A DNA stretch of 40,655 bases from Draconibacterium orientale. GTDB lineage: Bacteria; Bacteroidota; Bacteroidia; Bacteroidales; JAADGE01. The stretch lies in NCBI GenBank assembly GCA_022729995.1, contig DZBS01000016.1:1-40655 (forward strand), read 5' to 3'. The notes beneath the pieces were generated by a model that did no database searches, was not told the DNA's origin, and saw only the letters and a list, made by a program, of their open reading frames with translations. The translations under genes and the position numbers were made by a program. Positions 1-40,655 of this stretch are shown piece after piece (position 1 is the stretch's first letter; each line of letters starts with the position of its first letter).

Positions 1-1634
1 TTTTTTGAATCATAAACTTTAGCGATTCCGGTTTTTCCGGCAATTCTATATTTTGCTCTTCCGAGTTCTTTCGCTGTTCCGTCTTCAGAAACAGCTTTTT
101 CCAATAAAAATCTTACATCTTTTAATGTCTTTTTTGAACAAATAGATGATTTTATTTCATTTTCGGCAAACACTTTAATAATTCGTCCGTGATTGCTAAT
201 TGCTTTTACCAACGAAGGTTGCAACATTTTACCGTTATTTGCAATTGCATTGTAAAGCGTGAGAATTTGAAGCGGAGTTAATTTTATTTCATAACCGTGC
301 GACATCATCATAGGGCTTCCTTTCCACCATTTTTGAGTGTAAGATGGGTCGTTCACAAACGGCATTGCTTCACCGTCCAAATCTATTCCGGAAAAATCAT
401 GAAGTCCCATATTTCCGAGCCTTCTAAGCAATTGGTCTGTTTTTCCTTTAGAGAAATAATTATTGTAAACAATTTTAGACATTCCAACATTTGATGATTT
501 TGCGAAAACTTTCCAAACAGGAATATTACCGTAAGAACCTTCATCTTCAACAGATTTTCCGAAATATTCGGTATATCCGTTACCTGTTTCAATTGAATCT
601 GTTATTTTAATAAAATTATCTTCTAAAGCAGCAATAATTATGGGAAGTTTAAAAGTTGAACCGGGTTCAAGAGCTTCGGCAACAGCGAAATTTACATCTT
701 CCAAAACAGTGCTGTCTTTTTTAAGTGTTAAATTGGCCATTGCTTTTATTCTGCCGGTTTTAACTTCCATAACAATAACAGTTCCGTGGTCGGCACCAAA
801 TTTCAATATTTGTTTTCCCAACGCATCTTGAACAAAATCTTGCAAATCAATATCAATAGAAGTAATTAAGTCAACACCGTCTTGTGTTGGAACAATAACA
901 CCGCCCGGAACATCCATCCAAATACCGTTTCCTATATTTCTTTTCAAAACTTTTCCGGGAACTCCTGAGAGTTCTCTATTATATTTATATTCAAGCCCAA
1001 AAGAACCGTAAGAGGCTTTTTCGGGAGTTTCATCGGTAACAATTCCTATTGTTCTTCTCATTAAATCGCCGAGAAGTTTTTCGCGAATATTTCTTTGTTC
1101 GATTATAAGTCCGCCGCCGTTTCTTCCTTTTCTGAAAATGGGAAACTTTGAAACAATTTCAGAAGTTTTATAAGTTTGTCCGATAGCAATTTTTAAGTAT
1201 CTGTCAGGCCATTCGTAATCAATACCTTTGCTGTTCTTTTTTGTTATTTTTCTAGCGTCTGTAATATATTTTTTATATTCTGAAGGCGTTTTATCTTTAA
1301 AATATTTTGAAAGATAAATTGCTAAAGAATCAATATTTTTATTAAAATCTTTTTGAGTTAAACCTTGCGGTTTTGTATCCATGTGAATATCATAATAATG
1401 AATAGTTGTTGCCAACAAATTTCCGTTATCATCATAAATATCGCCGCGTTCCGGTTTTCCGGATTTATAGTCGATAGAATAATTTTTGGCTACTTCTTCC
1501 CATTTTGTTTTTTGAACAAACATAACCTGAAATAATCTTAAAATAATAAGAATAAAGAATCCAAGTATAAAAAAATATAATATACTTGTTTTCTTGAAAA
1601 TTTCTTCTTTATATTTAAAATTATCTTCAGCCAT
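1..1634 (-). CDS. ftsI: Penicillin-binding transpeptidase FtsI (PBP3-like), partial, C-terminus beyond window
   Basis: Division-specific D,D-transpeptidase that cross-links septal peptidoglycan in the periplasm. The reading frame is open to the window edge, so about 544 residues are visible and the C-terminus is missing. The start is the ATG at 1632-1634 (MAEDNFKYKEE), followed by one membrane anchor at about residues 15-35 (LYFFILGFFILIILRLF), then the dimerisation domain (GKPERGDIYD) and the transpeptidase domain. All three active-site motifs are seen: SxxK as GSTFK, SxN as SSN, and KTG near position 20 (AGKTGIAKV). The residue after KTG is Ile where Thr is usual. It lies 12 bases after the ftsL-like gene in the order mraZ-rsmH-ftsL-ftsI, which supports FtsI over other class B PBPs. 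Very confident of the family; a C-terminal PASTA domain cannot be judged. Confidence 0.93.
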   Translation of the reverse strand, partial: MAEDNFKYKEEIFKKTSILYFFILGFFILIILRLFQVMFVQKTKWEEVAKNYSIDYKSGKPERGDIYDDNGNLLATTIHYYDIHMDTKPQGLTQKDFNKNIDSLAIYLSKYFKDKTPSEYKKYITDARKITKKNSKGIDYEWPDRYLKIAIGQTYKTSEIVSKFPIFRKGRNGGGLIIEQRNIREKLLGDLMRRTIGIVTDETPEKASYGSFGLEYKYNRELSGVPGKVLKRNIGNGIWMDVPGGVIVPTQDGVDLITSIDIDLQDFVQDALGKQILKFGADHGTVIVMEVKTGRIKAMANLTLKKDSTVLEDVNFAVAEALEPGSTFKLPIIIAALEDNFIKITDSIETGNGYTEYFGKSVEDEGSYGNIPVWKVFAKSSNVGMSKIVYNNYFSKGKTDQLLRRLGNMGLHDFSGIDLDGEAMPFVNDPSYTQKWWKGSPMMMSHGYEIKLTPLQILTLYNAIANNGKMLQPSLVKAISNHGRIIKVFAENEIKSSICSKKTLKDVRFLLEKAVSEDGTAKELGRAKYRIAGKTGIAKVYDSK

Positions 1635-1646
1635 TAATATTTATTA

Positions 1647-2012
1647 TTATTTTTTGTTTATATAAATTCTTTGAGGCGGATTTTCCGGCAATTTTAAACC
1701 CAAAGATTTTATGGTTGAATCATTAACAATTTGTGATTCGCGACTAAAATTTATTAACTTTTTTTGAGAAACAGTATATTGAAATTTAAGTTCTTTAAGC
1801 TCGGTATTTAATTTTTGCAAATGATGATAACTTTTTTCGGCAGCATATCTGTTTGCAACAATTGCTATTATCATTGCAATTATGAAAAGCGAAAATTTCA
1901 GATGAGCAAAGGTTAAAGCGTCTTTAATCAAAGCACCCGATAAAATATTTTTTAATATTTCGATTTTTTTATTCAATTTTTTATAATTTTTCGGCAATTC
2001 GTAATTTAGCAC
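1647..2012 (-). CDS. ftsL: FtsL-like cell-division membrane protein
   Basis: Small bitopic protein of 121 residues in the position of ftsL, between rsmH and ftsI. FtsL is a divisome scaffold that works with FtsB and FtsQ to activate FtsWI. Visible features are a basic cytoplasmic N-terminus (about 1-45), one membrane segment at about 46-64 (SLFIIAMIIAIVANRYAA) and a periplasmic coiled coil rich in Leu and Lys (HHLQKLNTELKELKFQY), then a short Pro-containing tail. The start at 2012 overlaps the end of rsmH by 32 bases, suggesting translational coupling. Sequence conservation in this family is very low, so the name rests on size, topology and gene order rather than on motifs. Confidence 0.8.
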   Translation of the reverse strand: MLNYELPKNYKKLNKKIEILKNILSGALIKDALTFAHLKFSLFIIAMIIAIVANRYAAEKSYHHLQKLNTELKELKFQYTVSQKKLINFSRESQIVNDSTIKSLGLKLPENPPQRIYINKK

Positions 2013-2901
2013 TTCTGGCTCTTGAATTTTGATTTATTTCAATATCGTCGGGTATAATAACTTTATTATTAATTTGTTTAAAAGGAACAATGTTATTCCC
2101 GTATAAATCTTTTTGAGTAATTCCTTCAAAATTTCCGGTTTTAAAGAAATTTTTAACAATTCTGTCTTCAAGCGAATGATATGTAAGAACGGAAAATCTA
2201 CCGCCTTTCTTAATCAACGACACACTTTGCAAAAGCATTTGTTCGAGCGAGTCGAGTTCGTTATTTGTTTCAATTCTTACAGCTTGATAAATTTTAGCCA
2301 AGAATTTGTATTCTTTATTTTGAGGAGCTCGTTTGGAAATAATTTCATTAAATTTTTGAATTGAACTTATCGTCTCAATCAAACGAGCAGAAATAATGTC
2401 CTTAACAATGTGATAAGGATTTTTAATTTCGGCATAATTCTTAAAAATTTTATAAAGCTCTTCTTCTGTGTATTCGTTTATAATTTTAAAAGCATTTATT
2501 TCAGCTTCTTTGTTCATTCTCATATCCGGAATATCGCCTTGCATAAATGAAAAACCTCTTTCGGGTGTATCAATTTGATGCGATGAAACACCCAAATCTG
2601 CAATAATTCCGTCAACCGAAGTAATTTGGTAAAACTTCAAAAAATTCTTTATAAATTTGAAATTGCTTCTAACGAAAATAAAATTTTCTTTACCGTATTT
2701 TTCAATTAGAATGTTTGCATTCTTCTCAGCATCAAAGTCTTGGTCGAAAGCAAAAAGTTTTCCGGTTGATAATTTTTTCAAAATAATTTCTGAATGTCCG
2801 CCTCCGCCAAATGTAACATCAACATAAATACCTGAGGGCTTAATATTAAGTCCGTCAACCGTTTGCTCGGCCAAAACAGGTATATGATAATCTTGGTTCA
2901 T
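1981..2901 (-). CDS. rsmH: 16S rRNA (cytosine(1402)-N4)-methyltransferase RsmH (MraW)
   Basis: Class I SAM-dependent methyltransferase that makes the N4 methylation of C1402 in 16S rRNA at the ribosomal P site. At 306 residues it is full length. The SAM-binding loop is clear (VDVTFGGGGHSE, about residues 27-38), as are the family signatures DLGVSSHQID followed by GFSF and DMRMN, the segment AVRIETNNEL, and SLEDRIVKNFF near the C-terminus. It starts 3 bases downstream of the mraZ stop and its 3' end overlaps the ftsL-like gene, so it sits inside the dcw operon driven from the mraZ promoter. Nothing unusual is seen in the protein. Confidence 0.97.
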   Translation of the reverse strand: MNQDYHIPVLAEQTVDGLNIKPSGIYVDVTFGGGGHSEIILKKLSTGKLFAFDQDFDAEKNANILIEKYGKENFIFVRSNFKFIKNFLKFYQITSVDGIIADLGVSSHQIDTPERGFSFMQGDIPDMRMNKEAEINAFKIINEYTEEELYKIFKNYAEIKNPYHIVKDIISARLIETISSIQKFNEIISKRAPQNKEYKFLAKIYQAVRIETNNELDSLEQMLLQSVSLIKKGGRFSVLTYHSLEDRIVKNFFKTGNFEGITQKDLYGNNIVPFKQINNKVIIPDDIEINQNSRARSAKLRIAEKL

Positions 2902-2904
2902 TTG

Positions 2905-3378
2905 TTAAAGGTTTAATAATCCGCCGGGTAAGTTTCCGCCCAAAATCTTTTCGGCTAATTCGGCAAAATCTTCTGCTGATTCTTCTTTTGATTCATAAGA
3001 ATTTTTAGCCCAAATTTCAATTTTGCGGTCTTGACCCGAAAAATATATTTCACTTTCTATTTGAGCATATTCCAAAAGTCTTGCAGGAACAAGAAGTCTG
3101 TTGTTTGTATCTAAAGTTACTTCTGCGGTTCCTCTGTAAAATTCTCTTAAAAATTTTGTATGCTCTTTATTATAAGGATTTATTCCTGCTCTAATAATTT
3201 TGTTTTGTCTCTCCCATTCGTCGGCCGTAAAAAGAATTAAGCATTTTTCAAAAATATCTTTTTTAATGACAAATGAAGTTGACGAATCGTCGGGCATTTG
3301 CTTTTTGAACGCAGAAGGGAAGGTTATTCTTCCTTTTACGTCAACTTTGCCTGTATAATCGCCAACAAAACTTTCCAT
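2905..3378 (-). CDS. mraZ: Transcriptional regulator MraZ
   Basis: First gene of the dcw operon. MraZ is a ring-forming DNA-binding protein of the AbrB/SpoVT fold that controls its own operon. The 157-residue protein has the expected two tandem half-domains: GDYTGKVDVKGRITFPSAFK near the N-terminus and TAEVTLDTNNRLLVPARL in the middle, each carrying the D-x(2)-[GN]-R-[IL]-x-[VF]-P core. The C-terminal tail (SAEDFAELAEKILGG) is typical of the family. The start ATG at 3376-3378 lies 41 bases from a set of four GTGGG-like repeats at 10-bp period (see 3420-3454), matching known MraZ operators and supporting autoregulation. rsmH follows 3 bases after its stop. Confidence 0.96.
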   Translation of the reverse strand: MESFVGDYTGKVDVKGRITFPSAFKKQMPDDSSTSFVIKKDIFEKCLILFTADEWERQNKIIRAGINPYNKEHTKFLREFYRGTAEVTLDTNNRLLVPARLLEYAQIESEIYFSGQDRKIEIWAKNSYESKEESAEDFAELAEKILGGNLPGGLLNL

Positions 3379-3400
3379 TATTATTATTTTTTAATCAACA

Positions 3401-3408
3401 CAAATATA
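3401..3408 (-). promoter_or_regulatory. -7 box of the mraZ/dcw promoter
   Basis: On the minus strand this reads TATATTTG, an exact match to the Bacteroidota -7 consensus TAnnTTTG, 22 bases upstream of the mraZ ATG. The best -33 TTG is only 15 bases further upstream (3424-3426), shorter than usual, and it lies inside the first MraZ-type repeat. A non-ideal -33 region overlapped by the regulator's site is compatible with control by MraZ, but this is inference. Confidence 0.6.
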
Positions 3409-3419
3409 TGAATATTTTT

Positions 3420-3454
3420 TCCACAATCACCCACTTTGGTACACATTTTCCCAC
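3420..3454 (-). promoter_or_regulatory. Predicted MraZ operator: four GTGGG-like repeats at 10-bp period
   Basis: On the minus strand, in transcription order, the repeats are GTGGG (3450-3454), GTGTA (3440-3444), GTGGG (3430-3434) and GTGGA (3420-3424). Each starts exactly 10 bases after the last, and two are preceded by AAA (AAAGTGGG). This agrees with published MraZ sites, TGGG repeats spaced by about one helical turn in Escherichia coli and AAAGTGG repeats in Mycoplasma. The cluster lies just upstream of, and partly over, the presumed -33 region of the mraZ promoter. Confidence 0.82.
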
Positions 3455-3639
3455 TTTTTTGACGAATAGTTTTCAACAATTAACAAACAGCCTGATTTCA
3501 TTGATGTTTTAAGATTATGTAAACTTTGTAATACACGAAAAAAATTAAAAAAATATTTTCCCCTTAGAAAAAAATGTTCTGATTTTGAAATTTTTTTAAT
3601 TTTGAAACCTGCAAAATTTAAATTAATTTGACCTTTTTT

Positions 3640-4478
3640 ATGAATGAACTGTCATTTTTAATAGATATTGATAAAGTATTTTAAAAGAAAAATACGGGGC
3701 TGTATAAAATAATACCTAAGATTTTTATAAATTGTTTGAAAAAAATCACTCACCAAAACGGTTTAAATTATTTGACAGATTCAAATAAAAATAAACCCGG
3801 AATAGATTTGATAAGAAATTCTTTGAGTGAAATAAATGTTAAAACTACAGTCTCGGGATTGGAAAATGTTCCGCAAAACTGGAAAGTAATTTTTGCGGCA
3901 AATCATCAGATTGTCAGTATTGACGGACTTATTTTAATAAATGAGGTTTATAAAAAATACGGAAAAGTTAAAGCTATTGTGAACGATTTGTTAAATAATG
4001 TTGAAAGTTTGAATGAATTTTTTATTGTCGTGAACAAACACGGAATTACATCAAAGGAATATGTAAAAATTTTAAATGAAACATTTAGGTTTGATATTCC
4101 GGTTGGTTTTTTTCCGGCAGGATTAGCTCCACGAAGAAAAAAAGGCGTAATAAAGGATTTGGAATTGGAAAAAACATTTATTACAAGAGCCGTTAAATGT
4201 AAAAGAAATATTATTCCGGTTTATATTGACGGAATTTTGTCCATTTTTTTTATAATTTGTCGAACGCCGGAACCGGATTGGGAATAAAAACAAATGTAGA
4301 AATGCTCTATTTGGTTGACGAAATGTATAAACAAAACGGAAGAACAATATCATTAAATTTCGGCAAAATTATTTCATATACAAAATTCAACGAAAGTAAA
4401 ACAAACGAAGAGTGGTCTAAAGAAATAAAAGAGCATGTTTATAAGATTAAAACAGATAAAAATGTAGTTTTCGAATAA
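3640..4478 (+). pseudogene. glsA: Broken glycine-lipid O-acyltransferase (glsA-like, PlsC superfamily)
   Basis: Remnant of a lysophospholipid-acyltransferase-like protein of the type that O-acylates N-acyl glycine in Bacteroides (GlsA). Reading from the ATG at 3640 gives MNELSFLIDIDKVF, then an in-frame TAA at 3682-3684, then NTGLYKIIPKIFIN continuing directly into the body. The N-terminal family segment is therefore recognisable on both sides of the stop. The body holds NHQIVSIDG (the H-x5-D acyltransferase motif, usually NHPLGGLDG), VNDLLNNVESL, VNKHG and FPAGL. A second lesion lies in a run of eight T at 4244-4251: one more T would join ...DGILSIFF to YNLSNAGTGLGIKTN and VEMLYLVDEMYKQ, which ends at 4478. 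Several motif positions have drifted. A TTG at 3736 could in principle restart translation, but the frameshift would still remove the last third. A weak -7-like box (TAATTTTG) lies at 3597-3604. Confidence 0.88.
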
Positions 4479-4568
4479 AAAAAATCAATCTAAAACCCTT
4501 TAACTTAAAATATTTCGACTAATATTTCAATTAGTATAAAGATATAAATATTTCAATATAACCAATTA

Positions 4569-4601
4569 TTGCTAATTATATCAAATTTTTCTTTACTTTT
4601 G
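4569..4601 (+). promoter_or_regulatory. Promoter of glsB (TTG-N22-TACTTTTG)
   Basis: An exact TAnnTTTG -7 box (TACTTTTG, 4594-4601) is preceded by a TTG (4569-4571) at a spacing of 22 bases, within the usual Bacteroidota range. The box ends 29 bases before the glsB ATG. It lies after the stop of the broken glsA, so glsB can be expressed independently of the pseudogene. Confidence 0.62.
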
Positions 4602-4630
4602 ATGTCTGAAAATAAACGATAATTTTTTTT

Positions 4631-5548
4631 ATGAAAGATGTAATTTCACCAATAAATAAAGAAGCTTTAAAGCAAGAATTAACTTCTGATAAATTATTAA
4701 GAAGTACGAATTATAACGACAATGAAATTTATGTTTTCACTGCACACGATTCGCCAAATTTAATGAAAGAAGTTGGTAGATTAAGAGAAATTGCATTTAG
4801 AAAAGCAGGCGGCGGAACCGGAAAAGAATCTGATATTGATGAATATGATACAGCCGAAAATCCTTATCAACAACTTATTGTATGGGATACAAAATACGAA
4901 GAAATTCTTGGCGGATACAGATATTTGAATTTAAGTAAAATATCAACAACTGTAATTTCGGATATTAAACTTGCAACTCAAGGATTATTTGAATTTTCGG
5001 ACAAATTTATTAAAGATTATCTTCCATATACAATAGAATTAGGTCGTTCGTTTGTTCAACCCGAATTTCAATCGGCAAATAATTCGAGAAAAACACTTTT
5101 TGCGCTCGATAATTTATGGGACGGTTTGGGTGCTTTGATAGTTTTAAATCCGCAAGTGAAATATTTTTTTGGTAAAGTAACAATGTATACTCATTACGAT
5201 AAATTTTCGAGAGATTTGCTTTTGTATTTTCTTAACAAACATTTTAAAGACACCGAAAATCTTGTTTTCCCGACTGTTCCGATGGGAAAATATTTTACCG
5301 ACGAAGAATTGGCAAAATATTTACCCGGAAATGATTATAAAGAAAACTACAAAATATTATCAAAAGAAATTCGCCAAAGAGGTGAATCTATTCCGCCTTT
5401 GATAAATTCGTATATGAATTTAACGCCAACAATGAAATGTTTTGGTTCATCAATAAACGACCATTTTGGCGATGTTGAAGAAACAGGAATTCTAATAAAT
5501 ATTGATGATATTTACGAAACAAAGAAAAAAAGACATCAAACTTTTTAG
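4631..5548 (+). CDS. glsB: GNAT-fold N-acyltransferase GlsB (hemolysin A / OlsB-like), glycine-lipid synthesis
   Basis: Strongly recognisable as the Bacteroidota OlsB/GlsB-type acyltransferase, which transfers a 3-hydroxyacyl group from acyl carrier protein to the amino group of glycine. The product is an N-acyl glycine (commendamide-like), the precursor of two-chain glycine lipids. The 305-residue protein is full length and carries the family signatures in order: VGRLREIAFRKAGGGTGK, DIDEYD, QLIVWD, EILGGYRYL, ELGRSFV, ALDNLWDGLGAL, VKYFFGKVTMY, SYMNLTPTMKCFG and FGDVEETGILI. It has no signal peptide. It follows a glsA-like pseudogene, the usual partner, and abuts the convergent TPR gene without a gap. 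With the neighbour broken, the cell may make only mono-acylated glycine unless another O-acyltransferase exists. The glycine substrate is inferred from Bacteroides work; ornithine is possible. Confidence 0.88.
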   Translation: MKDVISPINKEALKQELTSDKLLRSTNYNDNEIYVFTAHDSPNLMKEVGRLREIAFRKAGGGTGKESDIDEYDTAENPYQQLIVWDTKYEEILGGYRYLNLSKISTTVISDIKLATQGLFEFSDKFIKDYLPYTIELGRSFVQPEFQSANNSRKTLFALDNLWDGLGALIVLNPQVKYFFGKVTMYTHYDKFSRDLLLYFLNKHFKDTENLVFPTVPMGKYFTDEELAKYLPGNDYKENYKILSKEIRQRGESIPPLINSYMNLTPTMKCFGSSINDHFGDVEETGILINIDDIYETKKKRHQTF

Positions 5549-6694
5549 TTAGAAACTTTTCCAATCTTCAAATTCCGGCGATTCTGAAAATTCAGGAAAA
5601 TCATTTGCAATTTCAATAATCAAATTTGCTTTTTCTAAGTTAAATTTCATTTGAATATTTTCAAGAATCGAAACTGCCTGTGAATATTTATTATGACGCA
5701 CATATAAAATAAAAAGGTTTTGATACGGTTGAAAAAAATCGGGAAAATTAACAATTAACGATGACAAATTTTTTTCTGCATTTTCAAAATCGTCGGTTAA
5801 AAAATATATATTTGCTCTAAAATAATCCAAGAAATCGTCGCCGCCGATTTTATAATCAAGACTGTCAATGCTTTGAAGTGCATCATTATATCTTTTCTGA
5901 AATAAATATCCTTCCATCGAAAGTAAAAAAACTGAAGGGTCGTCGTGAAAAAGTTTTTTATACTCGGCAATTGTATTTGAAAAATCATTTTCGGAAATAT
6001 TTTGAGAAATTAAAACTTTATACAACATTAGTTGTTTTGTGGTTTGCAAACTTTCGGGTATGCTTTTTAATTGTTTGTCGGCCAATTCAAATTTTTGAGT
6101 TTGAACAAGATTTTGCAAAACTTTAATACTCAAAATATTATTTTTGTTAATCAAATTATTTGATTCCAATCCTGATTGTTCATAAATTGCTTCGGCAATA
6201 ATATTATAAATTGTTTGACTAAAATATTCACCTGTAAAGTACACATATAAATCAATTATTTTGTATTCGTTATTTGAAAAATCCAGCAAATAATCGTGGT
6301 AATTTATTTCTCCTTCGTTAAAAAATCGAAAAAGAATATGTGTTTCTCCGTTAATTTCATAGCTTCTCAATAAATTGTAACTTCCAATATTAAAAGTTTG
6401 GTCAACAATTCTTTGAGGAAAATTTATACTTTCATAGAATGAATAAAATGTGGAAGAATCAACAGAATAGAGCAATTTAAGTGAATCGTTTGAAATAATT
6501 CTGTCCATAAATTTCTCTTTATCAAACATTTTTGAAATTGTAACAGAATCTCCGTTCAAAATTGATTTTTCGAGTAATAATGAAAAAAAGTAAATTTCGG
6601 AATCATTCTCTTCTTGTGCTTTTGCAGTATAATTAATATTTACAAATGCAAAGAGGAAAAATAATGTTACTATAAAGAAATTTTTTGGTTTCAA
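5549..6694 (-). CDS. Secreted TPR-repeat protein of unknown function
   Basis: 381 residues with a clear signal peptide (basic n-region KPK, hydrophobic core FFIVTLFFLFAF, likely cut after AKA at about residue 26). The first half (30-190) looks like a globular domain with Phe/Tyr-rich strands. The second half (about 195-375) is helical with a TPR-like pattern, for example ADKQLKSIPESLQTT, YNDALQSIDSL, FENAEKNLSSLIVNFPDF and YSQAVSILENI. It is presumably periplasmic and mediates protein contacts; no catalytic motif is seen. The start codon is TTG (6692-6694): the only upstream in-frame alternative before a stop is a poor ATT, and the signal peptide fits the TTG. It is a single gene, convergent with glsB and abutting it. 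I do not recognise a named family. Confidence 0.78.
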   Translation of the reverse strand: MKPKNFFIVTLFFLFAFVNINYTAKAQEENDSEIYFFSLLLEKSILNGDSVTISKMFDKEKFMDRIISNDSLKLLYSVDSSTFYSFYESINFPQRIVDQTFNIGSYNLLRSYEINGETHILFRFFNEGEINYHDYLLDFSNNEYKIIDLYVYFTGEYFSQTIYNIIAEAIYEQSGLESNNLINKNNILSIKVLQNLVQTQKFELADKQLKSIPESLQTTKQLMLYKVLISQNISENDFSNTIAEYKKLFHDDPSVFLLSMEGYLFQKRYNDALQSIDSLDYKIGGDDFLDYFRANIYFLTDDFENAEKNLSSLIVNFPDFFQPYQNLFILYVRHNKYSQAVSILENIQMKFNLEKANLIIEIANDFPEFSESPEFEDWKSF

Positions 6695-6778
6695 GTAATT
6701 TTTTTTTTCAATATAAAATTATATCAATTGCACTTTTGAAGCAGAAAAATATAATATGTGAAAATAATTAAAGATGAG

Positions 6779-6889
6779 TTCTAAAAATTGCTTTTTATTC
6801 GTTGGACTTCAATTTTTAAAATCCTCATTTACAACAGTAAACTCCGGTTTTAAAAACCTTGTCCGCCTCTAAAAATCTAATTTTTAGAA
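6779..6889. repeat. 111-bp imperfect palindrome, REP/MITE-like or terminator hairpin
   Basis: Nested inverted repeats share one axis at about 6834. The arms are TTCTAAAAATT (6779-6789) with AATTTTTAGAA (6879-6889); GGAC (6804-6807) with GTCC (6861-6864); TTTTTAAAA (6813-6821) with TTTTAAAAA (6848-6856); and TTTAC (6828-6832) with GTAAA (6837-6841) around the tip loop AACA. The element starts 5 bases after the stop codon of the 1081-residue sensor gene, so its RNA could end or protect that transcript. It has no coding potential, and a short dispersed repeat is an equally good explanation. Only one copy is in this window. Confidence 0.6.
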
Positions 6890-6894
6890 ACCTC

Positions 6895-9800
6895 CTAAAG
6901 TAAATCGGAAATATCTGTTCCTACAAAAATTACTTTATTAACACTACCCGAAATATTTTTAATTCCGGAGAAAGTTCCTTTTTGTTTTGAAACTTTATTG
7001 TTTTTACCAATAATTTCAAAAACACCTTTTATTTGTTCGCCTCGCGATAAATCTCTCCAAAAATGCAGATATTCAATACTGTCTGAATATTCTTCGGTAA
7101 CAAAATCTTTATAGTTTTTACCTATAATTTCATTAATTTGATAATCCAACGATTCGGCAATTACACCGTTTGCTTCTAAAATATTTCCTTTTTCGTCAAA
7201 ATACAAAAGTGAATTACTTTTTTCGAGGAAATTGTTTATTTCAGTAAATTCAAATTTTAACATTTTGAATTTTGATACATTTTCAAGTATTTCTATTATT
7301 TTGATTAAATTATTCTCTTTATCTTTAACAGGCGAATATTTTCCTTTAAAAAATAAATCCTCTCCTTTTGAGTTTATTCTAATAAATTCGCCCGAAATTG
7401 TTTCTCCTTTTCTCAAAGATTCCCAAAAACTTATGTAATCTTTTGATTTCTTTTTATCACTTTCGATAAACATTCTGTGATGTTTTCCTTTTATTTCTTC
7501 AATTTTATAACCAAAAGTAAGGGCAAAATTGTGGTTTGCATTGTCTAAAGTTCCGTCGAGATTGTATGTTGCAATGATGCTTGTATGTTCAATTGTTTCA
7601 AGTTTAATTCCTATTTCAGGGTCTTGAAATAAATATTCTGTAGCTGCGCCGGATATAAATTTTTGTTCTTCGAGTTCTTCTTTTAATTTGTTCAAATCCT
7701 TAATTTTCTCCAAAAGTTCGTTTTCTTGTTCTTTTGATTTTTCAACAGCTTTTTTAAGAATTCTTTCGTTTGCAGTAGATTTTATATTAATTTCTTCAAG
7801 CTGAGCTTGTTTTTTTGCCATTTCGTCTTGAGTTGAATGAAGGACTTCAAGATTTTGACGCATTCGCTCTTCTTGCATCGACATAATTTCTGTTTGCTTT
7901 TTCAGCTCTATTTCAATTTTTTTCGATTCGGAAAAATCGGTTGCCAAACTCAATATTTTCACTACATTTCCGGTATCGTCGAGAATTGCTGCATAAATTA
8001 CCGAAAGCCAATATTCTTTTTCACCCACAAGAATATGTTCAAATCTTTGAACGTGTTGACCTTCTTTCACTGTTAACCAAAAACGGAGATATTCATTTTC
8101 GTCTTCCGGATTAATAAAACTTTGATGTAATGTGTCAACAATTTGACTTTCGGGAATTGCCAATAAATCGAGCAAATTTCGGTTCACCGAAGTAATATAT
8201 CCTTTTGTATCAATTTCAATAACTAATGAAGAATCGTCAATTGCAGAAAGTATACTTGTCATCTCGGCTTCTCTTCTTGCAGAATCTTCTTGTGCTAACT
8301 GAAGTTCTTCAAAATTTCGTCGCATTTCTTGCTCTTGAGCAGCCATTTGCTCGGCTTGAAGTTGCGATTGTTCAAGAAGTTCGGCAGTTCTGGAGTTGAT
8401 TCTGGCAATGGAAAGTGATGCTGCAATATTTTCGGATACTTTTTCTACGAATTCTATTTCATAAGATCGAAATTCGTTGAAAGAAGCAATTTCAATAACT
8501 CCAAAAACTTCATCTTCCACTTTCATAGGAACAATTAACAAACTTCTTGGCGCTGCTCCGCCTAATCCGGACGTAATTGTAATATATGTTTGAGGAATAT
8601 CTGTCATATAAACCGTTTCTTTTTCAACGGCTGCTGTTCCGACTAATCCTTCTCCGGGATAAATTTTCTTTTGCTTTTTCTTTTCGTGACCAAAAGCATA
8701 AGACGAAGTGAGGTCAAAATGAGCATCGTGCGGATCGGAATTATTGAAAATAAATAATCCGGCTTGATTTGCATTTAAAAAATGAACAAGTTTTCTTATT
8801 ACAATATCTGAAAGTTTTTGAATATTTCCGGTGCTTTGACGTAAAATATCATTGAATGTGGCAAGACCTTCGTTTGCCCATTTTCTCATGTCGTCTTCTT
8901 TCTTTCTTTTTTCTTCGTCAATTTTTGCTTGATTAAGATTTTGTCTCATTTCGAGCAACGAGTTGCCAAGTTTATCGTCGGCACTTAGCGGTTGAAATTC
9001 GGTATTAAAAATTCCTTTCCCGAGTGTTATGGCAAATTGAGTAGTTTGTCGAAGACCTGCAACAAGTTCGTTGATACTGTTGTTAATGCTCGACATTTCA
9101 TCTTTGCCGCTTGTTTCATAAACGGTATCCGGAATATTTCCTTTACTAAGCGGAATTAATTTATTTTGAAGTATATTTATAGGTTTTTTAATTGAAAACG
9201 AAAATTGAAGAATAATAAAAACCAATAATAACAGAATTATTAGCGAAATAATATAAATTGAATTATAAACAGCAACAAATACAAAGCTTTTATTGTTGTT
9301 TATTGCCAAAAAAAGTTGTTCAAGTTCGGGTTCTATATTTTGACTTTCGGTTCTTAATTTTCCGTAAAGTCCTTCGTTTAAGGTAAATCCGAGTTCTTTA
9401 TCAATATCAACAAGTGATGTAAAGTATTGTTTGTAATCGTTAAGATTTTTTATTAGAGTGTTGTCATTAACAATAATGTCTCCGGGAATAATTGCAGTGT
9501 CGGGGTTTGTATTTCCCGAATTTAAACTAACATTAGTAAGTTTCATAAAATTATTTATAAAACTTTTGTAATGATTTGAGTTTCGCGAAAATAAATAGTT
9601 ATCGCTGTTTTGTTTAAGTTCAAAAATTATGTTTGATTGACCTGTGTTTTGAGATTGTTTAAGTGTTTGCTCGGAAACATTTATCATATTTCCTATAATT
9701 CCGGAATTTACAGAACCTCTTTGAATTATTTTTTGAACTATCTCTTTGAATAAATCGTTATAAACAATATCAACCTGAGTAATTCTTTCGATATTTTCGG

Positions 9801-10140
9801 TAAGTTTAAGCGTTTTTGTCAGTTTATCGTTTTTTAATAACTCAAGAGATTCGTTAAATTTCTTTTGAGAATCTTCGTGTTTTTTTAAATATTTATTTTC
9901 CTGAGTTGAGAAAAAACCCGGATCGCTGTTATATCCGGAAATAAAATTTTGCTCGAATATTCTTGTATTCAAATAATTAGACTTTAATTCGGCAATATTT
10001 TGTTTATAGGTTTGATAATGTTTTATATTTGAAAGCGTGATTATAAAATATAAAACCATAGCTGTAATAAATGCAACTACAATAGCAATTAAGATATTAA
10101 ATCTTAATCTAATGCTAATATTTCTTATGAATGAAATCAT
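6895..10140 (-). CDS. Membrane sensor with HAMP, GAF and three PAS domains, no kinase domain
   Basis: 1081 residues, the largest of three paralogous sensors here. Membrane segment 1 is at about 14-36 and segment 2 at about 285-312, enclosing a helical extracytoplasmic domain of about 250 residues. Then follow HAMP (about 313-365), a linker (RKWANEGLATF), GAF (about 430-575, with SSYAF, GEGLVG and SGLGGAAPRSLLIVPMK), a coiled coil rich in Gln and Glu (580-625), PAS1 (630-745), a second coiled coil, PAS2 (855-965) and PAS3 (970-1081). PAS3 ends in GTDISDLL, exactly where a HisKA domain would normally begin, and no H-box or ATPase motif is present. It must signal by protein contact or to a separate kinase. 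It is monocistronic and divergent from manA. The ligand is unknown. Confidence 0.9.
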   Translation of the reverse strand: MISFIRNISIRLRFNILIAIVVAFITAMVLYFIITLSNIKHYQTYKQNIAELKSNYLNTRIFEQNFISGYNSDPGFFSTQENKYLKKHEDSQKKFNESLELLKNDKLTKTLKLTENIERITQVDIVYNDLFKEIVQKIIQRGSVNSGIIGNMINVSEQTLKQSQNTGQSNIIFELKQNSDNYLFSRNSNHYKSFINNFMKLTNVSLNSGNTNPDTAIIPGDIIVNDNTLIKNLNDYKQYFTSLVDIDKELGFTLNEGLYGKLRTESQNIEPELEQLFLAINNNKSFVFVAVYNSIYIISLIILLLLVFIILQFSFSIKKPINILQNKLIPLSKGNIPDTVYETSGKDEMSSINNSINELVAGLRQTTQFAITLGKGIFNTEFQPLSADDKLGNSLLEMRQNLNQAKIDEEKRKKEDDMRKWANEGLATFNDILRQSTGNIQKLSDIVIRKLVHFLNANQAGLFIFNNSDPHDAHFDLTSSYAFGHEKKKQKKIYPGEGLVGTAAVEKETVYMTDIPQTYITITSGLGGAAPRSLLIVPMKVEDEVFGVIEIASFNEFRSYEIEFVEKVSENIAASLSIARINSRTAELLEQSQLQAEQMAAQEQEMRRNFEELQLAQEDSARREAEMTSILSAIDDSSLVIEIDTKGYITSVNRNLLDLLAIPESQIVDTLHQSFINPEDENEYLRFWLTVKEGQHVQRFEHILVGEKEYWLSVIYAAILDDTGNVVKILSLATDFSESKKIEIELKKQTEIMSMQEERMRQNLEVLHSTQDEMAKKQAQLEEINIKSTANERILKKAVEKSKEQENELLEKIKDLNKLKEELEEQKFISGAATEYLFQDPEIGIKLETIEHTSIIATYNLDGTLDNANHNFALTFGYKIEEIKGKHHRMFIESDKKKSKDYISFWESLRKGETISGEFIRINSKGEDLFFKGKYSPVKDKENNLIKIIEILENVSKFKMLKFEFTEINNFLEKSNSLLYFDEKGNILEANGVIAESLDYQINEIIGKNYKDFVTEEYSDSIEYLHFWRDLSRGEQIKGVFEIIGKNNKVSKQKGTFSGIKNISGSVNKVIFVGTDISDLL

Positions 10141-10294
10141 AAATACCGTATTAATTTATTTATTTACGGAAAATTTCTAAATATAATATGAATTGAACAA
10201 AAATAAAAAAAAAATGTAATCTAAACTTTTAAATGAGTAAATTTATTTAATATTTTTAAAAAATAAATTTACTAAATCAATCAAAAATTAAATT

Positions 10295-10324
10295 TTGCAG
10301 TAAAATCATTACTTTTTATATTTC
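10295..10324 (+). promoter_or_regulatory. Probable manA promoter (TTTG-N19-TATATTTC)
   Basis: A TTTTG ending at 10297 is followed after 19 bases by TATATTTC (10317-10324), one mismatch from the TAnnTTTG -7 consensus, 29 bases before the manA ATG. Both the spacing and the distance to the start fit a Bacteroidota housekeeping promoter. Confidence 0.5.
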
Positions 10325-10353
10325 CTGCAAATTAAATATAATATACAAATATT

Positions 10354-11325
10354 ATGCTTTATCCGTTAAAATTTAAAAATATTTACAAAGAAAAGATTTG
10401 GGGAGGCTCAAAATTAAAATCTGTTTTGAATAAAAAAGATATTTTTTACGATAATATTGGCGAAAGTTGGGAAATTTCGGGACTTGAAAATAATGTTTCG
10501 GAAATCTCAAACGGTTTTTTGAAAGGAAAATCTTTAATTGAAATTATTGATTCGTATAAAGAAAAAATTATTGGCGGAAAAGTTTTTGCAGAATTTGGAA
10601 ATAATTTTCCGCTTCTTATAAAATTTATTGATGCAAACGACGATTTATCGGTTCAAGTTCATCCGAACGATTTAATTGCAAAAAAACTTCATAATGCAAA
10701 CGGAAAAACAGAATTGTGGTATATTATTGATGTCGATAATGATTCAAATTTAATTTCGGGGCTTAATAAATCTGTTAAAAAAGAAGTTTTTTCCGAAGCA
10801 ATTTCAGAAAACAAAGTTACCGAATTATTGAATTTTGTTCCGGTTTCAAAAGGAGATTCTTTTTTTATTCCGGCAGGAAAAATTCATGCTATTTGCAAAG
10901 GAATTTTACTTGCAGAAATACAGCAAACATCGGACATTACTTATAGAATTTACGATTGGAACAGACCGGATTCCGACGGAAAAATGAGAGAACTTCATAT
11001 TGAAAATTCTCTTTTAGTTGCCGATTTAGAGTATAAAAGCGATTCATTAATTTCTCAAAAAAAAATTGATAGTAATAGAAGCGAAATTAAGAAATGTAAC
11101 TTTTTTACAGTCAACATTTTGAAAACTGATGCAGAAATTAATATTGATTATTCAAATATCGACAGCTTTATAATATATATGTGTGTGGAAGGAGAATTTA
11201 TTATTAAAAACGATAATTTTGAAATAAATGTTATTAAAGGCGAAACGATTTTAATTCCGGCAGAAATAAAAAATTTCGGAATTTTCCCGATTAAAAATTC
11301 CGAAATTCTTGAAATTTATATTTAA
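10354..11325 (+). CDS. manA: Mannose-6-phosphate isomerase, class I type
   Basis: Zinc-dependent cupin that interconverts mannose 6-phosphate and fructose 6-phosphate, feeding GDP-mannose synthesis or mannose use. The 323-residue protein has the four metal ligands expected of the family: Gln101 and His103 in VQVHP, Glu120 in KTELWY, and His178 in AGKIHAI. The active-site segment TYRIYDWNR is also present. It is the short Firmicutes/Bacteroidota form. It stands alone on the plus strand between minus-strand sensor genes, with its own promoter, and ends 6 bases from the convergent 176-residue membrane protein. I see no functional link to the sensors. Confidence 0.94.
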   Translation: MLYPLKFKNIYKEKIWGGSKLKSVLNKKDIFYDNIGESWEISGLENNVSEISNGFLKGKSLIEIIDSYKEKIIGGKVFAEFGNNFPLLIKFIDANDDLSVQVHPNDLIAKKLHNANGKTELWYIIDVDNDSNLISGLNKSVKKEVFSEAISENKVTELLNFVPVSKGDSFFIPAGKIHAICKGILLAEIQQTSDITYRIYDWNRPDSDGKMRELHIENSLLVADLEYKSDSLISQKKIDSNRSEIKKCNFFTVNILKTDAEINIDYSNIDSFIIYMCVEGEFIIKNDNFEINVIKGETILIPAEIKNFGIFPIKNSEILEIYI

Positions 11326-11331
11326 TTCAAT

Positions 11332-11862
11332 TTATATTCCGAAAATTACCGAAGCTTCGGATTTAACAATTTCTATTGCGGATTCAACCGGTTGAGAGTC
11401 GTTTTGAATATATAATTCCATTGCATATTTTGTAAAATCTTGTCCTTTCATTTGCGGATTCATTTGAGTTCCTGCAACATTTATGTTTCTGATAACTTGT
11501 TCTTTTGCGTTTTTAACCGCATTCCACGATTTTTTGCTCAAATATAATTGTTGAGATAAATTGTGATTAAATTCTTTTCTAATTGCTTCGAGCATTGCTA
11601 TTTGCAGTTGTCTGGACGAAATTCCGGGAGTTTGCAATCTGAGAGCCAAAGATTCTATTGTAATTCTTTCCAAGAAAAGCAACATTCTTTCATAAGCTTG
11701 CAAACGAAGCGGTGTAACTAATTTATGATTTTCGCCGAAAGCTGCTACTTTTTGCTTGTTTAAATCGTGTTCGGTAAATTTTTTTACTAACATGTAAACA
11801 ACCACCAAAAGTATAAACGACGGAAGTGTATATTTTAATATTTCTAAAATTTGTATTAGCAT
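11332..11862 (-). CDS. Conserved membrane-anchored protein of unknown function, co-oriented with sensors
   Basis: 176 residues with one N-terminal membrane segment at about 12-28 (YTLPSFILLVVVYMLV), then a cytoplasmic, mostly helical domain. Notable stretches are HKLVTPLRLQAYERMLLFLE and SSRQLQIAMLEAIRKEFNHN, followed by a segment with SKKSWNAVKNAKEQVIRNIN. I recall similar uncharacterised proteins in other Bacteroidota but know no assigned function. It lies 17 bases after the 755-residue sensor gene and is the last gene of a minus-strand run that starts with the histidine kinase at 18212. It may therefore be a membrane partner of that signalling module, though it may simply be co-transcribed. 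No catalytic motif is seen. Confidence 0.75.
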   Translation of the reverse strand: MLIQILEILKYTLPSFILLVVVYMLVKKFTEHDLNKQKVAAFGENHKLVTPLRLQAYERMLLFLERITIESLALRLQTPGISSRQLQIAMLEAIRKEFNHNLSQQLYLSKKSWNAVKNAKEQVIRNINVAGTQMNPQMKGQDFTKYAMELYIQNDSQPVESAIEIVKSEASVIFGI

Positions 11863-11879
11863 TTTGTGATATTTTAATT

Positions 11880-14147
11880 TTATTTTTGAATAAATTCTGT
11901 TACGTCAAAAGCGAAGAAAATAATTCGCAGGACTTTTCCTTCCGAATCTTTATAAGGTGTGTAGGAAGCCGACAAATTTTTAGGTTCGCCGGATTTTGTA
12001 TATCTCACAAGTTGTTTTCTCAATAAATTTCCTTTCTTAACTTCTTCTATTATCTCTTTAAGTTCTGTTATTTGTTCGGCTTTTACAAGTTCAAAAACTG
12101 TTTTTCCCTGCAAATCTTTCAATTCAAATCCCATTGTTTGAAGATACAAATCGTTGGCTGTAAGCAATTGTCCTTCAGGCGTATATTCGATACTCATTAC
12201 TGTATTGTTCACTGCATTTAGCATGCTTTGCATTTCTTTTGAGTGAAAATCGTATTCGGTTTGAATTGATTGAAGTTCTTTTATTTTTTCGTTAAGTTCC
12301 TGTTCTTTATTATATAGTTCAACTGTTTGATTTGTAGATTTTGCCAACAATTCAATAGTTTTAATACTAACAATTGATGAGTTTAACGATGAAGAAATAT
12401 TTTCGGCTGTTTGCTCAATAAATTGTAATTTATGTTTTTCGGGAACGTTTACAAAAGCAATTTCAATAACTCCGAGAACTTCATTGTGCCACATAACCGG
12501 CGTTATAAGTAAATATCCGGGAAGTGCATTTCCTAATCCCGATGAAATATTCATGTAATTTTCGGGAAGTTTGCTAAGTTCAATTTTCTTTTTGGCATAA
12601 ACACAGGCTCCAACAAGTCCTTCGCCGACAGCAAAACTTTTCTCTATAAATTTTTCGCTCGAAAATGCGTAAGATGAAACCAATTCTATTCTTTTATCGG
12701 TTTCGTAATGATGAATGTAAAATCCGCCAAACACAGCATTGGTGTAGTTTACCAGAGTTTTTATAAGATTTAAAGTAAGAGTTTCTAAATTGCTTGTAAT
12801 GAGATTTTGAACTTTTGCTATTTCGGCAAATCCGTTTCTTACCCATTCTTCTATTTCCGAAATTTTTTCATTTTCTTTTTTTTCTATTTCAATATCTTTT
12901 ATTTTTTGAATAATTTGTCCAACCAAAATACTTAATTCGTCGTTTACATTTTCATTTTTTTCAATTGAATTGTAATCTCCTTCAATTATTTTTTTACTCA
13001 CCTTTATATATTCAAGGTTTTTTTCATATATTTTTTTAAGATTTTCGTCAATTATATTTATTTCGTTAACATTACTTTTATTTTGAAAATCGGTATTTTT
13101 TCCGCTTGCAACATTTATAGACCTTTCAACTGTTTCATTAAATTTTTCGTCGAACTTTTTTGTTAAATAATTTATAAATAGAATAGAAAAAATGTAAACA
13201 ATAATTATCAATATAATATTGTAACGAGTGTTAATTAATATTTGTTTTGAAAATTCGCGTAAAGGTGTAAAATTGTAGATTTTCCAATAATTATCGGAGT
13301 TTTCGGGATTTATTATTTGTGTGGTGTAAACGTAGCCGCCAAAAGTTCCGTTTGCCGGTTTTCCGTTAATTTTTTCAAATAATTGCTTTTCGGTGCCTTC
13401 AATTTCCGAAATGTTTTTTGTTTTATTCCAATCTTTTCCGGTGAAACTTATTATGTTATTTTTTTCGCTTAGAAGTATTTTTATAGTGTTCAGTCGATTT
13501 TTATTCGTATAAATTATTTGTTCAAACTTTTTTGGATTGAAAGCTATTCCTATAATTCCCAAGAATTTATCGCCTGAATAAACAGGAAAAAATATTTTAA
13601 TTATTTCTAAATCTTTTCCGAATATTTCTTGGTTTTTTGGTTCATCAACAATAATATTTTTATTTTTCTTTATCTTATAAAAAAGTGTAGGATTAATTAT
13701 TTTATCAAAATTTGAATTTGTTTCTTCAATATTAATTTCGCCTTTATTTTTGGAATAAATTATTGATTTATAATAAACGGTATCGGTTTTTCTTGTTTGA
13801 AGCGAGTCGTTATAAAATTTAATTTCCGGCGGTCTGACAAGAATAATTTTTTCGATATTTTCATTCAAAAGAGAGTTTTTCCAAAATTCGTTGTTTTCTT
13901 TTTGAATGTATTCAGAACTGAAATTCTCGGATAAAACTTGAAGTATTTTGAAGTTTTTATTTAGCTCGTTTGAAATTTTTTCGGCATCTAATTCGGTTGA
14001 ATAAATACTGAATTTTAAATCTTCTTTTTTGGCATTATTATATGAAAACAGTAAAATTAATATAATTACAAGTGTAAAAATTGCCGTTAAAACTATTATT
14101 GAATAGCTTGATATTATTGATTTTATGTTATTAAAAGATAATTTCAT
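11880..14147 (-). CDS. Membrane sensor with Cache-like, GAF and PAS domains, no kinase domain
   Basis: 755 residues. Membrane segments at about 15-36 and 308-328 flank an extracytoplasmic domain that looks like a double Cache fold (FFPVYSGDKFLGIIGIAF). A HAMP-like linker (to about 435) leads to GAF (about 450-590, with SSYAF, VGEGLVG, SGLGNALPG and VLGVIEIAF), a coiled coil (about 595-635) and one PAS (about 640-755, MSIEYTPEGQLLTAND and KNLSASYTPYKDSEG). It ends in FDVTEFIQK with no HisKA or ATPase domain. The GAF-coiled-coil-PAS half is clearly paralogous to the 769- and 1081-residue sensors, while the sensor half is different, so the inputs probably differ. It starts 13 bases after the 769-residue sensor gene and is followed 17 bases later by the 176-residue membrane protein. 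Confidence 0.9.
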   Translation of the reverse strand: MKLSFNNIKSIISSYSIIVLTAIFTLVIILILLFSYNNAKKEDLKFSIYSTELDAEKISNELNKNFKILQVLSENFSSEYIQKENNEFWKNSLLNENIEKIILVRPPEIKFYNDSLQTRKTDTVYYKSIIYSKNKGEINIEETNSNFDKIINPTLFYKIKKNKNIIVDEPKNQEIFGKDLEIIKIFFPVYSGDKFLGIIGIAFNPKKFEQIIYTNKNRLNTIKILLSEKNNIISFTGKDWNKTKNISEIEGTEKQLFEKINGKPANGTFGGYVYTTQIINPENSDNYWKIYNFTPLREFSKQILINTRYNIILIIIVYIFSILFINYLTKKFDEKFNETVERSINVASGKNTDFQNKSNVNEINIIDENLKKIYEKNLEYIKVSKKIIEGDYNSIEKNENVNDELSILVGQIIQKIKDIEIEKKENEKISEIEEWVRNGFAEIAKVQNLITSNLETLTLNLIKTLVNYTNAVFGGFYIHHYETDKRIELVSSYAFSSEKFIEKSFAVGEGLVGACVYAKKKIELSKLPENYMNISSGLGNALPGYLLITPVMWHNEVLGVIEIAFVNVPEKHKLQFIEQTAENISSSLNSSIVSIKTIELLAKSTNQTVELYNKEQELNEKIKELQSIQTEYDFHSKEMQSMLNAVNNTVMSIEYTPEGQLLTANDLYLQTMGFELKDLQGKTVFELVKAEQITELKEIIEEVKKGNLLRKQLVRYTKSGEPKNLSASYTPYKDSEGKVLRIIFFAFDVTEFIQK

Positions 14148-14160
14148 TTATAAAATTATA

Positions 14161-16470
14161 TTATTTTTGATATTCTTCGTAAAGTAACGAACCAATTGAC
14201 AAAACTCTATATATTCTTCCAATTGAATTTCTAATTGGTGCATAAATATTTAAGAATGTATATTGTTCTTTTTCAACCAAATAAATTTTTTCGGTTCTTT
14301 CTTCGGAATCGCCGTTTTTTAAATCTTTCCACATAGATTTATATGTTTCCGAATAGTTTTTATCTTTTATAAGTTCCGAATGCGAAATACCTATTAATTC
14401 ATTTGCTTCAACTCCCAAAAGATTTGTATATTTTTCATTTACATCAACAATTTTTCCGGTTAAGTCAAATTCGATAACAAAAGCAGACATTTTTATTGAT
14501 TTTATAATTTCTGTAATTTCAATAAGACTTTTATCCAGTTTTCGGTTTTGTCGTCTGTGTGTATCAATTTTTTCCTGTAATTCGGTTCTTTGTGTATTTA
14601 TAAGTTTTGCTTGATGTTGTGTTTGTTCTAAAAGTTTTTGAGTTTGTTGTCGGTTATAAATACTTGCAAATGTTGATGCAATATTTTCGCCAATTCTTTC
14701 AACAAATTCTATTTTAAAATTTTCTATTATTTTTATTGAAGCAAGTTCAATAACGGCTTGAACTATATTATTGAAAATCAATGGAATTATTACAATTGAT
14801 TTTGGGTCGGTGTGTCCAAATCCGGATTTTATTTTGGTGTAATCTTCGGGAATTTCGGTTATAAAAATGCTTTGTTTTTCCATAAAACATCTGCCTACAA
14901 GCCCCGAATTTGCTTTAATTGTTTTACTTTTTACTTTTTCTTCGCTGAATGCGTAATTTGCCGACATTTGAAGAAATATATCTTCCGTATTTTCTCTGTT
15001 TACAACAAATATTGCTCCCATTTCTATTTCCAAAAATCCTATTATTTTCTTTAATAACGACATTGAAAGTGAATTCAAATTATTGTCGTGTTGCAAAATT
15101 GCGGAAACTTCAAAGGCTCCTTCATTTAATTTTTCTCTCAATTCGTTTTCAGAACTTTGTGCCTTATGAATTTCTATAATATTGGAAATATTTTTATGTA
15201 ATTTTAAAAAATAATTATTCAAATTGTTTTGGGTTTCAGGAAATTCAACAAAATTTCTTTCATTATATAAACTAATTTTTCCGAGTATTTCTTGAATTTC
15301 TTTTTTATCGTTATAAACTTGATTCAAATTTTTGTTTACATTTAATTTGAACCCGAATAATCTTATTTCTTTATCCGGAGAAAAATTTCCCAATATTAAC
15401 AAATTTAGCCTTTTTGCTATTTTCTTTTCCACATTATTTACCGAAAACATTACTAAACTCATTAATATTATAAAAAATACGAAAAGTATTGTAAACAATA
15501 TTATTAAGTTTCTTTTAACTTTTATTAATCCGTTTTGCGTTGTTTGATTTGAATATATTAAACAAGAATATCCGTCGAGCGAATTAACTTTTTCAAAATA
15601 TATTGTATTTTTTGAAAGTTCGTTTTGTTCAATTGTTTCATAATTAATATATCCCGAATTTTTTGTTTTCATATTTCTAAATTCTTCCGAGAATTTAAAA
15701 TTTTCGTCGATTCCGGTGTTAAAAACAAAGTTTCCGTCTGTATTTATAAAAAACAGTTGATATCCTTCGCTAATAATATCTTCGGAATAAATTTTCGACA
15801 ATGAAGCTTTAACTCCTTCATAAACTGTTACTTGAATTATTGCACTAATGTAACCGTCGAAATATAAAGGACTGTAAACCGAAAGTTTTGAATCGAACTT
15901 AATATTTTTTTGCTCAAAATATTTTTCACCTTTTTCAACAGTTTGAACAACAGGATTTGAATTATCAATAAATAATATACTGTTTGGCGTACTATTATCC
16001 GACAACTCATTGGAAACTATTCTCAAATATCCGTCGTCTGTTTTTTGCCAAATACTTATAAATGAATTAGATGTGTGAGTAATTTTATCTACCAATTCTC
16101 TGTTTCCTAAAATAATATTATTTCCAAAAATTAATGAAGGAATTTTCTTTTTAAAACTTTCGCCCGATTGTTCTATAACGGCTTCAATAACAGAAGAATC
16201 TTGAGCCGAAAAATTAAATCGGCTTATTGTTTTAATAAAATCAAGCGAAATTCTTTCGGCAACGGTAAGTTTATTTTTTGAATTATTATCTATAACTTTC
16301 AAAATATTTGAAAATTCCGATAATTTGTTTTCAAAATAAATTTCAAATTTTTCGTTTGTATTCTTTTCTACAAATTTGTATGTGTAAATGCCCGATAGAA
16401 GAAACACTCCTAAAATTATAAAAATTAAAGATAAATATATAATTAAACTATATTTTTTATAAAACTTCAT
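14161..16470 (-). CDS. Membrane sensor with Cache, GAF and PAS domains, no kinase domain
   Basis: 769 residues. Membrane segments lie at about 8-30 and 321-345. The extracytoplasmic part has the pattern of a Cache_3-Cache_2 sensor (ISIWQKTDDGYLRIVSN, then NPVVQTVEKGEKYF, then VYSPLYFDGYISAIIQV), a class that usually binds small organic ligands. The cytoplasmic part has a long linker, GAF (about 455-605, SANYAFSEEK, SGLVGRC and KSGFGHTDPKS), a coiled coil and one PAS (about 655-769) ending in LLYEEYQK. No transmitter domain follows. It is the second gene of the run that begins with the soluble kinase at 18212, separated from it by 83 bases that hold a possible internal -7 box. The paralogy with its two neighbours suggests gene duplication with exchange of the sensor half. 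Confidence 0.9.
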   Translation of the reverse strand: MKFYKKYSLIIYLSLIFIILGVFLLSGIYTYKFVEKNTNEKFEIYFENKLSEFSNILKVIDNNSKNKLTVAERISLDFIKTISRFNFSAQDSSVIEAVIEQSGESFKKKIPSLIFGNNIILGNRELVDKITHTSNSFISIWQKTDDGYLRIVSNELSDNSTPNSILFIDNSNPVVQTVEKGEKYFEQKNIKFDSKLSVYSPLYFDGYISAIIQVTVYEGVKASLSKIYSEDIISEGYQLFFINTDGNFVFNTGIDENFKFSEEFRNMKTKNSGYINYETIEQNELSKNTIYFEKVNSLDGYSCLIYSNQTTQNGLIKVKRNLIILFTILFVFFIILMSLVMFSVNNVEKKIAKRLNLLILGNFSPDKEIRLFGFKLNVNKNLNQVYNDKKEIQEILGKISLYNERNFVEFPETQNNLNNYFLKLHKNISNIIEIHKAQSSENELREKLNEGAFEVSAILQHDNNLNSLSMSLLKKIIGFLEIEMGAIFVVNRENTEDIFLQMSANYAFSEEKVKSKTIKANSGLVGRCFMEKQSIFITEIPEDYTKIKSGFGHTDPKSIVIIPLIFNNIVQAVIELASIKIIENFKIEFVERIGENIASTFASIYNRQQTQKLLEQTQHQAKLINTQRTELQEKIDTHRRQNRKLDKSLIEITEIIKSIKMSAFVIEFDLTGKIVDVNEKYTNLLGVEANELIGISHSELIKDKNYSETYKSMWKDLKNGDSEERTEKIYLVEKEQYTFLNIYAPIRNSIGRIYRVLSIGSLLYEEYQK

Positions 16471-16481
16471 ACACTTTATGA

Positions 16482-16489
16482 CAAATTTA
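16482..16489 (-). promoter_or_regulatory. Possible internal -7 box before the 769-residue sensor gene
   Basis: The minus strand reads TAAATTTG, an exact TAnnTTTG match 11 bases before the ATG at 16470, in the 83-base gap after the kinase gene. No good -33 TTG is found at normal spacing, and the short distance would give a nearly leaderless transcript. Weak call in such AT-rich sequence. Confidence 0.25.
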
Positions 16490-16553
16490 ATCTGCTAAAT
16501 TAAAAAAATTATTATAAAAATTTAATTTTTTTATGCCGATATTTTAATCCTTT

Positions 16554-18212
16554 TTAATTTACGGGAATTACAACTGTTATTGATGTTCCTTTATTTATTT
16601 CGCTTTTTATAGAAATTTCTCCTTTGTGCCTTTCAACAAATTCTTTACATAATATAATTCCAAGTCCCGAACCTTTTTCGTTGTTTGTTCCGTAAGTCGA
16701 AAAATGTTCGGTTGTATTAAATATTTTCACCAAATTTTCTTTTTCAATTCCTATTCCGTTATCTTCAACGATAAGTTCTATGTAATTCTTGTTTGATTTT
16801 ACAAAATCGTTAATAATAATTTTGATATTTCCGTTTTCGGGTGTAAATTTTATTGAGTTAGAAATTAAATTCCTCACAATTGTGTTAAGCATATTTTCAT
16901 CGGCAAAAAGTGTAAATTCTTTAACCGGATTGTGCGAAACTGTAAGGTTTTTTCGGTAAAAATTTGGTGTGAAAAGTGAAATATTTTCTTCAACAATTTC
17001 ATTTAACGAAAGCTCTTCGGGTCTGAAAACTATTCTTCCGCTTTGGCTTTTTGCCCATTCAAAAAGGTTTGCAAGTAAATTAAAAACCGAATCTGACGAT
17101 TCTCTTAATGTTTCAATAAAATCGCGAACTTCGTCTCTGTTTAGTTCATCGTATTCTTCTATTAACAAATCAAGTGCGTTTTTTAAATTGCCCACAGGTC
17201 CTCGCAAATCGTGACCAATTATTGAAAACATTTTATCTTTTGTATCGTTTGTGCTTCTTAAAAGTTCGGCTTGGCTGTTTATTTGAACATTTTGTTCGGT
17301 TAATTGAAGCAAAGCTTTTTCAAGTTCTATTGTTTGATTTTCAAGCTCTTGATTTTGTTCTGTTATTAATCTTTCTGCTTCTTTTTGTTCGCTTATATCT
17401 GTTGAACTGATAAGAACAACTTCGTTTGTATCAATCCAATATATTTTACTTGCAGTTACTTGATACCATCTTTTTGTTTCAGGCTCAAAATATTCATGGT
17501 CAACAGTTTCAAAAATTTCTTTGCTGTTGAGTTTTTCTTTTATATAGAAATTTAATAAAATTTTGTTTCTCTTTTCAATTTCTTTTTCCGATTTGTTTTC
17601 TTTATCGTAAAATAAATTCATTGCATTTCGGTTCAAAAAGATAATATTTTCGTTAATCGGGTCAATAACAAATATTAATTCGTTAACATTATCGGTTACT
17701 TTCTGAAAAATATCGTAGCCTTTAAATATTGCATTTTCAACTTGCCTTTGTTCGGTAATATCTTCTATTAAAGCAAGTCCGCAAATTTCATTTTCATTAA
17801 TATTTATTTTTTTTGTTTTAATTGAAACTAATAATTCGGGTAAATTTGTATTTATATTATAATTTCCTTCAAAAAAACTTTCGTGTCCAACCAATGCTTT
17901 CTCAAAAGTTTGAACAAGCATTTCGTCGGAAAAATCTCTTAAACTATAATTCTCGTTATTATTTTCCTTAATATTCAGAATTTCTTTACCTTTATTATTT
18001 ATATAAAAAACATGCAAATCTTTGTTATATAAAAAAAGACCGATGTTTAAATTATCATACAAAAAAAACCTGCTTTTATGTTCAAAATCTATACTTTCGT
18101 TTACCGATAAATTATCTTTTTCATATTTATTTTTATAAAATTGAATTTCTTTCAACAATTTATCATTTTCTTCGGAAAGACTTTTTACTTTTGCACTTAA
18201 TTCAGAGTTCAT
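16554..18212 (-). CDS. Soluble PAS-PAS histidine kinase
   Basis: 552 residues with no membrane segment. An N-terminal coiled coil (1-35) leads to PAS1 (about 50-155, ending EDITEQRQVENA), PAS2 (about 165-275, ending STDISEQKEAER), a Gln/Glu-rich coiled coil (275-320), HisKA with the phospho-acceptor His334 in IGHDLRGP, and HATPase_c with N-box (NLISNSIKFTP), G1 (VEDNGIGIE) and G2 (GSGLGIILCKEF). All catalytic boxes are intact. No response regulator gene is adjacent. It leads a minus-strand run followed by two membrane sensors lacking kinase domains and a small membrane protein, which suggests that the sensors could act on this kinase in trans. That link is inference from gene order. Confidence 0.93.
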   Translation of the reverse strand: MNSELSAKVKSLSEENDKLLKEIQFYKNKYEKDNLSVNESIDFEHKSRFFLYDNLNIGLFLYNKDLHVFYINNKGKEILNIKENNNENYSLRDFSDEMLVQTFEKALVGHESFFEGNYNINTNLPELLVSIKTKKININENEICGLALIEDITEQRQVENAIFKGYDIFQKVTDNVNELIFVIDPINENIIFLNRNAMNLFYDKENKSEKEIEKRNKILLNFYIKEKLNSKEIFETVDHEYFEPETKRWYQVTASKIYWIDTNEVVLISSTDISEQKEAERLITEQNQELENQTIELEKALLQLTEQNVQINSQAELLRSTNDTKDKMFSIIGHDLRGPVGNLKNALDLLIEEYDELNRDEVRDFIETLRESSDSVFNLLANLFEWAKSQSGRIVFRPEELSLNEIVEENISLFTPNFYRKNLTVSHNPVKEFTLFADENMLNTIVRNLISNSIKFTPENGNIKIIINDFVKSNKNYIELIVEDNGIGIEKENLVKIFNTTEHFSTYGTNNEKGSGLGIILCKEFVERHKGEISIKSEINKGTSITVVIPVN

Positions 18213-18233
18213 AACATGTTTATATAATTATAA

Positions 18234-18241
18234 CAAAAATA
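18234..18241 (-). promoter_or_regulatory. Candidate -7 box for the histidine kinase/sensor operon
   Basis: The minus strand reads TATTTTTG, matching TAnnTTTG, 21 bases upstream of the kinase ATG at 18212. No TTG is present at the normal -33 distance, so the promoter would be weak or dependent on another factor. The call rests on this one box and its position. Confidence 0.35.
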
Positions 18242-18341
18242 GTTAATTATTTTTATTTTACTACTAAAATACCAGAGTTTTAAAAGCTTTAAAATTTTAA
18301 TTTTATTATGAAAGATATTGAACTTTATTAAAAAAATCTAA

Positions 18342-19610
18342 ATGAGCATTACATTTATTATAACAATTATTGCAATTACGCTGGTTTTTTCCGCATTTTT
18401 TTCGGGAATGGAAATTGCCTACATTACTGCAAATAAATTCCGAATCGAATTAGACAAAAAACAAAATTTAATGTCGTCAGGAATTATTAAAATTTTTACT
18501 AAAAATCCAGGTCAATATATTGCTACAATGCTTGTTGGCAACAATGTTGCTCTTGTAGTTTACGGTTTATATTTTGCCAAACTTTTGGAACCATATATTC
18601 TTCAATATATTACGCAAAGTTCGGGTTGGGCTGTTTTAATTCAAACAATTGTGTCAACAATATTAATACTTGTTACAGCAGAATTTCTTCCAAAAACTAT
18701 TTTCAGACAAAGCTCAAACTTTTTTTTGAATATTTTTGCTGTTCCTGTTTTTATATTTTACATACTTTTTTTCCCTATTGCAAAATTTACAGTTATTTTC
18801 TCAAACGCAATTATTAAATTATTTTTTAAAACAAATATTAAAACTCCCGAAAATATTACATTCGGAAGAATGGATTTAAACAATTTTCTTACTGTTGCCG
18901 AAAACGAAAATAAAAATTCCGATGACATTGAAAATGAGGTAAAAATATTTAAAAACGCATTATATTTTTCAAAAATAAAAGTGCGTGAATGCTTCGTGCC
19001 GCGAAACGAAATTATTGCTGTTGATATTGATGACAGTATAGACGATGTTAAAGAAATTCTTATTAAAACTAAAGTCTCCAAAGTTCTTGTTTATAAAGAC
19101 AGTATCGACAATATTATCGGATATGTTCACACTTTTGATATTTTTAAAAAACCAAAATCAATAAAAGCTGCATTAAACAAAATTATTGTTGTTACCGAAA
19201 CTATGCCTGTTAATAAACTTCTTAACCAATTTATTCAATCACATCACAGCTTAGCTTTGGTTGTTGATGAGTTTGGAGGAACTTCCGGAATTGTTACAAT
19301 GGAAGATATTATTGAAGAAATTATCGGCGAAATTGAAGACGAACACGATGTTGACGAAAATTTAGACAATAAAATTTCCGAAAACGAATTTATGCTTAGC
19401 GGAAGAATTGAAATTGATTATTTAAACGAAAAATACAATTTGCAAATTCCCGATTCTCATAACTACGAAACAATTGCCGGATTAATTTTAAATATTCACG
19501 AACAAATTCCCGACAAAGGACAAATTATTCAATCCGGAAACCTTAAATTTGAAATTATTAAAGTTGAAGGTCCTAAAATAAAAAAAGTAAAACTTACAAT
19601 TATTGATTAA
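18342..19610 (+). CDS. CNNM/CBS-pair membrane protein (CorC/HlyC, hemolysin-like; GldE relative)
   Basis: 422 residues. The N-terminal CNNM (DUF21) domain (about 1-190) has several membrane segments and the typical opening FFSGMEIAYITANKFRIE and VGNNVALVVYG. A CBS pair follows (about 205-325, VRECFVPRNEIIAVD and VVDEFGGTSGIVTMEDIIEEIIGEI), then a CorC/HlyC C-terminal domain (about 340-420, SENEFMLSGRIEIDYLNE). Family members bind adenine nucleotides and are implicated in Mg2+ homeostasis; the relative GldE is linked to gliding and type IX secretion in some Bacteroidota. No gld or por genes are nearby, so I do not use that name. It is the first gene of a tight plus-strand run, with only 2 bases before the next start. 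Confidence 0.88.
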   Translation: MSITFIITIIAITLVFSAFFSGMEIAYITANKFRIELDKKQNLMSSGIIKIFTKNPGQYIATMLVGNNVALVVYGLYFAKLLEPYILQYITQSSGWAVLIQTIVSTILILVTAEFLPKTIFRQSSNFFLNIFAVPVFIFYILFFPIAKFTVIFSNAIIKLFFKTNIKTPENITFGRMDLNNFLTVAENENKNSDDIENEVKIFKNALYFSKIKVRECFVPRNEIIAVDIDDSIDDVKEILIKTKVSKVLVYKDSIDNIIGYVHTFDIFKKPKSIKAALNKIIVVTETMPVNKLLNQFIQSHHSLALVVDEFGGTSGIVTMEDIIEEIIGEIEDEHDVDENLDNKISENEFMLSGRIEIDYLNEKYNLQIPDSHNYETIAGLILNIHEQIPDKGQIIQSGNLKFEIIKVEGPKIKKVKLTIID

Positions 19611-19612
19611 AA

Positions 19613-21475
19613 ATGAGCGAATCTATAAAACATGAATGCGGAATTGCACTTATCAGACTTCTTAAACCTAAAGAATTTTATATAAAAAAATACGGTACAA
19701 ATAAATACGCTCTTCACAAACTTTATTTGTTAATGGAAAAACAACACAATAGAGGCCAAGACGGTGCAGGTGTTGTAAGTTTGAAACTAAATCTTGAAGC
19801 AGGCGAAAAATATATTTTTAGAGAAAGAAGCAATAAATCTTTACCAATTAAAGAAGTTTTCGACAATATATATCTTAGAAACAACAATAACGACACCGAA
19901 ATTGAACCTTTCCTGGGAGAAGTTATGCTCGGACATCTCAGATACGGAACTTTCGGAAAAAATAATATCGAAAGCGTTCACCCGGTTATGCGACAAAATA
20001 ATTGGAGAAGCAGAACTCTTGTTTTAGCCGGAAATTTTAATATGACAAATGTTGACGAACTTTTCGAAAATCTGAAAAAATACGGACAACACCCGATTGA
20101 TTATTCCGACACTGTTACCGTTCTTGAAAACCTCGGTCATTTTCTCGACCAAGAAAATCAAGGTTTATTTGAACTTTACAAACTTAGAGGACATTCACAT
20201 AAAGACATTACAAATCTTATTGAAGAAAATATCGATATAGAAAATATTCTTCGGTCTTCAAGCAAATATTGGGACGGCGGTTATGCAATGGCAGGCGTTA
20301 TCGGTCATGGCGACGCATTTGTGCTTCGCGATCCGTCGGGAATTCGTCCCGCATTTTTCTATCACGACGACGAAGTGGCTGTTGTTGCTTCGGAAAGACC
20401 TGTTATTCAAACCGTTTTTAATGTAACTTCCGATAAAATTCATGAAGTTGAACCCGGTCATGCACTTATTATTAAAAAATCAGGAACAGTTTATCAAACT
20501 AAAATTAAAGAACAACTTGAAAAAAAATCATGTTCTTTTGAAAGAATTTATTTCTCAAGAGGAACAGATAAAGACATTTACAACGAAAGAAAAAAACTTG
20601 GAGAATTAATTACTCCCGAAGTTTTAAAAATTATTAATAACGATATTAAAAATTCTGTTTTCTCTTTTATTCCAAACACAGCAGAAACAGCTTTTTACGG
20701 AATGATTAAGGCTGTTGAAACTTATTTGAACGACCTTAAAAAAAATCAAATTCTTGAACTCGGAAATAATTTAACACCCGAAAAACTTTCGGAAATATTG
20801 GCAATGCGACCAAAAGTGGAAAAAATTGCCGTGAAAGATGTAAAACTCAGAACTTTTATTACTCACGACGAAGACAGAAACGACATGGTTGAGCATGTTT
20901 ACGACATAACTTACGGAACTGTTAACCGAAAAAATGACAATCTGGTTATTATAGACGACTCAATTGTGAGAGGAACAACTCTCCGACAAAGTGTCATAAA
21001 AATCCTCGACCGTTTAGAACCCAAAAGCATTATAATTGTTTCGTCGTCGCCACAAATAAGATATCCCGATTGTTACGGAATTGACATGGCAAATTTGGGC
21101 GATTTTATTGCTTTTAAAGCTACAATTGAATTGTTGAAAGATACAAATAAACAATCTGTAATAGAAGAAGTTTATAAGAAATCAAAAGCACAAGAAAAAC
21201 TTCCGAAAGAAGAAATTACAAATTTTGTGAAAGAAATATATAAACCTTTTAGTCCGCAACAAATTTCGGATAAAATTGCTCAACTTGTTACAGATAAATC
21301 GGTTAAAGCAGAAGTTAAAATTGTTTATCAAACTATTGAAAATCTGCACAAAGCTTGTCCGGAAAATACCGGCGATTGGTATTTTACCGGCGATTATCCA
21401 ACACCCGGCGGAAATAAGGTTGTAAATAAAGCATTTATTAATTATTATGAAGGAAAAAAAGGCAGAGCTTATTAA
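19613..21475 (+). CDS. Long PurF-like amidophosphoribosyltransferase
   Basis: 620 residues, longer than ordinary PurF (about 470-505). PurF makes 5-phosphoribosylamine from PRPP and glutamine, the first step of purine synthesis. The class II glutaminase half has its nucleophile at Cys9 (KHECGIALIRLL), implying removal of an eight-residue leader, and shows QHNRGQDGAG, GHLRYGTFG and LRDPSGIRPAFFY. The phosphoribosyltransferase half has the PRPP loop VIIDDSIVRGTTLRQS and YPDCYGIDM. Extra length comes from inserts around the glutaminase loops and from about 120 residues between IYFSRGTDKD and the PRPP loop. The C-terminus (WYFTGDYPTPGG) lacks the CxxC seen in Fe-S-type PurF. I recall this long version as a Bacteroidota-typical protein. 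Whether it is the main PurF or a specialised paralogue cannot be told here. Confidence 0.88.
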   Translation: MSESIKHECGIALIRLLKPKEFYIKKYGTNKYALHKLYLLMEKQHNRGQDGAGVVSLKLNLEAGEKYIFRERSNKSLPIKEVFDNIYLRNNNNDTEIEPFLGEVMLGHLRYGTFGKNNIESVHPVMRQNNWRSRTLVLAGNFNMTNVDELFENLKKYGQHPIDYSDTVTVLENLGHFLDQENQGLFELYKLRGHSHKDITNLIEENIDIENILRSSSKYWDGGYAMAGVIGHGDAFVLRDPSGIRPAFFYHDDEVAVVASERPVIQTVFNVTSDKIHEVEPGHALIIKKSGTVYQTKIKEQLEKKSCSFERIYFSRGTDKDIYNERKKLGELITPEVLKIINNDIKNSVFSFIPNTAETAFYGMIKAVETYLNDLKKNQILELGNNLTPEKLSEILAMRPKVEKIAVKDVKLRTFITHDEDRNDMVEHVYDITYGTVNRKNDNLVIIDDSIVRGTTLRQSVIKILDRLEPKSIIIVSSSPQIRYPDCYGIDMANLGDFIAFKATIELLKDTNKQSVIEEVYKKSKAQEKLPKEEITNFVKEIYKPFSPQQISDKIAQLVTDKSVKAEVKIVYQTIENLHKACPENTGDWYFTGDYPTPGGNKVVNKAFINYYEGKKGRAY

Positions 21476-21519
21476 TTAAAAAAATAAGATTAAAACTAAT
21501 TTTAAAAATATAATTCAAA

Positions 21520-22200
21520 ATGAACAATACGGTAATAAATTGCAAAGCAATTGCAAAACACTATCAAGTTGGAACTCAAACTGTAAAAGCTCTTAGAACT
21601 ATTGATATAGTTATAGAAAAAGGCGAATACGTTGCAATTATGGGACCTTCAGGTTCGGGAAAATCAACACTGATGAATATTATCGGTTGTTTAGATACTC
21701 CAACATCCGGAGATTATGTTCTCAACGGAACAAACGTGAGTAAAATGACCGACAACGAACTTGCGGAAACCAGAAACAAAGAAATTGGTTTTGTATTTCA
21801 AACATTTAATTTATTGCCAAGATATACAGCTTTGGAAAACGTTATGCTTCCAATGATTTACGCAGGTTTAGATAAAGAAACACGAAGAAAAAGAGCCGAA
21901 GATGTTCTTCAAAGTGTTGATTTATCCGACAGAATTACTCATCGTCCGAGCGAACTTTCAGGCGGACAAAGACAAAGAGTTGCCGTTGCAAGAGCTTTGG
22001 TTAATAATCCTTCGATTATTTTGGCCGATGAACCGACAGGAAATTTGGACTCAAAAACGTCTGTTGATATTATGAATCTTTTTTCAAAAATTCATGCCGA
22101 CGGAAATACGGTTATTGTGGTAACTCACGAAGAAGATATTGCTAAATATGCTCACAGAATTATTAGACTGAGAGACGGAATGGTAGAAAGCGATAAATAA
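21520..22200 (+). CDS. ABC transporter ATP-binding protein, LolD/MacB type
   Basis: 226-residue ATPase of the MacB/LolD/FtsE class, which drives MacB-fold permeases for lipoprotein release, peptide export or related mechanical work. Motifs are all present: Walker [10 protein letters not shown] (residues 42-50), Q-loop ([18 protein letters not shown]), signature [15 protein letters not shown], Walker [13 protein letters not shown] and the H-switch VVTHE. The family hallmark NLDSKT is seen. No MacB-like or FtsX-like permease is adjacent; the next gene, one base later, is a helical-repeat protein. The permease must lie elsewhere or be shared, so a specific name such as lolD is not justified. Confidence 0.92.
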
Positions 22201-22201
22201 A

Positions 22202-22720
22202 ATGCCCGATTTAGAAAAAATATTAAGTCTCGACCTTCTCAGAATCACCGTTGATGTTGCAGCCGACATTGTTGGCGAAAACAGTTCATATTTTGATGAT
22301 TTGATTAATTATTCGTTACTCGAAAAAAAAACTCTCAGTTTAAATGCTACAAGAGTTATTGAGATAATAATTACAAAAAAAAGAGAATTATTTTTTCCTT
22401 ACGCCAATTTAATTGCCGAAAAATATCCTACTTTCAAAACCGACGGACTTAAAAGAATGTATCCGAAAATACTTGGTTTTGCTACAGAAAAAATTTCGGA
22501 CGAAAACAAAATTATTCTGCTCGAAACTTGTTTCAAATATTTGCTTTCCGAACGTGAAGCTCTTGTAGTGAGAGTAAATTGTATGGATTTAATTTATAAA
22601 ATTTCGGAAGAAATTCCGGAAATAAAAGGCGAATTACAAGCAAGCCTTGAATTTATTTATGACCAAAGTGCCGCATCAATTCAAGCAAGAGCAACCAAAA
22701 TATTATCAAAATTAAAATAA
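22202..22720 (+). CDS. Helical-repeat protein of unknown function, coupled to the ABC ATPase
   Basis: 172 residues, starting 1 base after the ATPase stop, so probably translationally coupled. The sequence is almost entirely alpha-helical with a HEAT-like rhythm: pairs of helices such as DLLRITVDVAADIV, NATRVIEIIITKKRELFFPY, KIILLETCFKYLL and ALVVRVNCMDLIYKISEEI, ending in SIQARATKILSKLK. It has no signal peptide, membrane segment or catalytic motif. I recognise the general type as a conserved Bacteroidota hypothetical protein but know no function. A role as scaffold or regulator of the ATPase is suggested only by position. Confidence 0.75.
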   Translation: MPDLEKILSLDLLRITVDVAADIVGENSSYFDDLINYSLLEKKTLSLNATRVIEIIITKKRELFFPYANLIAEKYPTFKTDGLKRMYPKILGFATEKISDENKIILLETCFKYLLSEREALVVRVNCMDLIYKISEEIPEIKGELQASLEFIYDQSAASIQARATKILSKLK

Positions 22721-22731
22721 AAAAAACCGAA

Positions 22732-23736
22732 ATGACAATTCAACAAAGAGCCGAAGCTTTTATCAAATTAGGAAAAAAAATATCAGAAAATAAAATCAAC
22801 ACCAAGAATTCAAATCCTTGGTTTACACCCGAAAACGTTGAATTTGCAATTCGCCAAACTATAATTTCTTTATCCGAAGAAAATATAAACAAATGGATAA
22901 AAATGTATCCGGAAACAGATGAAGCCAAAAACAAGAAAATAATTGGTGTTATTTCTGCCGGAAACATTCCGCTTGTTGGTTTTCACGACTTTTTATCTGT
23001 TTTAATTACAGGAAATTTTTATACCGGAAAATTCTCTTCAAAAGACAATTCTCTAATGACAACTTTAATAAGTTTACTTTTAGAAATTGAACCCGAATTT
23101 AAAAAATATATTCAAATTAAAGAAGATAAAATTTCCGATTTCGACGCAGTTATTGCAACCGGAAGCAATAACTCAGCAAGGTATTTTGAATATTATTTTG
23201 GAAAATATCCGCATATTATTCGCAAAAACAGAAACTCTGTTGCGATAATTACAGGCGATGAAACAGATGATGAATTGGATTTACTTGCCGACGATATTTT
23301 TGTGTATTTTGGATTGGGTTGCAGAAACGTTTCAAAACTTTTTTTGCCCGACAATTACAATCTTCATAATATTTTTAAAAGCTCGTTAAAATACAGCTAT
23401 ATCAGAAACAATAACAAATACTCCAATAATTACGACTACAACAGAGCAATTTACATGATGAATCAAATAAATTTTTTCGATAACGGATTTATGATTTTGA
23501 AAGAAGATATTGGCATTTCATCGCCTGTTTCGGTTGTTTTTTATGAAAATTATTCTAAAATTGAAACTGTTAAAGAAAGATTAAATATTGATTCGGAAAA
23601 AATACAATGTCTCGTTACTAAAAAAGGAATTATTGAAAATTCGATATACTTCGGAAACACGCAAAAGCCTTATCTTTGGGATTACGCGGATAATGTTGAC
23701 ACAATGAAATTTTTGATTGATTTGAATAATGGATAA
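22732..23736 (+). CDS. Acyl-CoA reductase, LuxC family
   Basis: 334 residues, matching the LuxC-type fatty acyl-CoA reductase family found widely in Bacteroidota outside bioluminescence. Such enzymes use NADPH to reduce acyl-CoA or acyl thioesters to aldehydes through a thioester on a cysteine. Visible motifs are WFTPENVEFAI near the N-terminus, IGVISAGNIPLVGFHDFL (cofactor-binding region), AVIATGSNNSARYFEYYF, and the probable nucleophile Cys197 in YFGLGCRNVSKL. The protein is shorter than Vibrio LuxC (about 480), as usual for this branch. No luxD or luxE partners are nearby. It overlaps miaA by 8 bases, indicating one transcript. The physiological substrate is unknown. Confidence 0.86.
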   Translation: MTIQQRAEAFIKLGKKISENKINTKNSNPWFTPENVEFAIRQTIISLSEENINKWIKMYPETDEAKNKKIIGVISAGNIPLVGFHDFLSVLITGNFYTGKFSSKDNSLMTTLISLLLEIEPEFKKYIQIKEDKISDFDAVIATGSNNSARYFEYYFGKYPHIIRKNRNSVAIITGDETDDELDLLADDIFVYFGLGCRNVSKLFLPDNYNLHNIFKSSLKYSYIRNNNKYSNNYDYNRAIYMMNQINFFDNGFMILKEDIGISSPVSVVFYENYSKIETVKERLNIDSEKIQCLVTKKGIIENSIYFGNTQKPYLWDYADNVDTMKFLIDLNNG

Positions 23737-24640
23737 AACAAAAACTCTGATTGTAATTTTGGGTCCAACCGGAATCGGGAAAACCGATTTAAGTATTGAA
23801 ATTGCTCAATTGCTTGATACCGAAATAATTTCATCGGATTCAAGGCAATTATTCAAAGAACTTAAAATTGGAACTGCAGTTCCTTCAAACGAACAACTTT
23901 CGGCAATTAAACATCATTTAATTGGTAATAAATCTATTTTTGATAATTACAGCGCCGGAAAATACGAAATTGATGTTTTAGAAATCTTGGAAAATATCTT
24001 CAAAAATAAAAATTATGCTTTACTTGTCGGCGGTTCGGGAATGTATATTGATGCCGTTTGTAAAGGAATAGACGATTTGCCCGATATTGACCAAGAAATT
24101 AGAAAAAATCTTTGCAAAAGATATGATAACGAAGGAATTGAAAGTCTTAGATTTGACCTAAAAAGACTTGACCCTGAATGTTACTCAAAAACCGATTTGC
24201 AAAATTCAAAAAGAATACTTAAAGCTCTGGAAATTTGCATTCAAACCGGAAAAACATATAGTTCTTTTCTAAAAAATTCCGAGAAAAAAAGATATTTTAA
24301 TATAATAAAAATCGGACTTGAAAGAGACAGAAACGAGTTATATGACAGAATTGACAAGCGAATTGACATAATGCTCGAAAGCGGATTGCTTGAAGAAGCA
24401 AAACAATTTTTGGAGCATAAAGATTTAAACTCGTTAAACACTGTTGGTTACAAAGAATTATTCCCGTATTTTGAAAATAATTATTCGTTTGATGAAGCCG
24501 TTAGACTAATAAAAAGAAACAGCAGACATTACGCAAAACGCCAAATTACTTGGTTTAAACGCGATAAAGAAATTATTTGGTTTAATGCCGACGACAAAGA
24601 AAAAATTATAAATTTTATTAACGAAAATATCAATATTTGA
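23729..24640 (+). CDS. miaA: tRNA dimethylallyltransferase MiaA
   Basis: Transfers a dimethylallyl group to N6 of A37 in tRNAs that read codons starting with U, improving decoding. The 303-residue protein is full length and has the P-loop GPTGIGKTDLS (about 12-22), DSRQLFKEL, LVGGSGMYIDAVCKGID, NSKRILKALEIC, VGYKELFPYF and the tRNA-binding segment RNSRHYAKRQITWFKRD. The ATG lies within the end of the acyl-CoA reductase gene (8-base overlap). Nothing unusual. Its partner miaB is not in this window. Confidence 0.96.
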   Translation: MDKTKTLIVILGPTGIGKTDLSIEIAQLLDTEIISSDSRQLFKELKIGTAVPSNEQLSAIKHHLIGNKSIFDNYSAGKYEIDVLEILENIFKNKNYALLVGGSGMYIDAVCKGIDDLPDIDQEIRKNLCKRYDNEGIESLRFDLKRLDPECYSKTDLQNSKRILKALEICIQTGKTYSSFLKNSEKKRYFNIIKIGLERDRNELYDRIDKRIDIMLESGLLEEAKQFLEHKDLNSLNTVGYKELFPYFENNYSFDEAVRLIKRNSRHYAKRQITWFKRDKEIIWFNADDKEKIINFINENINI

Positions 24641-24661
24641 TACTAATCCGAAATATGAAAT

Positions 24662-25147
24662 ATGAATAACAAAAACGAGATAGAACACATCACAATTAGA
24701 GTTTACGGAATTTTAATAAATGAAAAAAATGAAGTTCTGCTTAGCGATGAATTTGCTTTGGGACAAAGAATTACAAAATTTCCCGGTGGCGGTTTAGATT
24801 TGGGTGAAGGAACAATAGATACATTAAAACGAGAATTTATTGAGGAATTTAATCAGGAAATTGAAGTTTTGGAACATTTTTATACAACAGATTTTTTTCA
24901 GAAAGCATTCACACTCAAAAATTTTCAACTTTTTAGCATTTACTATTTAGTTAAAATATTGGGGAAAAACAATTTGAAATTATCCGAAAAACCATTCGAC
25001 AAAGAAAATTTTGAACCCGGCGATCAAACAATCAGATTTGAAAAAATTGAAAAGTTAACAACCGATTCTGTAACTTTTCCGATAGATAAAGTTGTGATGA
25101 AAAAAATAAAGGAAAAATACAAAACTTCAATAAAAAAAACATTATGA
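24662..25147 (+). CDS. Nudix hydrolase
   Basis: 161 residues with a complete Nudix box, GGLDLGEGTIDTLKREFIEE at about residues 42-61, matching G-x5-E-x7-REUxEE, so the Mg2+-binding glutamates are in place. Family members hydrolyse nucleoside diphosphates linked to another group. The N-terminus (HITIRVYGILINEKNEVLLSDE) and the central segment (FQLFSIYYLVKIL) complete the fold. The substrate cannot be inferred; it could be an oxidised nucleotide or a nucleotide sugar. It starts 21 bases after miaA and overlaps the glycosyltransferase by 4 bases (ATGA), so the two are likely coupled. Confidence 0.9.
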   Translation: MNNKNEIEHITIRVYGILINEKNEVLLSDEFALGQRITKFPGGGLDLGEGTIDTLKREFIEEFNQEIEVLEHFYTTDFFQKAFTLKNFQLFSIYYLVKILGKNNLKLSEKPFDKENFEPGDQTIRFEKIEKLTTDSVTFPIDKVVMKKIKEKYKTSIKKTL

Positions 25148-26259
25148 AAGTAATGATTTTAGGTCCGGCATATCCGTTAAGAGGCGGAATTGCAGACACA
25201 AACGAATCGCTCGCAAACGCATTTATTAAAAAGGGATTTCAAACTAAAATTCTTTCTTTCAAATTACAATATCCAAATTTTTTGTTTCCCGGAAGAACAC
25301 AATTTTCTGAAGAAAAAAAACCTGAAAATTTAGATATTGAAACTTATGTAAACTCAATAAATCCAATAAATTGGCTGCGTTCGGCAAAAAAAATTAATAA
25401 ATTTAATCCGGATATTTTAATTATAAGATATTGGTTGCCTTTTATGTCGCCGTGTTTGGGAACAATTGCAGGTTTTGTAAACAAAAACATAAAAGTTATT
25501 GCCTTAACCGACAATATTTTGCCTCACGAAAACCGATTGGGCGATAAAATTCTTACAAAATATTTTGTCAAAAATATTGATGCTTTTATTACAATGTCAA
25601 ACACAGTTTATGCTGAACTTGAAGAATTTACATCGAAACCAAAAATAAATATTCCGCACCCGATAAATACAAATCTTGGAAAAAAAACAACTAAAAAAGA
25701 AGCAATTGAATTTTTAAAATTAGATGAAAATTATAAATACATTTTATTTTTCGGACTTGTAAGAAAATATAAAGGACTTGATTTATTGATTGATGCAATG
25801 TCGGACGAAAGAATAAAATCAGAAAAAATTAAGCTTATTGTTGCCGGTGAATTTTACGATTCACCCCAAATTTACACCGAGCAAATCGTCAAAAACGGAA
25901 TTGAAGAAAATGTAATTATTCATAATAAATTTATTCAGCTCGAAGAAATAAAATATTATTTTTCGGCTTCGGATTTATCTGCACAAACCTATCACAACGC
26001 CAGCCAAAGCGGAATTACTCAAATTGCCATGAACTTTGAAATACCTATGCTTGTTACAAATGTTGGCGGATTAGCCGAAGTTGTGAAACACAACGAAACA
26101 GGTTTTGTTTGTGAAAAAAATGCCGACAAAATTGCCGAATGTATTTTAAGTTTTTTTAATAATGAAAATTCAAATTTATTAATTGAAAATATCAAACAGG
26201 AAAAAATAAAATACAGCTGGGACAATTTTGTCGACAGAATAATTAATGAACTTTTATAA
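25144..26259 (+). CDS. Glycosyltransferase, GT4-like (GT-B fold)
   Basis: 371 residues. The N-terminal Rossmann domain opens with MKVMILGPAYPLRGGIADTN, a common GT4 start with a Gly-rich acceptor loop. The C-terminal nucleotide-sugar domain shows YILFFGLVRKYKGLDLLIDAM, LIVAGEFYD and MLVTNVGGLAEVVKHNETGFV, where the Glu of GGLAE is in the position that contacts the sugar nucleotide. The donor and acceptor are unknown; there is no polysaccharide cluster here. It is cytoplasmic or membrane-associated with no membrane segment. It is the last gene of the plus-strand run that begins at 18342, overlaps the Nudix gene by 4 bases, and ends 4 bases from the convergent pit gene. Confidence 0.88.
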   Translation: MKVMILGPAYPLRGGIADTNESLANAFIKKGFQTKILSFKLQYPNFLFPGRTQFSEEKKPENLDIETYVNSINPINWLRSAKKINKFNPDILIIRYWLPFMSPCLGTIAGFVNKNIKVIALTDNILPHENRLGDKILTKYFVKNIDAFITMSNTVYAELEEFTSKPKINIPHPINTNLGKKTTKKEAIEFLKLDENYKYILFFGLVRKYKGLDLLIDAMSDERIKSEKIKLIVAGEFYDSPQIYTEQIVKNGIEENVIIHNKFIQLEEIKYYFSASDLSAQTYHNASQSGITQIAMNFEIPMLVTNVGGLAEVVKHNETGFVCEKNADKIAECILSFFNNENSNLLIENIKQEKIKYSWDNFVDRIINELL

Positions 26260-26263
26260 TAAT

Positions 26264-27469
26264 TTATATAAAAATACTCAAAATATAATATACACCAATT
26301 GCCATAATTGCGCTAACCGGAATTGTAATAATCCAAGCCCAAAGCAATTTTACGGTAACACCCCAACGAACAGCAGAAAGCCTTTTGGTTGCTCCCACTC
26401 CCATTATTGAACCTGTAATTGTGTGAGTTGTGCTTACAGGAATTTTCAAAAATTCTGTTACAAATAAAGTAATTGCTCCTGCCGTTTCGGCTGCAACACC
26501 TTCAAAAGGAGTAACTTTTGTAATTTTTGTTCCCATTGTTTTCACAATTTTCCAACCTCCGCTCATTGTTCCAAATGCAATTGCCGTGTAACAAGCAATA
26601 GGAACCCAAAAAGGTATAGGAAAATCGGCAAATGAAACATCAGAACCTGTTGATTGATTTGAATATAACCACATTGTTACCCAAATAATTCCCATTACTT
26701 TTTGTGCATCGTTTCCGCCGTGGCCAATGCTAAATGCTGCGGACGAAATCAACTGTAATTTTTTAAACCATTTACCCGATTTGTATGTATTTAACGAACT
26801 CAAAAACAATGAAAATACACTCATTATTAAAACAATAATCGACAGTAAAATCCACTTAATATTTTTAGCGTCAAAAATTATACTTATATAATGATTTCCG
26901 AATTTTTCGTCAACATTTGTTTTTATTTTAAAATAGAGTAAAATAAATGTTGAAATGATAATTACAATTGATATTATTTTGGGAACAATATTTTTTGTTG
27001 CCGAATGTAAAAACCAAAGGGCAATTAAGAATGCAACAAACATTCCAACTGCGGGCGCAATAACAATAAATCCGGCAGTTTTAGAAACTGTAACTACATT
27101 TATTGAAGAAAAACCTGCATACGCAATTGCTGCTCCGGCAAATCCGCCAATAAGTGTATGCGACGAAGATGAAGGAATTCCGTAATACCAAGTTACCAAA
27201 TTCCAGATAATTGCTGCAATTATACCCGACAAAATTACTTTGTATGTAATAAATTCTTCAAAAACTGTTTTGGCAACTGTGTTTGCAACACCGTGTTCTT
27301 TAAAAATAAAATATGCAATAAAATTAAAAAATGCTGCCCAAACAACTGCCTGAAAAGGAGTTAATACTTTTGTAGAAACAATTGTTGCTATTGAATTTGC
27401 TGCGTCATGGAATCCGTTAATGAAATCGAAAACCAGAGCAAGAATAATAATTAAAATAACTATACTCAT
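26264..27469 (-). CDS. pit: Inorganic phosphate transporter, PitA family
   Basis: 401-residue polytopic membrane protein with about ten hydrophobic segments. The two Pit signature repeats are present: DFINGFHDAANSIATIVSTK near the N-terminus and FSIGHGGNDAQKVMGI in the second half, along with GIPSSSSHTLIGG and IPVSTTHTITGSIMGVG. Pit carriers bring in metal-phosphate by proton symport. It lies 12 bases after a DUF47 protein gene, the standard partner, and is the second gene of that operon. The family call is secure. Sulphate has been shown as substrate for some relatives, so phosphate is likely but not proven. Confidence 0.95.
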   Translation of the reverse strand: MSIVILIIILALVFDFINGFHDAANSIATIVSTKVLTPFQAVVWAAFFNFIAYFIFKEHGVANTVAKTVFEEFITYKVILSGIIAAIIWNLVTWYYGIPSSSSHTLIGGFAGAAIAYAGFSSINVVTVSKTAGFIVIAPAVGMFVAFLIALWFLHSATKNIVPKIISIVIIISTFILLYFKIKTNVDEKFGNHYISIIFDAKNIKWILLSIIVLIMSVFSLFLSSLNTYKSGKWFKKLQLISSAAFSIGHGGNDAQKVMGIIWVTMWLYSNQSTGSDVSFADFPIPFWVPIACYTAIAFGTMSGGWKIVKTMGTKITKVTPFEGVAAETAGAITLFVTEFLKIPVSTTHTITGSIMGVGATKRLSAVRWGVTVKLLWAWIITIPVSAIMAIGVYYILSIFI

Positions 27470-27481
27470 TTATGTTTCTGA

Positions 27482-28129
27482 TTAAGAATATTTTACAAGA
27501 ATAGATTCTATAACATCCGCTGCGTCTTCGCATTTGTCGGAAACTATTTCCATACTTTGCAAAATATCTTTCTTTTTGATTATGTCAATAGCATTTTGTT
27601 CTTTTTCAAACAATTCCACTAATCCAAGTTCAAAAACATCATCGGCTTTATTTTCCAAATTATTCACAATTATGCATGCTTCTTTGATTTTTTTGATATT
27701 ATCCAAATATCTTAATCCTTCAACTGCTTTGTTTAATTCTCTTATCGCTTCGGCGTTGATATCTGCAAGTTTTTTAATGTTTTCGTCAACTTTATCAATT
27801 TTAAACAGAATTATTTTCTTTGATGAAGCATAAATATAATCGGCAACATCATCCAGAGCCGACGCTAATTCGTGAATGTCTTCTCTGTCAAACGGAGTTA
27901 TAAAATTTAATCCTAATTGAACAAAAACATCATGAGTTAAATCGTCGTTTGCGTGCTCAAAATCTTTAATTTTTTGATTTATCGTTTTACGTTTTTCAAC
28001 TTCATCGGAATTAATTAATTCGATAAACAAATTGTTCATGCTGATAAGGTTCTTTGAAATTTGCTCGAAAAGATTATAGAAAACCTTATTCTTTACTGAA
28101 AATGATCGTAGAAAACTTGATATTGACAT
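27482..28129 (-). CDS. DUF47 (PhoU-like) phosphate transport regulator
   Basis: 215 residues, entirely helical, with the DUF47/PhoU-like pattern of acidic and charged clusters that bind metal ions: INQKIKDFEHANDDLTHDVFVQLG, TPFDREDIHELASALDDVADYIY, CIIVNNLENKADDVFELGLVELF and VSDKCEDAADVIESILVKYS. Proteins of this family sit beside Pit transporters and are thought to control their activity. The first gene of a two-gene operon with pit 12 bases downstream. Upstream lie a -7 box and a 14-bp perfect palindrome (28154-28182). Confidence 0.93.
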   Translation of the reverse strand: MSISSFLRSFSVKNKVFYNLFEQISKNLISMNNLFIELINSDEVEKRKTINQKIKDFEHANDDLTHDVFVQLGLNFITPFDREDIHELASALDDVADYIYASSKKIILFKIDKVDENIKKLADINAEAIRELNKAVEGLRYLDNIKKIKEACIIVNNLENKADDVFELGLVELFEKEQNAIDIIKKKDILQSMEIVSDKCEDAADVIESILVKYS

Positions 28130-28153
28130 TTATTTTTATTTTTGATTAAAATG

Positions 28154-28161
28154 CAAAAGTA
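28154..28161 (-). promoter_or_regulatory. -7 box of the DUF47-pit promoter
   Basis: The minus strand reads TACTTTTG, an exact TAnnTTTG match, 24 bases upstream of the DUF47 ATG at 28129. No TTG occurs at the usual -33 spacing; that position is instead taken by the palindrome at 28169-28182, which could be an operator for a factor that compensates for or blocks the promoter. Confidence 0.5.
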
Positions 28162-28168
28162 ATTAATA

Positions 28169-28182
28169 TTTCATTAATGAAA
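28169..28182. promoter_or_regulatory. 14-bp perfect palindrome in the DUF47-pit promoter, candidate operator
   Basis: The sequence TTTCATTAATGAAA is a perfect inverted repeat ending 7 bases upstream of the -7 box, so it covers the region just downstream of, and into, the -33 position. Such placement is typical of a site for a dimeric regulator. The palindrome is AT-rich and could be chance; no protein is assigned. Confidence 0.33.
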
Positions 28183-28337
28183 CTACATGAAATACTTACA
28201 ATAAAATATCTTAATTAAATAATAATCAGCGAATTAAAGTTCAAGAAATAAATTAATTAAAACCCGCAAACACACAATCGCCTGACAATCTTATTGATAA
28301 CAAAGGAGAATTCCAATGTTAAATAATTGTTAATTTT

Positions 28338-29993
28338 TTAGAAGAAATCAATGTCGCCGTAATCGTCTTGTATTTTAACTCCGAGAACCAAGACATCGTC
28401 AAGTTGTTTTATGCCGTCTCGCCATGTTTCAAACGTTTCAAAAAGCATTTCTTTTTGTTTGTACATCGGTTCGGAACTTATATTTAACAATAATTTTTGA
28501 AATCTGTTAATTTTAAATTTTTGATTTTTATCACCTCCAAATTGATCCATATATCCGTCGGATAAAAGATACAAAATATCATTTGTTTGTAATTGAATTT
28601 TATGATTTGTAAAAGCTCTTTCGTTAACATAAACTCCAACGGGCATTCTGTCGGGTTTAACAATAATTAATTCGGGATTTCCTTTGTCGGCGTTTCTGAT
28701 AATATAAAGCGGAATATTTGCGCCGGAATATTGAACTTCTTTTTTTTCTATATCAATAATACAAAGCGACATATCCATTCCGTCGGAACTTTTTCCTCTT
28801 GCATGTTCTTGATGTAGAGAAGCTTTTACTCGTTTTCTTAGTTCATTAAGAACATCGTTTGCGTGCGGTCTTTTGTCGAGTCTCACAATTTCGTTTAACA
28901 AAGCAACTCCGAGCATACTCATAAATGCGCCGGGAACTCCGTGTCCGGTGCAATCTGCTGCTGCAACAGCAATAAAATTATTTACTTGTTTTATCCAATA
29001 AAAATCGCCGCTAACAATATCGCGAGGAATGTAAAGAATAAAATTTTCGGGTATAAATTGCTTTATAAATATTGAGCTGGGCAAAACTGCTTGCTGAATA
29101 AACTGTGCGTATCTTATACTCGATGTAATATTTTTATTTATTTTTTCGAGTTGATTTTTTTGAACTTCAAGTTCTTCTTCTGTTGAAATATTTCTATAAA
29201 TTCCTTCAATTGCAATTAAATCTCCGTCTTTATTAAAAGTTCCTTTGTTTGCTTGAATTATCCATCTTTCGTTTCCTTCGGGGTCAATAATTTTGTATTT
29301 CAAAGTTGGAGCAACGCCCCAATCTGTTTCCAAACTATTTTCATAATATTCTACAAAATCGGGATGAAGTATTTTATTGATAAAAAAAGGAGTTTTATAA
29401 AAGCTGTTTTTCGAATATCCGAAAACTTTCATTGCCGCAGGGCTGATATATTCATATTGTCCGTCGGGAAACGACATTCTAAATACTGCATCGCTCAATC
29501 CGGTAATTAGTCCGCTATATTTTCTTTCGCTTTCAACAAGTTCTTTTTCGGCTTTTTTTCTTATTGATATTTCTAATTTCAGTTGTTCGTTTTGCTTTTG
29601 AATTAAATCTCCGGAATGTTTTAATTCTAAATGAGTTCTGACTCTTGCCAGAAGTTCTTTTATCTTAAAAGGTTTTGTAATATAATCAACAGCACCTAAA
29701 TCAAAACCTCTTATTATATCTTCGGTTCGGTCTTTTCCGGTAAGAAATATTATTGGAATATCTCTTGTTTGTTCGTCGTTTTTTAAAATTTCGCACACTT
29801 CAAATCCGTCTTGAACAGGCATAATTATGTCAAGAAGAATTAAATCGGGTTTGTGTAACAGTACTTGTTTAATTGCTTCTTTACCGTTTTCTGCTTTTAT
29901 AACCTCAATATTTTCTTCTGACAATAAATCTTCCAAAACCATTAAATTGGCTTCAATATCGTCAACTATCAATAATTTTGCTCCGTTTTTCAA
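28338..29993 (-). CDS. Response regulator with REC, PAS and PP2C (SpoIIE) phosphatase output
   Basis: 551 residues. REC (1-125) has the acidic pair Asp11-Asp12 and phospho-acceptor Asp55 in LLDIIMPVQDG, with the conserved Lys in DYITKPF. A coiled coil (130-155) leads to PAS (about 155-285, YISPAAMKVFGYS) and a PP2C phosphatase of the SpoIIE/RsbU type (about 290-545) with motifs RDIVSGDFYW, ADCTGHGVPGAFMSMLG, SSDGMDMSL and YLLSDGYMDQFGG, so the metal-binding aspartates are intact. Such enzymes dephosphorylate anti-sigma-factor antagonists or related Ser/Thr phosphoproteins in response to a kinase. No antagonist or anti-sigma gene is adjacent. The start is TTG (29991-29993): the frame has no ATG before the stop upstream, and MKNGAKLLIVDD is the normal REC opening. 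Confidence 0.93.
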   Translation of the reverse strand: MKNGAKLLIVDDIEANLMVLEDLLSEENIEVIKAENGKEAIKQVLLHKPDLILLDIIMPVQDGFEVCEILKNDEQTRDIPIIFLTGKDRTEDIIRGFDLGAVDYITKPFKIKELLARVRTHLELKHSGDLIQKQNEQLKLEISIRKKAEKELVESERKYSGLITGLSDAVFRMSFPDGQYEYISPAAMKVFGYSKNSFYKTPFFINKILHPDFVEYYENSLETDWGVAPTLKYKIIDPEGNERWIIQANKGTFNKDGDLIAIEGIYRNISTEEELEVQKNQLEKINKNITSSIRYAQFIQQAVLPSSIFIKQFIPENFILYIPRDIVSGDFYWIKQVNNFIAVAAADCTGHGVPGAFMSMLGVALLNEIVRLDKRPHANDVLNELRKRVKASLHQEHARGKSSDGMDMSLCIIDIEKKEVQYSGANIPLYIIRNADKGNPELIIVKPDRMPVGVYVNERAFTNHKIQLQTNDILYLLSDGYMDQFGGDKNQKFKINRFQKLLLNISSEPMYKQKEMLFETFETWRDGIKQLDDVLVLGVKIQDDYGDIDFF

Positions 29994-30034
29994 AATATCC
30001 TGTTTGAAATATTCTTAGTTTTTTAGATTTGTTC

Positions 30035-30069
30035 CAAAGTTAAGAAAATCTTTTAATTTATAATTACAA
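30035..30069 (-). promoter_or_regulatory. Candidate promoter of the REC-PAS-PP2C gene
   Basis: The minus strand has an exact -7 box TAACTTTG (30035-30042), 41 bases upstream of the TTG start. The nearest TTG upstream (30067-30069) is 24 bases away, slightly longer than typical, and lies within the last codons of the pullulanase gene. The -7 box is credible; the -33 is doubtful. Confidence 0.4.
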
Positions 30070-32880
30070 TTGTTTTTTTTTGGCTGATAAAATTAAACTC
30101 TTTGAAGGAATAATTATCATTCCTTCATTTATTTTAACTTCTGATTTTCTGATATTTTGTTGATTTATGTCTGACAAATTATTGTCAGCTAAAATTACAA
30201 ATTTTTCTATATTTTCAAATATTTTATTATAAAAAATTACTTCTGTTTCGCTTGTATTAATAAAAACGTATAAACTATCATATTCAGTATTTTTTGTCAA
30301 AATTTTATATGCTAAATATTTTTCGGGTTTGATATTATTATATTCGGTTTGTTTAAAATCTTTTATAAATAAATCAATCACAATTTCATTTTGCTCGTTA
30401 ATTTTATTTGCACAAATATAATTATTGCCCGAAGGAGAATAGGCATAATCCAAATAATCCCATTTTCCGGGAGTTTCAATAAGTTTAAAATTTAATTCGG
30501 GTGTTGAACTCCATTTTTTCAAATCAAAATTCAAAATTTGTTGTTTATTGAATAAAATTTCCGAATTCCCAAATTGGTCGAAATCCAAATAAAACGGATT
30601 ATTTTCGGGATTTGCATCTTCTTTATGAATTTCGCCTACAAGGTAAAACCTTTTATTTGCAGGTCCGTTTTTGAAAATAATTTTAAATTCTTCTAATTTT
30701 TCAGTTTTAAAAGAATTATATTTTGTTTCGATATAGTTTTGATTTTCATTTCTTAAAAATTCAAAATCAGTAAAATCTCCGTTTCTCAAACATTCAAATT
30801 TTCTTCTTATTTTTATTAATCCTTTCACATAATTGAATAAATCTTTAGCATATTTTGAATTTTCATCGGTCAATTTATTCCACCTGAACATATTTGTAAA
30901 ATCAACGGATTGATATGAGTTTTCATGAAAAAACTTCACTCCTTCTTCTTGTTCGACATAAGCAGAAGTTCGAGTTCTTTTGACTTCGACATCAAAATCG
31001 GAAAGCGGTTTTGTTCTCATAATTTCATCTCCGCCGTGCAAAAGTATTTTTCCTTTGGATACAAATAATATTGCGAATGCAAGTTTCATCTGAGCCAATC
31101 TTTCAGTTAAACTATTATCATTTTGTGTTAAATTAATTTTGTCCCAAAGCGTGTGTCCGTCGTGTATCGACAAATAATTTATACAATCTGCGACTTTATT
31201 TGCAAATAAATTATAAGAATCAAAAAAAATATCGGTATTAAAAGGCAAAAAATCTGTATCGAAATTTTTAAAAGCTCCAATAATTCCTGTTGACATTCTA
31301 CTTGCTTCAAATTGGTTTCCTTGCACAAATCCTTTAAATTCGCCGTTTCCGGTTGATGAATCTCTAAAAGAATCGTTAAAAACCGAAACATGTAAATCTT
31401 CTTCGGGGAAATTATTTTTTGTGAATGCAGAATTTTCTTCAATATCTGTGAAATTCCAAGCTTCGCCGTGCAAAATTAATTCATAAATATTTTTCGGATT
31501 ATATTCTTTCCCAACTTCTTGTCTTATTTGTCGCATTGTCTCGTGGTCGTGAAAACTCATTAAATCAAACCTAAAACCGTCGATATGATATTCTTTTACG
31601 AAATATTTGAGCACATCAATAATAAATTTTCTCACCGATTTTCTTCTCGATTCAAGTGAAGGTCCGGCGCCTGTATGTCCGGAAATTTCTCCGTTTTGAT
31701 TATGTCTGAAATAACAAGCCGGTGCAATATTTTCAAATGTTTCAACAATATAAGAATGATTAAAAACAACATCGAGAATTACACCTATTCCTTTTTCGTG
31801 AAGATTTTTTATAAGTGTTTTAAATTCTTTGATTCTAACAAAAGGATTTTCCGGATTTTGACAATATTTTCCTTCGGGCGTAAAATAATTTAACGGGTCG
31901 TAGCCCCAATTATAATTGGATTTTTCCGCAGCTTTTCCCGTGAATTTTCTGTCGGCTTCATTCACGGTGTAACATTTATTTACGGGCATTAATTGAACAT
32001 GTGTAATTCCCAAATCGACCAAATAATCAATTTTTTGAGAAAATCCGCTAAAAGTTCCTGCAATATTTTCGGCAACAATTCCGGGTTGAATCGTAAAATC
32101 ACGAACATTTATTTCATAAAAAACAACATCTGTTTCGTCTTTTATATATTTAAAATTTGAATATTCATTTACGAAATTTTCGGGTTTTGCTTTTTCCGAA
32201 TTTGTATTAATTAAAGCAGATTTTCCAATTTCATCTGTTTCGGAATTAAAAACTGCCATTGATTTTGAGTATGGATCAAGAGCTTGAGTTGTTTTTCCGT
32301 AGGCATAAATTAAATATCTGTAATAAATAAATTCTGTTTCCGAATATAAAATTTCTTTTTTATTTGTTTCAAACTCCCAAATTCCTTTATCTTTTCTTTT
32401 TGCCGAAAATGTTTTATCTGTTAAAATTTGATTTTGGTTTTTATCGAAAAAAATAATTTCAACTTTTACGGCAGGCGGCGACCAAAGTTTGAATTTGCAA
32501 ACATTGCCGATAACAGAAAGTCCAAAATTTTCTTCCGAAGAAATATCAAAATAAGAATCAAGGATTTCGTTAATCAACGGGTCAAGAATCACATAAGATT
32601 CATCATTATCTATTTTTATTTTATAATTTTTTGTAAAAGTAAAATTGCCTTTTAAAGTAATTTTTCTATCTTGATAAAAAATTTCAAAATTATTTTCAAC
32701 CAATAAATTAAAATTGTTTTCATAATTTATTGAATATAATTTTATATCTTTAAAATTGATATTTTGATAGAAAAAAACAACAATTTCGTTTAGATTCACG
32801 AATAATGCCTTTTCGATAAGCGTGTTTTTAGGATTTACAAACAAATTGTAATCCGAAAGATTTTTAAAATTATGAATCAT
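30064..32880 (-). CDS. pulA: Type I pullulanase / glycogen debranching enzyme (GH13), cytoplasmic
   Basis: 938 residues. An N-terminal domain (1-120) and a CBM48 domain (about 125-225, CKFKLWSPPAVKVEIIFFD) precede the GH13 barrel (about 250-620). The type I pullulanase signature YNWGYDP is at about 323-329. GH13 regions follow: DVVFNHS (about 370), GFRFDLMSF with nucleophile Asp near 439, HGEAWN with the acid/base Glu near 473, and YLSIHDGHTLWD with the third Asp near 574. It cleaves alpha-1,6 branches. No signal peptide is present, so it probably works on storage glycogen or imported malto-oligosaccharides in the cytoplasm. The part after the barrel is about 300 residues and includes a segment (PFYLDFDQFGNSEILFNK) that does not look like an ordinary C-terminal beta domain. 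Single gene with a strong promoter. Confidence 0.92.
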   Translation of the reverse strand: MIHNFKNLSDYNLFVNPKNTLIEKALFVNLNEIVVFFYQNINFKDIKLYSINYENNFNLLVENNFEIFYQDRKITLKGNFTFTKNYKIKIDNDESYVILDPLINEILDSYFDISSEENFGLSVIGNVCKFKLWSPPAVKVEIIFFDKNQNQILTDKTFSAKRKDKGIWEFETNKKEILYSETEFIYYRYLIYAYGKTTQALDPYSKSMAVFNSETDEIGKSALINTNSEKAKPENFVNEYSNFKYIKDETDVVFYEINVRDFTIQPGIVAENIAGTFSGFSQKIDYLVDLGITHVQLMPVNKCYTVNEADRKFTGKAAEKSNYNWGYDPLNYFTPEGKYCQNPENPFVRIKEFKTLIKNLHEKGIGVILDVVFNHSYIVETFENIAPACYFRHNQNGEISGHTGAGPSLESRRKSVRKFIIDVLKYFVKEYHIDGFRFDLMSFHDHETMRQIRQEVGKEYNPKNIYELILHGEAWNFTDIEENSAFTKNNFPEEDLHVSVFNDSFRDSSTGNGEFKGFVQGNQFEASRMSTGIIGAFKNFDTDFLPFNTDIFFDSYNLFANKVADCINYLSIHDGHTLWDKINLTQNDNSLTERLAQMKLAFAILFVSKGKILLHGGDEIMRTKPLSDFDVEVKRTRTSAYVEQEEGVKFFHENSYQSVDFTNMFRWNKLTDENSKYAKDLFNYVKGLIKIRRKFECLRNGDFTDFEFLRNENQNYIETKYNSFKTEKLEEFKIIFKNGPANKRFYLVGEIHKEDANPENNPFYLDFDQFGNSEILFNKQQILNFDLKKWSSTPELNFKLIETPGKWDYLDYAYSPSGNNYICANKINEQNEIVIDLFIKDFKQTEYNNIKPEKYLAYKILTKNTEYDSLYVFINTSETEVIFYNKIFENIEKFVILADNNLSDINQQNIRKSEVKINEGMIIIPSKSLILSAKKKQL

Positions 32881-32904
32881 AAAAAATTGGTTTTAATTGA
32901 TAAA

Positions 32905-32935
32905 CAAATATATAAATTGCTTTTAGAATAAACAA
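32905..32935 (-). promoter_or_regulatory. Promoter of the pullulanase gene (TTG-N20-TATATTTG)
   Basis: On the minus strand TTTTG (TTG at 32933-32935) is followed after 20 bases by an exact -7 box TATATTTG (32905-32912), 24 bases before the ATG at 32880. This is one of the best-formed Bacteroidota promoters in the window. Its -33 element ends 1 base before the start codon of the divergent hydrolase, so the two 5' regions overlap. Confidence 0.65.
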
Positions 32936-32936
32936 A

Positions 32937-33731
32937 ATGACCTTATTTTTTAGAAAAACCGGACAAGGCGAACCAATTATTATTTGTCACGGGTTGTACG
33001 GAATGTCGGAAAATTGGATTCCGATTGCAAAAGTATTGGGCGAAAATTACGAAGTTTTTCTTCCGGACATGCGCAATCACGGGCTTTCGCCACATGCCGA
33101 CAGTAATTCGTATTTTGATTTGAGTAATGATATTTTGGAATTGATAAAAAAAAATAATTTGAAAAATGTTATTCTTGCCGGACATTCAATGGGCGGAAAA
33201 GCATGTATGCAATTGTGCGTTGAAAACCCCGATATTGTTAAAAAACTTATTGTAATTGATATTTCGCCGATGGGTTATTTGAATTTTAACAGTGAAAACA
33301 AAAGCAGACTTAACCACAATAATATTCTGACTTTTATGGCAACTTTTGATTTTTCGAGAATAAAAACAAGAAATGAAATAAACAATCAAATTTTTGAACA
33401 TTTCAAAGACGAATTCACTCAACAATTTTTAATAAAAAATATTATAAAAGACGAAAATTTAGAATACAGATGGAAAATTAATGCAAAGTTTTTTTGGCAA
33501 AATCATTCGGAAATACTTAAAGAAGTAGATTTTAAGAACCAAAAAATTACATGCGAAACATTATTTTTAAAAGGAGAAAATTCAGACTATATTGTTCAGG
33601 AAGATATTGATTTTATTAAAGAGCATTTTACAAATGTTGAAATAAAATCTATTAAAAATGCAGGTCACGGAATTCATGCAGAAAATCCGTTTGCTTTAAT
33701 TTTAGAAATGAAAAATTTTCTGCAAAAATAA
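32937..33731 (+). CDS. Alpha/beta-fold hydrolase (YbfF-like esterase)
   Basis: 264 residues with the alpha/beta-hydrolase pattern: oxyanion-hole segment IIICHGLYGMSENW, DMRNHGLSPH, nucleophile elbow AGHSMGG with Ser84, an acidic residue after the strand containing CETLFLKGENSDY, and the catalytic His in NAGHGIHAENP. DMRNHG and the HG-x-x-G opening are typical of the YbfF/ABHD11-like esterase group. It has no signal peptide, so it is cytoplasmic; the substrate is unknown. It is divergent from the pullulanase with only 56 bases between starts. A G+C-rich hairpin begins 4 bases after its stop. Confidence 0.9.
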   Translation: MTLFFRKTGQGEPIIICHGLYGMSENWIPIAKVLGENYEVFLPDMRNHGLSPHADSNSYFDLSNDILELIKKNNLKNVILAGHSMGGKACMQLCVENPDIVKKLIVIDISPMGYLNFNSENKSRLNHNNILTFMATFDFSRIKTRNEINNQIFEHFKDEFTQQFLIKNIIKDENLEYRWKINAKFFWQNHSEILKEVDFKNQKITCETLFLKGENSDYIVQEDIDFIKEHFTNVEIKSIKNAGHGIHAENPFALILEMKNFLQK

Positions 33732-33753
33732 AAAGCCGGGTGGTTAGTCCGGC
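33724..33753 (-). terminator. Intrinsic terminator of the secreted amidotransferase-like protein gene
   Basis: Read on the minus strand, stem GCCGG (33749-33753), a 9-base loop and CCGGC (33735-33739) are followed by TTTTTATTTTT (33734-33724), a canonical hairpin plus T-tract about 140 bases after the stop of the gene at 33893. On the plus strand the same hairpin begins 4 bases after the hydrolase stop but has only a poor T-tract, so it may work weakly in that direction too. Confidence 0.68.
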
Positions 33754-33892
33754 GATTTATCAAAACCCGCAAAAAATATTATGGGTTTGGTGTTTAAGGT
33801 TTGGGTTTCCCTGATTGTTTGTTTATGAAAAAAGTTTTAGGTTAAACTTTGTTTTATATGTGATGAAATAAAAAATCAAATTCCATAAAAAA

Positions 33893-34903
33893 TTAATTAT
33901 TATTTTTCACTCCTTGAGAATTTCCTGCAAAGCGTTCGTAATTTACAAGCCAAGCAGCTGCATTTTTCACGTATCTTCCGGTTCCGGCTTCATCCCACGC
34001 AACATATAAACGAGTGAAACCTCCGTCGAGAATTAATCTTTTTCCGTTGTTTTCGTATGTTGCGGCAACTAAATTACCTTCATGTCCGTAAATTAAAGGA
34101 TTAAGTGCAGTATTTTTTTGAATAGTTGCAATTGTAATTCCTTCATAAATATTTTCTAATCCGGTGGAAATAAGATGACCGGGAGTTAATCCGATATTCG
34201 ATTTATTTTCGTTAAGTCCCACAACTTCGTTTCCGGGAAGATTTCCAAGCATTTTTGTTCCGATAAGATATTCGGCAACATAATTTGCATCGGCATAATA
34301 TGGTTCGTTATCGCCCCAAATATAAACTCCGTGTCCGGCGTCGAAAAATTTTTTGATTACTACTAAATGAGCTTCTGTAAGTTTTTGCACGTTGGAAGAA
34401 ATTAACCAAAGTTGGCAAGATTTTTCGAGCGATTTTTCTAATTCTTCGGGCGACGGCGGATTATCTATATATCTGTAAACCGAAAAACCTTTTTCTTTTA
34501 AAGCATTTTTGGGTAAACTAAAATCAAAGCCTTCGCCGGTATAAAAATGAAGAACAGTAATTGTTTCGCCTTCAAAAGCGCCGTCAACAGCTAAATCGTA
34601 TTTGTTTCCCTGAGCGTTTCCGTGTTTGTCTACATCAACTTTCACTTTCAGAAAAGTTTCCGAATTGTCATTTACAGTTACATCTCTATAAACAGGGTTT
34701 CCTTTTTTGTCAACATCAACTTTCACTCTTTGAACCGAGCCTGAATTGCCCGAGATTTTTACTTCTTCGTAAATTGCATTTTGCGACATACAGTCGTTGT
34801 AAACTTTCTTTGGTTGCGAAAATGTGCTGACCGAAAAAGCAAATATTACAATGCTTAGCATCCAAAATTTTGCAATAACTTTTTTTGAGAATAGATTTTT
34901 CAT
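33893..34903 (-). CDS. Secreted protein with class I amidotransferase-like fold, function unknown
   Basis: 336 residues with a signal peptide (basic start, hydrophobic core FWMLSIVIFAFSVSTFS, likely cut near residue 29). Residues about 45-100 hold a twofold repeat: QRVKVDVDKKGNPV and LKVKVDVDKHGNAQ, about 35 residues apart. The main domain (about 110-330) looks like a Rossmann-type amidotransferase-like fold: ITVLHFYTGEGFDF, CQLWLISSNVQKL, FFDAGHGVYIWGDNEPYYADAN, NLPGNEVVGL and RLILDGGFTRLY followed by GRYVKNAAAWLVNYE. I recall the last motifs from proteins in Dictyostelium and other eukaryotes and in scattered bacteria, but no function is known to me. No nucleophile Cys of an active glutaminase is seen at the expected elbow. 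Single gene with its own terminator. Confidence 0.78.
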   Translation of the reverse strand: MKNLFSKKVIAKFWMLSIVIFAFSVSTFSQPKKVYNDCMSQNAIYEEVKISGNSGSVQRVKVDVDKKGNPVYRDVTVNDNSETFLKVKVDVDKHGNAQGNKYDLAVDGAFEGETITVLHFYTGEGFDFSLPKNALKEKGFSVYRYIDNPPSPEELEKSLEKSCQLWLISSNVQKLTEAHLVVIKKFFDAGHGVYIWGDNEPYYADANYVAEYLIGTKMLGNLPGNEVVGLNENKSNIGLTPGHLISTGLENIYEGITIATIQKNTALNPLIYGHEGNLVAATYENNGKRLILDGGFTRLYVAWDEAGTGRYVKNAAAWLVNYERFAGNSQGVKNNN

Positions 34904-34960
34904 AAAATTATGATTTAAGGTTTACTATTCAGATGTAGATATTTATCATTTTCCATAAAT

Positions 34961-34993
34961 AAAAAAAGGAAGACAAAAAAATATGTCTTCCTT
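34961..34993 (-). terminator. Intrinsic terminator of the double-receiver regulator gene
   Basis: A perfect 10-bp stem, AAGGAAGACA (34966-34975) with TGTCTTCCTT (34984-34993), has an 8-base loop. On the minus strand it lies 28 bases after the stop codon at 35022 and is followed by a T-tract (34967 to 34961, continuing TTTATTTATGG). This is the clearest intrinsic terminator in the window. Confidence 0.82.
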
Positions 34994-35021
34994 AATTAAT
35001 AAAAAAATTGTTTACTTATAT

Positions 35022-35810
35022 TTAAAAAACACTGTCGACAATACTTAGAAATTTACTTAAAATAAAAGGTTTTTTGAGCCAACCTACAACTCCGGCTTCT
35101 TTGGCAAATATTTTTTTGTCTTCGTTGTCGTCCGAGCTTAAAATTAATGAAGGTATTTTTGAATAACCCGGAATCATTCTAATATCTTTTATCATTTCAA
35201 TACCCGATTTATTTGGCATATTGTAATCTGTAATAATTAAATCTATTGTAATTTTTTCATCTAAAGCATATTTAAAACCTTCCAAAGTGCTTTTTGCTAC
35301 TAATACTTTGTATCCCAAAGAAGTTAATGAATTTTCGATAACAATTGTGTTTGTTTCAAAATCATCAACAACAAGAATTGTTTTAACATCTTTTTCTGAT
35401 TTTTCGTCTAATCTTTTTTTTATCTTTTCTGAAAAGAAAACTTCGGCTTTAGGATTATTAATAATTGATTTGAAAAGATTATAATTATTACTGAGTTTCA
35501 ACAAATAACCTTTTGCACCGGCTTCGATAAGTTGGTCAACATATTCGTCGTTTGCAAAAAGCGAAAGTCCGATAATTGTTAAATCCGGATTTTTCTGAAG
35601 TGCTTTAATTGTGGTTTCAATACCGCTCATTCCGGGCATTTGAATATCCATAAAAGTTACATCGGGCGAATAATTATCGAGTAATTTCAAATATTCAAAA
35701 CCTGATGAAGCTTCCGTTACTTCGATATTTCCTAATAAAGAGAAAACATCTTTAATTGTTCTTCTAAAAGAATCATGGTCGTCTACAATCGCAATTTTTT
35801 TTAATTCCAT
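35022..35810 (-). CDS. Double-receiver response regulator (NarL-type REC + CheY-like REC, no DNA-binding domain)
   Basis: 262 residues, two receiver domains and nothing else. REC1 (1-120) has Asp10-Asp11, phospho-acceptor Asp55 (FMDIQMPGMSG) and Lys105 (GYLLKLS), and closely resembles the receiver of NarL/LuxR-type regulators, including the linker AEVFFSEKIKKRL that normally leads to the HTH. Here a second receiver follows (about 142-262): Asp149-Asp150, Asp195 (ITDYNMPNKSG) and Lys in WLKKPF. Both phosphorylation sites are intact. Without an output domain it may act as a phosphate relay, a sink, or through protein contacts. It is divergent from the five-PAS kinase gene, with a shared 156-base upstream region holding an 11-bp direct repeat, and has its own terminator. 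Confidence 0.92.
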   Translation of the reverse strand: MELKKIAIVDDHDSFRRTIKDVFSLLGNIEVTEASSGFEYLKLLDNYSPDVTFMDIQMPGMSGIETTIKALQKNPDLTIIGLSLFANDEYVDQLIEAGAKGYLLKLSNNYNLFKSIINNPKAEVFFSEKIKKRLDEKSEKDVKTILVVDDFETNTIVIENSLTSLGYKVLVAKSTLEGFKYALDEKITIDLIITDYNMPNKSGIEMIKDIRMIPGYSKIPSLILSSDDNEDKKIFAKEAGVVGWLKKPFILSKFLSIVDSVF

Positions 35811-35831
35811 ATTTTCAAATTAATTACATTG

Positions 35832-35858
35832 CAAATTTAGACAATCCAAAACTCACAA
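35832..35858 (-). promoter_or_regulatory. Promoter of the double-receiver gene (TTG-N16-TAAATTTG)
   Basis: The minus strand has an exact -7 box TAAATTTG (35832-35839), 21 bases before the ATG at 35810, and TTTTTTG upstream (TTG at 35856-35858) at a spacing of 16 bases, at the short end of the range. The direct repeats at 35865-35898 lie 6 bases upstream of this -33, where an activator would sit. Confidence 0.52.
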
Positions 35859-35864
35859 AAAACA

Positions 35865-35898
35865 GTAGATTTACGTAATTTATCTACGTAGATTTACG
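35865..35898. promoter_or_regulatory. 11-bp direct repeat, candidate response-regulator binding site
   Basis: GTAGATTTACG occurs twice on the plus strand, at 35865-35875 and 35888-35898, 23 bases apart start to start (about two helical turns). The palindrome CTACGTAG (35884-35891) overlaps the second copy. The pair sits between the divergent kinase and double-receiver genes. A site for the NarL/LuxR-type regulator encoded at 38761 is plausible but unproven. Confidence 0.5.
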
Positions 35899-35966
35899 CA
35901 GTGTTTTTTTTGTGATTTATTTTTTGTATGTTTATAAAAGATTGTGTGAGCTTAATTGTAAATTAA

Positions 35967-38708
35967 ATGAAAACGAACGAGGAATTAAAAACAGAAATAG
36001 ATTTTTTAAAGAAATCCAATAAATTATTGGAAGAACAAATAAAAAAATTTAAAAAAGAATCAAAAAAGAAAGAAAAAAAACTTAGAGAAACGTGTGAATT
36101 TTATATTGGTAAAATAGCTTTAAAACCCGATGAACTTTTCAAGATTTTTGAAAACATGCCTCAACCTGTTTTAATAACCGAATATGAAACAGGAAAAATA
36201 ATTTATCTGAATAAACATCTTGAAAACTTAATGGGACATTCTTTTGATGAGGTAAAAGGAAAAACCTCTTTTGAATTGGGCTTAAACAAAAAGCAAATAA
36301 GAAATAAAATTATTGAAGGACTTGAAAATGAAGAAACTGCTTGCGTTGTTCCAATATCATTTACAAATAAAAATTTGCAAAAATATCATACATTGATTTA
36401 TTCTAAATTGATAAATAATAAAAAAGAATTTATTTTATCTATAATTATTGATATTTCGGAAGCACATAAAGTAAAAAAAGAATTAAAAGAAAGTAAAGAA
36501 TTTTATGAAAATATAATCGACAATACAATTGATGCAATATATGTTTTGTCGAAAAAAGGAAAGATAAAATTTGCTAACAATCAGCACTTTAATGTATTCG
36601 GAAGACAAGAAAAAGAAATTATAGATCATTATTTTTACGAATTTATCCCTAAAAAAGAATTACCGGTTTTTTTATCAATATTAAAAAAAGGTTCTTTAGA
36701 AAAAGAAATAAGGAACTTTGAGTCAAATATTTACCATAAAAACGGAAGTTTAGTTCCTGTTGAAATAAGCGGAAAACTGGTTAAGTATAATAATAAAAAC
36801 ATAATAATTGCAAATATTACCAACATTTCGGAGAAAAAACTCGCCGAAAATATACTCAAAGAAGACACAAAAAAGTTTCAGCTAATTACAGAATCGGGAA
36901 TAGATTCATTGTTTATGGTTGATAAAAACGCAAATATAATTTTTGTAAGCAAATCGCAAAAAAACCAATACGGCTGGGTTCCCGAAGAAATTGAAGGTGA
37001 AAGTATATTTAAAATTATTTCGCCCGGAAATCTTAATTATTTAAAAGAACAAATGTTGGAAGTATTCAAAGATACGGAAATAAGTTTTGAGTCGGAAATA
37101 GTGCATAAAACAGAAGGAAATATTCCTGTAGAAATTAGGGCTAAAACAGTTATTTTCAAAGGAGAAAAAGTTGCCGTTGGAGTAATGAGAAATATTAGCG
37201 AAAAAAAATCAGAAGAAAAGAAAAAAGCTGCATTACTTTTAGAAACAATTTCTACCAGAAATTTTTTAAGGTCGATAATTGATTCAACCAAAGACATGAT
37301 TTTTGCAAAAGACCAATTCGGAAAATATGTTATTGTGAATAAATCATACTCGGAAGCATTTAGCCTTGAGCCGAAAGATTTGATTGATAAAACAGATAAT
37401 GATTTAATGGAAATATTATTTTGCAGAGCCAAAAATATTGAATTTGGAATTTTTGAACTCCAAAAAATTGGAAATACATTAAAAGAAAGAGAAAAATACA
37501 CTTCATTCTACAATAAAATAATAATGCCCGACGGTGTTGAGAAAATATTTCAAACCAGCAAAATTAATATTTACACCGAAAATAACATTTTTGAAGCATC
37601 AATATTTTTTGCACACGATATAACCAGAATGATAAGAGCTGAAGATGAACTTATTAACATGAATTTGAATTTGGAAAAAATAATAGAAGAAAAAACAAAA
37701 AAACTTGTAATTAGCGAAGATAATTTTAGAAAACTTTACGAAAAAAGCTCGGAAGCCAAAATAATTTTCAAAAAAGACGGTAATATTTTGGATATAAATG
37801 AAAATGCTTGTCTAATTTTTGGATATACAAAACATGAATTTTTAAAACTTAATGTAAAAAATTTATGGAAAATTGACTCATCGCAAACATTTACAGACAC
37901 AATAAATTCATATAAAACAATAGAAACAACAATTTACACAAAAGATTCAAAGCAAATTCCTTACGAAACAAGTTTTATAAACGTGAAATATTTCAATGAA
38001 AATGCAATTCTTGCTTCCGGAAGAGATATTAGAGAAAGAAAAGAAATTCAGAAAAAAATATTAAATGCTATAACAGAAACCGAAGAAAAAGAAAGAAAAA
38101 GATTTGCTGCCGATATTCACGACGGAATTGGCGCAAATTTATCAAGCATTAAAATGTATATAGATTTAATTTTAGAAGAACAAATTCCTAAAGAAGACAC
38201 AAAAAAATTCTTAGTTTCTATTATTGATATAATAAACGAAGCAGCGAGGCAAGCCAGAGAAATTGCCAATAACATTAAACCTCACGAACTTACAAATTTG
38301 GGATTAAAATCGTCTATCGAAAATGTATTTAAAAAAATCATTAAAACCAATAAAATTAAGGCTTTTACCGATATTCAAACAAATGATATTAAACTTAACG
38401 AAAATTTTTCATTAACAATTTACAGAATAGTTAATGAACTGATAAACAATTCAATAAAACATTCAAACGCAAAAAATATTTACCTAAATTTATATATTTT
38501 GCCCGACAGATTAGAAATGGAATATAAAGACGACGGAGACGGTTTTGATATAGAAAAAATTACTTCGGAAAAACTTGGAAACGGAATTACAAATATCAAA
38601 AACAGAATTAAACAAGTGAACGGCGAAATTGACATCTTTTCGGAAATTGGCACCGGAACAGAAATAAAAATTAATGTGAACACTAAAGATTTTATTGAAG
38701 AAAATTAA
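35967..38708 (+). CDS. Soluble histidine kinase with five PAS domains (NarX/DegS-type HisKA_3)
   Basis: 913 residues with no membrane segment. An N-terminal Lys-rich coiled coil (1-40) leads to five PAS modules at about 45-165, 170-290, 300-415, 430-565 and 580-695 (openings such as MPQPVLITEYETG, TIDAIYVLSKKG, GIDSLFMVDKNA, TKDMIFAKDQFG and EAKIIFKKDG). The transmitter is the HisKA_3 type: acceptor His in RFAADIHDGIGANLSSIK (about residue 718), then HATPase_c with ELINNSIKHSNAKNI, KDDGDGFD and LGNGITNIKNRIKQVNG. This kinase class pairs with NarL/LuxR regulators, and one follows 52 bases downstream (38761), making a clear two-component operon. Signal unknown; cytoplasmic input is implied. Confidence 0.94.
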   Translation: MKTNEELKTEIDFLKKSNKLLEEQIKKFKKESKKKEKKLRETCEFYIGKIALKPDELFKIFENMPQPVLITEYETGKIIYLNKHLENLMGHSFDEVKGKTSFELGLNKKQIRNKIIEGLENEETACVVPISFTNKNLQKYHTLIYSKLINNKKEFILSIIIDISEAHKVKKELKESKEFYENIIDNTIDAIYVLSKKGKIKFANNQHFNVFGRQEKEIIDHYFYEFIPKKELPVFLSILKKGSLEKEIRNFESNIYHKNGSLVPVEISGKLVKYNNKNIIIANITNISEKKLAENILKEDTKKFQLITESGIDSLFMVDKNANIIFVSKSQKNQYGWVPEEIEGESIFKIISPGNLNYLKEQMLEVFKDTEISFESEIVHKTEGNIPVEIRAKTVIFKGEKVAVGVMRNISEKKSEEKKKAALLLETISTRNFLRSIIDSTKDMIFAKDQFGKYVIVNKSYSEAFSLEPKDLIDKTDNDLMEILFCRAKNIEFGIFELQKIGNTLKEREKYTSFYNKIIMPDGVEKIFQTSKINIYTENNIFEASIFFAHDITRMIRAEDELINMNLNLEKIIEEKTKKLVISEDNFRKLYEKSSEAKIIFKKDGNILDINENACLIFGYTKHEFLKLNVKNLWKIDSSQTFTDTINSYKTIETTIYTKDSKQIPYETSFINVKYFNENAILASGRDIRERKEIQKKILNAITETEEKERKRFAADIHDGIGANLSSIKMYIDLILEEQIPKEDTKKFLVSIIDIINEAARQAREIANNIKPHELTNLGLKSSIENVFKKIIKTNKIKAFTDIQTNDIKLNENFSLTIYRIVNELINNSIKHSNAKNIYLNLYILPDRLEMEYKDDGDGFDIEKITSEKLGNGITNIKNRIKQVNGEIDIFSEIGTGTEIKINVNTKDFIEEN

Positions 38709-38760
38709 TTCTAATTAAAACATTATCATAAATTTACAAACCGATTTTTTCAAAAAAAAG

Positions 38761-39414
38761 ATGTATAAACATAAAGTGATTATTGTTGACGACCACCATA
38801 TTTTTAGAGACGGACTAAAACTTTCTCTCGGTACAATCAAAAGTATTGAAGTTGTTAACGAAGCAAAATGTGCAACAGAATTCTTAAATATTATAAAAAA
38901 TACTAAAATTGATATTGCTTTTATGGATATCAGAATGCCCGATATGAACGGAATTGAAGCTACTATTGAAGCTCTTAAAATTTCTCCCGACTTGAAAATA
39001 ATTATTATGTCATCTTATGACGACATTGAAATTATTAACAACGCAATTATTGCCGGAACTTACGGTTATTTATTAAAAAATGCCGATTATAAAGATATTA
39101 TTAACGCAATAGAAACAGTGTCGAAAGGTAAAAAATATTTTTCTCACGAAATTATAGAAAATATTACTTCACAAATTATTGACGAAAACAATAAAAAATC
39201 CGAATCAGAAAACACTCCCAATTATAATCTTACTTTCAGAGAAACTCAAGTGCTTAAAGAACTTTGCAACGGCGATGATTCAAAACTAATTGCAAAAAAA
39301 CTTAATATCAGCGAACGTACAGTCGAAAAACATATTCAAAATATTTTGTCAAAAACAAACATTCACACCACAACAAAACTTATAGTATTTTGTCTTAAAA
39401 ACAAACTTGTTTAA
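38761..39414 (+). CDS. NarL/LuxR-type response regulator
   Basis: 217 residues. REC (1-120) has Asp10-Asp11, phospho-acceptor Asp56 (FMDIRMPDMNG), Ser/Thr at SSYDD and Lys in GYLLKNA. A linker (KGKKYFSHEIIENI) leads to a LuxR-type HTH at about 152-217: LTFRETQVLKELCNG, KLIAKKLNISERTVEKHIQN and ILSKTNIHTTTKLIVF. It is complete and should bind DNA as a dimer when phosphorylated by the five-PAS kinase encoded just upstream. A candidate target is the direct repeat at 35865-35898, which would give control of the divergent double-receiver gene and possibly autoregulation. It ends 6 bases from the convergent rpe gene. Confidence 0.95.
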   Translation: MYKHKVIIVDDHHIFRDGLKLSLGTIKSIEVVNEAKCATEFLNIIKNTKIDIAFMDIRMPDMNGIEATIEALKISPDLKIIIMSSYDDIEIINNAIIAGTYGYLLKNADYKDIINAIETVSKGKKYFSHEIIENITSQIIDENNKKSESENTPNYNLTFRETQVLKELCNGDDSKLIAKKLNISERTVEKHIQNILSKTNIHTTTKLIVFCLKNKLV

Positions 39415-39420
39415 ACAGAA

Positions 39421-40074
39421 TTATATTGATTTCATTTCCGAAATTATTTTTAAAATATCACCCGAATTAAATATCGAACTTCCTGCAACAAAAGCAACAG
39501 CTCCTGCTTTTTTTAATTTTGAGATATTTAATAAATCAACTCCGCCGTCGACTTCAATTATTGCTTTTGAATTTTTATCGGTAATAAGATTTTTCAATTT
39601 CTCGATTTTTGAATAAGTATTTTCAATGAATTTTTGACCGCCAAAACCCGGATTTACAGACATTATCAATACTAAATCCAAATCAAAAATAATATCTTCC
39701 AAAAAAGAAACCGGAGTGTGCGGATTTAATGAAACACCGGCTTGCATTCCGGCTGATTTTATATATTGAATTGTTCTGTGTAAATGCGAGCAAGCTTCAA
39801 AATGAACGGTTAAAATGTTGGCTCCGGCATTTTTAAATTCGTTGATATATTTCTCGGGCTCAACAATCATCAAATGAACATCAAGCGGTTTTTTAGCATA
39901 TTTTTTTATAGCTTTTATTACCGGAAAACCGAATGAAATGTTTGGAACAAATCTTCCGTCCATAATATCCAAATGAAACCAATCGGCATCACTTTGGTTT
40001 ATAATATCTATATCTTTTTTTAGATTTGAAAAATCGGCCGATAAAAACGACGGCGAAATTATTGTGTTTGCCAT
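39421..40074 (-). CDS. rpe: Ribulose-phosphate 3-epimerase
   Basis: Interconverts ribulose 5-phosphate and xylulose 5-phosphate in the pentose phosphate pathway. The 217-residue TIM barrel is full length and has all family signatures: SPSFLSADFSNL, HLDIMDGRFVPNISFG (metal ligands His and Asp), DVHLMIVEPEKYI, VHFEAC, MSVNPGFGGQKFIE, EVDGGVD and VAGSSIF (phosphate-binding loop). Single gene; its promoter is at 40091-40123, partly inside an octamer repeat block. Confidence 0.96.
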   Translation of the reverse strand: MANTIISPSFLSADFSNLKKDIDIINQSDADWFHLDIMDGRFVPNISFGFPVIKAIKKYAKKPLDVHLMIVEPEKYINEFKNAGANILTVHFEACSHLHRTIQYIKSAGMQAGVSLNPHTPVSFLEDIIFDLDLVLIMSVNPGFGGQKFIENTYSKIEKLKNLITDKNSKAIIEVDGGVDLLNISKLKKAGAVAFVAGSSIFNSGDILKIISEMKSI

Positions 40075-40090
40075 TTTATATTGTTTTAGG

Positions 40091-40123
40091 CAAAATTAGT
40101 AATTTAATTTGAAAATGGGCCAA
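40091..40123 (-). promoter_or_regulatory. Promoter of rpe (TTG-N22-TAATTTTG), overlapping an octamer repeat
   Basis: The minus strand has an exact -7 box TAATTTTG (40091-40098), 16 bases before the rpe ATG at 40074, and a TTG at 40121-40123 with a spacing of 22 bases. The -33 lies within a variant octamer (40116-40123) of the inverted repeat block, so gain or loss of octamers next to it would alter the sequence upstream of the promoter. Confidence 0.5.
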
Positions 40124-40155
40124 TTTGAAAATGTGAGAATTTGAAAATGTGAGAA
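40108..40155 (+). repeat. Octamer repeat block, inverted relative to the main array
   Basis: Six consecutive 8-bp units: TTTGAAAA, TGGGCCAA, TTTGAAAA, TGTGAGAA, TTTGAAAA, TGTGAGAA. Apart from the second unit, these are the reverse complements of units in the array at 40242-40655 (TTTTCAAA and TTCTCACA). The block overlaps the upstream half of the rpe promoter. A transcript across both blocks could pair into a long hairpin. Confidence 0.8.
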
Positions 40156-40241
40156 TTTTTAAATAAATTTAAAAAAAACATACGAGTTCACAAAAAAAAA
40201 TAATATAAGATATTAATTAATAGATATTAATGTTTTTTTCA

Positions 40242-40281
40242 TTTCCACATTAGCATATTTTCACATTTTCAAATTTTCAAA
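40242..40281 (+). repeat. Short octamer block (five units), partial copy of the start of the main array
   Basis: Units in order: TTTCCACA, TTAGCATA, TTTTCACA, TTTTCAAA, TTTTCAAA. The first three are repeated in the same order at the start of the main array 84 bases later (40326), including the odd unit TTAGCATA, so one block was probably copied from the other. Between them (40282-40325) lie two octamers of a different type, GACACGAA and GGCACAAA (40291-40306). Confidence 0.8.
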
Positions 40282-40325
40282 TTAATAAAAGACACGAAGG
40301 CACAAAGAAAAAACATTTATTTTCA

Positions 40326-40655
40326 TTTCCACATTAGCATATTTTCACATTTTCACATTTTCAAATTCTCACATTTTCAAATTTTCACATTTTCACATTT
40401 TCAAATTCTCACATTTTCTCATTTTCACATTTTCACATTTCCACATTTTCACATTTCCACATTTTCACATTTTCACATTTTCACATTTTCAAATTCTCAC
40501 ATTTTCACATTTTCACATTTTCACATTTTCACATTTTCAAATTTTCACATTTTCAAATTTTCACATTTTCAAATTTTCAAATTCTCACATTTTCACATTT
40601 TCACATTTTCACATTTTCAAATTTTCACATTTTCAAATTTTCACATTTTCAAATT
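40326..40655 (+). repeat. Tandem octamer array (41 units, continues past window end)
   Basis: Forty-one 8-bp units follow in perfect phase to 40653, with no insertion or deletion, and the array runs off the window. The main unit is TTTTCACA. Variants are TTTTCAAA, TTCTCACA (always directly after TTTTCAAA: four times out of four), TTTCCACA, TTAGCATA (once) and TTTTCTCA (once). Units 22-31 and 33-41 show nearly the same order of variants, so blocks of roughly 80-90 bp have been duplicated as well as single units. The 8-bp period does not fit a coding frame, and no start or real ORF is present. Confidence 0.92.

Follow-up and report, generated by a model that had tools for sequence, protein, structure and literature searches.

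A conserved gene trio of a soluble histidine kinase and two kinase-less membrane receptors in Bacteroidales, with possible control of the kinase in trans

The locus discussed here raises the question of whether membrane receptors that have no kinase of their own can hand their signal to a soluble histidine kinase encoded next to them. It lies in a window of 40,655 nucleotides (the whole stretch of DNA that was analyzed) from Draconibacterium orientale, in which a first-pass annotation had described a row of four minus-strand genes with gaps of 83, 13 and 17 bases. The open reading frames and the gaps are found just so, and the features of the region are the following.

16554..18212, minus strand: soluble histidine kinase, first gene of the trio; PAS-PAS-HisKA-HATPase_c, 552 aa, short N-terminal coil (Pfam, orthologue alignment)
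14161..16470, minus strand: sensor A, membrane receptor; Cache_3-Cache_2, TM, GAF, long coil, PAS; without output domain (Pfam, AlphaFold)
11880..14147, minus strand: sensor B, membrane receptor; PDC-like sensor, TM, GAF, coil, PAS; without output domain (Pfam, alignment)
11332..11862, minus strand: DUF7935 (PF25589) protein; one N-terminal TM helix and a helical domain, 176 aa (Pfam)
18342..19610, plus strand: GldE-like CNNM-CBS-CorC_HlyC protein, divergent from the kinase gene (NCBIfam, below cut-off; Pfam)
10354..11325, plus strand: manA, class I mannose-6-phosphate isomerase, convergent with the DUF7935 gene (TIGR00218, 156 bits)
6895..10140, minus strand: sensor C, third kinase-less receptor; HAMP-GAF-3xPAS, 1081 aa, with a form of the Q/E-rich coil motif (Pfam)

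Sensor C, which lies just beyond manA, was absent from the first-pass annotation. The remark that no response regulator is adjacent is borne out: the nearest receiver-domain gene found starts at 28338, and none of the receiver genes of the window (28338, 35022 and 38761) adjoins the trio. The first of them (28338-29993) encodes a receiver-PAS-SpoIIE protein of 551 aa and has PhoU_div and PHO4 phosphate transport genes as neighbors, and at 35967-39414 the plus strand encodes a multi-PAS HisKA_3 histidine kinase and, behind it, a LuxR-type response regulator.

The kinase is indeed a soluble PAS-PAS protein with its catalytic boxes. Pfam recognizes two PAS regions, HisKA (E 2e-7) and HATPase_c (E 2e-25), and the H box (H334) as well as the D-x-G-x-G and G-x-G-x-G motifs of the ATP site are invariant in the 18 orthologues of an 18-row alignment. 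With Pfam scores over the cut-off and invariant motifs, the 552-aa protein is a histidine kinase of the HisKA type, and it is not a split histidine kinase, since HisKA and HATPase_c are both on the same polypeptide. In having all parts and invariant catalytic motifs it is like a classical two-component sensor kinase (PAS-HisKA-HATPase_c), from which the trio differs by having its membrane sensing parts on two proteins of their own and no adjacent response regulator.

Each of the sensors A and B is a membrane protein that combines an extracytoplasmic sensor with GAF, coil and PAS and has no kinase, in agreement with the earlier description (Pfam, and an AlphaFold model of A). Sensor A (769 aa) is matched by Cache_3-Cache_2, GAF_2 and PAS, and sensor B (755 aa) by GAF_2 and PAS, while the extracytoplasmic domain of B is named by Pfam, as a weak PDC match, only in the orthologue of G298. 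In the Pfam scans HisKA and HATPase_c are absent from both proteins, as is a C-terminal SpoIIE/PP2C domain, so that they are not SiaA-like phosphatases; nor are they MCP chemoreceptors, because MCPsignal (PF00015) finds no match in either at E 0.1. The model of sensor A (22-row alignment, mean pLDDT 82) shows TM1, a Cache-like domain, TM2, a linker, the GAF domain, a helix of 79 residues (584-662) and the PAS domain. The latter ends at residue 762 of 769, the model stopping at the last PAS strand, and there is thus no output helix after it. A fold search gave meaningful matches at the level of domains only, namely the sensor domain of a formate-binding chemoreceptor, GAF and PAS. It had been stated that A and B end exactly where HisKA would begin, which is a fair account of their ends; however, they are not local truncations, since no orthologue runs on into a kinase, and the orthologues of A likewise end after a PAS domain. 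A reading of the two as truncated kinase genes was rejected for this reason and because the receptor family described below contains no kinase. In G305 and G297 the match to sensor A contains one stop each, according to the search output.

The arrangement of the three genes is conserved well beyond the window. At E <= 1e-60 the kinase has matches in 19 of the 21 genomes of the GTDB family and sensor A likewise in 19, and on the contigs that were read the two genes are adjacent on one strand in 17 of the 21, covering five genera (G000, G298, G104, G288, G204, G304, G307, G308, G300, G303, G301, G309, G305, G296, G306, G297 and G311). Sensor B comes next in 15 of the 17; in G306 and G311 the contig ends. 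The full trio is therefore found in four genera, the contig ending in the fifth. Many of the compared genomes are fragmented assemblies. In G302 and G295 the genes stand at contig ends, which fits a broken trio, and G299, 70% complete, has a partial kinase match only. In the 13 trios measured, the kinase-A gaps range from -14 to 184 bases and the A-B gaps from -134 to 115, mostly below 20, and most gaps are overlaps or at most 15 bases long; these figures use the first possible starts, so that the large overlaps may be artifacts. In 13 genomes of the family the kinase gene has a divergent gldE-like gene as its neighbor, at a distance of 81-129 bp where measured. It is missing in G296 and G297, and the order of the trio survives in the genera g186 and g187, which lack this neighbor. 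Of the four-gene operon suggested earlier, the kinase-A-B part consequently stands, with the same order and strand and mostly short or overlapping gaps, but the DUF7935 gene is located elsewhere outside the genus. A conserved trio is as expected if the kinase, A and B act together.

The kinase appears to be the newer member. A search of the contigs with it returns mostly kinase-domain relatives, in Bacteroidales and others, and full-span matches to its non-catalytic part are confined to the GTDB family of the window; elsewhere in the order this part gives none but partial, PAS-level matches. A-like and B-like genes in tandem without the kinase occur in five genomes of other families (G062, G036, G255, G055 and G167), which were searched with the full kinase too. 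Since the full-span matches outside the catalytic part lie only in the family, the most economical history would have an older A-B pair acquire the kinase at the base of the family. In one family genome, G310 (97% complete), there is neither a kinase orthologue nor B, and the best kinase hit covers the kinase domain only. Sensor A is followed there directly, with no gap, by a 719-aa Tll0287-GAF-SpoIIE membrane protein in the place of B (L159:3535-7986). From its gene content, G310 looks as if the output partner had been exchanged.

On balance, we lean toward a reading of these gene arrangements in which the paralogous A-B receptor pair regulates the recruited soluble kinase in trans, the three genes constituting a signaling operon. 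Because the receptors have no kinase of their own and the gene trio is conserved, their signal probably goes to the separate kinase. The two paralogous receptors would bind different extracytoplasmic ligands and probably act as a functional pair. The signal would pass via their GAF-coil-PAS parts to the soluble kinase of the same operon, the contact most likely being made through the coil or the PAS, presumably in the direction from the receptors to the kinase, which would in turn phosphorylate an unlinked response regulator.

Control in trans is supported by the conserved trio, whose order is kept where the gldE neighbor is absent, by the joint absence of the kinase and B in G310, and by the unusual conservation of the coil of A, which is the most conserved part of the protein (pairwise identity 0.71, compared to 0.56 for GAF, 0.47 for PAS and 0.27 for the sensor). 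What speaks against it is that G310, although without a kinase orthologue, keeps this coil just as well, and that in G296, where a kinase orthologue is present, the coil is different. The evolutionary rates of A and B covary beyond the gldE control (partial r 0.79), whereas the covariation of the kinase with the sensors is gone after this control (partial r -0.22 for A and 0.06 for B, with ten taxa). The rates thus support a coupling between A and B and not between the kinase and the sensors. Also to be weighed against control in trans are the two PAS domains of the kinase, which might sense alone, and the absence of histidine kinases immediately next to the relatives of A and B.

These relatives are numerous. 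Sensor A has relatives in 155 of the 295 genomes of the order, and the genome of the window itself contains about ten places paralogous to it. Among 111 sampled members in 80 regions, 102 are without an output domain and the other nine have SpoIIE; a kinase is found in none, and a lax repeat of the search altered nothing of substance. The sampled loci lean to closer relatives of sensor A, having been picked from its best matches, and the kinase, SpoIIE and receptor calls in them come from profiles built from the window proteins, Pfam having been used only for directly scanned proteins. Judged by domain content, A and B belong to a large Bacteroidales family of kinase-less GAF-coil-PAS receptors, which we define here by a TM sensor, GAF, a long coil, PAS and no kinase. 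A pairing of such sensors with a histidine kinase as a general rule does not extend to the wider order: among the 120 same-strand neighbors within 200 bases of the receptors, none is a histidine kinase, compared to 22 of 844 for other genes, and 42 of the 120 are other sensors. A general association of the receptors with histidine kinases was rejected on this count. By the same sampling, the closest output link of the family is the SpoIIE phosphatase, seen in the nine fusions.

This link gives weight to an alternative in which A and B act on another output, a branch of SpoIIE-type phosphatase and SiaB-SiaC partner switching such as their relatives have, the kinase being merely co-expressed and sensing through its own PAS domains. 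It would account for a family that is fused to SpoIIE in 9 of 111 members and to a kinase never, for the row of a receptor, a GAF-PAS-SpoIIE protein, DUF6272 and SiaC in the genome of the window, for the GAF-SpoIIE protein that follows A in G310, and for kinase and sensor rates that do not covary beyond the control. It does not easily explain why the kinase-A-B order is kept across genera and why the one near-complete genome that lost B is also without a kinase orthologue, and there is no SpoIIE gene in the trio. We consider this alternative a serious one, albeit rather doubtful.

The fourth gene of the row has a different distribution. Its 176-residue product, described earlier as membrane-anchored and of unknown function, does have the membrane helix, but it also has a family name, being a member of DUF7935 (PF25589, 184 bits against a cut-off of 27). 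Of 198 Bacteroidia genomes, 178 have a member, almost always one copy only, and 20 of the 21 genomes of the GTDB family have it as a single copy; a few families of the order (f60 and f105) lack it. A model of the protein is all helical (pLDDT 93), and a fold search with it found no match below E 0.2 and none that is convincing. The gene adjoins sensor B only in the genus of the window (g1) and is unlinked to the trio in the other genera of the family. At 12 loci of genus g2 it belongs to another block, in which it is convergent with manA, with sensor C on the far side of manA, some of these loci running into contig ends. This block stands directly beside the trio in the window, and in G298, the sole other genome examined of the genus, the DUF7935 gene lies 22 bases after B and manA is not there. 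Since the gene sits in a different block in g2 and beside B only in g1, the four-gene row is, as far as gene order tells, a genus-level juxtaposition with DUF7935 as a passenger, and the four-gene operon was rejected as a conserved unit because DUF7935 is unlinked outside the genus. A four-gene module with DUF7935 as a working membrane partner of the sensors would agree with its position after B in both genomes of the genus (17 and 22 bases) and with a row that persists although the identity of the four proteins between these genomes is only 35-64% and one of them has lost the link to manA; such a module is nevertheless improbable, as nearly every Bacteroidia genome has DUF7935, those without a trio included, and no other genus of the family shows a link of its gene to the trio. 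That A and B are functionless, degenerate remnants of one-time sensor kinases, as their want of any known output domain might suggest, is very improbable indeed, given frames that are open at full length in most genomes, conserved GAF, coil and PAS parts, and a large family that is kinase-less throughout.

If the kinase is regulated in trans, the trio would be a receptor-kinase split outside chemotaxis, genetically compact with its three genes, and would provide the first output for some members of a large Bacteroidales receptor family for which no mechanism was found in the literature searched. The locus also shows that one receptor gene can have a kinase as its neighbor in some genera and a phosphatase in another. 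The searches on kinase-less GAF-PAS sensors, on DUF7935 and on CheR/CheB without CheA in Bacteroidetes found nothing on point.

Several known systems share part of this layout. In split histidine kinases one signaling unit is likewise spread over several polypeptides, but in CheA3-CheA4 of Rhodobacter sphaeroides (PMC3591291) and in Hik36-Hik43 (PMC7656254) the catalytic parts themselves are split, while in the trio HisKA and HATPase_c stay on one protein and the separation concerns the receptors only. Chemoreceptor-CheA systems have the layout proposed for the trio, with kinase-less membrane receptors acting on a soluble kinase; A and B, however, lack the MCP signaling domain, the trio kinase is of the HisKA and not the CheA type, and 13 genus-g2 relatives are without CheW and MCPs altogether. 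In the multikinase network of GacS with RetS (PMC5992135), one kinase receives the input of several sensors through direct contact. A convergence on one kinase is also what we propose for the trio, but the sensors of that network are kinases and A and B are not. As to the SiaABCD partner switching of Pseudomonas aeruginosa (PMC7647112), relatives of A and B adjoin a SpoIIE-type phosphatase, DUF6272 and SiaC, whereas the trio has a histidine kinase and none of the Sia parts.

Receptors of the family are also members of conserved gene clusters that encode CheR, CheB, a small GAF protein, a GAF-PAS-SpoIIE protein, DUF6272, which we take to be the SiaB family, and SiaC. The cluster runs CheR, kinase-less receptor, CheR, CheB, GAF, GAF-PAS-SpoIIE, DUF6272 (SiaB type), SiaC in several Bacteroidales families (L227, L228, L229, L231, L242, L247 and L140:2877-9179), and in the genome of the window it is split over two contigs. 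All 21 genomes of the GTDB family encode CheR, including the 13 of genus g2 that have no CheW or MCPsignal match, and the CheR-CheB-small GAF row is conserved in all seven of the latter that were examined (rows at L277-L285 and L145:4333-8486). CheR and CheB probably have another target in genus g2, given that neither CheW nor MCPsignal is matched there; the genome of the window does carry MCPs and CheW.

A candidate for methylation is the coil behind the GAF domain, in which a Q/E-rich motif, QAEEL-AQEEEMRQN-EELQATQEE, is found in 86 of 125 other receptor segments and in none of the 38 A segments and 21 B segments; sensor C carries a form of it. The motif is common but not universal and hence not a required feature of the family; the coil that bears it is a possible methylation region. 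Tentatively, one may picture a chemosensory-like system without CheA, CheW or MCPs, in which the non-MCP receptors of Bacteroidales would have an exchangeable output (a recruited histidine kinase here, SpoIIE with SiaB-SiaC elsewhere) and CheR/CheB would methylate the Q/E-rich coils of most members, A and B not among them. Three kinase-less receptors in tandem are seen in L157:7293-18113, L196 and L203, and in L157 and L196 a hybrid kinase and a gene for 239 aa, YgjP-like in the former, precede the tandem. At L245:4554-12518, a protein of 2654 aa combines one GAF-type receptor match with many repeated coil-PAS segments that have the QEEE motif.
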